Source: Acrocarpospora phusangensis (GTDB taxonomy: Bacteria > Actinomycetota > Actinomycetes > Streptosporangiales > Streptosporangiaceae). Taken from it: DNA of 64,000 bases. A program made the translations under genes and the position numbers. The DNA lies in NCBI RefSeq assembly GCF_016862995.1, contig NZ_BOOA01000013.1, positions 62,001 to 126,000 on the forward strand. Direction: 5' to 3'. The stretch's first letter is position 1; each line of letters opens with the position of its first letter. Positions 1 through 64,000 of the stretch are shown here, in pieces. The notes below the pieces were generated by a model that was not told the origin of the DNA, made no database searches, and saw only the letters and a program-made list of their open reading frames with translations.

Positions 1-1
1 G

Positions 2-2554
2 GTCGGCAGGGCGGGGCACGGCCACGACACGATCGAGCTGTCCCAGCTGGGCACCCGCTACCCGGGCACCCAGCCGTCCATCTGGAGCGTCGGCGCCCGC
101 AACGCCTCCTTCACCGGCCGCAACATCGCCCTGGAGACGCTCCGCAACCAGCTGCTGGGCAGCAGCCAGGCCGTGGTCCTCCCCCAGGCCCTGTACGGCA
201 TGGGCGGCGTCGGCAAGACCCAGGTCGCCCTGGAGTACGCGCACCGCTTCGCGGCCGACTACGACCTGGTCTGGTGGATCCCGGCCGAGCAGCCCGACCT
301 GATCAACCCGATGCTGGCGGAGCTGGCCAGGCGGATCGGCCTGCCGGTCAGCGACAGCGTGGTGGAGGGCGCGCTGGCGGCCAGGGAGGCGCTGCGGCGG
401 GGCGAGCCGCACGCCCGCTGGCTGCTGATCTTCGACAACGCGGGCGACCCGGAGGAGCTCAAGCCGTTCCTGCCGGGCGGCACCGGCCACGTGATCGTGA
501 CCTCCCGGATCCAGACCTGGTCGAACATCGCGGCGCCGCTGGAAGTGGACGTGTTCAGCCAGCAGGAGAGCGTGGAGCACCTGCTCCGCCGGGTGCCCCG
601 GCTGGCCCCCGCGGACGCGCTGAGCGTGGCCGAGGAGCTCGGCTTCCTGCCGCTGGCGGTGGAGCAGGCGGCGGCCTGGCTGAGCGAGACCGGTCTTTCG
701 GCCGCCGAATACGTGACCCAGCTGCAGAAGCAGGCTCCCAGGATCCTGGCCATGAACCGGCCGACGGACTACGAGAACTCGGTCGCGGCCACCTGGAACG
801 TCTCGCTGGAGCAGCTGCGCAGCAGGTCGCCCGCGGCCGAGCGCATGCTCCAGCTCTGCGCGTACTTCTCCCCCGACCCGATCTCGCTGTCGCTGATCTA
901 CAGCGACGACATGATGCGGGCGCTGCTGCCGTACGACGACTCGCTGCGCGGCGAGAAGCTGGTGCTGGGGCGGGTGATCCGGGAGATCAGCCGGTTCGCG
1001 CTGGCGAAGATCGACCAGGGCAGCAAGACCATCCAGGTGCACCGCCTGGTGCAGACGGTCATCCGGGACCAGATGTCCTCCGACGACATCGAGACCATCT
1101 CCCACCAGGTCCACCACATCCTGGTGGCGGCCCGCCCGCAGACCGGCGAGGTGGACGACCCGGAGAACTGGCAGCAGTACGACCTGATCTGGCCGCACCT
1201 GCTGCCCTCCGACGCGGAGAAGTGCGTGGAGGAGGAGACCAGGCAGCTGCTCACCGAGCGGGTCCGCTACTGGTGGAAGCGCGGCGAGTACGACAGCGCC
1301 CTCCAGCTGGGCCAGCGCCTGGCCGACTACTGGGAGGAGAAGTTCGGGCAGTTGGAGCGGCAGCGGCTGCACATGCTGTTCAACATCGCCAACGTGCTCC
1401 GCTCCCAGGGCAACTTCGCGGAGGCGCGCAAGCTGGACGAGTGGGTGCTGGCCCAGCAGAGCAAGACGCTGAAGGAGAACCACCCGCACACGCTGATGAC
1501 GACCGGCGGCCTGGCGGCCGACCTGCGGGCGCTCGGCGAGTTCGCCCGCGCGCTGGAGATGGACCGCAACAACCACGAGCAGTGGAAGGAGACCTACGGC
1601 GAGGACTACCCGCGCACCCTCAACTCGGCCAACAACCTGGCCGTGTCCTACCGGCTGGTGGGCGACTGGCGCAGCGCCAAGGAGCTGGACGAGGACACCC
1701 TGCAGCGCATGGGCGAGGTGTTCGGCCCGGGGCACCCGTACACGCTGAGCACGGCGCAGAACCTGGCCAGGGACATGCGCGAGGCGGGCGAGTTCGCGGC
1801 GTCGGTGGAGCTGCTCAACCGGACCCTGACGGGCTACAGCATGCTCCAGTTCGACGACTACCCGGACGCGCTGCGGGCCGCCAAGAGCATCGCGGTCTCG
1901 CTGCGGCGGGCCGGCGAGCGGCAGGAGGCGCTGAAGCGGGCCCAGGACACCCACGACCACTACCAGCGGCTGTTCCCGTTCCACCCGGAGTCCAGCGCGG
2001 CGGCGCTGGAGCTGGCCTGCTGCCTGTCGGCGGTGGACGACAAGGAGAGCGCGCGGGACCTGGCGGCGTCGGTGTTCGACGGCTACCGGGAGCGGCTGGG
2101 CGACCAGCACCCCTACACGCTGGTGGCGGCCAACAACCTGATGACCTACCGGCGGGGCACGGGCGACCTGGCGGGGGCGCTGCGGCTGGGCCAGGAGACG
2201 CTGGCGTCGATGCGGGCGCGGCTGGGCGACCAGCACCCGTTCACGCTGTCGTGCACGATCAACGTGGCCAACTGCGCGGCGGACGCCGGCGACCACGAGA
2301 CCGCGGAGAAGCTGGAGCGGCAGGCGCTCACGAGCCTGCTCACCACGCTCGGCCGGGACCATCCGGACACGCTGGCGTGCCAGGCCAACTACGCCATCAC
2401 GCTGCGCGCCCTCGGGCAGACCACGCAGTCGGCGCAGGTGCACAAGGAGGCGCTGGCGGCGGTCGGCGCGCGGCTCGGCGAGCACCACCCCAGCAGCCTG
2501 GCGCTGCGGGAGTGGCGCCGGGTCAACCGGGACCTCGAACCGCAGCCGATCTGA
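2..2554 (+). CDS. NB-ARC/TPR (STAND) protein, FxSxx-COOH-system type, 5' truncated by window
   Basis: The reading frame is open from base 2, so the true start lies before the window; an in-window start at 173 would cut away conserved sequence. The visible N-terminus carries a W-S-V-x-x-R-N-x-x-F-T-G-R type stretch, then a P-loop GMGGVGKT (about 200-223) and an LLIFDNA Walker B. This is the NB-ARC ATPase layout of STAND proteins. From about 1300 to 2550 there are at least eight 42-residue TPR-like repeats, several with the H-P-x-T-L signature. The family is seen beside FxSxx-COOH peptide maturation genes, but no peptide or radical SAM partner is in view, so the pathway is inference. Its 3' end overlaps the opposite hydrolase by 32 bp. 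Confidence 0.85.
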   Translation, partial: VGRAGHGHDTIELSQLGTRYPGTQPSIWSVGARNASFTGRNIALETLRNQLLGSSQAVVLPQALYGMGGVGKTQVALEYAHRFAADYDLVWWIPAEQPDLINPMLAELARRIGLPVSDSVVEGALAAREALRRGEPHARWLLIFDNAGDPEELKPFLPGGTGHVIVTSRIQTWSNIAAPLEVDVFSQQESVEHLLRRVPRLAPADALSVAEELGFLPLAVEQAAAWLSETGLSAAEYVTQLQKQAPRILAMNRPTDYENSVAATWNVSLEQLRSRSPAAERMLQLCAYFSPDPISLSLIYSDDMMRALLPYDDSLRGEKLVLGRVIREISRFALAKIDQGSKTIQVHRLVQTVIRDQMSSDDIETISHQVHHILVAARPQTGEVDDPENWQQYDLIWPHLLPSDAEKCVEEETRQLLTERVRYWWKRGEYDSALQLGQRLADYWEEKFGQLERQRLHMLFNIANVLRSQGNFAEARKLDEWVLAQQSKTLKENHPHTLMTTGGLAADLRALGEFARALEMDRNNHEQWKETYGEDYPRTLNSANNLAVSYRLVGDWRSAKELDEDTLQRMGEVFGPGHPYTLSTAQNLARDMREAGEFAASVELLNRTLTGYSMLQFDDYPDALRAAKSIAVSLRRAGERQEALKRAQDTHDHYQRLFPFHPESSAAALELACCLSAVDDKESARDLAASVFDGYRERLGDQHPYTLVAANNLMTYRRGTGDLAGALRLGQETLASMRARLGDQHPFTLSCTINVANCAADAGDHETAEKLERQALTSLLTTLGRDHPDTLACQANYAITLRALGQTTQSAQVHKEALAAVGARLGEHHPSSLALREWRRVNRDLEPQPI

Positions 2555-3428
2555 CCTCGCCGCCGCCGCGGACCAGCCAGGCCAGCACCCGGGGCAGCAC
2601 CTCCAGGGCGCCGAAGTGGGCCGCCCCGCGCTGGATCCACACGTCCGCGTGCGCGATCTGCTGGGCCAGCCAGTACGCGTGCCCGACCGGCGAGTACACG
2701 TCGTTCTCGCCGTGCCAGATGAGGGTGGGCGCCTGGATGGCGGACACCTCGAAGCCCCAGCCGATGGAGAAGGCCACCACGTCGTCCACCCAGCCGTCCA
2801 CGGAGTCGCGCAGCCCCTCGGCGAAGTTGCGCTCCAGCATGCGGCGGATGCCGTTGTCGCCGACGACCCGCCGGTCGGACTCGGGCACCTGCTCGTAGAT
2901 GCCGCGGACCTTGCTGTTCGGGTCGGCGCGGATCTCCCTGGCGGCCGCGCGGAGCCGGGGCGCGATGGCCCGGTGCCCGCCGCGCGCCTCGGTGTAGGCC
3001 ATCACGTTGGCGTCGATCATGCCGGCGAACCAGTCGAGCCCGTCGGCGGTCCGCGGCGCCAGGCCGACCAGCGCCGCGGCCCTGGTCACCCGGTCGGGCA
3101 GCAGGGCCGCGCAGGCGAGCGCGTGCGGCGCGCCGCCCGACCTGCCGACGACCGCGAAGCGGCCCAGGCCGAGCGCGTCGGCGATGGTGGCCACGTCGGC
3201 GGCCACGTCGCCGACGGTCCGGTTGAGCCGCCGGGTGGACCCCCCGTAGCCGGGCCGGTCGAAGCTGATCAGCCGGATGCCCCGCATGTGCAGCGACTTC
3301 TCGCGCGGCCTGGGCTGGAACCTGCCGCCAGGGGTCCCGTGCAGCAGGAAGACGGGCCTGCCGTCCGGCTTCCCCCACACCTCGACCGCGACGTTCCGGC
3401 CGTCTGGAGTGACGATGATCCTCGTCAA
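2523..3428 (-). CDS. alpha/beta hydrolase
   Basis: About 301 residues with the alpha/beta-hydrolase fold signature: oxyanion region LLHGTPGG, a nucleophile elbow GRSGG (Ser about 97), an acid in HGENDVY and a C-terminal His in GAAHFGA. The substrate cannot be read from sequence; epoxide-hydrolase, haloperoxidase-like and esterase relatives share this layout. I chose the TTG at 3428 because GGGGAGG sits six bases before it. A GTG five codons upstream would place that Shine-Dalgarno inside the gene. The gene is tail-to-tail with the NB-ARC gene. An inverted repeat at 3458-3473 lies just upstream and may be an operator. Confidence 0.85.
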   Translation of the reverse strand: MTRIIVTPDGRNVAVEVWGKPDGRPVFLLHGTPGGRFQPRPREKSLHMRGIRLISFDRPGYGGSTRRLNRTVGDVAADVATIADALGLGRFAVVGRSGGAPHALACAALLPDRVTRAAALVGLAPRTADGLDWFAGMIDANVMAYTEARGGHRAIAPRLRAAAREIRADPNSKVRGIYEQVPESDRRVVGDNGIRRMLERNFAEGLRDSVDGWVDDVVAFSIGWGFEVSAIQAPTLIWHGENDVYSPVGHAYWLAQQIAHADVWIQRGAAHFGALEVLPRVLAWLVRGGGEVRSAAVRGPG

Positions 3429-3457
3429 CAGAAGCCTCCCCACGACTCCACCCGTTA

Positions 3458-3473
3458 ATTGAGGTTTCTCAAT
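3458..3473. promoter_or_regulatory. inverted repeat upstream of the hydrolase gene
   Basis: ATTGAG-GTTT-CTCAAT is a perfect 6+6 palindrome in an AT-rich pocket, 30 bp before the hydrolase start. It could bind a dimeric repressor; no regulator gene is adjacent. Confidence 0.35.
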
Positions 3474-3637
3474 ATTTCCCCGCGATGTCCATACCGGGAA
3501 TCCGTGGGAGTTCCGGGTTCCGTACGTCGCCGACCATGCGGACGACCGAAATGAGCGGGCCGGGATGGACGGACGGGCGTGTGTTCACGAAGCTGTTCAC
3601 GAGGCGGCGGTGATTTCCGAGAACGCGGGGAGGTCGG

Positions 3638-4501
3638 GTGCGGTTCTGGATGCCTCCGGGGCGGCTGGTCCGGGTTGCGGCGGGGTTGTCCCTGGCGGCG
3701 GCCGGCGTGCTCGTGGCGGGGGCGTTCGTGAACTCGCGGGCGGTCAGGGAGGTGGCCGCGCCGCGGGCGGAGCAGCTGCGGCGGGTGGAGGTCGCGGACC
3801 TGTCGCGGGGGAACGCGGCGCGGTGGGTGGTGGCCCAGGTGCGCGGGATCGTGGCGTGCGACCCGCCGATGTGCGCGGAGCTGACGGCGGCGGGGGTGCA
3901 TCCGGGCACGCTGCTGCCGCTGCGCGGCCCCCGCGACGAGGTCCTCAACGCGGACGTGGTGGTGGTGACCCCGGCGGTGCGGGCCATGTTCGGGGCCGGG
4001 CTGGACCCGGTGCTCGCGCCGGAGGCGCTGGCCAGGGTGGCGGAGATCGAGGTGCGGCGGGTCACGCCGGAGGGGGTTCGGCGGTTCGCCCGCGAGCTGG
4101 CGCGGGACGCGGCGGACCGGCGCCGGGCCGGGCGGGAACTGCTGGGGCATCCGCGTCTGGCGGCGGCGCCGGACGCGACCCGGCAGCTGGCGGCGGGCGA
4201 GGTGGACGCGCGGCTGCTGAGCGCGCTGGCGGCGGTCGCGGCCTCGCACCGGCTGTACGTGCGGGCGTTCGGGGACGCGGGCGCGGACCCGGGGGTGCCG
4301 CTGCGCGGCGTGGAGATCAGCACGATCGACGGGGACCAGCCGTCGGAGGAGAACATCTCCGGAATTCTGCGGTTCTTCGAGGCGCAGCAATCACAATTCC
4401 ATCCCATCGAGGTCAAACTGGCTCAGCCGAGTGACGCAGCGTCCACAATCCTGCGCATCCGGTATTCCGCCCCGAGCCCGACGGGCTCCCTCTCCTCCTG
4501 A
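3638..4501 (+). CDS. uncharacterised membrane-anchored protein in sortase operon
   Basis: 287 residues starting at a GTG preceded by GGGGAGG. Residues about 9-30 form one hydrophobic helix (signal anchor), followed by an Arg/Ala-rich extracytoplasmic domain with a close Cys pair in VACDPPMC. I recognise no family. The gene lies 21 bp before the DUF4397 gene and is probably cotranscribed with it and the class F sortase, which suggests a cell-envelope role. The C-terminal 30 residues are less GC-rich in codon choice (AAT, TCA, ATT) than the middle. It could be a partner or assembly factor of the surface protein, but that is inference only. Confidence 0.7.
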   Translation: MRFWMPPGRLVRVAAGLSLAAAGVLVAGAFVNSRAVREVAAPRAEQLRRVEVADLSRGNAARWVVAQVRGIVACDPPMCAELTAAGVHPGTLLPLRGPRDEVLNADVVVVTPAVRAMFGAGLDPVLAPEALARVAEIEVRRVTPEGVRRFARELARDAADRRRAGRELLGHPRLAAAPDATRQLAAGEVDARLLSALAAVAASHRLYVRAFGDAGADPGVPLRGVEISTIDGDQPSEENISGILRFFEAQQSQFHPIEVKLAQPSDAASTILRIRYSAPSPTGSLSS

Positions 4502-4522
4502 CCTCACGGAGCTGGCCCCCTC

Positions 4523-5416
4523 ATGACCTCACGCATCACCCTCTTATTCGCATTTTTCGTCGCATTGGCTGGTTTGGCCGTTCCGGCGTCCGCGGCGTCC
4601 GCCGTCGGCCACGTACGGCTCGCGCATCTGTCGCCCGACACCCCGGCCGTGGACGTCTACCTCTACCCGTTCGGCGGGGACGCGCCGAAGCTCGTGCTCA
4701 AGGCGGTGCCGTACGGGGGCGTGTCGCCGTACCAGAATCTGGGGGCGGGGCAGTACACGGTGGCGATGCGGCCGGCGGGGGCCGGGGCGGGGACGCCGCC
4801 GGTGCTGTCGGCGAACGTGCGGGTGGCGGGGGGCAACGCGTACACGGTGGCGGGCCTGGGGCCGTACCAGAGCATCCGGCTGCAGGTGCTGCCGGACTCG
4901 ATGGAGCTGCCGGCGGGCAAGGCGGGGCTGCGGGTGATCGCGGCGTCGCTGAAGGAGCGCACGCTGAAGGTGACGGCGGGCGGCGCGGTGTTCGAGGAGA
5001 GCCTGAAGTTCGCGGACACGCCGGACTACCGGCCGGTCGACGCCGCCGCCACCCAGAAGATCACGGTGGCCGCGGGCGAGGCGTCGGCCAGCGCGGACGT
5101 CGCGCTCGCGCCGGGCAGCACCAACACGGTCGTGGTCCTGGACGGCGAGGGCGGCCTGGACCTCCTGAGCCTGCGGGACGCGGCCGCCCCGGGCGTGACC
5201 CCGAAGGGGGCGGTCGACACGGGCCTCGGCGGCCTCGCGAGCGGAGACCAGGCCGACAGCCTCACGAGCGGGGACAAGGCCGACAGCCTCGCGAGCGGGA
5301 ACCGGTCCGGCGGCCTCACGGCGAGCGGTCCCGGTCTCGCGGCGGCGGTCGCGAGCGTGCTGGCCGGGATCACGCTGACGCTGTCGGTCGTGCTGCGCCG
5401 CCGCCGCGTGCGCTGA
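4523..5416 (+). CDS. DUF4397 domain surface protein with C-terminal membrane anchor
   Basis: 297 residues. A Sec signal peptide (residues 1-25, cleavage likely after ASA) is followed by a DUF4397 domain beginning VRLAHLSPDTPAVDVYLY, a beta-sandwich repeat found in secreted bacterial proteins. Then comes a short tandem repeat built on SG-[DN]-x-[AS]-[DG]-[SG]-L (about residues 238-262), a hydrophobic helix and a basic tail RRRRVR. This is the architecture of a sorted surface protein, yet I see no LPxTG-like motif before the helix. The class F sortase gene begins one base after its stop. Codon 8 is TTA, rare in such genomes, so translation may depend on the bldA-type leucine tRNA. Confidence 0.88.
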   Translation: MTSRITLLFAFFVALAGLAVPASAASAVGHVRLAHLSPDTPAVDVYLYPFGGDAPKLVLKAVPYGGVSPYQNLGAGQYTVAMRPAGAGAGTPPVLSANVRVAGGNAYTVAGLGPYQSIRLQVLPDSMELPAGKAGLRVIAASLKERTLKVTAGGAVFEESLKFADTPDYRPVDAAATQKITVAAGEASASADVALAPGSTNTVVVLDGEGGLDLLSLRDAAAPGVTPKGAVDTGLGGLASGDQADSLTSGDKADSLASGNRSGGLTASGPGLAAAVASVLAGITLTLSVVLRRRRVR

Positions 5417-5417
5417 C

Positions 5418-6086
5418 ATGCGGCGCGGCCCGGCCTGCGCCGCGCCGGCGGTGCGGCTGGCAGTGCGGCAGGCGGTGCCGCTGGTGGTGCGGCTGGGCGT
5501 GGCGCTGATGGCGGCGCTGATGGTGGTGCTCGCGGTGGCGGGGTGCGGGACGCCGCGTCCCGTCCCCGTGCCCACGCTCGCCACGCCGGTCCCCGGCTGG
5601 TCGGCGGTCCGGGGCCAGGCCGCGGTCGTCTCCCCGCCGGTACGGCACGCGGAACCGGTCGCCGTCTCCATCCCGGCGATCGGCGTCCGCAGCGCCCTGG
5701 AGCGCCTCCGCCTGGACGCGGCGGGCGTCATGGTCCCGCCGGTGGACGCCGCCGTGGCCGGCTGGTACGCGGCGGGCGTACGCCCAGGCGACCCGGGTCC
5801 GGCCGTGATCGCCGGTCACCTGGACAGCCGTACCGGGCCTGGGGTGTTCGCCCGGCTCGGCAGGCTCAAGCGCGGCGACGCCGTCCACGTGGAACTCGCG
5901 GACGGCCGCCGCGTCCGCTTCCTCGTGGACGACGTACGCGCCTACCCGAAGGCGGAGTTCCCGACCCACGCCGTCTACGGCCCCACGTTCGGCCCCCAGC
6001 TGCGGCTGATCACCTGCGGCGGCATGTTCGACCGCGGCCGGGGGCACTACCCGGACAACGTGATCGCTTTCGCCTCACCCGGATAG
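5418..6086 (+). CDS. class F sortase
   Basis: 222 residues. An N-terminal hydrophobic segment ends in VAVAGCGTP, a possible lipobox, so the enzyme is either a lipoprotein or signal-anchored. The sortase barrel follows, with catalytic His134 (AGHLDS), Cys200 (LITCGG) and Arg206 (FDRG), and the class F hallmark GHYPDNVIAF near the end. Class F sortases are the short actinobacterial transpeptidases whose substrates are mostly unknown. Immediate coupling to the DUF4397 gene makes that protein the obvious candidate client. Start ATG chosen one base after the preceding stop. Confidence 0.9.
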   Translation: MRRGPACAAPAVRLAVRQAVPLVVRLGVALMAALMVVLAVAGCGTPRPVPVPTLATPVPGWSAVRGQAAVVSPPVRHAEPVAVSIPAIGVRSALERLRLDAAGVMVPPVDAAVAGWYAAGVRPGDPGPAVIAGHLDSRTGPGVFARLGRLKRGDAVHVELADGRRVRFLVDDVRAYPKAEFPTHAVYGPTFGPQLRLITCGGMFDRGRGHYPDNVIAFASPG

Positions 6087-6119
6087 GCCGATCAGTCGCC
6101 GATCAGTCGCCGATCAGTC
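6087..6119. repeat. three tandem copies of an 11-bp unit
   Basis: The unit GCCGATCAGTC is repeated three times without mismatch across the junction of the convergent sortase and VOC genes; it includes the VOC stop codon. Copy number probably varies between strains by slippage. Confidence 0.85.
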
Positions 6120-6551
6120 GAGGCAGAACTCGTTGCCCTCGGGGTCGGCCATCACGATGTGCCCGGCGTCGAGCGGGGGCGCGGGCTCGTGGCGCGCGAG
6201 CCGGGTGGCGCCGTGACCGGCCAGCCGCTCGGCCTCCGCCTCCAGGGCCGCCATGCGCGCGTCGCCCTGGAGCCCGGGAGCGGCCCGCACGTCCAGGTGC
6301 ACCCGGTTCTTGGCCTGCTTGCCCTCCGGCACCCGCTGGAAGAACAGCCGCGGCCCCGCGCCGCCGGGGTCGAGCAGCGCCGAGGCGTCGTTGCGCCGCT
6401 CGGGCGGCACACCCATGGCGTCGAGGGCCTGATCCCACGACTCGAAGCCCGGCGGCGGATCCTGCAGCCGGTAGCCGAGCGCCTCGGCCCAGAACGCGGA
6501 CAGCTTGGCCGGGTCGGCGCAGTCGAAGGTGATCTGAACGTCACGAGTCAT
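6114..6551 (-). CDS. VOC (glyoxalase/bleomycin-resistance fold) family protein
   Basis: 145 residues with paired beta-alpha-beta-beta-beta modules. It opens with ITFDCADPAKLSAFWAEALG and ends with VMADPEGNEFCLD, the usual start and finish of single-domain VOC proteins. A metal-binding His is plausible in NRVHLDV and a Glu in GNEFC. The reaction is unknown; such proteins act as dioxygenases, lyases or antibiotic-binding proteins. Its final codons lie in a triplicated 11-bp repeat. Confidence 0.85.
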   Translation of the reverse strand: MTRDVQITFDCADPAKLSAFWAEALGYRLQDPPPGFESWDQALDAMGVPPERRNDASALLDPGGAGPRLFFQRVPEGKQAKNRVHLDVRAAPGLQGDARMAALEAEAERLAGHGATRLARHEPAPPLDAGHIVMADPEGNEFCLD

Positions 6552-6648
6552 CTCAGCTCGCCTCCCGCGGAATATCGGTCTGGTCGGTCATGGGCCCAGC
6601 CTCTCCCCTGTAGCGGTCAGGATCGGTCCTGTTCCGTACGGCGACGCG

Positions 6649-8544
6649 TCACAACCGCCACGTGCGCACAGTCCCGTCCCGGCTGCCGGCCACCACCAGC
6701 GGCAGCCCGTCCACCTCGGTGACGGCCACCGAGGTCACCCAGCCGTCCGGACCGGTCAGCGGCCCGCCGACCGGGCGGCCCGAGGTCAGGTCCCAGACCC
6801 GGACCGTCCCGTCCCAGCTGCCCGTGACCGCCACGGGCCGCCCGTCCAGCACGGTCGTGACGACGGCGCTGATCCGGTCCGTGTGCCCCGCGTACGCCTT
6901 CCCTAACTGGGCCCCCGTTTCGAGGTCGAGCACCCGCAGCGTGTTGTCCTGGGCCCCGGACACCACCACCGGACGCCCGGCCGCGTACGCGAGCGCCAGC
7001 CGGGTCCCGGGAGCCGGGAACGGGCGGCCCACCGGCTCCCCCGTGGCCGCGTCCCAGCGGTGCACGGTGCCGTCCAGGGCGGCCGCGACGATCTCCTGCC
7101 GGCCGCCGAGCACGGCCGTGGCGACGTCGGACGCGCCGCCGCCGAGCGCCAGCAGCGCCTTGCCGCCGGCCAGGTCGGTCACGTGCACGGCGCGATGCCC
7201 GGCGGCGACCAGGACGGGGCGGCCGTCCACGCGGGCGGTGGCCAGGGCGACCACGTCGCCGCTCGCCCCGCCGTACGCCAGCTCGCTGCCGGTGGCCAGG
7301 TCGGAGAGCCAGACGCCCTTGCCGTACCCGCCGCAGACGAGGACCTGGCGGCCGGCCAGGTCGCCGAGGGCGAGCGAGGAGATGGCCAGCGCGTCCACGC
7401 GGCGGGCGGGGCCGACCGCCGCGCCGGTGCGCACGTCGGAGACCAGGACGGTGCCGTCCCTGCCCGCGGAGACGACCACCGGGCGGTCCCCGAGGGTGGC
7501 GGGGACGAGCGAGAGGACCTCGCCGGTGTGGCCCGCGAACGGCGTGCCCAGCGGCTCGCCGAAGCCGGGGCCCGCGGTGGCCAGGCTCATCGGAGCGGCC
7601 ACGGCCGGGACGGGAGCCGGTGCGCGCGGCCAGAGCGGGACGGCGACCGCCACCCCGGCCGCGGCCAGGGCGACCGCGGCGAGCGTGCCGAGCGCCCAGC
7701 GGGGCACGGGCCCGGCCCGCGGCGGCTCGGCCTCGTCCGCCAGGTGCACGAGCGTCATCAGCAGCTGGGCGGCGCTGGGCCGGGCGGCGGGGTCCTTGGC
7801 CAGGCAGTCGCTCAGCACGCCGCGCAGCCGTACGGGCACCCCGGTCAGGTCGGGTTCGCGGCGCATGATGCGGTTCATCACGGCCGGGATGGAGTCGTCG
7901 CCGAAGGCGGGCCGGCCGGTGGCGGCGAAGCTGATGGTGACCGCCCAGCTGAAGACGTCCGTGGACGGCCCGGGGCGGCGGCCGGCGAGCTGCTCCGGCG
8001 ACATGTACGCGGGGCTGCCCTGCACCCGGCCCGCCTCGGTCCCGGCCGCGTCCACGAGCTGCGCGATGCCGAAGTCGATGACCCGGGGGCCGTCCGCGCC
8101 GAGCAGGACGTTGGCGGGCTTGAAGTCGCGGTGCACGATCCCGGCGCGGTGCACGGCGGCCAGCGCGGCGGCGGTGCCGACCGCCAGCCGGTCCAGCGCG
8201 CCCGCGTCGCGCGGGCCCTCCCGGCGCACGAGCGCGTCCAGGGACTCCCCCGCCACGTACTCGCTCACGATGTACGGCCGGTCGTGGGTGACGTCCGCGT
8301 CGATCACCCGGGCGGTGCAGAACTCGGCCACCCGCCGGGCCGCGGCCACCTCGTTGAAGAAACGGCGTTCCGCGTCGGCGCGGCCGAGGAAACGCGCGTG
8401 CAGGACTTTCACCGCGACCGGGTCGCCGGCGGCCGTCTCGCCGTGGAAGACCGTGCCCTGGCCGCCTTCCCCGATGACCCCGGTGAGCCGGTATCCGCCC
8501 AGCTGTTCGGGGTCGCCCGGCCGCAGCGGGCGGGGCAGCGGCAT
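6649..8544 (-). CDS. Ser/Thr protein kinase with transmembrane segment and WD40-like repeats
   Basis: 631 residues from an ATG preceded by GGAGG. Residues about 10-270 are a Hanks-type kinase: glycine loop GEGGQG, VAVKVLHA lysine, catalytic loop HRDFKPANV, DFG and a SPAYMSPEQL activation segment. A single helix (ALGTLAAVALAAAGVAVAVPL) follows, then about 300 residues of repeats ending GRDGTVxxxD/W, a WD40-type propeller probably exposed outside the membrane as sensor. Kinase plus WD40 is known in actinomycetes; targets are not inferable. The right end of a tnpB element lies only about 35 bp upstream, so the native promoter may have been replaced or displaced. Confidence 0.92.
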   Translation of the reverse strand: MPLPRPLRPGDPEQLGGYRLTGVIGEGGQGTVFHGETAAGDPVAVKVLHARFLGRADAERRFFNEVAAARRVAEFCTARVIDADVTHDRPYIVSEYVAGESLDALVRREGPRDAGALDRLAVGTAAALAAVHRAGIVHRDFKPANVLLGADGPRVIDFGIAQLVDAAGTEAGRVQGSPAYMSPEQLAGRRPGPSTDVFSWAVTISFAATGRPAFGDDSIPAVMNRIMRREPDLTGVPVRLRGVLSDCLAKDPAARPSAAQLLMTLVHLADEAEPPRAGPVPRWALGTLAAVALAAAGVAVAVPLWPRAPAPVPAVAAPMSLATAGPGFGEPLGTPFAGHTGEVLSLVPATLGDRPVVVSAGRDGTVLVSDVRTGAAVGPARRVDALAISSLALGDLAGRQVLVCGGYGKGVWLSDLATGSELAYGGASGDVVALATARVDGRPVLVAAGHRAVHVTDLAGGKALLALGGGASDVATAVLGGRQEIVAAALDGTVHRWDAATGEPVGRPFPAPGTRLALAYAAGRPVVVSGAQDNTLRVLDLETGAQLGKAYAGHTDRISAVVTTVLDGRPVAVTGSWDGTVRVWDLTSGRPVGGPLTGPDGWVTSVAVTEVDGLPLVVAGSRDGTVRTWRL

Positions 8545-8579
8545 GGGGACCTCCACGTGCGGCGACGAGACGACGATAG

Positions 8580-9835
8580 TTGACTTCCTCCCGGCCCTAA
8601 AGGAGCGGGATTCCCCGTGCCGCTGACGCGGCATGCCGCCGCGCTCGTGGCCGGGGTGGTTGACGCTTCACAGACCGCCCAACGGCGAGGTCTCCACGTC
8701 CTGAGACCGCTAGCCCGGCGGCCTTGATGTTCTTGGCGGCGTTCACGTCGGCATGCTCGGCATGGCCGCAGGAGGCGCAGGCGAACCACGCTTGGCTCTC
8801 ACGCGATACCGCATCCACCATCCTGCATGCCGAGCACGTCTGAGACGTGTACATTGCCGGGACCTTGATGAGCGCGCTGCCCTTGTGCCGCGCGGCGCTG
8901 CGTGCCGCGAGTTCCAGCCCGTGCCAGCCCTTGTCCAAAATGGCCCGGTTCAGACCTCGTTTTTGGGCGACTTTCGCGCCGGGCTGTTGGTTGGTTCCCT
9001 TCGCGCTCGCGGTCATGTTCCGGGTGGAGAGGTCCTCCAGGACGATCGTGCCGTACCGGCTGGTAAGGGCGTGAGCTGTCTGGGCGTTGAAATCAGCACG
9101 TCGGTGCCGGACCCGCCGCATCACTGTCCCCAGCTCGGCTATGACCGCCCTGCGCCGGTTGGAGCCCTTCGGGGCGCGGGCGAGCCGCCGCTGTAGACGC
9201 CGGTACCGCTCCGCCTCACCGGCGGTGATGAACTCCCGGTCGAAGAACTCGCCGTCGGAGGTGACCGCGGCGCTGGCCACGCCCCGGTCCACCCCGACCG
9301 AACAGTCCGGCCGGGCGTGAGTTCGCGGGGTGGTCGTTCCGTCCTCAACGAGGAAACTGATGTACCAATGCCGTCCATCGCGGGTGATCGTCGCGCTGCG
9401 CGGCATGCCACCGAGCGGACGTGACCAGCGGAACCGCACCCATCCGAGTTTCGGCAGCTTGACCCGGCCCCACGTGCGGGCCAGGCGTTCCACGAGGATC
9501 TGCTTGGCGTCGGGAAACCGGAACGACGGCGACCATCCGTGGCCTGATCGCCACCGGACCTTCCACGCGCCGTGCGTCCTGCATGCCTGATCCAGGTCCT
9601 TGAGGGTCTGTTGCAGACAATGCGACGGGGCTTCCGCCAGCCAGCCGAAATCGGCTTTGGCGTCGGCGAGTTGCCTGCACTGCTCGGCGTAGCCGATGAA
9701 CGCGCCTCGTCTGCGGTAAGCGCGGCGTTGCTCTAGGGCGGTGTTCCACACCGACCGGCAGATGCCGCCGATCTGCTCGGCGAACTCAGCCTGTTCGGGT
9801 GTGAACTCGGCCCGGTAGCGGCGGCCTGCCAGCAT
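8580..9835 (-). mobile_element. IS200/IS605-type element carrying tnpB only
   Basis: The unit spans the tnpB gene and a right-end-like sequence at about 8580-8620. Read on the minus strand that sequence is a GC-rich hairpin region followed by CTTTAGGGCCGGGAGGAAGT, the kind of 3' end that carries the reRNA/omega-RNA in such elements. No tnpA transposase gene is present, so movement would need help in trans. The left boundary is not clear; a perfect 10-bp palindrome at 9872-9881 may be part of it. Confidence 0.65.
8597..9835 (-). CDS. tnpB: RNA-guided endonuclease TnpB (IS605 OrfB family)
   Basis: 412 residues, start at the ATG preceded by GAGGAGG. It has an N-terminal helix-turn-helix-like segment (FTPEQAEFAEQIGGICRSVW), then a RuvC-like nuclease with Asp in VGVDRGVASAA, Glu in IVLEDLSTRNM and the last Asp in HADVNAAKN. 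A zinc ribbon with CSAC and CASC sits between the last two. All key residues are present, so the protein looks active. TnpB uses an RNA from the element's 3' end to cut DNA and keep the element in the population. It is divergent from the Phd-like gene with 54 bp between starts. Confidence 0.93.
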   Translation of the reverse strand: MLAGRRYRAEFTPEQAEFAEQIGGICRSVWNTALEQRRAYRRRGAFIGYAEQCRQLADAKADFGWLAEAPSHCLQQTLKDLDQACRTHGAWKVRWRSGHGWSPSFRFPDAKQILVERLARTWGRVKLPKLGWVRFRWSRPLGGMPRSATITRDGRHWYISFLVEDGTTTPRTHARPDCSVGVDRGVASAAVTSDGEFFDREFITAGEAERYRRLQRRLARAPKGSNRRRAVIAELGTVMRRVRHRRADFNAQTAHALTSRYGTIVLEDLSTRNMTASAKGTNQQPGAKVAQKRGLNRAILDKGWHGLELAARSAARHKGSALIKVPAMYTSQTCSACRMVDAVSRESQAWFACASCGHAEHADVNAAKNIKAAGLAVSGRGDLAVGRSVKRQPPRPRARRHAASAARGIPLL

Positions 9836-9871
9836 GGAACACCTCCTCGGCATGAAGCCTCTTGATCTCCA

Positions 9872-9881
9872 ATGGTACCAT
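9872..9881. promoter_or_regulatory. palindrome in the tnpB-phd divergent intergenic space
   Basis: ATGGTACCAT is a perfect 10-bp palindrome between the two divergent starts (9835 and 9890). It could be an operator for the Phd-like protein or a remnant of the element's left-end hairpin. Confidence 0.35.
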
Positions 9882-9889
9882 GGCGAATC

Positions 9890-10066
9890 ATGATTGAGCG
9901 TATAAGTGTTCGAGAACTCCGAGATCATCTCGGTCGTTGCGTCGAGGCCGCACGCACCGATGGTCTGCACACCATCGTGCACAAATACGGGGAGGTCCAC
10001 GCCGTCCTGGTGCCGTACACCTGGTGGGCCGAACACCGTCCAGGTCAGGACACGCTCGCGCCCTAG
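9890..10066 (+). CDS. Phd/YefM-family antitoxin-like protein, without adjacent toxin
   Basis: 58 residues: MIERISVRELRDHLGRCVEA at the N-terminus is the DNA-binding Phd/YefM fold, and VHKYGEVHAVLVPYTWW is its second half. Family members repress their own operon and neutralise a Doc/RelE/PIN-type toxin through a C-terminal tail. Here the tail is only about ten residues and no toxin gene follows for 380 bp. It faces away from tnpB with a 54-bp shared promoter region, so it may act as a repressor of tnpB (inference). Start ATG chosen over an upstream GTG because the family motif begins here. Confidence 0.75.
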   Translation: MIERISVRELRDHLGRCVEAARTDGLHTIVHKYGEVHAVLVPYTWWAEHRPGQDTLAP

Positions 10067-10447
10067 CTGGCACTCCCGCGCCAGGTGAGACACGCGGGTG
10101 CCACGGATAGGAGCGTCGGCCCACAGGCATCGCGCAGGTGCACTGGTCGCCTATCGGGCAGGGGCGCAGTCGCGGGCGTCAAAGTGGAGCCGGGGTGATC
10201 GGGATTCCGCGCGCGCGACCCGTTCGGTTGCCTCGGGCACCGAACGGGCAGGCTGGGGCGCAGAAACATGGCAGATCTTTCTCCATCTTCTCCGCGGCCC
10301 GGGTAATCCCAGACTGCGTTGGCAATCAACGATCATCAACCCAATCGGGCAACAAAGTCCTGAAGGACGGGGCTTACGCCCGACGGCCTCGGTCAAACGA
10401 CCTGTTCCGGAAACCGCAGGAAGAACGCGTGAACTATTCTCTTCGCC
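10067..10447. other. non-coding stretch between phd-like gene and DUF4253 gene
   Basis: No open frame here shows coding character. Around 10350-10380 there is GTCC-TGAA-GGAC followed by GGGGCTTACGCCC, a pair of small hairpins resembling the 3' end of other actinobacterial tnpB elements; it may be an insertion remnant. TATTCT at 10435-10440 sits where a -10 box would for a leaderless start at 10448. Confidence 0.45.
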
Positions 10448-11272
10448 GTGCCGGTTAGGAAAGGGCAGCTGCCGCCCGAGATACGCGAGCTCTTCGCCGA
10501 CCACGGCGAAGGGCGGACGCTGGGCGTGGAGCTGCCGGAGGGCGCGGCCGTCTGGCCCGATCCCAACTTCGAGCGGCGGCGGCAGCACCGGCGACCGGCG
10601 TTCTGGCTGAGCGACGACCCCGTGCCGGGCGAGCTGTGGGCGCGGCTGCGCGCCGAGCATCCGGAGTCGGGGCTGTGGCCGCTGCTGCTGGAGGAGTCGG
10701 TGCAGCCCTGGTCGATCGGGCAGATCGCGCCGGACACGGCCGCCGAGATCGACAACTTCCGGGCCGGCGACTTCATGGACGAGGTCTGGGCCGACTGGGT
10801 GGAGCAGGCCGACAAGGACCAGATCGGCAACCTGGAGCCGTTCGGCCCGGTCTCCCCCGGCCTGGCCGAGCCGGGCACGCTGGTGGCAGAGCCGGGCGTG
10901 GTGGCCGACTGGTACGCCGGGGTGCTGTCCCGCAACGGCACGCCGCTCGGCCTGGTGGCCGCCGACCGGGGCGCGGACGCGCTGGCGGTGATGGGCTGGC
11001 AGGGCGCCATCAACCACAACGAGTGGACGGTGCCGCTGGCGGCGGTGCTGCGCAGCTGGGAGGAGCGCTTCGGGGTGCGGGTGGTCGGGGCCGGCTTCAA
11101 CACCCTGGAGCTGAGCGTGGCCGCGCCGCCCACGGCCGGCCTGCACGCGCTGCACGTGGCGGCCGAGCACTGGACGTTCTGCCCGGACAGCATCATCCAG
11201 GGGCCGGGCACGCTGGAGGACTACGCGGAGCAGATCCGGGGCAAGCACGCGTGGTCGTTCTGGTGGGACTGA
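10448..11272 (+). CDS. DUF4253 domain-containing protein
   Basis: 274 residues. The C-terminal half has the DUF4253 pattern: WQGAINHNEW, VLRSWEERFGVRVVGAGFNT, then an AAEHWTFCPD motif and a Trp-rich end (HAWSFWWD). The domain's function is unknown; it is common as a single-copy or paralogous gene in actinomycetes. The GTG start has no Shine-Dalgarno but a TATTCT box lies seven bases upstream, so the mRNA may be leaderless. A strong hairpin follows its stop. Confidence 0.85.
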   Translation: MPVRKGQLPPEIRELFADHGEGRTLGVELPEGAAVWPDPNFERRRQHRRPAFWLSDDPVPGELWARLRAEHPESGLWPLLLEESVQPWSIGQIAPDTAAEIDNFRAGDFMDEVWADWVEQADKDQIGNLEPFGPVSPGLAEPGTLVAEPGVVADWYAGVLSRNGTPLGLVAADRGADALAVMGWQGAINHNEWTVPLAAVLRSWEERFGVRVVGAGFNTLELSVAAPPTAGLHALHVAAEHWTFCPDSIIQGPGTLEDYAEQIRGKHAWSFWWD

Positions 11273-11288
11273 CCGGTGGAAGACACGG

Positions 11289-11323
11289 CGGCGCCGCCGG
11301 AGCCCGGAGCTCCGGCGGCGCCG
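11289..11323. terminator. 15-bp perfect hairpin between convergent genes
   Basis: CGGCGCCGCCGGAGC, loop CCGGA, and the exact complement form a very stable stem between the converging DUF4253 and glucanase genes. There is no T-run, as is usual in GC-rich actinomycetes, so it probably acts as a bidirectional terminator. Confidence 0.75.
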
Positions 11324-11339
11324 CTCTTCCCGGGGAGGG

Positions 11340-14300
11340 TCAGTTGATGTTGAGGGTGAACGTCGAGGTCGTGTTCTTGATGTTCTGGAAGTTGTTGCTC
11401 ATCACCAGGTTGTTGAAGGTGGCCGAGCCGACCGCCGGGCCCTGACCGGACTCGGGCATCTCGTTGACCCAGATGCCGAACCCGGACTTGGCGTCGAAGG
11501 CGTCGCCGCTCTTCTGCGCCCCGGAGATCCTGATGTTGGTGAAGATGGTGTCGGTGTGCGGGAACTCCGCCGCGCCGTTGTACTTCGTCTGGAACATGAT
11601 CCCGCTGTAGGTCGGGTCCACGATGTCGACATCGCTGATCCGGATGCCGCGGAACTCCTTGGAGGCCGAGAACATCCAGATGCCGGGGAAGGTCTGCGCG
11701 CCCCAGAAGTGGCCGCCGGACCGGATGATCGAGACGTTCTCGATCCGCGTCGGCGTGGTGCCGAAGCCCCGGAACGGGTAGCCGAAGTCGAGCGAGCTGA
11801 CCGTGATGCCGGAGTAGGTCAGCGTGTCGGCGATGTAGATGTTCCTGAAGGTGTTGTCGAAGCCGCCGTAGATGGCCAGGCCGGCCGCACGCCACGGGGT
11901 GGTCACCGAGAGGTTCTCGAAGAGGTTGCCCGTGTTGTCGCCCTGCACGATGTCGACCGCGTTGAACAGGGCGAAGGCGTCGTCACCCGTGGAGCGGGCG
12001 TCGATGTTCCTGACCGTGTTGTTACGGCTGTTGTTCGTGAAGTTGAGGCCGTCGGCGTACATGTTGCGGATGCGGCTGTTGGACAGGGTGATGTTGCTGA
12101 TGTTCGTGCCCCAGACCATGACCATCTGGTGCTCGATCCACATGTTGTCGATCGTGATGTTGCTGACGCCGGTCAGGTTCCAGACCTTGCCGGGGCCGTC
12201 CTCGCGGAAGGTGTAGTTGCCGAACGCCGCGAAGCCGGAGAAGGCGGAGCCGTTGGCGGAGGACTGCACGTCGAAGCCGATGTTGCTGTTCTCCTGGGCG
12301 GTCGGCGAGTAGAACCGGGTGTACCAGGGTCCCGCGCCGACGACCTTGACGGCCTTGCCGTACACGTTGAGCTTGCCGGAGATCTGGTAGTCGCCGGCGG
12401 GCAGGTAGACGCCCTCCCAGCCGGTCTCCATGCGCGCCTTGTCGAGGGCGGCCTGGACGGCCTGCTGGGTGAAGCCGGTCGGCACGGTGTACTTGGCCGG
12501 GTCGGGGTTGGCGTTGGGCGCGACCTGCTCGGTGTTGATGAAGTCGATCGCGTACGTGGTGTCGTTGCCGGGGTCCTTCTGCAGGCGGATCTTCGTGCCG
12601 GGCGGGTACGACTGGTTCAGGAAGATGTTGGCCTCGTCGTAGATGTGGCGCGGGCCGCCGGAGCCGGGCGAGTTGTTGGGGCTCGCCTCGTTGCCGTACT
12701 GCCAGATGTACTTGGAGGTCAGGTTGATCGCCTTGTGGAAGGTGCCGTTGACGTAGACGTTGAGTTCCTCGCTGATGCCGCCGCCGCCCGCGGAGTCGGG
12801 GATGGAGAAGCGGGTGACCAGGGTGTTGGTGGCCGCGCGGGTGGTGAACTCGACGAAGGCGCCGTTGGTGTTGAGGGTGACGGCGCGGCGTCCGCTGGCC
12901 TCGCCGCCGAGGTCGCCGATGGTGCGGTTCGGGCCGACGAGGCCGGCGCCGCCACCGCGTACGGCGTCCTCCGCCTCCAGGTGGTCGTACGGCATGTTCG
13001 CGCCGCGGCCCACGAAGAGGCTGCTGTCGGTGGTGTTGTTGGCCTGCTTGACCGGCAGTTCGTTGCCGTCGTTGGCGAGCACGACCCGGACGGTGTAGCG
13101 GCCGTTGGCGGCCGTCCAGGTGCCGAGGGCGACCGGGGCGGTGGTGGCGCCGGCGTTGATGACGCCGGTGTGCGAGCCGGTCAGGGTGCGCACCACGGTG
13201 CCCTGGTCGTTGAGGACGGTCAGGGTGATGCCGTGGGCGCCGCCGGCCGAGGCCACCGTGCCCTGGTTCCTGATGCCGACGCTGAAGTTGACGGTCTGGC
13301 CGCCCGACGGGTTGCTCGGGGTCCAGGCCACCGGCGAGGCCACCAGGTCGGAGCTGTCGACCGGGCGTACGGTCAGTGCCGCCGGGTTGACGTAGGCGTT
13401 GTTGCCGTCGTTCTGCTCGATGATCGTGTTGGACTCGTCCACCTTGGCGTTCACCGAGTAGCTCGCGGCGTCGCGCGGGCCGATGTTCGACGTGACGGTC
13501 GTCTGCGCGCCCGCGGCCAGCGCCGGCACGTTCACCGTGGCCACCCGGGTGGTGTCCAGGTAGAGGTTGACGGTGGTGGCCGGGGCGTTCGCGGTGCCGT
13601 TGTTGCGGACCACGGCCGACAGCGTGATGGCGTCGGTCTCGACCGGTGAGGCGGGCGACCAGGTGGCCGAGGTGACGACCAGGTCGGGGTTGGGGGCCGG
13701 GGTGCCGAACACCTGGAACTCGGCGACCTGGCCGCCGGGCGCGCCGGTGTTGCTGTTGACGCGCAGCTGCACGTCCGCGGTGGTCGCGGTGACCGGGATG
13801 GTGACGGTGTTCTGCGAGGCGGGGTTGAACGTGTAGTTGGCCGCGGCAACCAGGCTGGTATAGCCGGTCGCGCTCTGCTCCCGCCCCAGGACCTGGATGT
13901 TCTGGGTACGGGTGCCCCACGCGCTGGACGGGTTGAGCTTCACGACCACCGAGGTGACGTTGGCGTTGGCGCCCAGCTTGACGGTGAGCGTGCCCGGCCA
14001 GGCGCCGGACGCGCCCTCCCAGTAGGTGTCCAGGCTGCCGTCGTTGGCGTTGGCCGCGACGAAGGTGTGCACGTGGCCGGACTCGACCATCTCCTTGCCG
14101 GTGGCCAGGTTGCTGCCCGGCGGCGTGGAGCCCTGCCGGGTCACCGAGTTGGACTCGCCGGAGACGTTGCCGGCGGCGTCCTTGGCCCGGACGTGGTAGG
14201 TCACGGTCGCGGTGGCGGGCTGGTTGTCGGTGTAGGTGAGCACGTTGCCGGCGACCGTGGCCGCGACGGAGCCGTTGCGGTAGACGTCGTAACCGGTGAC

Positions 14301-15629
14301 GGCGACGTTGTCGGTGGAGGCGCTCCACGTCAGCCGGATCTGGCCGGAAGCGGGCTCGGTGTAGGCGAGGTTGCCGGGCGCGGTGGGCGCCTGGGTGTCG
14401 CCCTGCTGCTGGCCCTGGCGGGTGACCGAGTTGCTGTTGGCCGACTGGTTCCCGGCGGCGTCCTTGGCGCGCACGAAGTAGGTGACCGTGGCGCTGACCG
14501 GCTGGGTGTCGGCGAAGGAGGTGACGTTGCCGACGCTCGCGCGGAGGGTGTTGTTGGCGTAGATGTCGTAGCCCGTCACGCCGACGTTGTCCGTCGAGGC
14601 GTTCCAGGTGAGCTGGATCTGGCCGGGGGTGGGCTCGGTGAAGGCCAGGTTGCCGGGCGCGGTGGGCGCCTGGGTGTCGCCGGTGCTCGGGCCGTACACC
14701 TCGAACTCGGAGATCTGGCCGGCGGGCCAGCCGGTGTTGGCGGTGATGTTCAGCCGCACGTACCGGGTGGTGGTGGTGCCGAAGTTGATGGTGACCGTGT
14801 TGCCGTTGGCCGGGTTGAACACGTATCCGGCGGAGGCGACGATGTCGCTGAAGGTGGAGCCGTTCGTGCTGCCCTGGACGGCCAGCGTCTGGGTGCGGGT
14901 GGGCCAGCCGGAGGCCGGCAGCTTGAGCACGACGCGGTTGACCGCGACGGACGCGCCCAGGTCGACCTGGAGCCACTCGGGGAAGACGTTGTTGTTGCTC
15001 TCCCAGTAGGTGGCCTGGTTGAGGTCGTTGGCGTTGCTCGCCACGTACGTCTGGGAGACGCTGCTGCCCGTCATGGTCTTGCCCTGGGCGAGGTTGGCGG
15101 AGCCGCCGGTGCTGGTGCCGTACACCTCGAGCTCGGAGAGCTGCCCGGCGGGCCAGCCGTTGTTGGCCGTGATGTTGACGCGCACGTACCGGGTGCTGGT
15201 GGCCGCGAAGTTGATGGTCACGGTGTTGTTCGTGGCCGGATTGAAGGTGTAACCGGCCGAGCCGACGATGGTGGCGAAGCCGGTGCCGTCGTTGCTGCCC
15301 TGGACGGACAGGGTCACGGTCCTGGTCTGCCAGGCGGGGTCGGCGGGGAGCTTCAGCACGACCTGGTCGATGCTGGTGGCGGCGCCCAGGTCCACCCTGG
15401 CCCACTGCGGGAAGCTGTTGTTGGCGCTCTCCCAGTACGTGGCCTGGTTGCCGTCGTTGATGAGGTTCGCGGTGTGCCCGCCGGTGGTGGTGCTGGCCGA
15501 GGCGGTCTTGCCGAGGCTGAGGTTGGGCCCGCCCGTGGCGGCGGCCGGGACGACCGACCCCATGAGGACGAGCGCGCCGGCCGCGAGGGCGGCGGCGGCC
15601 ATGCGTAACGGTCCGTGCGTCTTTCTCAT
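11340..15629 (-). CDS. secreted GH87 alpha-1,3-glucanase (mycodextranase type) with discoidin, FN3 and CARDB modules
   Basis: 1429 residues. After a Sec signal peptide (1-32) come two discoidin/F5-8C modules (about 35-310), two fibronectin III domains (about 320-500, near-identical), a third discoidin module (about 505-645), two CARDB-type domains (about 650-860), a carbohydrate-binding-like sandwich (about 875-1045) and a right-handed beta-helix (about 1050-1429). The helix has Asp1193 (YADG) and the pair Asp1216-Asp1217 (GDDA). That spacing of 23 and 24 matches the three Asp residues I recall for GH87 alpha-1,3-glucanase. It should degrade alpha-1,3-glucan of fungal cell walls or dental-type glucans, with the front modules binding substrate. 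Secreted and monocistronic. Confidence 0.88.
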   Translation of the reverse strand: MRKTHGPLRMAAAALAAGALVLMGSVVPAAATGGPNLSLGKTASASTTTGGHTANLINDGNQATYWESANNSFPQWARVDLGAATSIDQVVLKLPADPAWQTRTVTLSVQGSNDGTGFATIVGSAGYTFNPATNNTVTINFAATSTRYVRVNITANNGWPAGQLSELEVYGTSTGGSANLAQGKTMTGSSVSQTYVASNANDLNQATYWESNNNVFPEWLQVDLGASVAVNRVVLKLPASGWPTRTQTLAVQGSTNGSTFSDIVASAGYVFNPANGNTVTINFGTTTTRYVRLNITANTGWPAGQISEFEVYGPSTGDTQAPTAPGNLAFTEPTPGQIQLTWNASTDNVGVTGYDIYANNTLRASVGNVTSFADTQPVSATVTYFVRAKDAAGNQSANSNSVTRQGQQQGDTQAPTAPGNLAYTEPASGQIRLTWSASTDNVAVTGYDVYRNGSVAATVAGNVLTYTDNQPATATVTYHVRAKDAAGNVSGESNSVTRQGSTPPGSNLATGKEMVESGHVHTFVAANANDGSLDTYWEGASGAWPGTLTVKLGANANVTSVVVKLNPSSAWGTRTQNIQVLGREQSATGYTSLVAAANYTFNPASQNTVTIPVTATTADVQLRVNSNTGAPGGQVAEFQVFGTPAPNPDLVVTSATWSPASPVETDAITLSAVVRNNGTANAPATTVNLYLDTTRVATVNVPALAAGAQTTVTSNIGPRDAASYSVNAKVDESNTIIEQNDGNNAYVNPAALTVRPVDSSDLVASPVAWTPSNPSGGQTVNFSVGIRNQGTVASAGGAHGITLTVLNDQGTVVRTLTGSHTGVINAGATTAPVALGTWTAANGRYTVRVVLANDGNELPVKQANNTTDSSLFVGRGANMPYDHLEAEDAVRGGGAGLVGPNRTIGDLGGEASGRRAVTLNTNGAFVEFTTRAATNTLVTRFSIPDSAGGGGISEELNVYVNGTFHKAINLTSKYIWQYGNEASPNNSPGSGGPRHIYDEANIFLNQSYPPGTKIRLQKDPGNDTTYAIDFINTEQVAPNANPDPAKYTVPTGFTQQAVQAALDKARMETGWEGVYLPAGDYQISGKLNVYGKAVKVVGAGPWYTRFYSPTAQENSNIGFDVQSSANGSAFSGFAAFGNYTFREDGPGKVWNLTGVSNITIDNMWIEHQMVMVWGTNISNITLSNSRIRNMYADGLNFTNNSRNNTVRNIDARSTGDDAFALFNAVDIVQGDNTGNLFENLSVTTPWRAAGLAIYGGFDNTFRNIYIADTLTYSGITVSSLDFGYPFRGFGTTPTRIENVSIIRSGGHFWGAQTFPGIWMFSASKEFRGIRISDVDIVDPTYSGIMFQTKYNGAAEFPHTDTIFTNIRISGAQKSGDAFDAKSGFGIWVNEMPESGQGPAVGSATFNNLVMSNNFQNIKNTTSTFTLNIN

Positions 15630-16026
15630 CGCGTTCTTCTATCTCTCGTCAGGAACGACAGGGCTGGGCCGGTGCAGCGCGTTGCCGTCACCGGACGCGG
15701 ATGGGGGGCAGGTGCACGGACGCAGTGCATCCCTGAAGTTGCGAGGAACAGCGAGAAATTGAACAGCACTTTGCAAGATTCTTGCGCAGCGCTGGCCAAA
15801 GGTTACATAGGGGATACGTGCTCGTCAACGGGTCGAAACGCGGGTGTTCCCTGCGCATGACAGATCTTCTTCTCGCCCTGTGAGACCACCTGTCCGACCG
15901 GCGGTGGATCTCCGCTGGTCACGGACCGGAGCCAGTCCGTCCCCAGTCGTGTCCAAGTGATCCGCAAGATCCGGCGGCCAGTGTCCTTCCTGCGTCCGGG
16001 GGGCCGGACGGGACAAGGGGATATCG
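15630..16026. other. divergent intergenic region, glucanase / lanthipeptide synthetase
   Basis: 397 bp without a supported gene. It must hold the promoters for both neighbours. The only clear signal is the palindrome at 15773-15785; base composition is lower in GC around 15740-15830. Confidence 0.6.
15773..15785. promoter_or_regulatory. 13-bp palindrome, possible LacI-type operator
   Basis: GCAAGA-T-TCTTGC is a perfect palindrome lying 144 bp before the glucanase start. LacI-family sugar repressors often bind such sites near polysaccharidase genes; assignment to this gene rather than the lanthipeptide cluster is inference. Confidence 0.4.
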
Positions 16027-18738
16027 ATGAGTGGGCACCCGGGCGGATACTGGGCCGAGAACGATCTGCTGGTCGATCACGTACGGGCCGCGGTCGCCCG
16101 TACCGGCGAGGACTGGCACGTCAACCCGGGTAAGGCGTGGTGCTACGTGGCGCCGCACGGCCACCGGGACCGGCCGCAGGGCTGGAAGCTGCACGTGTCG
16201 GCGACGCCGCTGTCGGCGCCCATCGTGGTCGCCCGCGCCGCCTCGGTGCTGATCGCCCGCCGGGCCTCCTTCAAGTTCGCCACCACCATCGACCGGGTGG
16301 AGGAGCTGGTGGGCGCCCAGCACGACCGGGGCGGCTCCGGCAAGGTGATCACTGTCTATCCGGAGAACGACGAACGTTTCACCGTCCTGGCCGAGGAGCT
16401 GGACCGGATCACGCGGGGGCTGGCGGGGCCGCGCATCCTGTCGGACAAGCCGTACCGGCCGGGCAGCCTGGTGCACTACCGGTTCGGCGTCATCGCCGGG
16501 ACGCGCATGCTGGACAACGACGGCACCGACGCGTCCCTGTTCACCCGGCCGGACGGCACCTTCGCGCTGGACCGGCGCATGCCCTGGTTCGCCACGCCCG
16601 AGTGGGCGCCGCCGTGCCCGATCCCCGACGAGCCCAGGCCGGCCGCCACCGAGGGGCCGGCCAAGCCGGTGCTGCTCGGCGGCCGGTTCGCGGTGCACGA
16701 GGCGATCGTGCAGGCCAACAAGGGCGGCGTGTACGTCGGCGCCGACCGGGAGACCGGCGCCGAGGTCGTGATCAAGCAGGCCCGGCGGCACACCGACGGC
16801 TCCCGGTTCGGCCGCGACGCCCAGGACCGGCTCCGCCACGAGGCCGACATGCTGGACGAGCTGGCCCCGCTCGGCTTCACCCCCCGCAAGATCGCCCTCT
16901 TCGAGCAGCAGGGCGACCTGTTCCTGGCCGAGGACAAGATCGACGGGCAGCGGCTGCGCGACTGGGCGCACGACCGCGTCCGCAGGTCCGACGACGACCT
17001 CGGCGCGCCGCTGCCGGACGTGCTGGCGCTCACCCGGCGGCTGATCGCCCTGGTCGCCGCCGTGCACGAGCGCGGCGTGGTGCTGCGCGACCTGACCCCG
17101 AGCAACGTCATGGTCGCCCCCGACGGCACGCTCCGCCTGATCGACCTGGAGCTCGCGGCCCGCCCCGGCGACGTCGTCGAGGCCGCCGCCACCCCCGGGT
17201 ACGGCACGCCCGAGGCGTTCTCCGGCCCGCGCGTCACCGAGGCCCCCGGCTTCGACGCCGACTGCTTCGCCCTCGGGGCCACGGTCTTCCACCTGGCCAC
17301 CGGCCTGGACCCGGTCTCCCCCAGCACCGGCGGCGCGGACACGGCCTCCCCCGAGCGCATGCGGGAGTTCGTGGAACGCGCGGCGGTGCGGCATCTGGCC
17401 CTGCGCCGGGTCGGCCCGCTCATCCTGGGCCTGCTCGGCGTGGACGGCGAACGCTGGACGCCGGCGCGGGCCGCCGAGTACCTGGACGGCGAACTGCCCG
17501 CCCTGGCCGTACGGGCCGGGACGGACGAGATCACCGAGGACGAGCACGAGCGCCTGCTGACCGGCGGCCTCGGCTTCATCCTCGCCACGATGGATCTGGA
17601 GAGCCGCGACTTCCTCTGGCCGGCTTTCGGCTTCGCCGCCGAGTCCGACCCGTGCAACGTGCAGACCGGCGCGGCCGGCGTGCTCGCGGTGCTCACCCGG
17701 GCGGCCGGGCTCCGGCCCGAGGAGCGGCTGCGCCAGGCCGTCGCGGACGTGTCCGGCTGGATCGAGCGGAAGATCGCCGCCGAGCCGCGGGTGCTGCCCG
17801 GCCTCTACTTCGGCCGCTCCGGCACCGCGTGGGCGCTGCACGACGCCGCCCGGCTGCTCGGCGACGGGCGCATGGCGCACCGGGCGGAGAGCCTCGCCCT
17901 GAACGCGCCGGTCGACTGGCCCAACCCGGACATCTGCCACGGCATGGCGGGCGCTGGCCTCACCCAGCTTCACTTCCTGCGCGCCACCGGCGACGAGCGT
18001 TTCGCCGTACGGCTCCGCCGGGCCGCCGACAACCTGCTCGCGGCCGTGGAGCCCACGCCGGAGGGCGTGATGTGGGAGGTGCCCAAGGACTTCGCCTCGC
18101 AGCTCGCCGGAATCCGGCACTACGGATTCGCGCACGGAGTCGCCGGGATCGGCGCGTTCCTGCTGGCCGCCTTCCAGGAGACCGGCGACGAACGCTACCT
18201 GGACATGGCCCAGCAGGCCGGGCGCACCCTCGTCAAGGTGGCCGACCAGGACGGCGGGCAGGCCTGGTGGCCCTCCGACGAGCGGGAGATCCGCACCCGC
18301 AAGGCCGACGGCGCGCCGTCGGAGGCGGTCTACTGGTGCAACGGCTCCTCCGGGGTCGGCACGTTCCTCATCCGGCTCTGGCGGCAGACCGGCGACCCGG
18401 AGGCGCGCGAACTGGCCGAGCAGGCGGCGGTCGCGTCCTGGCGAACGCCCTGGTACACCTCCCCCGCGGCCTGCCACGGCACGGCAGGGAACGCCGAGTT
18501 CCTGCTGGACATGGCCGACGCGCTGGGCGAGGACCGGTACCGGCGGATGGCCGCCGAGATGAGCGGCGCCGTCTTCGCCAGGCACGCCACGCGCGACGGC
18601 CACCTGGTGGTGGGCGACGACTCCTTCCACGAGGTCACCGCCTCCTATCACACCGGCCTGGGCGGGGTCGTGGCGCTGCTGCTGCGGCTGCGCCACGGCG
18701 GCCCGCGCCCGTTCATGGCGGAAGGGCACGACCGGTGA
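16027..18738 (+). CDS. class IV lanthipeptide synthetase (LanL: lyase-kinase-cyclase)
   Basis: 903 residues. Residues 1-210 are the lyase region with GWKLHVSATPLSAP, shared by class III and IV enzymes. Residues about 214-490 are a Ser/Thr-kinase-like domain with VVIKQA, catalytic loop LRDLTPSN (Asp355) and IDLE (Asp373) in place of DFG. Residues about 520-900 are a LanC-type alpha-toroid. It keeps zinc ligands Cys771 (YWCNG), Cys816 and His817 (ACHGT), plus a further CHG at 637-639. The intact zinc site argues for class IV (LanL) rather than class III (LanKC). The enzyme phosphorylates and eliminates Ser/Thr in the precursor, then adds Cys thiols to form (methyl)lanthionine. First gene of the cluster, start preceded by AAGGGG. 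Confidence 0.9.
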   Translation: MSGHPGGYWAENDLLVDHVRAAVARTGEDWHVNPGKAWCYVAPHGHRDRPQGWKLHVSATPLSAPIVVARAASVLIARRASFKFATTIDRVEELVGAQHDRGGSGKVITVYPENDERFTVLAEELDRITRGLAGPRILSDKPYRPGSLVHYRFGVIAGTRMLDNDGTDASLFTRPDGTFALDRRMPWFATPEWAPPCPIPDEPRPAATEGPAKPVLLGGRFAVHEAIVQANKGGVYVGADRETGAEVVIKQARRHTDGSRFGRDAQDRLRHEADMLDELAPLGFTPRKIALFEQQGDLFLAEDKIDGQRLRDWAHDRVRRSDDDLGAPLPDVLALTRRLIALVAAVHERGVVLRDLTPSNVMVAPDGTLRLIDLELAARPGDVVEAAATPGYGTPEAFSGPRVTEAPGFDADCFALGATVFHLATGLDPVSPSTGGADTASPERMREFVERAAVRHLALRRVGPLILGLLGVDGERWTPARAAEYLDGELPALAVRAGTDEITEDEHERLLTGGLGFILATMDLESRDFLWPAFGFAAESDPCNVQTGAAGVLAVLTRAAGLRPEERLRQAVADVSGWIERKIAAEPRVLPGLYFGRSGTAWALHDAARLLGDGRMAHRAESLALNAPVDWPNPDICHGMAGAGLTQLHFLRATGDERFAVRLRRAADNLLAAVEPTPEGVMWEVPKDFASQLAGIRHYGFAHGVAGIGAFLLAAFQETGDERYLDMAQQAGRTLVKVADQDGGQAWWPSDEREIRTRKADGAPSEAVYWCNGSSGVGTFLIRLWRQTGDPEARELAEQAAVASWRTPWYTSPAACHGTAGNAEFLLDMADALGEDRYRRMAAEMSGAVFARHATRDGHLVVGDDSFHEVTASYHTGLGGVVALLLRLRHGGPRPFMAEGHDR

Positions 18739-20330
18739 GAGTCAGCTTCCGCTTCTCCGCGTGCGGGCGTTACGCGGCCTGCCTGTCGGCCGGCGAAGAC
18801 GGCGGCCTCCAGCCCGAGGTGTGGGACTTCACCCGGAACGGCGTACGGCTGCTGCCGGGAACCGCCGACGCGGGCACCCAGGTTCTGCCGCTGGACGGCG
18901 ACCGGATTCTGCTCTGCCGTAATGAAAACGGCCGGTACGAGATCACCGAGCTCACCGAGGCGGGCGAACGCGTGGTCGCGGCCGGGACGGGCCTGGTCGT
19001 GCACCTGAACGCCGGGAGCCACACCTCGGGGGTGCTCGCGGTGGGCGCCGCGCCGGACGGCTCCGGCGGCCGGATCTTCCGGGTCGGGACCGGCCTGGAG
19101 CCGCTGGCCGCGCTGCCGCCGGGCGTGCAGGGCGCGGGTGTGCCGCTGGGTCCCGGGCTGCTGGGGTTCACGCGGCTGGGGCCGTACACGGCGGGGCCGG
19201 TCATGGTGGATCTGGTGCGGGACGCCTGGACGCAGGTCCCCGGCGCGGGACCGGGCGCGCAGCTGCTCGCGGGCTCGCCGCGGTCGGGCCTGATGCTGCT
19301 GGCCGAGCCGCGGCCGGACGGGTACGAGGTGCGGTGGAACCACGCCGACGGCCGGGCCGAGCCCCGGCGCGTGACCGGGATCGACGGGGTGCTGACCCCG
19401 CTGGCCGCGCACGGGGACGGGCGGCGGTTCGCGCTGCGCCTGGACCGGGGCAGCCGCTCGCGCCTGGCCGTGCTCACCCCGGAGACGGGCGAGCTGACCG
19501 AACCGGCCGTCCCGGACGGCGTGCTGCACGCCTCGGCCGGCTGGCAGGGCGACACCCTGCGGGTGCCGTTCACCTCCCCGGGCGCGCCCGGTTCCGTGCT
19601 CAGCGTCACGCCGGACGGGTTCCGGCTGGATCCGCCGGCGCGGGCCGTACGGGCCAGGGTCGAGGTGGTGGCGGGCACGGAGGCCGTCACGTACGGCGAC
19701 TGGCGCGCCGCGGACCGGGTGGTGATCGCCCTGCACGGCGGCCCGCAGGACGCCTGGCGGTACGCCTACGACCGCGTGTTCGCCGCGATCGCGGAGACCG
19801 GGGTGGCGGTGGTCGCGCCCAACCAGCGCGGCAGCTCCGGCTACGGCGCCGCCCACCGGGACGCCCTGGTCGGCGCGTGGGGCGGCCCCGACCTCGACGA
19901 CGTGCTCGCCGTCGCCGCGGCCGTCGGCGGCCGGCCCCGCCTGTACGGCGTGAGCTACGGCGCCTACCTGGCCCTGCTCGCCTACGCCCGCCGGCCGGAA
20001 AGCTGGTCCCGCTGCGCGGTGGTCGCGCCCTTCCTGTCCCCCGCCGGCCTGTACGCGCACGCCGACCCCTCGGTGCGCCGCCTGATCGACCGGCTGGACG
20101 GCCACTCCGGGCCCGACGTGGCCCCGCTGGCCGAACGGCTGAGACCCCCGCTGATGGTGATCCACGGAGCCGACGACCCGGTCATCCCGGTCGCGCACGC
20201 GCGCCGGCTCCGCACGCTGATCCCGGCGGCCATCGACTACCTGGAGATCCCCGGCGCCGGCCACTCCCCGCTCAGCGAGGCGGGCGGCGCGGAGCTGACC
20301 GGCAGGCTCGCCGAGTTCCTGGCGGCCTGA
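18735..20330 (+). CDS. S9 (prolyl oligopeptidase-type) serine peptidase, likely leader protease
   Basis: 531 residues from a GTG that overlaps the synthetase stop by four bases (GTGA), so the two are translationally coupled. The N-terminal 300 residues form a beta-propeller-like region; the C-terminal alpha/beta-hydrolase domain has HGGPQDAWR, NQRGSSGYG, nucleophile Ser407 in GVSYGAY, acid Asp480/481 in HGADDPV and His510 in GAGHSP. Prolyl-oligopeptidase relatives remove the leader in some class III lanthipeptide pathways (FlaP is the example I know). Both precursors have Pro12 and Pro21 where such an enzyme could act. No signal peptide, so it acts in the cytosol before export. Confidence 0.88.
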   Translation: MRVSFRFSACGRYAACLSAGEDGGLQPEVWDFTRNGVRLLPGTADAGTQVLPLDGDRILLCRNENGRYEITELTEAGERVVAAGTGLVVHLNAGSHTSGVLAVGAAPDGSGGRIFRVGTGLEPLAALPPGVQGAGVPLGPGLLGFTRLGPYTAGPVMVDLVRDAWTQVPGAGPGAQLLAGSPRSGLMLLAEPRPDGYEVRWNHADGRAEPRRVTGIDGVLTPLAAHGDGRRFALRLDRGSRSRLAVLTPETGELTEPAVPDGVLHASAGWQGDTLRVPFTSPGAPGSVLSVTPDGFRLDPPARAVRARVEVVAGTEAVTYGDWRAADRVVIALHGGPQDAWRYAYDRVFAAIAETGVAVVAPNQRGSSGYGAAHRDALVGAWGGPDLDDVLAVAAAVGGRPRLYGVSYGAYLALLAYARRPESWSRCAVVAPFLSPAGLYAHADPSVRRLIDRLDGHSGPDVAPLAERLRPPLMVIHGADDPVIPVAHARRLRTLIPAAIDYLEIPGAGHSPLSEAGGAELTGRLAEFLAA

Positions 20331-20341
20331 CCCCACGACGG

Positions 20342-20367
20342 GCGGGCGCGCGATCCGGCGCGCCCGC
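20342..20367 (+). terminator. 10-bp hairpin before the precursor genes
   Basis: GCGGGCGCGC, six-base loop, GCGCGCCCGC: a perfect stem between the peptidase stop and the first precursor's ribosome site. It may attenuate or process the transcript so that precursor and enzyme levels differ. Confidence 0.55.
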
Positions 20368-20401
20368 GACCCGGCGGACACGGAAGGAGGTGAACAAGAG
20401 C

Positions 20402-20554
20402 ATGGAGATCAGCATCGACGCCCTTCAGCTGCTCCCCGAGCAGTTCGAGACCGGCCTGCGTCCCTGTGAGGTGACCTGCGGCGGCGGCAACACCTGCACC
20501 CGCACCTGCGGCGCCGGCTGCCCGACCACCAACACCGGTGGCGGCTGCGGCTGA
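20402..20554 (+). CDS. class IV lanthipeptide precursor 1 (ALQxL type)
   Basis: 50 residues, preceded by AAGGAGGTGA eleven bases before the ATG; an in-frame GTG at 20390 is an alternative that would add four residues. The leader carries DALQLLPEQ, the helix recognised by class III/IV enzymes, and I recall an ALQxL class IV family by this motif. The core after Gly18 has six Cys (22, 26, 32, 36, 40, 49) and seven Thr (25, 31, 33, 35, 42, 43, 45) but no Ser. Only methyllanthionine bridges are therefore possible. T-C dipeptides occur three times. Its leader differs from precursor 2 at three of the first 23 positions. Confidence 0.88.
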   Translation: MEISIDALQLLPEQFETGLRPCEVTCGGGNTCTRTCGAGCPTTNTGGGCG

Positions 20555-20603
20555 CCGGGGTTACGGCGGTCCCATATTTCGACGCAGTCAGGGGGTGAAA
20601 GAA

Positions 20604-20738
20604 ATGGAACTCAGCATCGACGCCCTGCAGCTGCTCCCGGAGCAGCTGGAGATCGGGTTGCGCCCGTGCGAGCCCACCTGCAACGGGGGCAAGACGTGCA
20701 CCAACGGTTACACCTGTCCGAACGGGCGTACCGGCTGA
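20604..20738 (+). CDS. class IV lanthipeptide precursor 2 (ALQxL type)
   Basis: 44 residues starting MELSIDALQLLPEQ, 49 bp after precursor 1 with GGGGGTGAAAG upstream of the ATG. The core has four Cys (22, 26, 32, 38) and five Thr (25, 31, 33, 37, 43), again no Ser; T-C pairs occur three times, at 25-26, 31-32 and 37-38. The first half of the core aligns with precursor 1 (R-P-C-E-x-T-C), then the sequences diverge. This looks like gene duplication followed by core drift, giving two products or a two-peptide product. Confidence 0.88.
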   Translation: MELSIDALQLLPEQLEIGLRPCEPTCNGGKTCTNGYTCPNGRTG

Positions 20739-20764
20739 AAGTAGGCGCCTGAGGGCGTGGTGAG

Positions 20765-20799
20765 AGGGCACAGGCCGGAATACGGCCGGCCTGTGCCCT
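20765..20799 (+). terminator. 12-bp hairpin after the precursor genes
   Basis: AGGGCACAGGCC, an 11-base loop, and GGCCTGTGCCCT form a perfect stem 26 bp past the second precursor stop and 22 bp before the transporter start. No T-run follows. It fits partial termination or 3'-end stabilisation that keeps precursor mRNA more abundant than transporter mRNA. Confidence 0.65.
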
Positions 20800-20821
20800 C
20801 CGACTCGAAGGATAGGTTCTC

Positions 20822-22471
20822 GTGAAGGCTCTGGTCCTGCGCACCGCGCGGGACGCGCCCGGCTGGACCGCCCTGTACGTCCCGGCGACGCTGGCGCTGG
20901 CCGTGTCATCCCTGCTCATGCCGTTCGTCCTGGCCCGTGCCGTGGCCGCGGTGATCGGCGGCGGGGACGCGTTCCGGCCGGTCGCGCTGCTGTGCGGGCT
21001 GGTGCTGGCCGAGGCCGCGATCACCGTGCTGTCGGCGTACGCCGTCACCACCGGATGCGCGCACATGACCGCGCGGCTGCGCCGCCGGCTGGCCGCGCAC
21101 GTGCTCGCGCTCGGCGTGCCCGGCGGGCGGGTGTTCTCCGTCGGCGACCTGACCGTACGGCTGTCCGGCAACGCGGAGGAGGTGGCCGACGTGGTGCCCG
21201 ACGGGCTCGCGGTGGTCGTGTCCGGCGCGACGGCGCTGGGCGGGCTGGCCGGCCTCTGGCTCATCGACTGGCGGCTGGCCGCCGTGCTCCTGATCGGCCT
21301 GCCGGTGGCGGCTTTCCTGACCAGGTCGAGTGTGTTCCAGTTCTCCGATGCCTTCGGCCGGTACCAGCAGGCGCAGGGGCGGCTGGCCGCCCGGTTGCTG
21401 GACGCGCTGCGCGGAGCGCGCACGATCCGGGCGTCCGGGTCGCTGGAGCGGGAGATCGCGCGGGTGTCGGCGGTGCTGCCCGAACTGAGCGCGGCCGGGC
21501 GTGACGTGTGGTCCGCGCAGCGGCGCACCTCGTGGCGGCTGTCGCTGCTGACGCCGGTCCTGGAGGTGGCGGTGCTGGCCACGGCCGGGTTCGCGGTCGC
21601 GGCGGGCGACCTGGAGCCCGCGCAGCTCACGGCCGCGGCCGGTTATCTGCTGATCGCCGTCAACCTGCTGTGGCAGCTGGACAGCCTCAGCGGCCTGCTC
21701 TCGCTGCGCGAGTCGGCGGCCCGGGTGTCCGCCGTACTGGCCGAGCCCGCGCCCCGGCCCGGTGACCGGGAGCTGGCGGGCGGGCCCGGGACGCTGACGC
21801 TGCGGGAGGCGGCGGTGGCGTCGGCCGGGCTGTCCGGGGTGGCGCTCACCGTGCCCGCCGGGGCGTCCGTCGCGGTCGTCGGCCGGTCGGGGGCGGGCAA
21901 GTCGACGCTGGCCATGCTGGCGGGCAGGCTGGCCGACCCGGACTCCGGCGTGGTCGCCCTCGACGGCCAGGACCTGCGGCTGGCGCACGCGCGCCCGCAC
22001 ATCGGGTACGCGTTCGAGCGCCCTGTCCTGCTCGGCGAGACGATCGAGGACGCCATCGCCTACGGGATGCCCGAGGCGACCAGGGCCCAGATCGAGCGCG
22101 CGGCCGGGGCGGCGCAGGCCGACCGGTTCATCCGGCTGCTGCCGCGGGGCTACGACACGCCGCTCGAAGCCGCGCCGATGTCGGGGGGCGAACGGCAGCG
22201 GATCGGGCTGGCCAGGGCGCTGCTGCGGGAGGCGCGGCTGACCATCCTCGACGACGCCACCTCCAGCCTGGACACGGTCACCGAGAGCCAGGTAAGGGAG
22301 GCGATCACGGCGACCTTGGCGGGCCGTACGCGGCTGGTGGTGGCGCACCGGGCGGCCACGGCCGCGCGGGCCGACCTCGTGGCCTGGCTGGACGGGGGCC
22401 GGGTGCGCGCGTTCGCGCCACACGCGGAGCTGTGGGCGCAGCCCGAGTACCGGGAGGTGTTCGGCGCGTGA
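20822..22471 (+). CDS. ABC exporter half-transporter 1 of lanthipeptide cluster
   Basis: 549 residues, GTG start. About 300 residues of transmembrane exporter domain, then an ATPase domain with Walker A GRSGAGKSTL, signature MSGGERQRIG and Walker B LTILDDATSS. The catalytic Glu is replaced by Asp (DD), as in the degenerate half of heterodimeric exporters, while its signature is canonical. The second half follows with a four-base overlap. Together they should export the modified lanthipeptide. There is no N-terminal C39 protease, consistent with the separate S9 peptidase. Confidence 0.9.
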   Translation: MKALVLRTARDAPGWTALYVPATLALAVSSLLMPFVLARAVAAVIGGGDAFRPVALLCGLVLAEAAITVLSAYAVTTGCAHMTARLRRRLAAHVLALGVPGGRVFSVGDLTVRLSGNAEEVADVVPDGLAVVVSGATALGGLAGLWLIDWRLAAVLLIGLPVAAFLTRSSVFQFSDAFGRYQQAQGRLAARLLDALRGARTIRASGSLEREIARVSAVLPELSAAGRDVWSAQRRTSWRLSLLTPVLEVAVLATAGFAVAAGDLEPAQLTAAAGYLLIAVNLLWQLDSLSGLLSLRESAARVSAVLAEPAPRPGDRELAGGPGTLTLREAAVASAGLSGVALTVPAGASVAVVGRSGAGKSTLAMLAGRLADPDSGVVALDGQDLRLAHARPHIGYAFERPVLLGETIEDAIAYGMPEATRAQIERAAGAAQADRFIRLLPRGYDTPLEAAPMSGGERQRIGLARALLREARLTILDDATSSLDTVTESQVREAITATLAGRTRLVVAHRAATAARADLVAWLDGGRVRAFAPHAELWAQPEYREVFGA

Positions 22472-24186
22472 GAACCCCCGGTTTCCGGCTGCTCCTCGCG
22501 GAACTGCGCGAGTCCCGTGGGGCGCTGCGCCGCGTCGCGCTCTGGTCCGCCGTCGAGGCACTGCCTCCCCTCGGGTACGGCCTGCTGCTGGCCGCCGCCC
22601 TCGACCGCGGCTTCCTGGCCGGACGCCCTCTGGAGGGGCTGTTGTGGCTGCTGGCGATGGGTGTGCTCATGCTGGCCGGGGCGGGCGCGCAGTACGCCAT
22701 GTTCCCCGCGCTGGCCGCCGTGGTGGAGCCGCTGCGGGACCGGCTGGTGCTGCGGGTCGTGCGGAGCGCGCTCTCGCGGGCCGTACTCGGGGCGGAGCGG
22801 CCGGACACGGCGGCGGTGGCCCGGCTGACCCAGCACGTGGAGATGGTCAGGAATCTGGTGTCCGCGCTGATCCGGCAGCTGCGGACGACGCTCGTCACGC
22901 TGCTGGCCGGGGTGGCCGGCCTCGCCGCGCTGGCCCCGCAGGTGCTGCTCGTCGTCGGCGCGCCGCTGCTGATCGCGGCGTTCGTCTTCGCGCGGTCGCT
23001 GCGCGGCCTGGCGCGGGTCAACCGGCGCAGCGTGCTCGCCCGCGAGGGCGTGTCCACCGCGACCACCGAGATGCTGGAGGGCGTGCGCGACATCGTGGCG
23101 TGCGGCGCGGAACAGCGTGCTCTGGCCGACCTGGACCGGGCGCTGGAGGAGCAGGTGCGCTCCAGCCGGGCGGTCGCGCACGCGGAGACGACCAGGACCG
23201 GTGTCCTGCTGCTGGGCGCACAGCTGCCGTTGGTGGCGCTGCTGCTGAGCGCGCCCTGGCTGCTGTCCGGCGGCACGGTCACCCCCGGCGAACTGCTGGC
23301 GGCGGTGGCGTACGTGTCGGTGACCCTGCAACCCGCCGTGCGCTCCCTGATCGCCGTCGTCGGCGGCTGGGGCCTCCAGCTCGGCACGCTCCTCACCCGC
23401 ATCGCCGAACAGTCCTGGACGCCCCTCCGCCGCCCGCCCGGTGGCCGCCCGCCGACCCCCGGCGACCTCACCGCCACCGGTCTCACCTTCGCGTACGGCC
23501 CCCACGCCGAACCCGTCGTCGCCGGCCTCGACCTGTTTCTGACCGATGGCTGCCACCTGGCCGTCGTGGGCCCCAGCGGCATCGGCAAGTCCACCCTGGC
23601 CGGCCTGCTCACCGGCCTCCTCTCCCCCCGCCACGGCGAGGTACGGCTGGGCGGCGTCCCCCTCCCCGACCTGGACGAGGCCGCCCTGCGCCGGACCGTC
23701 GCCTTGATCCCCCAGGAGGCGTACGTCTTCGCCGGGACCCTCCGCGACAACCTCGCCTACCTGAACCCGGACGCTGCCGACGGCCAGTTGGCCGAGTCCT
23801 GCGCGGCGCTCGGCGCGGCCGACCTCGTCACCCGGCTCGGCGGGCTGGACGCCGAGGTCCCGGACACTCTCTCGCAGGGGGAACGGCAGCTGATCGCCCT
23901 CGTCCGGGTGCACGTCTCGGCCGCCCGGGTCGTCGTGCTGGACGAGGCCACCTGTCATCTCGACGCCGCCGCCGAAGCCACGGTGGAGCGGGCCTTCGCC
24001 GCGCGCGGCGGCATCCTCGTCGTCATCGCGCACCGCATCAGCTCCGCCATGCGGGCCCGCCAGGTCCTCGTCATGGACGGCGCCCGCGCCGAACTCGGCA
24101 CCCACGAGTCGCTGCGCCACGCCAACCCGCTCTACGCCGGCCTGTCCGGCCACTGGGCGGCCGATCCCGCGCCCGCGGGCACCTGA
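22468..24186 (+). CDS. ABC exporter half-transporter 2 of lanthipeptide cluster
   Basis: 572 residues from a GTG overlapping the previous stop (GTGA). Membrane domain then ATPase with Walker A GPSGIGKSTL, signature LSQGERQLIAL and Walker B VVVLDEATCHLD. It keeps the catalytic Glu but its signature has Gln for the first Gly (SQGE). Paired with half 1 this yields one consensus and one degenerate ATP site, the known arrangement of heterodimeric exporters. Last gene of the lanthipeptide unit. Confidence 0.9.
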   Translation: MRTPGFRLLLAELRESRGALRRVALWSAVEALPPLGYGLLLAAALDRGFLAGRPLEGLLWLLAMGVLMLAGAGAQYAMFPALAAVVEPLRDRLVLRVVRSALSRAVLGAERPDTAAVARLTQHVEMVRNLVSALIRQLRTTLVTLLAGVAGLAALAPQVLLVVGAPLLIAAFVFARSLRGLARVNRRSVLAREGVSTATTEMLEGVRDIVACGAEQRALADLDRALEEQVRSSRAVAHAETTRTGVLLLGAQLPLVALLLSAPWLLSGGTVTPGELLAAVAYVSVTLQPAVRSLIAVVGGWGLQLGTLLTRIAEQSWTPLRRPPGGRPPTPGDLTATGLTFAYGPHAEPVVAGLDLFLTDGCHLAVVGPSGIGKSTLAGLLTGLLSPRHGEVRLGGVPLPDLDEAALRRTVALIPQEAYVFAGTLRDNLAYLNPDAADGQLAESCAALGAADLVTRLGGLDAEVPDTLSQGERQLIALVRVHVSAARVVVLDEATCHLDAAAEATVERAFAARGGILVVIAHRISSAMRARQVLVMDGARAELGTHESLRHANPLYAGLSGHWAADPAPAGT

Positions 24187-24204
24187 TTGGGCTAAATAGA
24201 AGGT

Positions 24205-24975
24205 ATGAAGGTCCAAGCGGCCGACAGAGCCGAGGCGCCGGGCGCGCTCGGCCTGGTCCAGATGTTCGTCAACAGCGTCAACATCGAGTTCGGGCCTGAC
24301 GAGTTCGCCACCGCGGACGGCCTCGCGGCCTGGCTGGCCCGCCACAGCCTCGGGACCATCGCGGTGGGCGAACTCGACCGCCACGACGCCGTCGCCCTGC
24401 GCGAGGCCGTACGCGCCCTCCTCCGCGAGAACAACGGCGCCGGGCCCGACCTGGAGGCCCGCCGCACGATGGCGCACATCGCCAGGAACTGCCCGCTAGT
24501 CGTCAGCTTCGGCACAGGCCACGCCATCGGACCGAGCGGCTCGGACCCCGAACCCACCCACGAGGACTCCGGATCGTCCGCCGCGGACGCCGGCCCGACC
24601 GGCGTCGCCAGAGGTTTGGCTGGCGTGACCGGCGGACCGATCGGCGTGACCGGCGGAGAGGTCCGCTCAGCCGGTGGACCGGCCGTTCTGGCCGGTGGGC
24701 CCTCCGGGGCGTCCGACGACCGCCAAGGTGTCGGGCGGCTCGGGTTCCGGCCCGTGCTGTCCGATATCCGCGGCGCGCTCGCGGTCATCCTGGCGTCCGT
24801 GGCGGGGGCGGTGGCCGACGGGTCCTGGCAGCGTCTCAAGGCCTGCCATGAGCCTCGCTGCGAGTGGATCTTCTACGACCGATCCCGCAATCGGGGCAGC
24901 CGGTGGTGCTCGATGGCGGTCTGCGGCACGCGCGCGAAGATGCGCGTCTACCGCGAGGCGAAACGCACCCGCTGA
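24205..24975 (+). CDS. ABATE-domain / CGNR zinc-finger protein
   Basis: 256 residues. The N-terminus (LVQMFVNSVNIEFGPDEFATADGL) has the ABATE pattern, a putative stress-related sensor domain. The C-terminus is a CGNR-type zinc finger with CHEPRCEW and WCSMAVCGTRAKMRVYR, here reading CGTR. Between them, residues about 110-180 are a Gly/Pro/Thr-rich linker with GVTGG-like repeats that is longer than usual. Such proteins are thought to bind DNA. It starts 18 bp after the exporter and could be a regulator of the lanthipeptide cluster, but these genes are also common elsewhere. Confidence 0.8.
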   Translation: MKVQAADRAEAPGALGLVQMFVNSVNIEFGPDEFATADGLAAWLARHSLGTIAVGELDRHDAVALREAVRALLRENNGAGPDLEARRTMAHIARNCPLVVSFGTGHAIGPSGSDPEPTHEDSGSSAADAGPTGVARGLAGVTGGPIGVTGGEVRSAGGPAVLAGGPSGASDDRQGVGRLGFRPVLSDIRGALAVILASVAGAVADGSWQRLKACHEPRCEWIFYDRSRNRGSRWCSMAVCGTRAKMRVYREAKRTR

Positions 24976-25094
24976 CTTCGTGGCTCGCGACCGCTACTCC
25001 GCCTTGCGATCCCTCGGGTGCGGGACGTGGTGCCGATACTCACCGCCGGCGGCGGTTCTCCCCTATCCGCCCAGACTGGCGCGTACGCGGGCTG

Positions 25095-26270
25095 TCAGCC
25101 CAGCTTTCCCAGGTTGACGGCCTTCTTGAGGAAGACGACGCCGTCGATCATGTCGAGCCGGGCATGGTCGAGTGGGAAATACGCGAAATCGTGGGAGATG
25201 CGCGGGGCGGGGTTCGGGATGGCCTCGGCTAGGCGGCGGGCGTCGATGAGCGCCTGGTCCCACGGGAGTGTGGACAGGATGCCTTCGACGGTGTCCGGGG
25301 GCGGGGTGTCGTCGCCGGCCGTGCCGAGGGCCGAGGCCAGGAAGGCGTACCGGTCACCCAGGTGGGTCGAGGTGATCGCTCCCGCGCTCCACCACTCCAA
25401 TGACTGGTCGCCGAACGGCATCACGGTCTTGTTCCGCTGCAGGTGGAGGTTGCTGGCGAAGACCAGGGCCGGGCCGTGTTCGGCGATGGCGCGCAGGTTG
25501 GCGGCCATCATCGCGTCCCGCAGGGCCGACAGCCGGGTCCAGCGGGCCGGGGACGTGTCGGCCATCCAGTAGTGGTAGCGGAGCAGGCCGGTGGCGGTGC
25601 GCGCGTACAGTGCGGCGAGTTCCCCGTCCTTCGCGTTCAGCTGTGGCGTCTGCGTGTCGAGGAGCGCGACCAGGTCGTCGGCGATCAGTCGCAGCCGCTG
25701 GGCGTCGGCGGACCGGCCGATCGACTGGGACGGGTCCATGGCCGTGGCCTCGTTCGACCACCGGTCGTCCGGGCCCAGCAGCGTGTCGAGGGTTTCCCCG
25801 GTCACCACGGTGCGCGGGAGCGGGCCGTCGAGGAGGGCGTAGAGGCCGGTGAGCGCCTGGCGCGGGCTCTCCGCCCAGTACTCCAGAGGGCCGTCGAACC
25901 CGTAGAACCGGAGTTTTTCGTCATGTTTCTCGTTGTAGGCGCGCATCCACTGGACGAGGTCGCGGTTGGCCGGTGCGGCGCCGAAGCCGTGGCTGAAGCC
26001 GCGTTCCATGACGTGGTCGAGCGTGCCCGCGCCCGTCGCGAGGTAGTCGTCCACCACGAGGCCCCTGAGGCAGTCGCTTTCGATGGCGAACGAGCGGTAG
26101 CCCTCGTGCTCGACCAGATGCCGGAAGATCTCGTTGCGCAACTCGCCCAGCTCTCCCACGAAATGCCTGGCCTCGCCCAGGCCGAGCAGCAGGGGCCTGG
26201 CGGGAAGCTCTCGGAGGAACGCCGATACGCCCACGCCGTCAAGCGGACGTGCTATGTCCTTGATGTCCAT
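25095..26270 (-). CDS. erythromycin esterase-like protein
   Basis: About 391 residues. The opening LLLGLGEARHFVGELGELRN with its E-x-R-H, and later H-N-type motifs (FASNLHLQRN), match the erythromycin esterase superfamily (EreA/B-like hydrolases). Most members outside resistance plasmids have unknown substrates, so macrolide hydrolysis cannot be claimed. An ATG eight codons upstream (26294) is possible, but a perfect palindrome at 26274-26291 covers that stretch, so I prefer the inner ATG with a near-leaderless mRNA. Confidence 0.82.
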   Translation of the reverse strand: MDIKDIARPLDGVGVSAFLRELPARPLLLGLGEARHFVGELGELRNEIFRHLVEHEGYRSFAIESDCLRGLVVDDYLATGAGTLDHVMERGFSHGFGAAPANRDLVQWMRAYNEKHDEKLRFYGFDGPLEYWAESPRQALTGLYALLDGPLPRTVVTGETLDTLLGPDDRWSNEATAMDPSQSIGRSADAQRLRLIADDLVALLDTQTPQLNAKDGELAALYARTATGLLRYHYWMADTSPARWTRLSALRDAMMAANLRAIAEHGPALVFASNLHLQRNKTVMPFGDQSLEWWSAGAITSTHLGDRYAFLASALGTAGDDTPPPDTVEGILSTLPWDQALIDARRLAEAIPNPAPRISHDFAYFPLDHARLDMIDGVVFLKKAVNLGKLG

Positions 26271-26273
26271 ACC

Positions 26274-26291
26274 TTCAACGGTATCGTTGAA
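26274..26291. promoter_or_regulatory. 18-bp palindrome at the start of the esterase-like gene
   Basis: TTCAACG-GTAT-CGTTGAA is a perfect 7+7 inverted repeat ending four bases before the preferred ATG. This is a likely repressor site; bound protein would block transcription or the first codons. Confidence 0.5.
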
Positions 26292-26360
26292 CATTCGATG
26301 TAAACTTTTGCCTCAAATCCCCGCTTCCATCGCGCTAAACCTTCAATCGGTGATGCGGGC

Positions 26361-27581
26361 TCACGGCTTCGTGAGCGCCGCTTCGACCGTCACGTCGCCG
26401 GGAGCGTCGACCGTGAATTCCGCGGTGGCGCCATCCGCGGTGACCTCGTACGCGCCGAGGAAGCCGTTGAAACGGATTCGGCCTTCGCCGTCGGTGCGCA
26501 TGGTCGTGGGCGGGAGCCACCATTCGCCCTTGATGAGGTTGTGCAGGGCCTCGTACGAGGGTTTGGGGGTTCCGTCGGCGCGGACGAAGCCACCGGGGGC
26601 GCCGAGCCAGCCGCCGTCCGTCATGCCCCAGTACGTCATGGCTTTGACCGACGGGTGCGACAGCAGGGTCCTGTAGTGGCGTACGACCTCGTCCGCCTGG
26701 CGGGCCTCACCCTCGGGAGTCGTCGGCCACTCGGGGATCTGGTAGTCGTTCAGGTCGACGATCTCCGGGGGCATGAGGTGGCCGGACAGGAGGGTCGTTT
26801 CGGTGAAGTGGATCGGCAGGCCGTACCGGGCGAAACGGTCGATCGTGGCCAGGGTCTTCTCCTCGCCCCAGTAGCCCTGGTGCATGTGGCTCTGCAGGCC
26901 GAGCACGTCGATCTTGATCCCGGCTTCCAGGACGCCCTCGATCAGGCATTCGTACGCGGCGGACATGTCGAAGTCGTTGAGCAGCAGGGTCGCGCGCGGG
27001 TTGGCCTCGCGGGCGGCGTCGAAGACCATGCGGACCATGGGGATGCGGCCCATTTCGCGGCAGATTCGGGTGATGCCGTTGTCGTACTTGTCGAAGATCG
27101 GCATGATGACGACCTCGTTGATGACATCCCACATGTCGATGACCCCGGCGAAGTCGGTCATCTCCCGCTTGATGCGCTCGACCTGCACCCGCGCGATCTC
27201 CTCGTTGGGCAGGTCCATCAGCCAGTCGGCCGTCACCGTGTGCCAGGCCAGCGGATGCCCCTTGACCACACGTCCCCGCTCCGCGAACCACCGCGCCGTC
27301 GCCAGCAACCGCGCGGTGTCCGGCCGCCCCCGCTCCGGCTCGAACCCGCCCCAGTAGAACGGCAACGTGACCGCGTTGAACAGCCCGAGCCACAGCTCAG
27401 CCATCCGCTCGTCCTGCTCGGTCCCCGCGCCGTTGGCGAGATCCACGAAGTCAAACCCGATGCACCCGAACAGGAACGCATGGTCCCGCTGGGCGACCGT
27501 CACCTCCCTGCCCGCGAGCGGCACCCCGCCCTCGCTCACCGTCAACGTCACGCCCGCGGCCCGGAACTCCCTGATCGACAT
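26361..27581 (-). CDS. GH10-type endo-1,4-beta-xylanase-like glycoside hydrolase
   Basis: About 406 residues. A short beta-rich N-terminus resembles the carbohydrate-binding front of intracellular GH10 proteins. A TIM barrel follows with KGHPLAWHT, acid/base Glu156 in DVINEVV and nucleophile Glu261 in HFTETTL. The C-terminal 70 residues are again beta-rich. There is no signal peptide, so it acts inside the cell, probably on imported xylo-oligosaccharides. I start at the ATG at 27581 rather than a GTG eight codons earlier because GGGAG lies upstream of it. Confidence 0.87.
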   Translation of the reverse strand: MSIREFRAAGVTLTVSEGGVPLAGREVTVAQRDHAFLFGCIGFDFVDLANGAGTEQDERMAELWLGLFNAVTLPFYWGGFEPERGRPDTARLLATARWFAERGRVVKGHPLAWHTVTADWLMDLPNEEIARVQVERIKREMTDFAGVIDMWDVINEVVIMPIFDKYDNGITRICREMGRIPMVRMVFDAAREANPRATLLLNDFDMSAAYECLIEGVLEAGIKIDVLGLQSHMHQGYWGEEKTLATIDRFARYGLPIHFTETTLLSGHLMPPEIVDLNDYQIPEWPTTPEGEARQADEVVRHYRTLLSHPSVKAMTYWGMTDGGWLGAPGGFVRADGTPKPSYEALHNLIKGEWWLPPTTMRTDGEGRIRFNGFLGAYEVTADGATAEFTVDAPGDVTVEAALTKP

Positions 27582-27724
27582 GCGCCCATTCTCAGCTCCC
27601 ACCACCCCCGCCGCCCACCCCGATCCCCACGAACCGCAACAATTCCAAAGTGACCCGAGCCGGGCCGCGAGTAGCCGTCACGCGAATCGGGTGAGCACGA
27701 TCCGGCCTGGGGTAGTCGGCCACG

Positions 27725-28678
27725 ATGGCGACCTACGGCTTTCACGCGTCTCATGAACAAGTCCACCCCTCGGCGCTCCTGGCCGCCGTGGCCCAGGCGG
27801 AGCAGGCGGGATTCGCTCTGGCCATGTGCTCGGACCACTTCTCGCCCTGGAGCGCCCGCCAGGGCCAGTCCGGCTTCGCGTGGTCCTGGCTCGGGGCCGC
27901 CCTCCAGGCCACCGGGCTCCCCTTCGGGGTCGTCAACGCCCCCGGCCAGCGCTACCACCCCGCGATCATCGCCCAGGCCGCCGGAACCCTGTCCGCCATG
28001 TTCCCGGGCCGGTTCTGGGTCGCGCTCGGCACCGGCGAAGCCAGCAACGAGCACATCACCGGAGACCGCTGGCCGCGCAAGGACGTCAGGAACGCCCGGT
28101 TGCGCGAGTGTGTGGACGTCATCCGCGCCCTGCTCGCCGGCGAGGAGGTCAGCCACGACGGCCTCGTCACCGTCGACCGCGCCCGCCTCTGGACCCTGCC
28201 GGAGCAGCCGCCCCTCCTGATCGGGGCAGCCGTCTCCGAAGCCACCGCCGCCTGGTGCGCCGACTGGGCGGACGGTCTCATCACCGTCGGCGGCCCTGCG
28301 GCTGGCCGCGTGCTCGACGCCTATCGCCAGGCCGGCGGCCGGGGCCCTGCCGCCGTACAGGTCCACCTCAGCTGGGCTCCCGGCGAGGACGAGGCCAGGT
28401 CCATCGCGTACGACCAGTGGCGTTCCAACGTCTTCGGCCCACCGGTCACCTGGGACCTGGAGACAGCCGAACTCTTCGACCAGGTCTCCGCCCACGTTCC
28501 GGCCGCCCTCGTCGCGGAGGCCGTGCACATCTCAGCCGATCTCGGCCGCCACCGCGCCTGGCTCGCCGCGTACGCCGACCTCGGCTTCGACCAGGTCTAC
28601 CTCCACCACGTCGGCCAGGACCAGACCGCCTTCATCGACGCCTTCGGCACCAAGGTCCTCCCCGACCTGCCGACCTGA
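27725..28678 (+). CDS. F420-dependent LLM-class oxidoreductase (TIGR03885-like)
   Basis: 317 residues. A luciferase-like TIM barrel with SDHFSPWSARQGQSGFAWSW near the N-terminus, FWVALGTGEASNEHITGDRW in the middle and QVYLHHVGQDQ at the end. These match the non-F420-glucose-6-phosphate dehydrogenase subgroup often labelled TIGR03885. F420 binding is known for the family; the substrate is not. Confidence 0.85.
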   Translation: MATYGFHASHEQVHPSALLAAVAQAEQAGFALAMCSDHFSPWSARQGQSGFAWSWLGAALQATGLPFGVVNAPGQRYHPAIIAQAAGTLSAMFPGRFWVALGTGEASNEHITGDRWPRKDVRNARLRECVDVIRALLAGEEVSHDGLVTVDRARLWTLPEQPPLLIGAAVSEATAAWCADWADGLITVGGPAAGRVLDAYRQAGGRGPAAVQVHLSWAPGEDEARSIAYDQWRSNVFGPPVTWDLETAELFDQVSAHVPAALVAEAVHISADLGRHRAWLAAYADLGFDQVYLHHVGQDQTAFIDAFGTKVLPDLPT

Positions 28679-28682
28679 CGGG

Positions 28683-29198
28683 TCACTCGGAGGCGAGCTG
28701 CTTGACCATGATCCGGCAGGTCTCGGGGCGGTGCTCCCGCGTGCCGTCCGCGCGAAACAGCACCTCGGTCGTGTCGATCGGTCCGTGCGGCCATTCGACG
28801 TAACCCAGCCGGACATACAGCCGCCTGGCGGCCTCGTTGTGCAGGCCCACCCCCAGGGCGACCTGCTTGAGGCCGTCCAGCCACAGGTGGCGTTCCGCGT
28901 GACGCATGAGCGCGGTCCCGACCCCCCGGTTGCGCCGGTCCGCCTCGACCTCCAAATGCGTGATCAGCGGCACGCCGGGCAGATGGGCCCGAATCTCTCG
29001 CTCTTCGGCCGCCGCCAGCCACAGGTAGAGGTCTCCCACCGCCTCCGTGCGGTCCCACGCGACCAGCAGCACCCCATGCCCGGTGGCCTGCGCGTTCAGC
29101 CTGTCGACGAAGTAGGGTCGCTGCCCCAGCGTCCGGCAGATACGCGGAAGCTCCGCCCGAACCGCTGGCCGAATATCAATAGACCGCACAAACCCCAC
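28683..29198 (-). CDS. GNAT family N-acetyltransferase
   Basis: 171 residues with the GNAT core: LEVEADRRNRGVGTALMRHAE contains the acetyl-CoA pyrophosphate loop (R-x-x-G-x-G/A), then LGVGLHNEAARRLYVRLGY. Acceptor unknown. It is convergent with the oxidoreductase gene, with four bases between stops. Confidence 0.88.
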   Translation of the reverse strand: MGFVRSIDIRPAVRAELPRICRTLGQRPYFVDRLNAQATGHGVLLVAWDRTEAVGDLYLWLAAAEEREIRAHLPGVPLITHLEVEADRRNRGVGTALMRHAERHLWLDGLKQVALGVGLHNEAARRLYVRLGYVEWPHGPIDTTEVLFRADGTREHRPETCRIMVKQLASE

Positions 29199-29232
29199 AT
29201 TCCCGCCTAAACGCGGGAGAAATCATAAGTTA

Positions 29233-30399
29233 TCAGCGATATCGATATTCCGAAAGCAATGCGGGTCCACCCCTTTTGACCAGGTACTTGAGTGCATCGC
29301 CGAGCTCGGGCGTGTGGTGCGACAGTCCGTCCAAGTGTTTCTCCCAGCGAATACGATCATCCATCCAGGCATGCAGATAGGCGACGCAGAAGTCGGGTGT
29401 GATCAGGCTGAGGCGGCCAAGCGCGGCGCGCAGGGACGACTCCATGGCCTCACGTTCCGGCCGAGAAATGCCGGGAAATTTCCGCACTCGGTACCGCACG
29501 TGTTCGATAAAGTTCTTCCGCTGGGCCAGGAACCGCTCCCAGTGCCGCCGGTCCGCCGCCGCCATCCAGCCGTCCACGGATCGCTCGTCGAGAAGCCAGT
29601 AGATACCCTCGGCGAGCACGTCCCCGAATTCCTGGTCCCGCGCTCTGACAGCCCGGTCGAACGGGTCATACGGCCGCTGCGCGACTGTCCCCGTCACGGC
29701 GAGCGACCGCAGCTCCTTTTCTCCCAGCAGATAGAACCAGTCTTCGTTGTACACATTCGGAAAGAACGAAACGTTCCTGATCGTCTGCACGACGAGAGCC
29801 CCGCCACCCACGAACGACTCCTGCCGGCCTCCCGTTACCCGGTACGCGTGGCACACGACGGAGTTGTCGGGATAGCCGCCGATCCGCATCCCCACGGCGT
29901 CATAGATGTCCAGCAGCGCGGCGGCCCGCGCGACCTCCTGCGGGGCCCCCACCTTGATGTCGTCGTCCAGGAAGACGATGTGCCGCCAGCCCGCCACCCG
30001 TGCGAGCACGAGGCCCAGGTTGCGTTTCGCGCTCAAGTCGGTGGAACGGCTGAACGGGCTGCGGCGGAGCAGCGCGTCGGTCGCGAAATCCGGCAGATTC
30101 AGTCGTCGGGCATCCTCGATGAACACCGCGGCGAGTTCCACGGCCCGCGGCACGATGCTTAGGACGTCCGTGACGTTGCTCCAGTACTTGCTGTTTAGCG
30201 AGACCAGCGGACACTCCAGGTAGGCCGCCAGTCGCGCCGCGTGCTGCAGCCAGCGGGGGTGGCGGATGGTCGGCACCACGACCGCGTCGACCTTTCCAGG
30301 CGAGGCGTCGCCGGGCAGGGAGGGCTCGGCGATCAAATGCCGGTGCGAGCCATGATGGTCGCGACGGGCCTGATCCACCTGCTTGGTCCCACTATGCAT
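29233..30399 (-). CDS. glycosyltransferase-like (GT-A fold) protein paired with XRE regulator
   Basis: 388 residues. KRNLGLVLARVAGWRHIVFLDDDIKVG is a GT-A style nucleotide-sugar and metal site (D-D-D), preceded by a Rossmann-like strand VDAVVVPTIRHPRW. FVGGGALVVQ and NEDWFYLLG fit the acceptor half of GT-A enzymes. No signal peptide or membrane segment. The gene overlaps the upstream XRE gene by eight bases, so they form one operon. Sugar donor and acceptor are unknown; I did not recognise a characterised member. GC content is a little lower than in flanking genes. Confidence 0.7.
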   Translation of the reverse strand: MHSGTKQVDQARRDHHGSHRHLIAEPSLPGDASPGKVDAVVVPTIRHPRWLQHAARLAAYLECPLVSLNSKYWSNVTDVLSIVPRAVELAAVFIEDARRLNLPDFATDALLRRSPFSRSTDLSAKRNLGLVLARVAGWRHIVFLDDDIKVGAPQEVARAAALLDIYDAVGMRIGGYPDNSVVCHAYRVTGGRQESFVGGGALVVQTIRNVSFFPNVYNEDWFYLLGEKELRSLAVTGTVAQRPYDPFDRAVRARDQEFGDVLAEGIYWLLDERSVDGWMAAADRRHWERFLAQRKNFIEHVRYRVRKFPGISRPEREAMESSLRAALGRLSLITPDFCVAYLHAWMDDRIRWEKHLDGLSHHTPELGDALKYLVKRGGPALLSEYRYR

Positions 30400-31486
30400 G
30401 CTGCCGCTCCGGCCACTCGTGCAGCCGGGTGGTGTCGATCGTCCAGTCCGGCGTGATCACGCGATTGGCCTCGACCCGCACCCGGGACAGGATGCTATAA
30501 GCTTCCGAGCCCGCGAAGCGCTCGCGCAGGTAGCCCGCGTTCCTGTCCCGGAACCGCGCGTCGGTCAGCGCCCGGACCGCTCCGTACACGCCGCGCGCGT
30601 ACATGCCGTTGCAGATGCTGATGGTGCACTGGACGTTGTTCAGGTTCGGCCCGCGATAGAAGAAGGCCACATCTTCCCGGAGAGTCCGGTCCTCGGGGTC
30701 CAGCGTCGCGTAATGCCGACGTTGAGGGTCCTCGTCCACCTCGAAATACGGCCCCTTCGCCCCGTTCCAATCAGACACCTGACGTACAGGGAGTTCGAGG
30801 CGATTCAGAAAGGATGCGGTAATGCGGTTCCAGTCCACGCCGCCCAACAGGACGATATGCGAGGTGAGGTCGTCGGAGGTCAGGTCTTCGACTGTGCGCA
30901 AGGTGACCAGGCTGCGCGGATTTGCCGCGCGCAAATGGCCGTGCAGTTCCATCAGCGAGTCGAGGTCGGAGAATCGATAGAGATCGATGTGATCGGGCTC
31001 GTTCGGATCCGAGTACGGGATCTGGGCTCGCACGCTCAGGGGAACCTCGGAACAGATCATAGCGATCGGCACATCGTCAGCGAAGTACCACAAGTCCCCG
31101 ACGAGGGGATTGCCTGTCGATGTCCCGCCGTCAGACATGAACCCCTGATCGCCGAGTGCGGTGTTGCGTAGTTTTCTCAACTCCTCGAGGAGCCGCTCAT
31201 ACTCGGCGCGCTCCTCGCCGGTCAGTTCGGCGAGCGCGAGCTTCCGGGGCGTGCTTCCAGCCATGGAGCGGCGCGTGGCGAAGAACGCCGCGTACTCCCG
31301 AATGCGATCCAGCGGTGGAATTTTGGGGTTCTTGACTGACTCCCACGACGAGATGAGCGGTGCGCTGACGTCGAGGGCGATACGGAGCTGGACCTGCGTG
31401 ATCGCCATGTCGGGCCAGTGGCCGCCGCGGAGTTCGCGTAACCGGCGCGCCAGCGCACCGCCCCCGCCAGGAACCTTGTCAGTCAC
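30392..31486 (-). CDS. XRE-type HTH regulator with uncharacterised C-terminal sensor domain
   Basis: 364 residues, GTG start. Residues about 8-70 are a Cro/CI HTH (MAITQVQLRIALDVSAPLIS followed by SWE), then an acidic helical linker with ELTGEERAEYERLLEELRKL. Residues about 125-360 form a domain with DHIDLYRFSDLDSLMELHGHL and SHIVLLGGVDWNRIT; the latter looks Rossmann-like, perhaps a nucleotide or sugar-nucleotide pocket. Its C-terminal part has FFYRGPNLNNVQCTISICNG. I know no function for this domain. The next gene, a GT-like protein, overlaps by eight bases. Two palindromes upstream (31496-31509 and 31722-31735) are candidate autoregulatory operators. Confidence 0.75.
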   Translation of the reverse strand: MTDKVPGGGGALARRLRELRGGHWPDMAITQVQLRIALDVSAPLISSWESVKNPKIPPLDRIREYAAFFATRRSMAGSTPRKLALAELTGEERAEYERLLEELRKLRNTALGDQGFMSDGGTSTGNPLVGDLWYFADDVPIAMICSEVPLSVRAQIPYSDPNEPDHIDLYRFSDLDSLMELHGHLRAANPRSLVTLRTVEDLTSDDLTSHIVLLGGVDWNRITASFLNRLELPVRQVSDWNGAKGPYFEVDEDPQRRHYATLDPEDRTLREDVAFFYRGPNLNNVQCTISICNGMYARGVYGAVRALTDARFRDRNAGYLRERFAGSEAYSILSRVRVEANRVITPDWTIDTTRLHEWPERQHA

Positions 31487-31495
31487 CTCAACTCC

Positions 31496-31509
31496 AATTC
31501 ACCTGAAGT
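31496..31509. promoter_or_regulatory. operator candidate, copy 1
   Basis: AATTCACCTGAAGT, ten bases before the XRE start codon. It matches copy 2 except at the second base and the two central bases. Confidence 0.5.
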
Positions 31510-31721
31510 TCAGCAAACCTTTTTTAAGTCTCTTCGTCGAGAGGTTGCCCATCAAGATTTTCCTCGACCCGGAGCACCATCCTAGTTATTGATCTTGAGG
31601 GCGAGCCCGCCCTCCTCGCCTATTAACGTGCGCTCCATGCACATTTGAGCCGGTCCAGGACTCGGCTGGCCCCATCTGGCCAACACGATGCGAGCACTGC
31701 GAGCAACTTCACGTCGCAATG

Positions 31722-31735
31722 ACTTCAGGTGAAGT
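31722..31735. promoter_or_regulatory. operator candidate, copy 2
   Basis: ACTTCA-GG-TGAAGT, a perfect 6+6 palindrome 213 bp further upstream. The spacing to copy 1 would allow looping by a tetrameric XRE protein. Confidence 0.5.
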
Positions 31736-32013
31736 TAAGCTGATCAGCTAGTCCAGCGGGCCAGCACCACACGAAATCCGGCACCACGCACCCCAGGTTG
31801 CAAAATAATGCCACGGCACACGATCACAGCAGTAGCCAACGCATCACGTCAACGAATTGAGCTAACCTGCACAAAAGCTAGGTGAATACTTCCCCGAACC
31901 GTGCGAGCACCTTACCTCACGTGAATTCCCATTTACTCGCGATCGCATATTGCCCCCGCGTTTGCCATTCCTCACAATGAGCGCAACGCGCCAACCAGCG
32001 AGAAGGGAGCACT

Positions 32014-32097
32014 ATGAGCTTTGCCCCGATCTTCCGGCATCACTGCTCGACGTATCCGTCAACGGAAAACTCGGGGGGAGGAAGAGCGTCACCGTGA
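32014..32097 (+). CDS. possible 27-residue peptide
   Basis: ATG preceded by GAGAAGGGAGC, an excellent Shine-Dalgarno, in a stretch otherwise devoid of genes. The peptide is 27 residues: it opens MSFAPIFRHHC and its second half is rich in Ser and Gly. No family recognised. It could be a leader peptide for the small membrane protein 114 bp downstream, a short secreted or signalling peptide, or chance. Confidence 0.3.
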   Translation: MSFAPIFRHHCSTYPSTENSGGGRASP

Positions 32098-32211
32098 CCG
32101 GAGAGGTCACTCACTGATTGGCCGCGGGCACCCCCACGACTGGCGAATCGGCAGAGGTGCGCCCGCGGCAAGGCTTCCAATCCAGCGCTTCTCGGCACCG
32201 GGGGAAACCCT

Positions 32212-32454
32212 ATGACAACAGTAGACCTCCACATCGTGGAGACAATGCCCGTCTCGCTCGATCCCGCCAGTATGACGCTGCTGATTCTGGGCGGCGCGAT
32301 CATGCTGGTCCTGGGCGCGATCCGCTGGCTGGTCCGCCTCACCGCGAAGATCAGCGGAATGCGGATCCTGGTCACCGCTCTGGTCATCGTGGTCCTGGGC
32401 AACGCCCTGATCATCCTGATCCTGGCCTACCTGTTCACCGTCAAGACGGCCTGA
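32212..32454 (+). CDS. small two-helix membrane protein
   Basis: 80 residues. Two hydrophobic segments (about 18-38 and 51-75) separated by a short basic loop RWLVRLTAKISG, with a short polar N-terminus. GGGGGAAA lies before the ATG. No family recognised. A palindrome that may terminate transcription follows at 32485-32500. The stress operon begins 170 bp later, so linkage is possible but not shown. Confidence 0.65.
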   Translation: MTTVDLHIVETMPVSLDPASMTLLILGGAIMLVLGAIRWLVRLTAKISGMRILVTALVIVVLGNALIILILAYLFTVKTA

Positions 32455-32484
32455 GGCCGTACCGGATGCGGCGCTTGGCGCAGG

Positions 32485-32500
32485 GCTTGCCGCGGCAAGC
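32485..32500 (+). terminator. palindromic hairpin after the small membrane protein
   Basis: GCTTGCCG-CGGCAAGC, with an overlapping longer pairing GGCGCTTG/CAAGCGCC around it. No T-run. Confidence 0.4.
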
Positions 32501-32623
32501 GCCGTCGGTCCCCGGATCGCCGGTGAAGGGTCCGGAGAGGGTGTTCCGGCACGGAAGATGCCGCATACTTGGCTGCCTCTCCAAGGCGAGATATGCCGAT
32601 AAAACCGGACAGTAGGGGAAGTC

Positions 32624-33463
32624 ATGGCGGCCGAGGTTTTCGGGAATGTGGTGGAGCGGTGCCGGGCGGAGGAGGAGGAACTGCTCGGCCGGTGGAAGGA
32701 GATCGTCGCCGAGTCGTTGCGGGGGCGGATGACCGGTGTCGAGCTGGACAAGGAGTTACGGGACCTGCTCGACGCGCTGCTCTCGGCGCTCGCGGCCGGC
32801 GGCGGCACGGATCCGGGCGCGGAGGCGTACGGAGAGGTGAGGGCCCTGCTGGGAGAGCTGTCGCGCAACCGGGCGCACCAGGGGTTCAGCCCGCGGGAGA
32901 CCGCGGTCGCGGTGTTCGCGCTGAAGCGGGCCCTGCGCGACCGGATCGGCGACGAGCCGGGGTTCACGCCGCTGACCGACCTGATCGACGAGCTCGGCCT
33001 GATCACGTTCGAGGTGTACACGCGGGCCCGTGAGGAGGTCATCAGCAACCAGGCGGAGCAGCTGCTGGAGCTGGCCACCCCGGTGGTGAAGCTGTGGCAC
33101 GGCGTGGTGGCGCTGCCGCTGGTGGGCACGCTGGACTCGGCGCGCGCCCAGGTGGTGATGGAGAAGCTGCTGCAGACCCTGGTGGACACCGGCTCCGAGC
33201 ACGCCATCATCGACATCACCGGTGTCCCCGCGGTCGACACGCAGGTGGCGCAGCATCTGCTGAAGACCGTCGTGGCGGCCCGGCTGATGGGCGCCGACTG
33301 CATCATCTCCGGCATCCGCCCGCAGATCGCCCAGACCATCGTGGCGCTCGGCATCGAGTTCGGCGACATCGCGACCAAGTCGACGCTGGCCGACGCGCTG
33401 ATGCTGGCCATCAGCCGCAGCGGCGTGGACTTCGGCGCGGAGATGGCGAAGCGGGGTCTGTGA
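32624..33463 (+). CDS. RsbR-like stressosome sensor with C-terminal STAS domain
   Basis: 279 residues. Residues 1-150 are an all-helical sensor region (RsbRD-type N-terminus); residues about 160-275 are a STAS domain with IIDITGVPAVDTQVAQHLLK and TKSTLAD, which carry the two Thr positions phosphorylated by RsbT in RsbR proteins. ATG follows TAGGGGAAG. The stop overlaps the next start (TGATG). It should assemble with the following RsbS into the stressosome scaffold. Confidence 0.88.
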   Translation: MAAEVFGNVVERCRAEEEELLGRWKEIVAESLRGRMTGVELDKELRDLLDALLSALAAGGGTDPGAEAYGEVRALLGELSRNRAHQGFSPRETAVAVFALKRALRDRIGDEPGFTPLTDLIDELGLITFEVYTRAREEVISNQAEQLLELATPVVKLWHGVVALPLVGTLDSARAQVVMEKLLQTLVDTGSEHAIIDITGVPAVDTQVAQHLLKTVVAARLMGADCIISGIRPQIAQTIVALGIEFGDIATKSTLADALMLAISRSGVDFGAEMAKRGL

Positions 33464-33816
33464 TGGAGCGCATCCCGATCCTCAAGATCGGCAATCTGCT
33501 GCTGGTCTCCATCCAGGTCGACCTGCAGGACCGTACCGTCATCACGCTGGAGGAGGACCTGGCCGAGAAGATCGTGGCCACCGGCGCGCGCGGCGTGGTC
33601 ATCGACATCACGGCGCTCGACATCGTGGACTCCTTCACCGGGCGCATGCTGGCCACCATCGCCTCGATCTCCCGGGTGCTGGACGCGGAGACGGTCGTCG
33701 TCGGCATGCGCCCGGCGGTGGCGATCACCCTGGTCGAGCTGGGGCTCTCGCTGGAGGGGATCAAGACGGCTCTGGACGTGGAGCGCGGCATGCGACTGCT
33801 TTCCGCCCGCGCATGA
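33463..33816 (+). CDS. rsbS: RsbS-like STAS antagonist
   Basis: 117 residues, a lone STAS domain. DITALDIVDSFTGRML has Ser57 at the position of the RsbS serine phosphorylated by RsbT. Overlaps the RsbR stop by one base and the RsbT start by four (ATGA). In the unphosphorylated state it should hold RsbT captive. Confidence 0.88.
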   Translation: MERIPILKIGNLLLVSIQVDLQDRTVITLEEDLAEKIVATGARGVVIDITALDIVDSFTGRMLATIASISRVLDAETVVVGMRPAVAITLVELGLSLEGIKTALDVERGMRLLSARA

Positions 33817-34211
33817 CCGCCCAGGAGCTGCCGATCGCCGGAGACGCGGACGTCGTCCGGGTCCGCCAGCTGGTCCGTACGGCGGCCGTGGCCGCCCGGC
33901 TCTCGCTCGTCGACCAGACCAAGCTGGTCACCGCCGCCAGCGAGCTGGCCAGGAACACCCTCACGCACGGCGGCGGCGGCAGCGCCACGGTGGAGCAGGT
34001 CTCCTCCACGATCAAGGCGGGCGTACGGGTGGTCTTCCACGACAAGGGGCCGGGCATCCCCGACATCGCGCTCGCCCTGACCGACGGGTACACCTCCGCG
34101 AACGGCATGGGCCTCGGCCTGGGCGGCGCCAAACGGCTGGTGGACACCTTCGACATCGTGTCGAGTCCGGGCGAGGGCACCACGGTCACGGTGGTCAAAT
34201 GGGCGCGCTGA
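33813..34211 (+). CDS. rsbT: RsbT-like serine kinase (HATPase)
   Basis: 132 residues. GHKL ATPase with N-box ASELARNTLTHGGGG, G1 DKGPGIPD and G2 MGLGLGGAKRL. It should phosphorylate the two STAS proteins and, when released, activate a PP2C phosphatase such as the receiver-phosphatase at the end of the operon. Overlaps both neighbours (4 and 13 bases). Confidence 0.9.
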   Translation: MTAQELPIAGDADVVRVRQLVRTAAVAARLSLVDQTKLVTAASELARNTLTHGGGGSATVEQVSSTIKAGVRVVFHDKGPGIPDIALALTDGYTSANGMGLGLGGAKRLVDTFDIVSSPGEGTTVTVVKWAR

Positions 34212-35188
34212 CGCCGGGCGTCTGGATCGACGTGGCGGAGGAGAGCGCCGTCGCGGCCGTGCAGCGCGCGGTCGCCGAGCGGGCGGCGGCGGCCGGCCTG
34301 GGCGAGCAGCGGATCGCCGGGCTGGGCATCGTGGCGGCGGAGATCGTCACGAATCTGTGCCGGCACGCCGGCCGGGGCACGGTCCTGGTCCGCCGGACCG
34401 GTTCCGCGGTCGAGATCCTCGCGCTGGACTCAGGACCCGGCATGGCCGAGGGCATCCCGTACGAGGCGGACGGCTACTCCACGGCCGGCACGCTCGGCAT
34501 CGGCCTGGGCGCGCTGGCCCGGCTGAGCGACTGGACGGACGGGTACTCCCGGCCGGGCGCGGGCACGGTCTACACGCTGCGGATCGGCCCGGCCGAGCCG
34601 GACCCGGCGGGCTGGCGGGTGGCCGGGCTGGTCCGCCCGATGAGCGGCGAGGACAGCTGCGGGGACGGCTTCGCCGTGCGCGCGGACGGCCCGCTGGTCA
34701 CGCTGATGCTGTGTGACGGGCTCGGCCACGGCCCGCTGGCGGCGTCGGCGGCGCACGCGGCGGTCCGCGCCTTCGAGGACGCGCCCCCGGGAGCGCCGGC
34801 GGAGCTGCTGAAGCGGGTCCACGCGGAGATCGCGCACACCCGGGGCGCGGCGGTCGCGGTGGCCCGGCTGGACCGCGCGGGGGGCGTGCTCGCCTACGCG
34901 GGGCTCGGCAACATCTCGGGCGTCCTGCTGGGCGGGCAGAGCCGCGGCCTGGTGTCGCTGCCGGGCATCGCCGGGCACCGCGCCGCCGCCATCCGCGCGT
35001 TCGAGTATCCGCTGCCGGCCCGCCCGCTGCTGATCATGCACACGGACGGGCTGAGCCAGCGGTGGGACCTGGCCGGCTATCCCGGCCTGGGCAGCCGCGA
35101 CCCGCTGGTGATCGCCGGGGCGCTCCTGCGCGACATGGGCGTACGCCGCGACGACGCGGGCGTCCTCGTGGCCGGGACCGCGCCGTGA
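34199..35188 (+). CDS. HATPase-SpoIIE fusion phosphatase (RsbT-like + RsbX-like)
   Basis: 329 residues. Residues 1-130 are a second RsbT-like HATPase (EIVTNLCRHAG, DSGPGMAEG, LGIGLGALARL). Residues about 140-329 are a small PP2C/SpoIIE domain with GEDSCGDGFAV, LMLCDGLGHG and a terminal RRDDAGVLV. RsbX dephosphorylates RsbR and RsbS to reset the stressosome; that is the likely role. The fused kinase-like domain is unlike Bacillus RsbX but is known in actinobacterial clusters. Confidence 0.85.
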   Translation: MGALTPGVWIDVAEESAVAAVQRAVAERAAAAGLGEQRIAGLGIVAAEIVTNLCRHAGRGTVLVRRTGSAVEILALDSGPGMAEGIPYEADGYSTAGTLGIGLGALARLSDWTDGYSRPGAGTVYTLRIGPAEPDPAGWRVAGLVRPMSGEDSCGDGFAVRADGPLVTLMLCDGLGHGPLAASAAHAAVRAFEDAPPGAPAELLKRVHAEIAHTRGAAVAVARLDRAGGVLAYAGLGNISGVLLGGQSRGLVSLPGIAGHRAAAIRAFEYPLPARPLLIMHTDGLSQRWDLAGYPGLGSRDPLVIAGALLRDMGVRRDDAGVLVAGTAP

Positions 35189-36819
35189 CCGCCGACCTGC
35201 TGACGATGGTGGTCAGGGCCGAGCCGGACGTGTTCGCGCTGCGCCGGGCCGGCCGCGAGGTGGCCGCCGGGGCCGGGCTCGACTACCAGGACCAGGTACG
35301 CCTGGCGACGGCGCTGAGCGAGGTCGGCCGGGAGGCGCTGGCGCAGGCCGGCGGCGGCACGGTTGTCTTCGCCGTGGACGGCGTGCTGACCGTGACCCTG
35401 CGCGGCGACCGCGCGTTCCAGCCGGGCACTCCGGGTTTCGCGGCGGCATCCCGCCTGGTGGACGAGCTCAGGTACGACGCCGACGCGATCACCCTGGTCA
35501 AGAGCCTGCCCCAGCCCAGCGCCCCGCGCCTCGACGACCTGCGCGCCCACCTGTCCACCCTGGCCACGATCAACCCCCTGGACGAGCTGCGCGCCCAGAA
35601 CCAGGAACTGCTGTCCGCGCTGGAGGACGTGCAGGCCCAGCGGGACGAACTTGAGCAGACCAACCACGGCGTGCTCGCCCTCTACACCCAGCTGTCGGAG
35701 GAGCTGGAGCACACCAACCAGGGCGTCGTCGCCCTGTACGCCGAGCTGGAGGACAAGACGGTCCAGCTCAGGGAGGCGAGCGAGGCGAAGACCCGGTTCC
35801 TGGCCAGCGTCAGCCACGAGCTGCGCGCCCCGGCCAGCTCCATCCTCGGGCTGGCCCGGATGATCCTGGAGCTGGGCGAGCCGCTCGACGACACCACGCG
35901 CCACCAGATCGAGCTGATCCGCGTCTCCGGCCGGGACCTGCTCACGCTGGTGAACGAGCTGCTCGACCTGGCCAAGGCCGAGTCGGGACGGCTGGAGCCG
36001 ACGCTGTCCGAGGTCGACATCCGCCCGATCGCCGAACGGCTGGCCGGCCAGCTGCGGCCGACGGCCAGGGACGGGGTCGCGCTCGTGGTGGACGTGCCCG
36101 ACGGGATCGCCCCGCTGCTCACGGACCCCATGATGCTCACCCAGGTGCTGCGCAACCTGGTGACGAACGCGCTGAAGTTCACCGAGCGGGGCGAGGTCGC
36201 GGTCACCGTGGCCGAGGAGGAGGACACCGTGCTGGTACGGGTCTCCGACACCGGCATCGGCATCCCGGCCCACCAGCTGGACCAGATCTTCGAGGAGTTC
36301 TACCAGGTCCGGGGCCCGATCCAGACCGGTCTCGCCGGGACGGGCCTCGGTCTGCCGTACGCGCGGAGTCTGGCCGCCATCCTGGGGGGCACGCTGACCG
36401 TGCGGAGCGAGGTGGGGGTGGGCAGCACGTTCGAGCTGTGCCTGCCCCGGCTGGACCGGATCACGGTGCCCCGGGTCCTCATCGCCGACGACGACCCGGC
36501 TTTCCGGGCGATCCTGGCGGACCTGCTGCGCGGCGTGGCCGCCGAGATCGAGCAGGTCGGGGACGGCAGGGCGGCGCTGGCCGCGATCCGGCGGGAACGG
36601 CCCGACCTGGTTCTGCTGGATCTGCGCATGCCGGACCTGGATGGCGGGCAGGTGCTGGCACAGCTGCGCGCCGATCTGGAGCTGCGGGACCTGCCGGTCA
36701 TCGTGGTCACCTCGGCCGAGGCGGGACCGCTGGCGGGCGCGGTGGCGGTGCTGGAGAAGTCGCGGCTGAACCGGGGTGGTCTGCTGCGTGTCATCAGAGG
36801 GGTGGGAGCCGATGGGTGA
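35185..36819 (+). CDS. hybrid sensor histidine kinase with degenerate RsbT-like N-terminus
   Basis: 544 residues from a GTG overlapping the previous stop (GTGA). Residues 1-110 resemble an RsbT-type HATPase lacking clear G-boxes. A coiled coil (about 125-200) with two NQELLSALED/EQTNHGVLALY-like heptad blocks follows. Then HisKA with His211 (SVSHELRAP), HATPase (RNLVTNALKF, DTGIGIP, TGLGLPYARSL) and a C-terminal receiver with Asp479 (LLDLRMPDLDG). No membrane segment: it senses cytosolic state, perhaps by docking to RsbS. It probably passes phosphate to the next gene's receiver. Confidence 0.88.
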   Translation: MTADLLTMVVRAEPDVFALRRAGREVAAGAGLDYQDQVRLATALSEVGREALAQAGGGTVVFAVDGVLTVTLRGDRAFQPGTPGFAAASRLVDELRYDADAITLVKSLPQPSAPRLDDLRAHLSTLATINPLDELRAQNQELLSALEDVQAQRDELEQTNHGVLALYTQLSEELEHTNQGVVALYAELEDKTVQLREASEAKTRFLASVSHELRAPASSILGLARMILELGEPLDDTTRHQIELIRVSGRDLLTLVNELLDLAKAESGRLEPTLSEVDIRPIAERLAGQLRPTARDGVALVVDVPDGIAPLLTDPMMLTQVLRNLVTNALKFTERGEVAVTVAEEEDTVLVRVSDTGIGIPAHQLDQIFEEFYQVRGPIQTGLAGTGLGLPYARSLAAILGGTLTVRSEVGVGSTFELCLPRLDRITVPRVLIADDDPAFRAILADLLRGVAAEIEQVGDGRAALAAIRRERPDLVLLDLRMPDLDGGQVLAQLRADLELRDLPVIVVTSAEAGPLAGAVAVLEKSRLNRGGLLRVIRGVGADG

Positions 36820-38359
36820 ACGCATTCTGGTGGTGGACGACGTCAACGCCAACCGGTACGTGATCGGCAGATGGCTGGAGCACTCCGGCTACGACGTGAT
36901 CGAGGCGGCGAGCGGCGGGGAGGCGCTGGCGGCGGTCCGCGAGCAGTCCCCCGACCTCGTGCTGCTCGATGTGCGCATGCCGGACATGGATGGCTTCGAG
37001 GTGTGCGAGCGCATCAAGGCGGATCCGGCCACCGCGGCGGTGCCCGTCATCCATCTCACCGCGTCGGCGGTGGACGTGCGCGACCGTACCCAGGGGTTGT
37101 CGCGCGGGGCCGACGGATACCTCACCGAGCCGGTCGAGCCGGAGGTGCTGCTGGCGACCGTGCAGGCCACGCTCAGGTACGCCAGCGCGCGAAGGCGGGC
37201 AGAACGCCTGGCCGGTCAGCTGGCGGCGATGGCCGACACGACGCTGGCGGTCAACTCGACCGGCAGCGTGCCGGAGGTGGTCGCGGCGGCGGCCAGGGGC
37301 GCGGCGCTGATGTTCGGCTGCGCCGTGACCGTCCTGGCCACCGCGCTGAACGGCCCGCACGTGCACGTGGCGGCGGTCGGCGCGGACGGCGAGCAGGCGC
37401 GGGTCTCGGTGGAGCGGGCCGTGTTCGGCGAGGCGGCCCACGGGCTCACGATGCTGACCGGGCCAGGCTCCGACTGGGCTCCCCTGCTGGACCCGTCGGC
37501 GCGGGACGGCGAGGTGCGGGTGGCGCTGGCCCGCCTCCAGGCCAGGCCGCTGGTCGCCGTGCTCGTCCCGGCCGACGCGACCGCGAGCGAGGCCGACCTG
37601 CACGTGCTGTCGCAGCTCAGCCAGACGGTGGCGCTGGCCGTGCAGGGGCTGCGCTCGCTCGACGAGGAGCGGCGGATCGCGCTCACCCTGCAGCGCAGCC
37701 TGCTCCCCCGCTCCCTGCCGGACGTGCCCGGCCTGAAGCTGGCGGCCAGGTACGTCCCCGCCTCCACCGAAGCCGAGATCGGCGGCGACTTCTACGAGGT
37801 GATCCAGCTGGGCGACCGGCTGCTGGTGGCGGTCGGCGACGCGATGGGACATTCGCTGCACGCCGCCACCGTGATGGCGGAGATCCGGCACGCCGTCCGG
37901 GCGTACGCCAGCGAGGGCCATTCGCCGGGCGAGATCCTGCGCCGGGTCAACCGGCTCATGCTGGACTTCCTGCCCCGCGAGCTGGCCACCGTGGTGCTGC
38001 TGCTGGTGGACCCGGCCACCGGCGAGCTCCTGATGTGCAACGCCGGCCACCTCCCGCCCCTGCTCGTCACCGGCGGCCACGCCGAGTACGTGATCCTGCC
38101 CGGCCCCCTGCTCGGCGCCGACCTCCCCCGCCCGGACGAGACCCGCCTCACGCTCCCCCCCGGCGGCGCGCTCGTCCTGGTCACCGACGGCCTGATCGAA
38201 CACCGCGACCTCGGCGTCTCCGACGGCCTGGACCGCCTGCGCGAGCTGAGCACCCCGGTGGACCCCGACCTGGAGGCGTTCTGCGACCGCCTGCTCACGG
38301 GCCTGATGCGCCCCGGCCACGAGGACGACGTCGCCCTCGTGGTCCTGCGCCGCACGTGA
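36812..38359 (+). CDS. response regulator-GAF-like-SpoIIE phosphatase (RsbU-type output)
   Basis: 515 residues, ATG at 36812 with GGGAG before it and eight bases of overlap with the kinase gene. Receiver domain with phospho-Asp53 (LLDVRMPDMDG), a GAF-like middle (about 130-290) and a C-terminal PP2C domain with IGGDFYEV, VGDAMGHSLHAA and GHEDDVALVV. It should dephosphorylate an anti-anti-sigma factor elsewhere in the genome. The receiver suggests dual control by the hybrid kinase and by RsbT. Confidence 0.9.
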   Translation: MGERILVVDDVNANRYVIGRWLEHSGYDVIEAASGGEALAAVREQSPDLVLLDVRMPDMDGFEVCERIKADPATAAVPVIHLTASAVDVRDRTQGLSRGADGYLTEPVEPEVLLATVQATLRYASARRRAERLAGQLAAMADTTLAVNSTGSVPEVVAAAARGAALMFGCAVTVLATALNGPHVHVAAVGADGEQARVSVERAVFGEAAHGLTMLTGPGSDWAPLLDPSARDGEVRVALARLQARPLVAVLVPADATASEADLHVLSQLSQTVALAVQGLRSLDEERRIALTLQRSLLPRSLPDVPGLKLAARYVPASTEAEIGGDFYEVIQLGDRLLVAVGDAMGHSLHAATVMAEIRHAVRAYASEGHSPGEILRRVNRLMLDFLPRELATVVLLLVDPATGELLMCNAGHLPPLLVTGGHAEYVILPGPLLGADLPRPDETRLTLPPGGALVLVTDGLIEHRDLGVSDGLDRLRELSTPVDPDLEAFCDRLLTGLMRPGHEDDVALVVLRRT

Positions 38360-38389
38360 CGGACCGGCGGTTCTCCTCGCGGAGCCCTT

Positions 38390-38407
38390 CGCCGGCACGT
38401 GCCGGCG
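38390..38407. terminator. 18-bp palindrome after the stress operon
   Basis: CGCCGGCAC-GTGCCGGCG, perfect, 30 bp past the phosphatase stop. With no loop it is as likely a protein site as a terminator. Confidence 0.35.
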
Positions 38408-38475
38408 CGGGTAGGTCGAGAACATGACTATGGACAGGACCGCGAGGAACTCCGGGTGATCGGAAAGGGCCGGGA

Positions 38476-39201
38476 ATGATCAGCGTGCTGACGGGGGCGG
38501 GGATTTCGACCGAGTCGGGGATTCCCGACTATCGGGGGCCGCAGGGGCTCTGGCGGGCCGACCCGGACTATCAGAAGCTGGTCACGATCGACTACTACCT
38601 CGGGGACGCGGAGATCCGGCGGCGGTCGTGGGAGTTCCGGCGGGACAGCCCGGCCTGGGGGGCGGAGCCCAACGACGCGCATCTGGCGCTGGTGGAGTTG
38701 GAGCGGGCGGGGCTGCTGGATCGGCTGGTCACCCAGAACGTGGACGGGCTGCATCAGAGGGCGGGGTCGGGGTCCGGCCGGGTGCTGGAGTTGCACGGGA
38801 ACATGTTCGGCGTGGTGTGCGTGCGGTGCGGGGAACGGACGACGCTGCGGGAGGCGCTCGATCGCATCGACGGCGGGGAGCGCGATCCGGCGTGCCGTGA
38901 GTGCGGCGGGATCCTCAAGACGACCACGGTGATGTTCGGGGAGGCGCTGCCGGAGGGGCCGCTCGGCGAGGCCGTGGCGGCGGCGGAGCGGAGCGAGGTG
39001 TTCGTGGCGGTCGGCACATCGTTGCAGGTGCACCCCGCCGCCGGGCTGGTCGGGCTGGCGGTGCGGGCGGGAGCGCGATTGATCATCGTCAACGCGGGCG
39101 CGACGCCGTACGACGAGGTGGCGGACGAGGTGGTCAGGGAGCCGATCGGCGTCGCCGTGCCCGACCTGGTGAGCCGGCTGATCCAGGAGAGCCGCAAATA
39201 G
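38476..39201 (+). CDS. SIR2-family NAD-dependent protein deacylase (sirtuin)
   Basis: 241 residues. GAGISTESGIPDYRG binds NAD, TQNVDGLHQRAG and the catalytic His in LELHGNMF follow, and four zinc Cys come in CVRC and CREC. FGEALPE and GTSLQVHPAAGL complete the Rossmann core. Class likely U or III-type bacterial sirtuin. It removes acyl groups from lysines using NAD; targets unknown. Monocistronic. Confidence 0.93.
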   Translation: MISVLTGAGISTESGIPDYRGPQGLWRADPDYQKLVTIDYYLGDAEIRRRSWEFRRDSPAWGAEPNDAHLALVELERAGLLDRLVTQNVDGLHQRAGSGSGRVLELHGNMFGVVCVRCGERTTLREALDRIDGGERDPACRECGGILKTTTVMFGEALPEGPLGEAVAAAERSEVFVAVGTSLQVHPAAGLVGLAVRAGARLIIVNAGATPYDEVADEVVREPIGVAVPDLVSRLIQESRK

Positions 39202-39255
39202 CCCAACACCCCCGATGTACCGAAATTTCCGGTAATGGGCCTAGAGCGCCGGAAC

Positions 39256-39528
39256 ATGGCGGAATCGGGAGGAGTGAGGGTGAGCGTGCACGGGGTCGTC
39301 GCGCCGGGGTTCGAAGCGGTGCGGGAGGAGTTCGCGGCCGTCGTCGCGGCGGAGCGGGATCCCATCGCGTTCGACCTGAACGCCCCCACGCCGACCGATC
39401 CGGTGGGATTCGCCAACTCCCGCGGCGGCATCGCCTGCAGCTACTCCCGGCGCCGCCCGCCGAACCCGGCGGGCGCGGCCCCGGAGAACACCCGCCCGAT
39501 CCCCGCGGTCCTAGGGTGCCGCCGCTAG
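39256..39528 (+). pseudogene. fragment of a beta-lactamase-family serine hydrolase
   Basis: The first 25 residues (SVHGVVAPGFEAVREEFAAV) look like the N-terminus of actinobacterial serine hydrolases/esterases of the class C beta-lactamase fold. The expected SxxK and YxN motifs are missing and the frame ends after about 90 residues in a Pro/Arg-rich tail, inside the opposite gene's 3' end. It is best read as a remnant of a gene lost by deletion. Confidence 0.5.
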
Positions 39529-40371
39529 CAGGTCGTCGCAGGCTGCCAGGAGTCGTGCGCGCAGGGGCGCGGCCCGGGTGGCGAAGTCGCGCTGGGCCGC
39601 CGCGTACTCGACCCGGCCCTCCGGGGTCTCGACGGTGATGGGCCGGTATCCCTGGGCGCGCAGGTCGTACGGGCTGGCGCGCATGTCCACCGCGCGGATG
39701 TCGCGGGCCAGTTCGAAGCAGTCGGCGACCAGTTCGCTCGGGACCAGCGGCGAGAGTTTGCTCGCCCACTTGTAGAGGTCCATGTTGGCGTGCAGGCAGC
39801 CGGGCTGTTCGAGTTCGGTCTGGCGTTCCCGGGTGGGCAGCAGCTGGTTGAGCGGGCGGGCCTCCTCGGTGAAGAACCGGAAGGCGTCGAAGTGGCTGCA
39901 GCGGAGCGGCCGTTCCTCGACCACGGCGGCGACCGCGGCGGGCGTCAGGCGCAGCGGCTGGGCGGCGTGCCTGACCTGCTCGGGGGGCAGGCGGTAGACC
40001 ATCGCCCACTCGTGCATGCCGAAACACCCGAACTGCCCGGCCCGCCCGGCGGTCGCCGCCAGCAGCCCGGCCACCCACTCCAGGGTCTCCCGCCGCCGCG
40101 CCACCAGCGCGGCCGTGTCCAGGGTGGCCCCGCCGTCCACGTCGAGGTATCCGGTCCCGAACTCGCGCGCGTCCTCCAGCAGTACGCCGGGACCCGGGTG
40201 CCAGCGCCGCAACCTGCTCGGCCGGTACCCGTAGTACGTGAACAGGAAGTCCTCCACCGGGTGCGCGACCCCGGCCCGGCGGCGGCTCAGGTGCGGGCCG
40301 ATCCACGCGTCCACCCGCAGCCGATGGGCCGTGGCCCTGGCCTCCCACTCCCGCCTGCCGAGCACGTTCAC
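39511..40371 (-). CDS. protein of the family labelled 3-methyladenine DNA glycosylase
   Basis: About 286 residues from a GTG at 40371 (upstream starts to 40443 are possible). Motifs include REWEARATAHRLRVDAWIGP, VEDFLFTYYGYRPSRLRRWH, CFGMHEWAMVY and GCLHANMDLYKWASKL. Databases often name this conserved actinobacterial family a DNA glycosylase. I see no helix-hairpin-helix or AAG/AlkA core, so the name is doubtful; the conserved His/Trp/Tyr residues suggest an enzyme of other kind. Confidence 0.7.
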   Translation of the reverse strand: MNVLGRREWEARATAHRLRVDAWIGPHLSRRRAGVAHPVEDFLFTYYGYRPSRLRRWHPGPGVLLEDAREFGTGYLDVDGGATLDTAALVARRRETLEWVAGLLAATAGRAGQFGCFGMHEWAMVYRLPPEQVRHAAQPLRLTPAAVAAVVEERPLRCSHFDAFRFFTEEARPLNQLLPTRERQTELEQPGCLHANMDLYKWASKLSPLVPSELVADCFELARDIRAVDMRASPYDLRAQGYRPITVETPEGRVEYAAAQRDFATRAAPLRARLLAACDDLLAAAP

Positions 40372-40523
40372 CGCAACATCGTAGGCGGAGATCCCGGATG
40401 AGCCGCGCGTGTCATGTGAACGGTTGCTCAGATGTGTAAACAATGGGTAGCGGGATATCTACTCTCCGTAATGAGAGCAGGTGGCGGCCCTTCCCCGCCA
40501 ACACCCTCGATCAAGGGAGTGCC

Positions 40524-41666
40524 ATGGTCACGGAACCGATGCCCGGTCTGGCGGTGTGGCTGGCCGTCGTCCTGGTCTGCCTGTCCACGCTCGCGGGCGC
40601 GTGGCTGGCCCGCCGCGCCTCCCGGCAGGTCACCGCCTGGCTGGCCGTCGCGTCCGCGCTGATGCTGGTCACCGCGTTGATCGACATGCTGCCCGACGCC
40701 TGGCAGGGCGCGGTGGAGAGCGGTGTCCCGCTGTGGGCGGTGGGAGCGGCGATCCTGTCCGGCTTCCTGGTGATCACCTATTTCACCCGGAAGGGCTGCG
40801 GGCACGGGCACGACGAGCCCGCCGCCGCGACGGGCAGGCACGCGCCCGGCCTGCACCGCCGCGTCAAGGAGGTCATCGGCGCGGCCGTGTTCAGCGGAGT
40901 GGGCACCGCGGCCGCGCTCGCCGTGCACCGTGCCGTGGAGGGCGCGACGCTCGCGCTGACCACGTCGGCCGTCGTGGTGATCGCCCTCATGGTGCACTCC
41001 ACCAGCGAAGGCCTGGCGCTGACGGCCCTGCTGGACATGGCCTCGCGGCGGCCGGCTCCGTGGCTGGTGGTGTCCTGCGTCAGCCCCGTGGCGGGCGTCC
41101 TGATCGCCACGGTCAGCCCGCTGCCCGCGCGGGCGGAGCCCATCCTGGTCGGGGTGGTGGCGGGCGTGCTGCTGCGTACGGCGCTGGTGGGCCTGAAACT
41201 GGCGGCGATCCGGCAGGAGGACGGCAGGCTGCCGCGCCGGCACGTGCTCAGCGCGATCGGCGTCGCGGGAACGATGGCGGTGCTCCTGGCGGCCGTGCAC
41301 CTGGTGCCGGAGCATCCGGCCGTGCTCAGCGCGGGCGCGGGACACCGTCTGCCCGCGCCGGCCGGCCCGGCGCCCGTACCGGCCCCGAGCGCCACCCCCA
41401 CGGCCACAAGTGAGCCTGAGGACAGCGAGCAGTTGCGCGCCGCGCTCGCGGCCGGGGAGCTGAGCCTCGCCCAGGTGCTCGAACGCGACGACAAGGCGGC
41501 GAAACGCACCTGTGTGGCGTGGCTGCTCCGGGGCCTGCCCGGATACCGTTCCGGCGACATCAGGCGGCTGCTGGAGGCCCAGGACATCTCGCCGACCCGC
41601 ACGATCGGGGAACTGACCCGGCGGCAGCGTGACTACCTGGTGGAGCACATCTCGACCGACCAGTGA
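40524..41666 (+). CDS. ZIP-like membrane protein fused to mIHF-type H2TH DNA-binding domain
   Basis: 380 residues, ATG preceded by AAGGGAG. Residues 1-270 hold about seven membrane helices with ZIP-type metal motifs HRAVEG (His135-Glu139) and HSTSEG (His158-Glu162), plus a His/Asp-rich loop GCGHGHDEP. A Pro/Ala linker follows. Residues about 301-380 (LRAALAAGELSLAQVLERDD, LLRGLPGYRSGDIRRLL, ISPTRTIGELTRRQRDYL) align by eye with the helix-two-turn-helix of actinobacterial integration host factor. The tail should face the cytosol, suggesting a transporter that binds nucleic acid or uses this fold as a regulatory domain. Confidence 0.8.
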   Translation: MVTEPMPGLAVWLAVVLVCLSTLAGAWLARRASRQVTAWLAVASALMLVTALIDMLPDAWQGAVESGVPLWAVGAAILSGFLVITYFTRKGCGHGHDEPAAATGRHAPGLHRRVKEVIGAAVFSGVGTAAALAVHRAVEGATLALTTSAVVVIALMVHSTSEGLALTALLDMASRRPAPWLVVSCVSPVAGVLIATVSPLPARAEPILVGVVAGVLLRTALVGLKLAAIRQEDGRLPRRHVLSAIGVAGTMAVLLAAVHLVPEHPAVLSAGAGHRLPAPAGPAPVPAPSATPTATSEPEDSEQLRAALAAGELSLAQVLERDDKAAKRTCVAWLLRGLPGYRSGDIRRLLEAQDISPTRTIGELTRRQRDYLVEHISTDQ

Positions 41667-41757
41667 ATTGAGTAGAGGCTTACTCAAGCGCCGCACGCCA
41701 CGGAGAGTGGACCATTGACGCACAGTGAGGCACCGGCAACGAGGGAGAAACGGGGCT

Positions 41758-42627
41758 ATGGGCGAGTTCGAGACCCATCTGGCGCGCGCCGACGCGGAGC
41801 GCGCCCGCGAAGTGGCGGACACCGCGTCACCGTTCACGATCGAGGTGCGCTTCCTGGGCGGCCTGAGCGAGACCCAGAAGGCCGCCTTCTCGGTCGCCGC
41901 CGACCGCTGGGCCCGGATGATCGTCGGGGATCTGCCCGACGTCGCGATTCCCGACCTGCCCGGGCTGCCGGAGGGCCTGGCCGCGGGCGAGACGGTCGAC
42001 GACATCGTGATCCTGGCCCAGGGCGCCCAGATCGACGGCGCGGGCACCCCGTCGGGCAACGTGCTGGGCCAGGCCCGCCCGATCCTGGTCAGGACCGGCA
42101 GCCGCCTGCCCGCCGTCGGCACGATGACCTTCGACAGCTTCGACCTGGACCGGATGGAGCAGACCGGCCTGCTGCACGACGTCATCGCCCACGAGATGGG
42201 CCACGCGCTGGGCCTCGGCGGCGGCATCTGGCGGGAGCTGCGCCTGGTCGAGGGCGACAGCGCCATCGACCCGGTCTTCGTCGGGCCGAGGGCCGGTCAG
42301 GAGTTCGGCGTCCTGCTCGGCGGCGGCGTGCCGCACGTCGTCCCGGTCGAGAACGTCGGCGGTCCCGGCAGCGTCGGCTCCCACTGGCGCGAGTCGGTCT
42401 TCGGCGCGGAGCTCATGACCAGCAGGGTTGGGACCGGCATCGGCAACCCGCTCAGCCGGATCACGGTGGCCGCGCTCGGCGACATGGGCTACCAGGTCGA
42501 TCTGGCCGCCGCGGAGCCGTACGCGCTGCCGTCGCAGTTGCTGCTCGCGGAAATCCGGGCGTCGACGACACTGGAGGCCACCCTGTTCTGCGCCGTCTCG
42601 CAGGAGTCGGCGCCCACGCTCATCTGA
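41758..42627 (+). CDS. leishmanolysin-like (M8-type) zinc metalloprotease
   Basis: 289 residues. HEMGHALGLGG is the zinc site; the third ligand is probably His in GSHWRES and AELMTS is the Met-turn, giving metzincin order HExxH...H...M as in M8 enzymes. There is no signal peptide, so either secretion is non-classical or it acts inside. ATG at 41758 chosen for GAGGGAGAAA upstream. The luciferase-like gene starts nine bases after the stop, so they are cotranscribed. Confidence 0.82.
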   Translation: MGEFETHLARADAERAREVADTASPFTIEVRFLGGLSETQKAAFSVAADRWARMIVGDLPDVAIPDLPGLPEGLAAGETVDDIVILAQGAQIDGAGTPSGNVLGQARPILVRTGSRLPAVGTMTFDSFDLDRMEQTGLLHDVIAHEMGHALGLGGGIWRELRLVEGDSAIDPVFVGPRAGQEFGVLLGGGVPHVVPVENVGGPGSVGSHWRESVFGAELMTSRVGTGIGNPLSRITVAALGDMGYQVDLAAAEPYALPSQLLLAEIRASTTLEATLFCAVSQESAPTLI

Positions 42628-42635
42628 GGGGATCC

Positions 42636-43625
42636 ATGCGGATCGGCGTATTCCTGATCGCGGCGGGCGGACCGCACCGCGAGCCGGGGCAGGTCCTGCG
42701 GGACACGCTGGAGGCCGTCGCCGTCGCCGAGGAGTCGGGGTTCGACGACGCGTGGATCGCCGAGCACCACTTCATGTCGTACGGCGTCTGCCCGTCGGCC
42801 GTCACGCTGGCGGCGATGGCGCTGGGCCGTACCGAGCGGATCGGGCTCGGCACGGCGGTCAGCGTGCTGTCCACGGCGCATCCGGTGGCGCTGGCCGAGC
42901 AGGCGGCGATGCTGCACCACCTGTCCGGCGGCCGGTTCACGCTGGGCGTGGGGCGGGGCGGGCCGTGGGTGGACCTGGAGGTGTTCGGCTCGGGCCTGGA
43001 CCGGTGGGAGCGGGGGTTCCCGGAGTCCCTGGATCTGCTGTGCCGCGCGCTGAGCCAGGCCACGGTGTCGGCGGACGGGGAGTTCTTCCAGTTCCGCGAG
43101 GTGGACATGGTGCCGCCGGCCACGTTGCGGCCGGTGGTGGCCAGGGCGTCGGAGCGTACGACCAGGATCGCGGCCGAGCGGGGCCTGGCCCTGCTGCTGG
43201 GCATGGAACTCGACGACCCGGCGAAGGCGGCGATCCTGGCCGAGTACGGACGGCTGGCCCCGGCCGCGCGGCCCCCGCATCTGGCCGCGGTCCTGGCGTT
43301 CGTCGGCGACTCCACGGCGGCGGCCAGGAAAGAGCTGCTGACCCGGCTCCCCCGCTGGCTGGAACCCGGCCTGGCCGGATACGTCCGCGTGGACGGCCTT
43401 CCCCGCCAGGCCCGTGACCTGACCGAGTACATGGACTTCCTGGCCCGCGTCCACCCGGTCGGCGACGCCGACCACTGCGTACGGACGATCACCAGCACCC
43501 GGGAGGCCACCGGCCTCGGCCATCTGATCCTCATGGTGGAGGGCGGCGCCGACCACGGCCGCACCCTGGAGAACATCCGGCGGCTGGGCGCGGAGGTCCT
43601 GCCCCGGCTCCGGGCTCAGCCCTGA
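42636..43625 (+). CDS. LLM-class flavin-dependent oxidoreductase
   Basis: 329 residues, luciferase-type barrel: DDAWIAEHHFMSYGVCPSAV, GLGTAVSVLSTAHPVALAEQ and GGRFTLGVGRGGPW. Close to alkanal monooxygenase-like proteins that use FMNH2. The product and substrate are unknown. Its 3' end overlaps the convergent TetR gene by ten bases. Confidence 0.88.
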   Translation: MRIGVFLIAAGGPHREPGQVLRDTLEAVAVAEESGFDDAWIAEHHFMSYGVCPSAVTLAAMALGRTERIGLGTAVSVLSTAHPVALAEQAAMLHHLSGGRFTLGVGRGGPWVDLEVFGSGLDRWERGFPESLDLLCRALSQATVSADGEFFQFREVDMVPPATLRPVVARASERTTRIAAERGLALLLGMELDDPAKAAILAEYGRLAPAARPPHLAAVLAFVGDSTAAARKELLTRLPRWLEPGLAGYVRVDGLPRQARDLTEYMDFLARVHPVGDADHCVRTITSTREATGLGHLILMVEGGADHGRTLENIRRLGAEVLPRLRAQP

Positions 43626-44194
43626 AAGGCCCGCTCCATCTCGTCCAGGACCTGCTCCATGGTCTCGCGCGGGTGGGCGGTCCGCTCCTGCTGGTTCCAC
43701 AGGCGCATGGCGACGCGCAGGGAGGCCAGGAAGGCCGTGGCCAGCACCCGGGCCCTGATCGGCCCGACGCCGTCGCGGTCGGCCACGGCGGCGGCCAGGT
43801 CCTGCTCCAGGGCGGCCTGGTTGCCCAGCTGCACGGCCAGCAGCGCGGGGTGGCTCATGGCGAGCCTGCTGCGCAGCGCCCACTCGCGCACGATGTGCTC
43901 GTCCTGTACGGCCAGGGCGCTCACGACCGCCCGCATCGCCGTCCACCCCGACTCCCCCGCGGGCCGGTCGCGCACCGCGTCCACGAGGGCGCGGATCTGC
44001 TGGCCGTCGGCGTACAGCAGGGCGTCTTCCTTGCTGGTGAAGTAGTTGGAGAAGGAGCGGCGGGAGATGCCGGCCGCCTCGGCGATCTCGTCGATGGTGA
44101 CGCCGTCGATGCCGCGTTCGAGGCTCAGCCGGATGGCCGCGTCGTGGACGGCCTGGCGGGTGGCGGCCTTCTTGCGCTCGCGTAGCCCTGCCAT
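43616..44194 (-). CDS. TetR-family transcriptional regulator
   Basis: 192 residues. HTH in DEIAEAAGISRRSFSNYFTS followed by KEDALL; the ligand domain (about 60-190) ends MEQVLDEMERAF. ATG at 44194 chosen for GGAAGGTGG upstream. Divergent from the P450 gene over 156 bp that contain two matching palindromes, so it very likely represses itself and the P450. Confidence 0.9.
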   Translation of the reverse strand: MAGLRERKKAATRQAVHDAAIRLSLERGIDGVTIDEIAEAAGISRRSFSNYFTSKEDALLYADGQQIRALVDAVRDRPAGESGWTAMRAVVSALAVQDEHIVREWALRSRLAMSHPALLAVQLGNQAALEQDLAAAVADRDGVGPIRARVLATAFLASLRVAMRLWNQQERTAHPRETMEQVLDEMERAFQG

Positions 44195-44242
44195 GGGCGC
44201 ACCACCTTCCACCAGGAAATATACCTACACCTCCAGCATACT

Positions 44243-44272
44243 TGCCCATTGGGCATTTTTGCCTAAATGGCA
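44243..44272. promoter_or_regulatory. double TetR operator candidate
   Basis: Two 13-bp inverted repeats, TGCCCATTGGGCA (44243-44255) and TGCCTAAATGGCA (44260-44272), share TGCC-N5-GGCA and have centres 17 bp apart. They sit between the divergent TetR and P450 starts. Confidence 0.65.
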
Positions 44273-44350
44273 GATAACGTGGGCGTGCATCCCTTTTGAC
44301 CAGGGAGGCTGACCAGGGAGAACATCCCATTCGCCTACTCGGAGGATCTG

Positions 44351-45547
44351 ATGATCGGCATATCCGGGACGCCGCGGTTCCCGTTCCACCCGTACGGCGA
44401 GGACACCCTGACGCCGCATCCGGACCCCTTCCCCGACGGGCTCGGGCAGGTGGAACTGCCCGACGGGCAGCTCGCCTGGCTGATCACCCGCCACGAGTAC
44501 GTCCGTCAGGTGCTGCGCAGCCCCGACTTCTCCAGCGACTTCACCAAGCCGGGCTTCCCGCTGCTGCGGCCCGTCCTACCGGCCGACCACACGCCTCCGC
44601 CGGGCATGTTCATCCGCATGGACGGGCTGGACCACACCCGCCTGCGGCGCATGTTCATCCCCGAGTTCATGATCAGGCACATCCGCGCGCTGGAGCCCAT
44701 GATCAGGGACACGGTGGTGGGGGCGCTGGAGGACATGCGCGCCGCCGGGGCTCCGGCCGACCTGATCGAGTGGTTCGCGCTGCCGGTGCCGTCGAAGGTG
44801 ATCTGCCATCTGCTGGGCGTGCCGTACGCGGATCACGAGTTCTTCCAGGAGCGGAGCCGTACGCTGCTGGCCTGGTCGACGCCGCCGGAGCGGGCGCTCG
44901 CCGCCCGCGACGAGCTGCGCGACTACCTGGCCGGCCTGATCGCCCGGCGGCTGCGGGAGGGCGGCGAGGACCTGATCAGCCGGATCGCGGCCGAGCGGGT
45001 GGCCACCGGCGAGATGGCGGCGGAGGAACTGGTCGGCGCGTCGCTGCTGCTGCTGGTCGCCGGGCACGAGACCACCGCGAACATGATCGGGCTGAGCACG
45101 CTGGTGCTGCTGCGCCACCCCGAGCAGCTGCGGCGGCTGCGCGAGCGGCCGGAGTCCATGGACGACGCGGTGGAGGAGCTGCTGCGCTACCTGACCATCG
45201 TGCGGACCGGCGTGACCCGCGCGGCGGTGGCCGACACCGAGATCGGCGGGCAGGCCGTCAAGGCCGGCGAGGGCGTGATCGCCTGGCTGTCGGCCGCCAA
45301 CGGCGACGCCGCCGTCTTCGACGACCCGGAGGGCCTGGACCTGAGCCGCGGCTCCCACCAGCACGTGGCCTTCGGCTTCGGCGTGCACCAGTGCCTCGGC
45401 CAGCCGCTCGCCCGCGCCGAACTGCGCATCGCCCTGGGCGAACTGCTCACCCGGATGCCGGACCTCGCCCTGGCCGTCGACCCGGCCGAGATCGACTTCC
45501 GCGACGGCGTCATCTTCGGCGCGCGCAGGCTCCCGGTCACCTGGTGA
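44351..45547 (+). CDS. cytochrome P450
   Basis: 398 residues. I-helix AGHETTANMIGL, ExxR-type region EQLRRLRERP, and heme loop FGFGVHQCLGQPLARAEL with Cys348. This is the CYP105/107-like bacterial soluble class that needs separate ferredoxin partners, none of which is adjacent. Substrate unknown. Likely controlled by the divergent TetR protein. Confidence 0.93.
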   Translation: MIGISGTPRFPFHPYGEDTLTPHPDPFPDGLGQVELPDGQLAWLITRHEYVRQVLRSPDFSSDFTKPGFPLLRPVLPADHTPPPGMFIRMDGLDHTRLRRMFIPEFMIRHIRALEPMIRDTVVGALEDMRAAGAPADLIEWFALPVPSKVICHLLGVPYADHEFFQERSRTLLAWSTPPERALAARDELRDYLAGLIARRLREGGEDLISRIAAERVATGEMAAEELVGASLLLLVAGHETTANMIGLSTLVLLRHPEQLRRLRERPESMDDAVEELLRYLTIVRTGVTRAAVADTEIGGQAVKAGEGVIAWLSAANGDAAVFDDPEGLDLSRGSHQHVAFGFGVHQCLGQPLARAELRIALGELLTRMPDLALAVDPAEIDFRDGVIFGARRLPVTW

Positions 45548-45705
45548 CCCCGGCGCTCCGGTGATTGCGGTGCTCCGGTGGTGGTGCTCGACGTGCTCGC
45601 CTTCGTCCGCTCCGGCCGCTGACCCCGGCCGGACGAGGCCAGGCTTTGCCCAGGCATGGGCATCCCGGCATGACCGCTTTTGCGAGGCCCAACAAAACTT
45701 GAAAT

Positions 45706-46470
45706 ATGCGAACAAACCGTGAAAGACAGCCGCTTTTCGGGCGGGTTGCGGTGGTGACGGGGGCGACCAGCGGGATCGGCGCGGCCACCGCGCGCCGGCT
45801 GGCCCGGGACGGCGCGGCCGTGGCCGTGCTGGGGCGCCGCGACGACCGGCTCAAGGAGCTCGCGTACGAGATCGAGGGGCACGCGCTGCCGGTCGTGGTG
45901 GACGTCACCGACCGGGCCGCCATGGAGCGGGTGGCGCCGCTCATCCGGGAGGATCTGGGGCGGGTCGACGTGGTCGTGGCCAACGCGGGCGTCATGCTGC
46001 CCGCGCCGTACGAGGAGGCCGCGGTCGAGGAGTGGGAGAGCATGATCGCCACGAACGTCAACGGCGTGCTCTACACGGGCCGCGCGTTCGCGGCGGACCT
46101 GCTCGCCGCCGCCGCCGAGGGCCGCCCCGCCGACCTGGTGCACGTCGGCTCGATCGGCGGCCACAATGTCTTCCCCAACTACGCCGTGTACGGCGCCACC
46201 AAGGCGGCGGTCGCCCACCTCACCCGCAACCTGCGCACCGAGTTCGGCCCGCGCGGCGTCCGGGTCAGGACGATCGAGCCGGGCCTGGTCGCCACCGAAC
46301 TGGGCGAGGACATGCGCGACGAGGCCCAGCGGGAGCACCTGGCGCGGTGGCGGGCGGACGTGCCGCCCCTGGAGAGCGAGGACATCGCCGACGTCATCGC
46401 GTACACGGTGGCCGCGCCGGCGCGGATGAACGTGGCCCGCGTCGAGGTCCTGCCCACCCGCCAAGGGTGA
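45706..46470 (+). CDS. short-chain dehydrogenase/reductase
   Basis: 254 residues. Classical SDR with TGATSGIGAATARRLA, the NAG motif in VANAGVM, and catalytic Y-x-x-x-K in YAVYGATKAAV. The Arg-rich strand-2 end (GRRDDR) suggests NADP. Resembles clavaldehyde-dehydrogenase-like SDRs. No Shine-Dalgarno is obvious before the ATG. It may work with the P450 (same strand, 158 bp apart), unproven. Confidence 0.9.
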   Translation: MRTNRERQPLFGRVAVVTGATSGIGAATARRLARDGAAVAVLGRRDDRLKELAYEIEGHALPVVVDVTDRAAMERVAPLIREDLGRVDVVVANAGVMLPAPYEEAAVEEWESMIATNVNGVLYTGRAFAADLLAAAAEGRPADLVHVGSIGGHNVFPNYAVYGATKAAVAHLTRNLRTEFGPRGVRVRTIEPGLVATELGEDMRDEAQREHLARWRADVPPLESEDIADVIAYTVAAPARMNVARVEVLPTRQG

Positions 46471-46545
46471 TTACATTTTGTTTTGGTAGGAAATATGTAG
46501 ATATGCTCGCCGGTGTACTTCCCGAACACCCGGAACCAGGACCCC

Positions 46546-47217
46546 ATGAGAATCAGCTGGATCGTGCTGGACATCGAGGGCACCACGAGCTCCACCGAGT
46601 CGGTGCGCACCGGCCTGTACGCCTACGCCCGCCCCCGGCTCGGCCCGTGGATCGACGCCCACCGCGACGACCCCGAGGTGGCCGCCGCGGTCCGGGAGAC
46701 CGGCGGCGCGACCACCGCGGAGACCGTGGCCATCCTGCACGGCTGGATGGACGGCGACGTCAAGGCCACTCCGCTGAAGACCCTCCAGGGACGGATCTGG
46801 GCGGCCGGCTTCGCGGGGGGCGAGCTGACCGCGCACTTCTTCGCCGACGTGCCGCCCGCCCTGCGCGCCTGGCACGCGGAGGGACGGCGGCTGGCCGTCT
46901 TCTCCTCCGGGTCGGTCTCCAGCCAGCGGCCGTGGTTCGCGCACAGCCCGGACGGCGACCTGTCCACGCTGATCGAGCGGAACTTCGACACGGTCAACGC
47001 CGGCCCCAAACGGGAACCCGCGTCCTACCGCCGGATCGCCGCCGCCCTGGAGACCCCGCCCGGCGACGTGCTCTTCCTGTCCGACGTGCCCGCCGAGCTG
47101 GACGCCGCCGCGGCGGCCGGATGGCGGGTGACCGGGGTGCGCCGCCCCGGCGAGCCCAACGAGCACGCCCGCTTCGGCGCGCACCCCGTGGTCGCGAGTT
47201 TCGAGGAGATCGTATGA
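46546..47217 (+). CDS. mtnC: acireductone synthase MtnC (HAD enolase-phosphatase)
   Basis: 223 residues. HAD-fold with LDIEGTTSSTESV (Asp9, Glu11), VFSSGSVSSQ, the Lys in NAGPKREPASY and LFLSDVPAELDAA. MtnC turns 2,3-diketo-5-methylthiopentyl-1-phosphate into acireductone in methionine salvage. ATG follows GGACCCC; an upstream start at 46513 lacks support. The next start overlaps its stop by four bases (ATGA). Confidence 0.9.
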   Translation: MRISWIVLDIEGTTSSTESVRTGLYAYARPRLGPWIDAHRDDPEVAAAVRETGGATTAETVAILHGWMDGDVKATPLKTLQGRIWAAGFAGGELTAHFFADVPPALRAWHAEGRRLAVFSSGSVSSQRPWFAHSPDGDLSTLIERNFDTVNAGPKREPASYRRIAAALETPPGDVLFLSDVPAELDAAAAAGWRVTGVRRPGEPNEHARFGAHPVVASFEEIV

Positions 47218-47831
47218 GCCCCACCGCCGGCGAGGTGCTCGGCGCGGGCGCGCGGCTCGCGGCCGAGGCGGCCAGGTTCGCCGCGCTCGGCTGGATGCGC
47301 GGCACCTCCGGCAACCTGTCCGAGGTGGTGTCCCGCGACCCGCTGCGCCTCGCGGTGACCGCCAGCGGCCTGGACAAGGGCGAGCTGTCGGCCGCCGACC
47401 TGGCCGTGGTGGGCCCGGCGGGCGATCCGGTGGAGGTCGAGGGGATCGCGCCGCTGCGGCCCTCCGCCGAGGCCGGGCTGCACGCCCGGGTGGCCGCCCT
47501 GACCGGCGCGGGCGCCGTCGTGCACGTGCACACGCTGAGCGCCGTCGTGGCCGGCGCGCACTGGCCCGGCGGCGTACGCCTCCGGGACCTGGAGACCCTC
47601 AAGGGCATCGGCCGCGGCGCCCACGACGACGAGGTGCTCGTCCCGGTGATCCCCAACAGCCAGGACATGGCCGAACTGGGTGACCGCTTCGAGGCCGCGT
47701 ACGACCCCGGCGTGCCCGCCGTGATCGTCGCCTCGCACGGGCTCTACGCCTGGGGGGACGACCTGCTCCGGGCCCGCCACGTCACCGAGTGCGTGGACTG
47801 GCTGCTGGCGTACCGGATCGCTACGCGCTGA
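47214..47831 (+). CDS. mtnB: methylthioribulose-1-phosphate dehydratase MtnB
   Basis: 205 residues of class II aldolase fold: GWMRGTSGNLSEV at the N-terminus, LRPSAEAGLHARV with the catalytic Glu, zinc His pair in VVHVHTLSA and a C-terminal VASHGLYAWGDDL. It dehydrates 5-methylthioribulose-1-phosphate, feeding MtnC. Convergent with mtnK, with 11 bases shared. Confidence 0.92.
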   Translation: MSPTAGEVLGAGARLAAEAARFAALGWMRGTSGNLSEVVSRDPLRLAVTASGLDKGELSAADLAVVGPAGDPVEVEGIAPLRPSAEAGLHARVAALTGAGAVVHVHTLSAVVAGAHWPGGVRLRDLETLKGIGRGAHDDEVLVPVIPNSQDMAELGDRFEAAYDPGVPAVIVASHGLYAWGDDLLRARHVTECVDWLLAYRIATR

Positions 47832-49011
47832 CGAGGAGTTCCCCGGCCCGGTCGAACAGGCCCTCGGCGGGCGGGGCGGTGAGCAGGTGCCGGCAGGCGC
47901 GCAGCACGCCGCGGATGGCGGCGGCCCGCGGCTCCTCCGGCAGGGTCTCGATGTCGGCGACCCGGGAGAACCCGATCACCCGGCGGGCCGCCTTGGCCGC
48001 GCCGAAGGCCGCCGCGTCCGCCCGTACCGTGGCCAGGTACGCGGCGAGCACGCCGTCGCCGTACACGCGGGGGTCGGCGCGGTCCGGCCAGAGCGCGGTG
48101 AACTCGGCCCGGAAGGCGTCCCAGGTCCGCTCGGCCAGCCCGAGCGCCCACCGGGCGCGCCCGGCGTCGCCGAGGGCGAAGCCGCGGGCCGCCGCCAGCA
48201 GGTAGTTGCCCCACAGCGCGCCGATGTCGAAGCCGACCGGGCCGTAGAAGGCGAACTCCACGTCGAAGGCGCGGACCGACGGCGGCGAGCCCGGCCGGAC
48301 CAGCACCGAGCCGGTGTGCAGGTCGCCGTGGATGAGCGCCTCGGCGTGCGTCATGAACGCCAGCTTGGCCAGCCCGATCGCGGTCCGCACGGCCGGGTCG
48401 CCGGTGTACGCGGCCACGTCCGCCTTGGTGGCGGGCAGGATCCGGTTGTGCTCGTGCTCCACGTACGGCTCGGTGAAGACGAGGTCCTCGGTGATCTCGC
48501 ACAGCTCCGGGTTGACCGAGGCGGCCACCGCGGCCTTGTGCCGCTCCGCGCCCAGCCCGAACACGGACGTGCCGAACGCCACCCTGGCCACGTACCGCCC
48601 GAGCTCGCCCGCGACGCCCTCGTCCCGGGAGCCCTCGACGAGCAGGCCGCGCCAGACCCGGTGGTCGGACAGGTCCTCCAGGGCCAGTACGTGCCGGGTC
48701 TCGTCCACGTCGAGCAGGGCCGGGACCAGGCCGGGGGCCACCCGCCCGTGCTCGGCCAGCACGGTGGCCTCGATCCGGTTGCGGTCCGGCGTGATCGGCC
48801 AGTCCGGGTCCACCCGCACGTACGGCATGGACTGCTTGAGCACCACGCCGGGCCCGCCGTCCACCTCGACGGCGAAGACGATGTTCATGTTGCCGTCGCC
48901 GATCTCCCGCACCCCGGTGATCCTGGCCGGATCGGCCCACCGGGCCAGCGCGGGCCGGCCGCCCAGGTAGGCGGGCACGTTCTCGACGGTGAGCAGCTCG
49001 TAGCCGGTCAA
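47821..49011 (-). CDS. mtnK: S-methyl-5-thioribose kinase MtnK
   Basis: 396 residues. APH-like kinase with GDGNMNIVFAVE at the nucleotide loop, HGDLHTGSV catalytic loop and FDVEFAFYGPVGFDIG. It phosphorylates imported methylthioribose, the first step of this salvage branch. The start is a TTG that overlaps the permease stop (TTGA), which gives the expected N-terminus YELLTVENVPAYL; longer upstream starts fall in the permease. Confidence 0.92.
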   Translation of the reverse strand: MTGYELLTVENVPAYLGGRPALARWADPARITGVREIGDGNMNIVFAVEVDGGPGVVLKQSMPYVRVDPDWPITPDRNRIEATVLAEHGRVAPGLVPALLDVDETRHVLALEDLSDHRVWRGLLVEGSRDEGVAGELGRYVARVAFGTSVFGLGAERHKAAVAASVNPELCEITEDLVFTEPYVEHEHNRILPATKADVAAYTGDPAVRTAIGLAKLAFMTHAEALIHGDLHTGSVLVRPGSPPSVRAFDVEFAFYGPVGFDIGALWGNYLLAAARGFALGDAGRARWALGLAERTWDAFRAEFTALWPDRADPRVYGDGVLAAYLATVRADAAAFGAAKAARRVIGFSRVADIETLPEEPRAAAIRGVLRACRHLLTAPPAEGLFDRAGELLVSA

Positions 49012-49973
49012 CGGGCTCTCCTGCGGGTGTAGCTGACGACGAGCGCGCCGGCCAGCAGCACGCCCTGGACGAAGGTCTGCGTGTAGTAGGGCGCGTTGAG
49101 CATGGTCATGCCGTTGACGACCACGCCGATGAAGAGCGCGCCCACCACGGTGCCCAGCGTGTTGGGGCGGTTGGCGCCGAGCACGGCGTACCCGATGAGG
49201 GCCGCCGCGACGGACTGGAGCAGGTAGGCGTCCCCGGCGCCGACGTCGCCGCGGCCGAGCCGGGCCGACAGCATGATCCCGGCGACGGCGGCGCACAGGC
49301 CGGAGACGGCGTACGCGAGGGCGCGGTAGCGGGCCACCCGGATGCCGGCCAGCCTGGCCGCCTCGGGGTTGCCGCCGATCGCGTACAGGGCCACGCCCCA
49401 GCGGGTGCGTTCGAGGAACAGGTAGACCAGGAGCGCGACCAGGCCGAACACGATGACCGGGACCGGCACCGAGCCGACCGTGCCGCCGCCCAGCCAGGCG
49501 AAGCCCTCGGTGTAGCGGCCGGGAGCGGGCGCGCCGTCCACCGTCATCCCGGCCGCCACCGACCGCCCCGACGTGAGGATCAGGGCGAGTCCCTGGAAGA
49601 GGAACATGGTGCCCAGCGTGGCCACCAGGTCGGGGATCCGGGCCACCACGGTGAGCAGCGCGTTCACGCCGGCCACCAGGAGCCCGGTGAGCAGCCCGGC
49701 GGCGATCGCGGTGCCGCCGGTGAGGTTGAACCTGACCATCGTGAGCGCGGTCACCATGACCACCGCGCCCACGCAGGCCCCGGCCGACAGGTCGAAGCCG
49801 CCGGTGGTCATCGAGACGGTGACGCCGAGCGCGACCACGCCGACCACGGCCACCGACTGGAGCACGATCAGGGCGTTGCCGTACGTGCCGAAGGCCGGGC
49901 GGAGCACCGCGAAGATCACCAGCATGGCGGCCAGGATGGCCAGCAGGCCATACCGGTAGGCCGCCTCGGTCAC
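49008..49973 (-). CDS. sugar-type ABC permease, probable methylthioribose importer
   Basis: 321 residues, GTG overlapping the binding-protein stop (GTGA). RbsC-like permease with about ten membrane helices, the motif VALGVTVSMTTGGFDLSAG and a coupling-loop region GGNPEAARLAGIRVARYRALAY. Cotranscribed with the binding protein and mtnK, so methylthioribose or a close analogue is the likely cargo. No ATPase gene accompanies it in this window. Confidence 0.88.
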   Translation of the reverse strand: MTEAAYRYGLLAILAAMLVIFAVLRPAFGTYGNALIVLQSVAVVGVVALGVTVSMTTGGFDLSAGACVGAVVMVTALTMVRFNLTGGTAIAAGLLTGLLVAGVNALLTVVARIPDLVATLGTMFLFQGLALILTSGRSVAAGMTVDGAPAPGRYTEGFAWLGGGTVGSVPVPVIVFGLVALLVYLFLERTRWGVALYAIGGNPEAARLAGIRVARYRALAYAVSGLCAAVAGIMLSARLGRGDVGAGDAYLLQSVAAALIGYAVLGANRPNTLGTVVGALFIGVVVNGMTMLNAPYYTQTFVQGVLLAGALVVSYTRRRAR

Positions 49974-51061
49974 GACGCGGCCCAGGGCACCCGCGCGACG
50001 TCCGGCGTGGTCAGGGCGGGTACGGCGGCGGTCAGCTGCTCGATGCCGGCGATGCCGCCGTCGCGCAGCTGCCGCTGGGTCACCAGGGCGGGCGGCACCT
50101 TCAGCTCGGGCGCGACCCGCTCCCCGGCGACCAGCAGCGCGGCGGCCCGGACGGCGATCCGGCCCACGTTGGACGGGTCGGTGGTGGCGGTGGCCACCCA
50201 CGGGCTGTTCGGCTCGGTGATGACGCCGATGTCGGCGGTGGAGATGTCCGCGCCGTAGATCTTCACCTGGCCCTGGAGCCCGAGCTCCTTGACCGCGATG
50301 GCGGCGCCCTTGGCGAACTCGTCGTACGGCGCGAAGATCGCCTTGACGCCCGGGTTGGCCTGGAGGGCCGCCTTGGCCTGGTCGGCGACGGCCGACGCGG
50401 TCGAGTTGTTGACCACGCCGATCTGGGCGACCTCCTTGATGCCCGGGTTGTCCTTCTTGAACTGGGTCCAGACCTCGTTGCGGCGGTCCAGCGGCGCGAA
50501 CCCGGCCACGTAGACGTAGATCACGTCGCCGCTGCCGCCGGTGCCCTCCTTGAGCGCGCCCAGGGCCAGCTCGGCGATCTTGTGGTCGTCCTGGGTGAGG
50601 GAGACCGCCTTCGGGGTGCCGGGGTCGACGTCGAAGGCGACGAGCGGGATGCCGGCGTCGGCCGCCTTCTTGATGGCGGGCTGCACCGTCTGGGCGAAGC
50701 CGTGGTCCACGATGATCGCGTCGGCCTTCTGGTTGACCGCCTGCTCCAGGTTGAGCGCCTGCTTGTCGTTGTTGCCGTCCCCGCTGGAGATCTCCAGCTT
50801 CACGTTGAGGCTCTCGGCCTCCGCCTGGGCGCCGGCCAGCCACTGCTCGAAGTAGTCGCCGGAGGAGAGCTGGCGGACCAGGGCCACCCGGACACCCTCG
50901 GCGAACTTGGGCGGGACGGCGGCGGTGGGCGCGGCGGCGGTGGGCGCGGCGGCGGCGGTGCCGGGGACGGGTGCGGCGGGGGCGGAGGCGGTGGTTCCCT
51001 GGGAGCAGGCCGCGACCGTGAGTACGCTGACCAGGGCTCCGAGAAGTCGTGCACGAATCAC
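49970..51061 (-). CDS. periplasmic-binding lipoprotein, sugar family
   Basis: 363 residues. Signal peptide with lipobox VAAC (Cys19), an Ala/Pro/Thr linker with a repeated TAAAP unit (residues 25-48), then a type I binding fold: VALVRQLSSGDYFEQWLAGA, ADAIIVDHG, GIPLVAFDVD and IYGADIST. RbsB-like. First gene of the operon with the permease and mtnK, so it should capture methylthioribose outside the cell. Confidence 0.88.
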   Translation of the reverse strand: MIRARLLGALVSVLTVAACSQGTTASAPAAPVPGTAAAAPTAAAPTAAVPPKFAEGVRVALVRQLSSGDYFEQWLAGAQAEAESLNVKLEISSGDGNNDKQALNLEQAVNQKADAIIVDHGFAQTVQPAIKKAADAGIPLVAFDVDPGTPKAVSLTQDDHKIAELALGALKEGTGGSGDVIYVYVAGFAPLDRRNEVWTQFKKDNPGIKEVAQIGVVNNSTASAVADQAKAALQANPGVKAIFAPYDEFAKGAAIAVKELGLQGQVKIYGADISTADIGVITEPNSPWVATATTDPSNVGRIAVRAAALLVAGERVAPELKVPPALVTQRQLRDGGIAGIEQLTAAVPALTTPDVARVPWAAS

Positions 51062-51130
51062 AGAGGGATGCTAGACAGCCCTGATGCCGATTGTCCACTT
51101 TTCCAGTAGGATTTACCTAAATAGCGAGAC

Positions 51131-51148
51131 ATGATAAGGACATATCAT
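51131..51148. promoter_or_regulatory. inverted repeat over the mtnD start
   Basis: ATGATA-AGGACA-TATCAT, a perfect 6+6 repeat whose right arm ends in the mtnD ATG; CATATC recurs just after. It lies in the 85-bp divergent space with the binding-protein gene and could regulate both. Confidence 0.45.
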
Positions 51149-51728
51149 GACATATCTCACTGTGTATACCGACGGTGACACCCCCGGCACGCTCCTGCGC
51201 ACCGAGGACACCGCCGAGATCGCCACCGCCCTCAAGGAGATCGGCGTACGGCTGCGCCACTGGCGGACCGTCGGCGGTCTTGACGGCGCCGGGCAGGACG
51301 AGATCCTGGCCGCCTACCGCGAGGAGGTGGCTCAGGTCGTCGCCGAGGAGGGCTACAGCTTCGTGGACGTGGCCCAGCTGCACCCCGATGACTCCCCCGA
51401 CTGGCCGGAGCGGGCGAGCGCCGCCCGGAACAAGTTCCTGGCCGAGCACACCCACGACGACGACGAGGTGCGCTTCTTCGTCGCCGGCTCCGGCATCTTC
51501 TACCTGCACGTGGACGGCAAGGTGCACGCCGTGCTGTGCGAGCCGGGCGACCTGCTCAGCGTGCCCGCCCGGACCACGCACTGGTTCGACATGGGCACCC
51601 GGCCGGACTTCACCGCCATCCGCTTCTTCCACGACGACGACGGCTGGGTGGGCGACTTCACCGGCGACCCCGTCGCCGCCCGCATCCCCGACTACGACAC
51701 GATCACCGCGGACCGCGCCGGGGCCTGA
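51147..51728 (+). CDS. mtnD: acireductone dioxygenase MtnD
   Basis: 193 residues, cupin fold. Metal ligands in EHTHDDDEVRFF (H-x-H-x4-E) and a late His in THWFDMG. With Fe2+ it yields the keto-acid precursor of methionine plus formate; with Ni2+ an off-pathway product. Divergent from the transporter operon; seven bases from the phosphoketolase stop. Confidence 0.93.
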   Translation: MTYLTVYTDGDTPGTLLRTEDTAEIATALKEIGVRLRHWRTVGGLDGAGQDEILAAYREEVAQVVAEEGYSFVDVAQLHPDDSPDWPERASAARNKFLAEHTHDDDEVRFFVAGSGIFYLHVDGKVHAVLCEPGDLLSVPARTTHWFDMGTRPDFTAIRFFHDDDGWVGDFTGDPVAARIPDYDTITADRAGA

Positions 51729-51735
51729 ACCGGGT

Positions 51736-54051
51736 TCAGCCGGGCCAGGTCCAGTCACGGATCTCGGGGCCGTCCTCGCCGTGGTCCCGGGTGTGGACGC
51801 GGGCGCGCAGCCGGGCGTCCGCCATGCGCTGGCGCAGGTGGGCGGCCGTGACGCGCAGGCCCGGCACGCGGTCGACGACGTCCATGACCAGGTGGTAGCG
51901 GTCGATGTCGTTGAGCATGGCCATGTCGAAGGGCGTGGTCGTGGTGCCCTCCTCCTTGTAGCCGCGTACGTGGATGTTCTCGTGGCCGGTGCGCCGGTAG
52001 GTGAGCCGGTGGATGAGCGCCGGGTAGCCGTGGAAGTTGAAGATCACCGGCCGGTCCGGGGTGAAGACGGCGTCGAACTCGGCGTCGGCCATGCCGTGCG
52101 GGTGCTCGGACGGCGGCTGCAGGCGCATCAGGTCCACCACGTTGACCACCCGGACCTTCAGCTCGGGCAGGTGCTCGCGCAGCAGCGCGGCGGCGGCCAG
52201 GGTCTCCAGGGTCGGCACGTCGCCGGCGCAGGCCAGCACCACGTCCGGCGCCCCGCCGTCGTCGCTGGAGGCCCAGTCCAGGATGCCGAGGCCGCGGGTG
52301 TTGTGGGCGATCGCCTCCTCCATGGTGAACAGGTCGAGCACCGGCTGCTTGCCGGCCACGACCACGTTGACGTAGTCGCGGGAACGCAGGCAGTGGTCGG
52401 CCACCGAGAGCAGGGTGTTGGCGTCCGGCGGCAGGTAGACGCGGACGACCGAGGCCTTCTTGTTGACCACGACGTCCAGGAAGCCGGGGTCCTGGTGGCT
52501 GAAGCCGTTGTGGTCCTGCCGCCACACGTGCGAGGACAGCAGGTAGTTGAGCGAGGCCACCGGCCGCCGCCAGGGGATCTTCTGGGACGCCTCCAGCCAT
52601 TTGGCGTGCTGGTTGAACATGGCGTCGACGATGTGGATGAACGCCTCGTAGCAGTTGAACAGGCCGTGCCTGCCGGTGAGCAGGTAACCCTCCAGCCAGC
52701 CCTGGCACAGGTGCTCGGACAGCACCTCCATGACCCGCCCGCCGGGAGCCAGGTTCACGTCCGTAGGGAGGATCTCCGCGTTCCAGGCCCGGCCGGTGGT
52801 CTCGAAGACCGCCGAGAGCCGGTTGGAGTCGGTCTCGTCCGGGCCCATCAGCCGGAACGTCTCCGGGTTGGCGGCGATGACGTCGCGCAGGAGCCGGCCG
52901 AGCGCGCGGGTCGGCTCGCTGGACGCGGTCCCGGGCGCGTCCACCGCCACGGCGTAGTCCCGGAAGTCGGGCAGCACCAGCGGCCGCAGCAGCTCCCCGC
53001 CGTTGGCGTGCGGGCTGGCGCTCATCCGGCGCTCGCCTGCCGGGACGGTGCCCAGGATCTCCGGGACGGGACGGCCGTCCGCGTCGAACAGCTCCTCCGG
53101 CCGGTACGAGCGCAGCCACTCCTCCAGCGCGGCCAGATGCCCTGGGTTGTCCCGGAGGCCGGACAGCGGCACCTGGTGGGAACGCCAGGTGCCCTCGACT
53201 GGCAGGCCGTCCACCTCGCGGGGCCCGGTCCAGCCCTTGGGGCTCCGCAGCACGATCATCGGGAGCCGGTCGGTTCGGCCCTGCTTGTACGCGGCGATCT
53301 CGTCGAAGACCTCGTCCAGGGTGGCGGCCATGAGGCCGTGCATGGTCTCGGGGTGGTCGCCGGCGACCACGTGGGGGCGGTAGCCGTACCCCTCCAGGAG
53401 TTTGAGGAGGTCCTGTTCGGGGATGCGGGCGAGGACGGCCGGGTTGGCGATCTTGTAGCCGTTGAGGTGGAGGATCGGCAGGACCACGCCGTCCCGGGAG
53501 GGGTCCAGGAACTTGTTGGAGTGCCAGCTGGCGGCGAGAGGGCCGGTCTCGGCCTCGCCGTCGCCGATCACGCAGGCCACCACCAGGCCGGGGTTGTCGA
53601 AGGCCGCGCCGTACGCGTGGGCGAGTGAGTAGCCCAGCTCGCCGCCCTCATGGATCGAACCGGGGGTCTCCGGAGCCACGTGGCTGGGGATGCCTCCCGG
53701 GAAGGAGAACTGGCGGAACAGGCGGCGCATGCCCTCGGCGTCCTGGCCGACGGCGGGATAGATCTCGGAGTAGGTGCCCTCCAGCCAGGCGTGCGCCACG
53801 GCCGCGGGGCCGCCGTGGCCGGGACCGGCGATGTAGATCATGTCCTGGTCGCGCTCGGTGATCACCCGGTTGAGGTGGGCCAGGCAGAAGTTGATGCCGG
53901 GGGTGGTGCCCCAGTGGCCGAGCAGCCGCGGCTTGATGTGCTCCGGCTTGAGCGGCTCGGTCAGCAGCGGGTTGTCCAGCAGGTAGATCTGCCCGGCGGA
54001 CAGGTAGTTCGCGGCCCGCCAGTAGGCGTGCAGTCTCTCCAGAGTGTCCAT
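51736..54051 (-). CDS. xfp: xylulose-5-phosphate/fructose-6-phosphate phosphoketolase
   Basis: 771 residues, full length for the family. N-terminal [27 protein letters not shown], thiamine-diphosphate motif [20 protein letters not shown] and [11 protein letters not shown] are all diagnostic. It splits xylulose-5-P or fructose-6-P into acetyl-P and a shorter sugar phosphate. ATG at 54051 has GGAGAGG upstream; earlier in-frame starts read into the promoter. A DosR-like palindrome lies 37-50 bp upstream. Confidence 0.95.
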
Positions 54052-54087
54052 GTCGCTGAGCCTCTCCGGTGCCGGGACGGTCGTGTA

Positions 54088-54101
54088 GAGACCTTTGTCC
54101 C
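54088..54101. promoter_or_regulatory. DosR/DevR-like box upstream of phosphoketolase
   Basis: Read on the minus strand it is GGGAC-AAAG-GTCTC, one mismatch from the GGGAC-N4-GTCCC symmetry of DosR-type sites; a further GGGACAG lies beside it. Hypoxia or nitric oxide control of a fermentative enzyme would make sense. Confidence 0.4.
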
Positions 54102-54300
54102 TACTGTCCCTACCCAGGGAGCCGGAGGACGGACTCAGCACCGCGTGTTCGGAATATTACGCTCTGTCGCGAAAAGAGGCTCCGTGTCAAGGTCGCGTCA
54201 ATATCCGCGGGCATGCCGTCTGGTTCCCGTAGCGATCTCCGCCAGACGTCCGCGGCGGGCCTAGCGTCGGTGGCGTACGAGTTCTCAGCTGGAGGAAGTC

Positions 54301-54570
54301 ATGTCCGACGTCCCGCTATTCGTGCCGATCCATGTCGGCGCGTCGTTCCTGTCGCTGCGCCTGTTCCGGACCCCCGGGGGCGCCAGGACGGCGGTCGCGT
54401 TCTCCTCGTCCCGGCGCCTGACCGAGGTGCTGGGCGACGGGCAGCCGTGGACGCTGCTCAGCGAGGCCGGACTGCGCGGCATGCTCAGGGACATCGGCGT
54501 GACGGGCATCGTCCTCGACCCCGCCGCCACCGTCACCCCCATGGCCCGGCAGACGGCGGAGGCCGCGTGA
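54301..54570 (+). CDS. SAV_915-family small protein
   Basis: 89 residues, ATG preceded by GGAGGAAG. PLFVPIHVGASFLSLRLFRT, TAVAFSSSRRLTEVLGDGQP and GIVLDPAA match the SAV_915 family of SseB-like proteins, common in actinomycetes and uncharacterised. Its stop overlaps the decarboxylase start (TGATG), so the two are coupled; it may be a partner or modulator. Confidence 0.8.
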   Translation: MSDVPLFVPIHVGASFLSLRLFRTPGGARTAVAFSSSRRLTEVLGDGQPWTLLSEAGLRGMLRDIGVTGIVLDPAATVTPMARQTAEAA

Positions 54571-55910
54571 TGTGCGTCCTGGAGCAGGACCAAGCAGCCA
54601 ACGGCCGGACCGCCGCGATGGCCGGCCCTTGGTCGGCGGGCACCCGATTCACCGCCGACGGCGGCGCGACCGTCGGCGGTGTCCCGCTGACCGACATCGC
54701 CACCCGCTTCGGCACCCCCGCGTACGTGATCGACGAGACCGACCTGCGGGCGCGCTGCCGCGCCTACCGGGCCGCCCTGCCGGACGCCGAGGTGGTCTAC
54801 GCGGCCAAGGCGTTCCTCTGCCGCGCCATGGCCAGCTGGGTCAGGGAGGAGGGCCTCGGCCTGGACGTCGCCTCCGGCGGCGAGCTGGCCGTGGCCGCGT
54901 CGGTCGGCTTCCCGGCCGAGCGAATCGTCTTCCACGGCAACGCCAAGACCCCGCGCGAGCTGGCCGCCGCCGTCGAGGCCGGGGTGGGGCGGATCGTCGT
55001 CGATACCCTCGCCGAGATCAACCACCTGGCCGCGATCGTGCCCTTCGGGCGGCGGCAGAAGGTCCTCATCCGCGTCATCCCCGACATCGACGCGGGCGCG
55101 CACCGGGCCATCCGCACCGGCGGGGAGGACCAGAAGTTCGGCATGTCCATCGCCTCCGGCGCCGCCGCCGAGGCGGTCGCCAGGACGCTCGGCCAGAGCA
55201 GCCTCGAACTCGCGGGACTCCACTGCCACCTCGGCTCGCAGATCGTCACGCCCGAGCCGTTCGAGCGGGCCGCCCGCGTCATGGTCGAGCAGCTCGCCCA
55301 GATCAGGGACACGCACGGGGTCACACTGCCGGAGCTGGACCTGGGCGGCGGCCACGGCATCCCGTACCTGGACGGGGAGCGGGGCCTGGACCTGGAGTCG
55401 TACGCCCGCCGCGTGGACGACGCCGTGCGGGCGCAGGCCGCCTGGCTGGGCCTGCCCGTACCACGCCTGATCATCGAGCCGGGCCGCGCCGTCAGCGGCC
55501 CCGCCGGCCTCACCCTCTACCGGGTCATCACCGTCAAGCGCGGCCTGTCCCGCATCTTCGTCGCCGTGGACGGCGGCATGAGCGACAACCCCCGCCCCTG
55601 CCTGTACGGCGCCCGCTACACCGCCCGCATGATCGGCCGCCGCTCCGGCGCGGCGACCCGCGCGGCGACCGTGGTCGGCCACCACTGCGAGGCGGGCGAC
55701 ACCCTGGCCGAGGACGTGGAGCTGCCCGCCGACATCCGCCCGGGCGACCTCATCGCGGTCGCGGCCACCGGCGCGTACCACCACTCGATGGCCTCGACCT
55801 ACAACATGACCGGCCGGCCGCCCGTGGTGGCCGTCGCGTCGGGGCGCGCCCGCCTGGTGGTCCGCCGCGAGGAGCCCGCCGACCTGATGCTCAGGGACGT
55901 CGGCCTGTAG
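54570..55910 (+). CDS. diaminopimelate decarboxylase-like PLP enzyme
   Basis: 446 residues of fold III. PLP Lys80 in YAAKAFLCRAMA, LDVASGGEL, GLHCHLGSQI, ELDLGGGHGIPY, and the dimer-interface motif AVDGGMSDNPRPCLYG with GHHCEAGD. Activity on meso-diaminopimelate to give lysine is the family default (LysA), though coupling to a SAV_915 gene instead of homoserine dehydrogenase and thrC suggests a second copy, perhaps with altered substrate. A GTG one codon upstream is an alternative start. Confidence 0.88.
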   Translation: MCVLEQDQAANGRTAAMAGPWSAGTRFTADGGATVGGVPLTDIATRFGTPAYVIDETDLRARCRAYRAALPDAEVVYAAKAFLCRAMASWVREEGLGLDVASGGELAVAASVGFPAERIVFHGNAKTPRELAAAVEAGVGRIVVDTLAEINHLAAIVPFGRRQKVLIRVIPDIDAGAHRAIRTGGEDQKFGMSIASGAAAEAVARTLGQSSLELAGLHCHLGSQIVTPEPFERAARVMVEQLAQIRDTHGVTLPELDLGGGHGIPYLDGERGLDLESYARRVDDAVRAQAAWLGLPVPRLIIEPGRAVSGPAGLTLYRVITVKRGLSRIFVAVDGGMSDNPRPCLYGARYTARMIGRRSGAATRAATVVGHHCEAGDTLAEDVELPADIRPGDLIAVAATGAYHHSMASTYNMTGRPPVVAVASGRARLVVRREEPADLMLRDVGL

Positions 55911-55933
55911 ACGCCGGCCTGTGGACGCCGGGG

Positions 55934-56377
55934 TCACGGCTGGCTGAGCGCGCGCTCGATCCACTTGCGCAGCACGTAGGCCGGCGTGACCCCGCTCTGC
56001 TCGGCGATCACCTTGCCGTCCCGGGTCATCAGCTGCATGGGGATGCTCGCGATGCAGAAGCGCCGGGCCGTGCCGACCGCCTCGTCCACGTTCACGCTGA
56101 CCAGCTTGATCCGCCCGGCCAGCTCCCCGGCGATCTGCTCCAGCGCCGGGCAGACCGCCCGGCAGGGCCCGGACCAGGGTGCCCAGAAGCCGACCAGGAC
56201 GGGCATCCGCGCCTCCTCCACCACCTCGGCGAAGTTCTCGTCGCGGGCCTCGGCCAGCCACGGCAGCGGCCCGTGGCAGGCCCCGCAGCGCGGCACCCCG
56301 TCGGCCACCGCCGGCACCCGGTTCCTCCTGCCGCAGCCCGCGCACTCGACCACCGCGACAGCCACGTCGACAACCAC
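55934..56377 (-). CDS. Trx2-like thioredoxin with zinc ribbon and SGPC active site
   Basis: 147 residues. An N-terminal zinc ribbon (Cys12, 15, 31, 34) precedes a thioredoxin fold as in Trx2. The active site reads FWAPWSGPC: Ser69 replaces the first catalytic Cys and Cys72 is retained, followed by an extra Cys in RAVCP. A normal dithiol exchange is therefore impossible; it may act as a monothiol reductase, a chaperone or pair Cys72 with Cys76. The GTG start is one base after the clpB stop with GGAGG inside clpB, so it belongs to the chaperone operon. Confidence 0.87.
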   Translation of the reverse strand: MVVDVAVAVVECAGCGRRNRVPAVADGVPRCGACHGPLPWLAEARDENFAEVVEEARMPVLVGFWAPWSGPCRAVCPALEQIAGELAGRIKLVSVNVDEAVGTARRFCIASIPMQLMTRDGKVIAEQSGVTPAYVLRKWIERALSQP

Positions 56378-56378
56378 G

Positions 56379-58944
<2,566 letters not shown>

Positions 58945-58955
<11 letters not shown>

Positions 58956-59226
58956 GCGTGGCCTCCTCCAGTTCGGCGATGCGGTCGAGCAGGTCCATGA
59001 CCAGGCCCAGGGCCGCGTAGTTGAGGGCGAAGCCCGCGCGCAGGCGCTGGATGCGGCCCACCCTGGCGAGCTGGTCGGCGGGCAGCCAGAGGGCGCCCGC
59101 GGCGTCGGCGGAGGCCTCCAGCAGGCCCAGCGCCACCAGCCGCCGCACCACGTCGGGGTGGAGCGAGACCGTGCGGGCGAAGGCGTCGAGGTCCAGCCGG
59201 GCAGGCCGTACCAGGACCATGGTCAT
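58945..59226 (-). CDS. CbpM/MerR-like chaperone modulator
   Basis: 93 residues. [20 protein letters not shown] and the helix [20 protein letters not shown] match CbpM, which binds the J-domain of CbpA-type DnaJ proteins, and share ancestry with MerR/HspR winged helices. The classic HspR C-terminus and a clear HTH recognition helix are not evident, so modulation of DnaJ is the likelier role. Overlaps dnaJ by four bases. Confidence 0.82.
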
Positions 59227-60020
59227 GATCGCCTCCTCGGGTTGAAGTCGGAACCGGCGGCGAGCTGCTCGAACAGCTCCCGCTCGGCGGGGCCGAGGGT
59301 GCGCGGGACCATGATCCGGGCCTCGGCGTACAGGTCGCCGCCGCCCAGGCCGCGGCCGCGCAGGCGCAGGCGGCGTCCGGAGGAGGTGCCGGGCGGCACC
59401 TGGACCTTGGCCTCGCCTCCCGGCGTGTCGAGCGCGACCCGCGCGCCCAGCGCCGCCTCCCAGGGCGTCAGCGGGAGCCGGGTGTAGAGGTCGCGGCCCT
59501 TGACCCGGTAGCGCGGGTGCTCGGAGATCCGGACGATCAGGTACAGGTCGCCGGCCGGGCCCCCGCCGCCGCCCCGGCCGCCGAGGCCGGCCAGCCGGAT
59601 GCGCTGCCCCTCGGCCACCCCGCGCGGGACGGTCACCTCGGCGGACTTGCCGTCGATCTTCACGGTACGGTGGCCGCCCCCGTACGCCTCCTCGACGCTC
59701 AGCCACAGCTCGGCCTCCTGGTCGGCCCCGGCCATCGGCCCCCAGCGGCGGCCGAACACCCCGCCGAGCAGATCGTCGATGTCGGCGCCCGAATCCCACC
59801 CGGGACTCCACGCCCGGGAGGCCACCGGGGTGTCGTACGCGCGGCGTCTCTCCGGATCCGACAGGACCTGGTACGCCTCGGAGACCTGCTTGAACCGGTC
59901 CTCCGCCGCGGGGTCCTTGTTGACGTCCGGATGGTAGGACCGCGCGAGCTTCCGGTACGCCCGCTGGATCTCCTCCTGGGACGCGTCCCTGGACACGCCC
60001 AGGATCTCGTAGAAATCCAT
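59223..60020 (-). CDS. DnaJ/CbpA-type J-domain chaperone
   Basis: 265 residues. J-domain with HPD in [12 protein letters not shown] (residues 1-65), a short Trp/Gly region, then two C-terminal beta domains ([20 protein letters not shown] and a second [14 protein letters not shown]). There is no Cys-rich zinc domain and little G/F region, so it is CbpA-like, fitting the adjacent cbpM. Delivers clients to DnaK. Confidence 0.92.
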
Positions 60021-60473
60021 CAGGAGTCCTTCGCGGATTCCGGCGCGGCGTCCTGGGTGGCCACCACGACGGCGGCGGGCCTGAGCCGGCGTTCGCCCGC
60101 GCCGTACCCGGGTCTGACCACCTCGGCGACGGTGCCGGGCAGGGCCGTGGTGGCGGGCACGGTCGCGACCGCGTCGTGGCGCGCCGGGTCGAAGGCGGCG
60201 CCCTCGTCGTCCTGGCGCGGGTAGCCGAGGCGTTCCAGCACCTCCAGCGCCTGGTCGTACACGACCCGGAGCCCGTCGAGCACGGCCTCGGGGTCGGCCT
60301 TGGCGTGGCGCAGGGCCAGTTCCAGGTTGTCGACCACGGGGAGCCACACGGCGGTGATGTTCGCCCGCTCCCGCTCGACCTCCCTGGCCACGCGTTTGCG
60401 CAGGTTCTCCATGTCCGCCGCGGCCCGCAGCAGCCGGTCCTCCAGTTCGGCGATCTTCTGGTCCGCCCGCTCC

Positions 60474-62345
<1,872 letters not shown>

Positions 62346-62452
62346 GTCTGTCCCCTCCACCCGGAATCCCTGGTTGATCTCTTCCAGCGTGTGCCGGAGG
62401 GCGGGATTCCCACATCCTCCAGGCGTGTAGGGGACCACCCGTTCAAATGGGG

Positions 62453-62468
62453 GATATGACCGCATATC
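62453..62468. promoter_or_regulatory. inverted repeat between dnaK and the LuxR-type gene
   Basis: GATATG-ACCG-CATATC, perfect 6+6, 108 bp upstream of dnaK and 29 bp upstream of the divergent gene. Operator candidate for either. Confidence 0.45.
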
Positions 62469-62496
62469 GGGTCGCTGACCTGGGTATTCATCATTG

Positions 62497-64000
62497 ATGA
62501 GCCGGTTGGGGGCGGGAGCCGTGAGGGGCCGCCGGCGGGAGTGGCGCGCCGTCGCCGAGGTGATCCGGGCCGCCGGGGACGGGCAGGGTGCCGTGCTGCT
62601 CGTGGAAAGTCAGGCGGGCATGGGCAAGTCCCGGCTGCTCGCCGAGGCCGGAGCCGCCGCCCGCGCGCGGGGGTTCGCGCTGGCCGCGGGGGCCGCCGAG
62701 GAGCTCGCGCCGCTGATCCCGATGGCGCCGCTGTTCATGGCGGCCGGCCAGTCCCCCGAGCTGGCCGGGCCCGACCTGCACACCCGGCTGCTCGAACAGC
62801 TCCGCGCCGCGCTGGCGGCCAGGACGCCGCTGCTGGTCACCGTGGACGACCTCCAGTGGGCCGACCCGACCACGCTCACGGCCGTACGCTCCCTGCAGTG
62901 GCGTCTGGCCGAACTCCCGGTCGGCTGGATTCTGGCCCGTACGGTGACCGAGGGGCACCGGGAGGTTGACTGCCTGTTCGACATCCTCGAACGGCAGGGT
63001 GCCCGGCGGCTTCTCCTGCCCCCGCTGTCCCCGCCCGCCGTCGCCGAACTGTGCGCCGACCTGCTCGGCGCGGAGCCCGACGCCGGGCTGCTGGCCCTGG
63101 CGGAGACCGCGAACGGCAGCCCCGCCCTTCTCGTGGAACTGCTGGAAGGACTGCGCGACGAGGACCGGCTGGACGTGCGCGGCGGCGTCGCGCGCGTGCT
63201 GTCGGAGCGGGTGCCCGAGCGGCTGTGCGCCTCGGTGCGGCAGCGCCTCGACCTGCTCTCCGCCGAGGCCAGGCACCTGGTGGAGACGGCGGCCGTGCTG
63301 GGCCGGTCGTTCCGGCTGGAGGCGGCGGCCGAACTGCTGAGCTCGGCCCCCGCGCCGCTGCTGCCCGCGCTGGAGGAGGCCATCACCGCCGGCGTGCTCG
63401 TCCCCGGACCGGCCGAAACGCTCCGCTTCCAGCAGGAGATTCTGTGGCGGGCGGTCGTGTCCGGCCTTCCCCCGGCCGTACGGCGGGCGCTGCACCGGCA
63501 GGCCGACGACGTACGGCCTTCTCGGGACGCGGCGGGCGAGTCCGGTGTGCTGGCCGCGCTCCGCCGGGGCGACCTGGCGGCCGCGGCGGAGCGGGCGGAG
63601 GCCGACCGCGCGGCGCTGCCGCCGGAGGCCGCCCAGGCGCGGCTGCGGTGCGACCTGCTGGCGGCCGAGGTCGTGGAGGCGCGTGACGGGGCCGAACCCG
63701 CGATGGCGCTGGTGCGCCACCTGTACGCGGAGCCCTGCCGGTGGCTGCTCACCGCGGAACCGGCCGCGGCTCCCTGGCTGGTCCGGCTGGCCCTGGCGGT
63801 CGGCCGCCGCGAACCCGCCGAACGCGTGGCCGAGCTGGCGGGGAGGGATCCTCGGCTGGCCGCGGCCGCCGCGCACGCCCGCGGCCTGCTGCGCGCCGAT
63901 CCGGTGGCGCTGGCGCGGGCGGCCAGGACCGGCGCCGATCCGTGGTGCCGGGCCTCGGCGGCCGAGGACCTGGGGGCGCTGCTGGCCGAATCCGGCGAAC
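62497..64000 (+). CDS. large AAA+/LuxR-type (LAL-like) transcriptional regulator, 3' truncated by window
   Basis: The frame stays open from the ATG at 62497 to the window end, over 500 residues. It opens with [20 protein letters not shown], then Walker [13 protein letters not shown], Walker [14 protein letters not shown] and sensor-type [16 protein letters not shown]. This is the N-terminal ATPase of LAL-family regulators, which end in a LuxR HTH beyond the window. A winged-helix block and TPR-like helices follow from about 63200. The final HTH is assumed from the family. Confidence 0.8.

Follow-up and report, generated by a model that had tools for sequence, protein, structure and literature searches.

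A locus of Acrocarpospora phusangensis almost certainly encodes a class IV lanthipeptide pathway, judging by its synthetase and gene set, and it belongs to a group of loci in which the precursor cores are built from tandem Cys–Thr units. On balance we favour rings that would close inside these units, with each Cys joined to the Thr that follows. The fuller account, in which a class IV synthetase forms rings mostly within C-x(2-5)-T units, an S9 peptidase trims the product and ABC transporters export it, seems probable to us. The window, i.e. the whole stretch of DNA that was analysed, comprises 64,000 nucleotides (G000:C13:62001-126000) of a genome of 9.1 Mb.

Gene content of the locus

Six genes on the plus strand, at positions 16027-24186 of the window, code for the synthetase LanL, an S9-type peptidase, the precursors LanA1 and LanA2 and two ABC half-transporters (Table 1). 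LanL and the peptidase gene overlap by 4 bases, and so do the two transporter genes, the second of which starts with a GTG at 22468 that overlaps the stop of the first. The remaining intergenic gaps measure 71, 49 and 83 bases. A purine-rich stretch is present upstream of both precursor starts, and a promoter and terminator scan returned 0 promoter-like and 2 terminator-like sites, against 1.0 expected.

Table 1. Features of the lanthipeptide locus, in window positions
Feature	Position	Strand	Evidence
LanL, class IV lanthionine synthetase (lyase, kinase, zinc cyclase), 903 aa	16027..18738	+	NF038150, PF25816, PF00069, PF05147
S9-type serine peptidase, probable leader peptidase	18735..20330	+	PF00326 60.9 bits
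LanA1 precursor, 50 aa	20402..20554	+	NF038157 ALQxL 18.5 bits, cut-off 19
LanA1 core from first Cys: CEVT CGGGNT CTRT CGAG CPTTNTGGG CG	20465..20551	+	predicted core start
LanA2 precursor, 44 aa	20604..20738	+	NF038157 ALQxL 18.4 bits, cut-off 19
LanA2 core from first Cys: CEPT CNGGKT CTNGYT CPNGRTG	20667..20735	+	predicted core start
ABC half-transporter 1 (membrane + ATPase)	20822..22471	+	PF00664, PF00005
ABC half-transporter 2 (membrane + ATPase)	22468..24186	+	PF00664, PF00005

LanL passes the class IV model NF038150 with 1037.4 bits (cut-off 650) and stays below the cut-off of the class III model NF038151 (467.8 bits, cut-off 575). The preliminary description had placed a class IV synthetase, a protease, two precursors and an exporter in one unit, which is borne out by this match, by the Pfam domains of the proteins and by the overlaps and short gaps between the genes. 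C771 and C816 of LanL are found in 77 of the 77 aligned LanL rows and H817 in 74 of 77, with all three present in the LanL of the window; we take them to be the zinc ligands of the cyclase domain. Kinase and lyase positions are conserved among the aligned relatives as well. The peptidase passes PF00326 (cut-off 22.6), and its triad S407-D481-H510 is retained in the aligned relatives, S407 and D481 in 53 of 53 rows and H510 in 43 of 53, the other 10 rows being gaps. By sequence, the nearest solved chains are the acylamino-acid-releasing enzymes 2qzp/1ve6.

Divergent from the lanthipeptide unit, a large alpha-1,3-glucanase-like protein with three F5/F8-type C domain matches and fibronectin and CARDB domains is encoded on the minus strand at 11340-15629. 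A CGNR zinc-finger/ABATE-type regulator (24205-24975, plus strand) lies 18 bases past the second transporter gene and could regulate the cluster. Judged by position and kind alone, both genes are taken as lying outside the unit.

Precursor peptides

LanA1 consists of the leader MEISIDALQLLPEQFETGLRP and the core CEVTCGGGNTCTRTCGAGCPTTNTGGGCG, LanA2 of the leader MELSIDALQLLPEQLEIGLRP and the core CEPTCNGGKTCTNGYTCPNGRTG. The two 21-residue leaders are identical at 18 of 21 positions, so that they had rightly been called near-identical. Counted from the first Cys, the LanA1 core holds 6 Cys, 7 Thr and 0 Ser and the LanA2 core 4 Cys, 5 Thr and 0 Ser, the same composition as described before. Since both cores are free of Ser, any ring formed in them would be a methyllanthionine, and the earlier claim that all rings are of this kind holds in that sense. 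Such Ser-free cores are less common among relatives, with 9 of 44 nonredundant cores in the group with LanL identity of at least 45%.

Both precursors narrowly miss the cut-off of the ALQxL model NF038157 (Table 1), while leader type and gene context match this family of class IV lanthipeptides. The VenA family model NF038147 (cut-off 35 bits) gave no match to LanA1 or LanA2 at E up to 1. Among six relatives with unit cores, L051 (30.4 bits), L057 (26.3 bits) and L042 (23.9 bits) pass NF038157 at its cut-off of 19, whereas L038 (18.3 bits), L041 (18.2 bits) and L040 (17.2 bits) fail; one precursor of a relative of the CC type passes with 20.0 bits. Because the model finds matches among the relatives, the leader family is already known to NCBI. 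NF038157 spans 17 leader positions and is silent on the core.

Related loci

Relatives of LanL at E up to 1e-150 are present in 61 of the 297 genomes drawn from its own family, its own genome counted. In the order draw, with E up to 1e-190, 38 of 345 genomes had one, many of which had already come up in the family draw. At E up to 1e-150 the own genome stands alone among the 396 genomes of the phylum draw, and the class IV model matched 19 of the 394 genomes of the class draw at E up to 1e-220. None of the relatives retrieved is close, the highest LanL identity being 53%, in the own-family draw, and a LanL scan of genome contigs returned one relative in the kinase region (25%). Genus searches around G202 and G201 gave no further locus, and one around G233 none beyond the loci of the order draw.

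We fetched 76 loci, which make 77 with the window, and split them by LanL identity into 39 at 45% or above and 38 below. The order LanL, S9, gap, first ABC transporter gene is found in 24 of the 39 closer loci, window counted, and in 19 of the 38 more distant ones. An S9 match adjoins LanL in 33 of the 39 closer loci, leaving 6 without, and in 20 of the 38 below. In 23 of the 24 closer loci with the above gene order, the gap contains a precursor whose leader motif is of the class III/IV type. Given this recurrence and the 1037 bits of LanL, the lanthipeptide unit is not a chance assembly. The gene set looks complete and is that of an ordinary class IV cluster, in a layout common to many relatives. 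In L048, L050 and L053, from three genomes, the precursors stand behind LanL and ahead of S9, rather than past S9, and have the form MALDTLPAE...GLYP CFAT CLIIT CxYQGSTI.

The number of precursors detected among the 39 closer loci varies from 0 to 4: one in 21 loci, two in 2 (window included), three in 9, four in 2 and none in 5. The earlier suggestion of a two-peptide product is thus unsupported, and from paralogue sets of such varying size one would sooner expect several related products than a constant pair acting together. According to a published survey, 83% of class IV precursors are the sole predicted precursor of their cluster (PMC7268733); clusters with more than one are a minority there, a point in favour of the preliminary description.

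Tandem Cys–Thr units in the cores

Precursors were collected with a filter that asks for a leader motif, two Cys and a purine-rich site and may miss some; LanA2 was missed by it and entered by hand. The closer group yielded 60 precursors from 34 of its 39 loci, which were collapsed to 44 cores at 0.7 similarity. The filter gave no precursor in the other five (L046, L054, L070, L072 and L074), nor in L127-L130, where the best-segment LanL identity is below 40%. L046 has a precursor candidate on the strand opposite its LanL.

The 44 nonredundant cores read as tandem C-x(2-5)-T/S units. Examples are CIAT CTVT CQTT CTITG, CNST CEINIRT CFNS CNGSGYTY, CLIT CEVGT CDDS CWITI and CGWLIT CGIT CGDAT CDVT CDITKKI. 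A non-first Cys directly follows Thr or Ser in 112 of 133 cases, a share that none of 2000 shuffles reached (shuffle mean 0.31). In 36 of the 44 cores, no Cys lacks a Thr or Ser between itself and the next Cys or the core end (shuffle mean 7.0, maximum 15). The distance from Cys to Thr peaks at 3, with 61 of 112 internal cases. Thr or Ser is retained behind the last Cys in 43 of 44 cores, LanA1 being the sole exception, and it stands at +3 of the last Cys in 31 of 44 (tail shuffle mean 13.8, maximum 25, 0 of 5000 shuffles as high). The number of Cys is 3, 4 or 5 in 42 of the 44 cores. With one core per locus and cores less than 60% alike, adjacency is still 50 of 64 (0 of 5000 shuffles), and +3 after the last Cys is seen in 16 of 22 cores against 7.2 (0 of 5000).

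LanA2 can be split into such units without remainder, as C22EPT25, C26NGGKT31, C32TNGYT37 and C38PNGRT43, followed by G. LanA1 has the spacing of LanA2 in its first two units and continues with C32TRT35, with C36GAG, which is without Thr, and with C40PTTNT, so it fits the pattern in part only.

The pattern is not seen in the group below 45% LanL identity. There, Thr/Ser-Cys adjacency is 12 of 30 (123 of 2000 shuffles as high), 3 of 13 cores have a Thr or Ser for every Cys, and +3 after the last Cys is seen in 3 of 13, no higher than in shuffles. These cores are mostly of venezuelin-like (GGTCxCxGLLTLLNTVCIGISCA) and NCIKHFGCTDN-like types. The first cores had already been viewed when the 45% border and the unit hypothesis were chosen, so a hold-out of 17 fresh loci is a fairer, though small, test. 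Six of these have LanL at 45% or above and give seven cores, with an adjacency of 11 of 17 (15 of 5000 shuffles as high) and +3 after the last Cys in 6 of 7 (18 of 5000). Two of the six loci, L117 and L124, are misfits of the CC type, in which no Cys directly follows Thr or Ser, and L116 fits by half.

Cys-Cys at or near the core start, a departure from the unit pattern, is found in L047, L064, L067, L076, L117 and L124; L064, L067, L117 and L124 are also without an S9 match adjoining LanL.

Among the sampled genomes, nearly all loci with unit cores come from one actinomycete family. L125, from a genome of another family of the class (G982), has two perfect three-unit cores, CGIT CTWT CSWTSIAE and CAST CTWT CSWTSIIE, so the core style reaches beyond the own family. 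On the LanL tree, unit-type loci group together without forming one clade: the label 'modular' needs 10 changes, where shuffled labels need 20.6 on average and 0 of 500 as few. The labels are automatic and crude, and the window row itself is not labelled modular, as LanA2 was absent. A long branch (0.71) leads to this row; the five rows closest to it all belong to the unit type, and it falls in no starred set.

Predicted ring topology

For the pathway as a whole, we infer the modification, the ring pairs, the cleavage site and the export as follows. LanL would bind the shared leader of the ALQLLPEQ type, phosphorylate the core threonines and eliminate the phosphate to give dehydrobutyrine, to which its zinc cyclase would add Cys thiols, forming methyllanthionine rings. 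The predicted rings of LanA2 are C22-T25, C26-T31, C32-T37 (or T33) and C38-T43, i.e. four rings, with one Thr (T33 or T37) left over; those of LanA1 would be at least C22-T25, C26-T31 and C32-T35 (or T33). In LanA1, C36 has no Thr in its unit, and C49, with none behind it, would have to pair with a preceding Thr, as Cys50 does in venezuelin, or remain unbridged. The lack of free thiols expected in the preliminary description would be possible for both peptides. The calculated MH+ of the LanA2 core starting at C22 is 2333.937 unmodified, 2261.894 after loss of four waters and 2243.884 after loss of five; for the LanA1 core it is 2637.988 unmodified, 2529.924 after loss of six and 2511.914 after loss of seven. 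The S9 peptidase would then cut off the leader, plausibly beside the first Cys, and the two ABC half-transporters would export the products.

The direction of these rings is suggested by the end of the cores. Thr or Ser is kept behind the last Cys, mostly at +3, although no Cys follows, and rings from Cys to the following Thr are therefore favoured; of the pairings considered, this one alone predicts the residue at +3. We also considered an argument from a first Cys that has no Thr or Ser partner upstream. It holds for LanA2, bar S4 near the leader start, and was dropped as a general argument, because Thr and Ser are absent between the leader motif and the first Cys in only 9 of 44 cores.

There is a reported precedent for this direction in class IV. 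In venezuelin, the rings Cys34-Dhb39, Cys45-Dha49 and Cys32-Dhb43 have the Cys before the dehydro residue, Cys50-Dhb31 being the one ring of opposite direction, and its authors ask for NMR confirmation of the rings (Goto et al. 2010, PMC2843593). By these assignments, ring closure between a Cys and a Thr or Ser further along the chain has been reported for a class IV enzyme, and Cys34-x4-Dhb39 and Cys45-x3-Dha49 are themselves units of the C-x(2-5)-T/S kind. As described, venezuelin (VenA/VenL) shares with the window the LanL type, two ABC-transporter genes and the lack of any other modifying enzyme, and with LanA2 the four Cys; the direction favoured here is that of three of its four rings (PMC2843593). 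It differs in its overlapping rings and in its cluster, for which no protease gene is described, whereas the window has the S9 peptidase. The preliminary description held that known products have fewer bridges, which fails against LanA2, because venezuelin is reported with four bridges (PMC2843593) and LanA2 can have at most four.

The same genome carries another class IV cluster, L038 (G000:C23:16700-35300, LanL at G000:C23:24717-27311), which is a cleaner model of the unit idea than the precursors of the window. L038 has the gene order of the window and three precursors with cores that are nearly pure C-x-x-T repeats, e.g. the first of the examples given above. Its LanL is 46% identical to that of the window, and its leaders are different (e.g. 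ALQMLDGDE), without Pro before the first Cys.

Rings running mainly forwards, from a Thr to a later, non-adjacent Cys (T25-C32 and T31-C38 in LanA2), are unlikely in this class IV pathway. Lanthipeptide rings commonly run forwards, the direction from Cys to a later Thr being in the minority elsewhere. Venezuelin has one forward ring, Cys50-Dhb31 (PMC2843593), and the last Cys of LanA1 can close in no other way. Forward rings would leave C22 and C26 of LanA2 open or in a disulfide and its last Thr as dehydrobutyrine. They leave the kept Thr/Ser behind the last Cys unexplained, and three-unit cores such as CDYT CWFT CFWT ED of L041 would get one non-vicinal ring only.

We give little credit to very small rings between vicinal Thr and Cys, which would leave the first Cys and the last Thr either joined to each other or open. 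The repeated T-C dipeptides had been pointed out before together with possible T-C or T-x-C rings; the adjacency is real and the strongest single feature of the cores, but rings of this size are not favoured, given the Thr/Ser at +3 after the last Cys. Vicinal rings explain neither the Cys-to-Thr peak at 3 nor the retained last unit, and in venezuelin, by the published account, Cys32-Dhb31 was weighed and Cys32-Dhb43 supported instead (PMC2843593). Similarly improbable is an overlapping, globular product like venezuelin or cinnamycin, with the first Cys joined to a far Thr and smaller rings nested inside, for which the overlapping venezuelin rings, one of 20 residues (PMC2843593), are a reported example: since the number of Cys varies among the cores while the spacing within units stays peaked, independent rings suit better than nested ones. 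The unit pattern could also stem from repeat copying and need not equal the ring pairs.

Predicted leader removal

Both leaders have Pro at positions 12 and 21, and P21 stands directly before the first Cys, so that a cut after P21 is an attractive candidate. Pro directly precedes the first Cys in 22 of the 44 nonredundant cores. Among the 60 precursors, 27 have both the leader LP and Pro before the first Cys (PC), 17 LP only, 1 PC only and 15 neither; because of these 15, a Pro-directed cut is unsure. Clusters without Pro before the first Cys also carry S9 genes. A leader-cutting peptidase of the S9 family is described in the lanthipeptide cluster of flavipeptin (class III), where FlaP cuts after Pro(-12) (PMC10885120). 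The S9 peptidase of the window differs in being nearest to acylamino-acid-releasing enzymes, and the likeness to FlaP is one of published description (PMC10885120).

Significance for class IV lanthipeptides

The cluster is a class IV lanthipeptide member of a known gene-set kind; what is added here is the unit pattern and the prediction of ring direction. Few class IV products have been characterised so far, according to published overviews (PMC9576775, PMC10676316), and those named in the accounts consulted are venezuelin, streptocollin, SflA, globisporin and two further products. In the literature searched we found no description of the Cys–Thr-unit core style or of modular rings for class IV, and published precursor tables may already list such sequences.

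Tentatively, and at slightly less than even chance, we propose a class IV group with strings of small, abutting methyllanthionine rings from Cys to the later Thr, one per unit, in which the number and content of the units are varied between paralogous precursors under one synthetase. Should every unit form a separate ring, a single enzyme would be accepting small rings as plug-in modules. Such precursors would then offer simple substrates for studying the choice of ring direction and partner by LanL cyclases, as well as a compact scaffold for peptide engineering.
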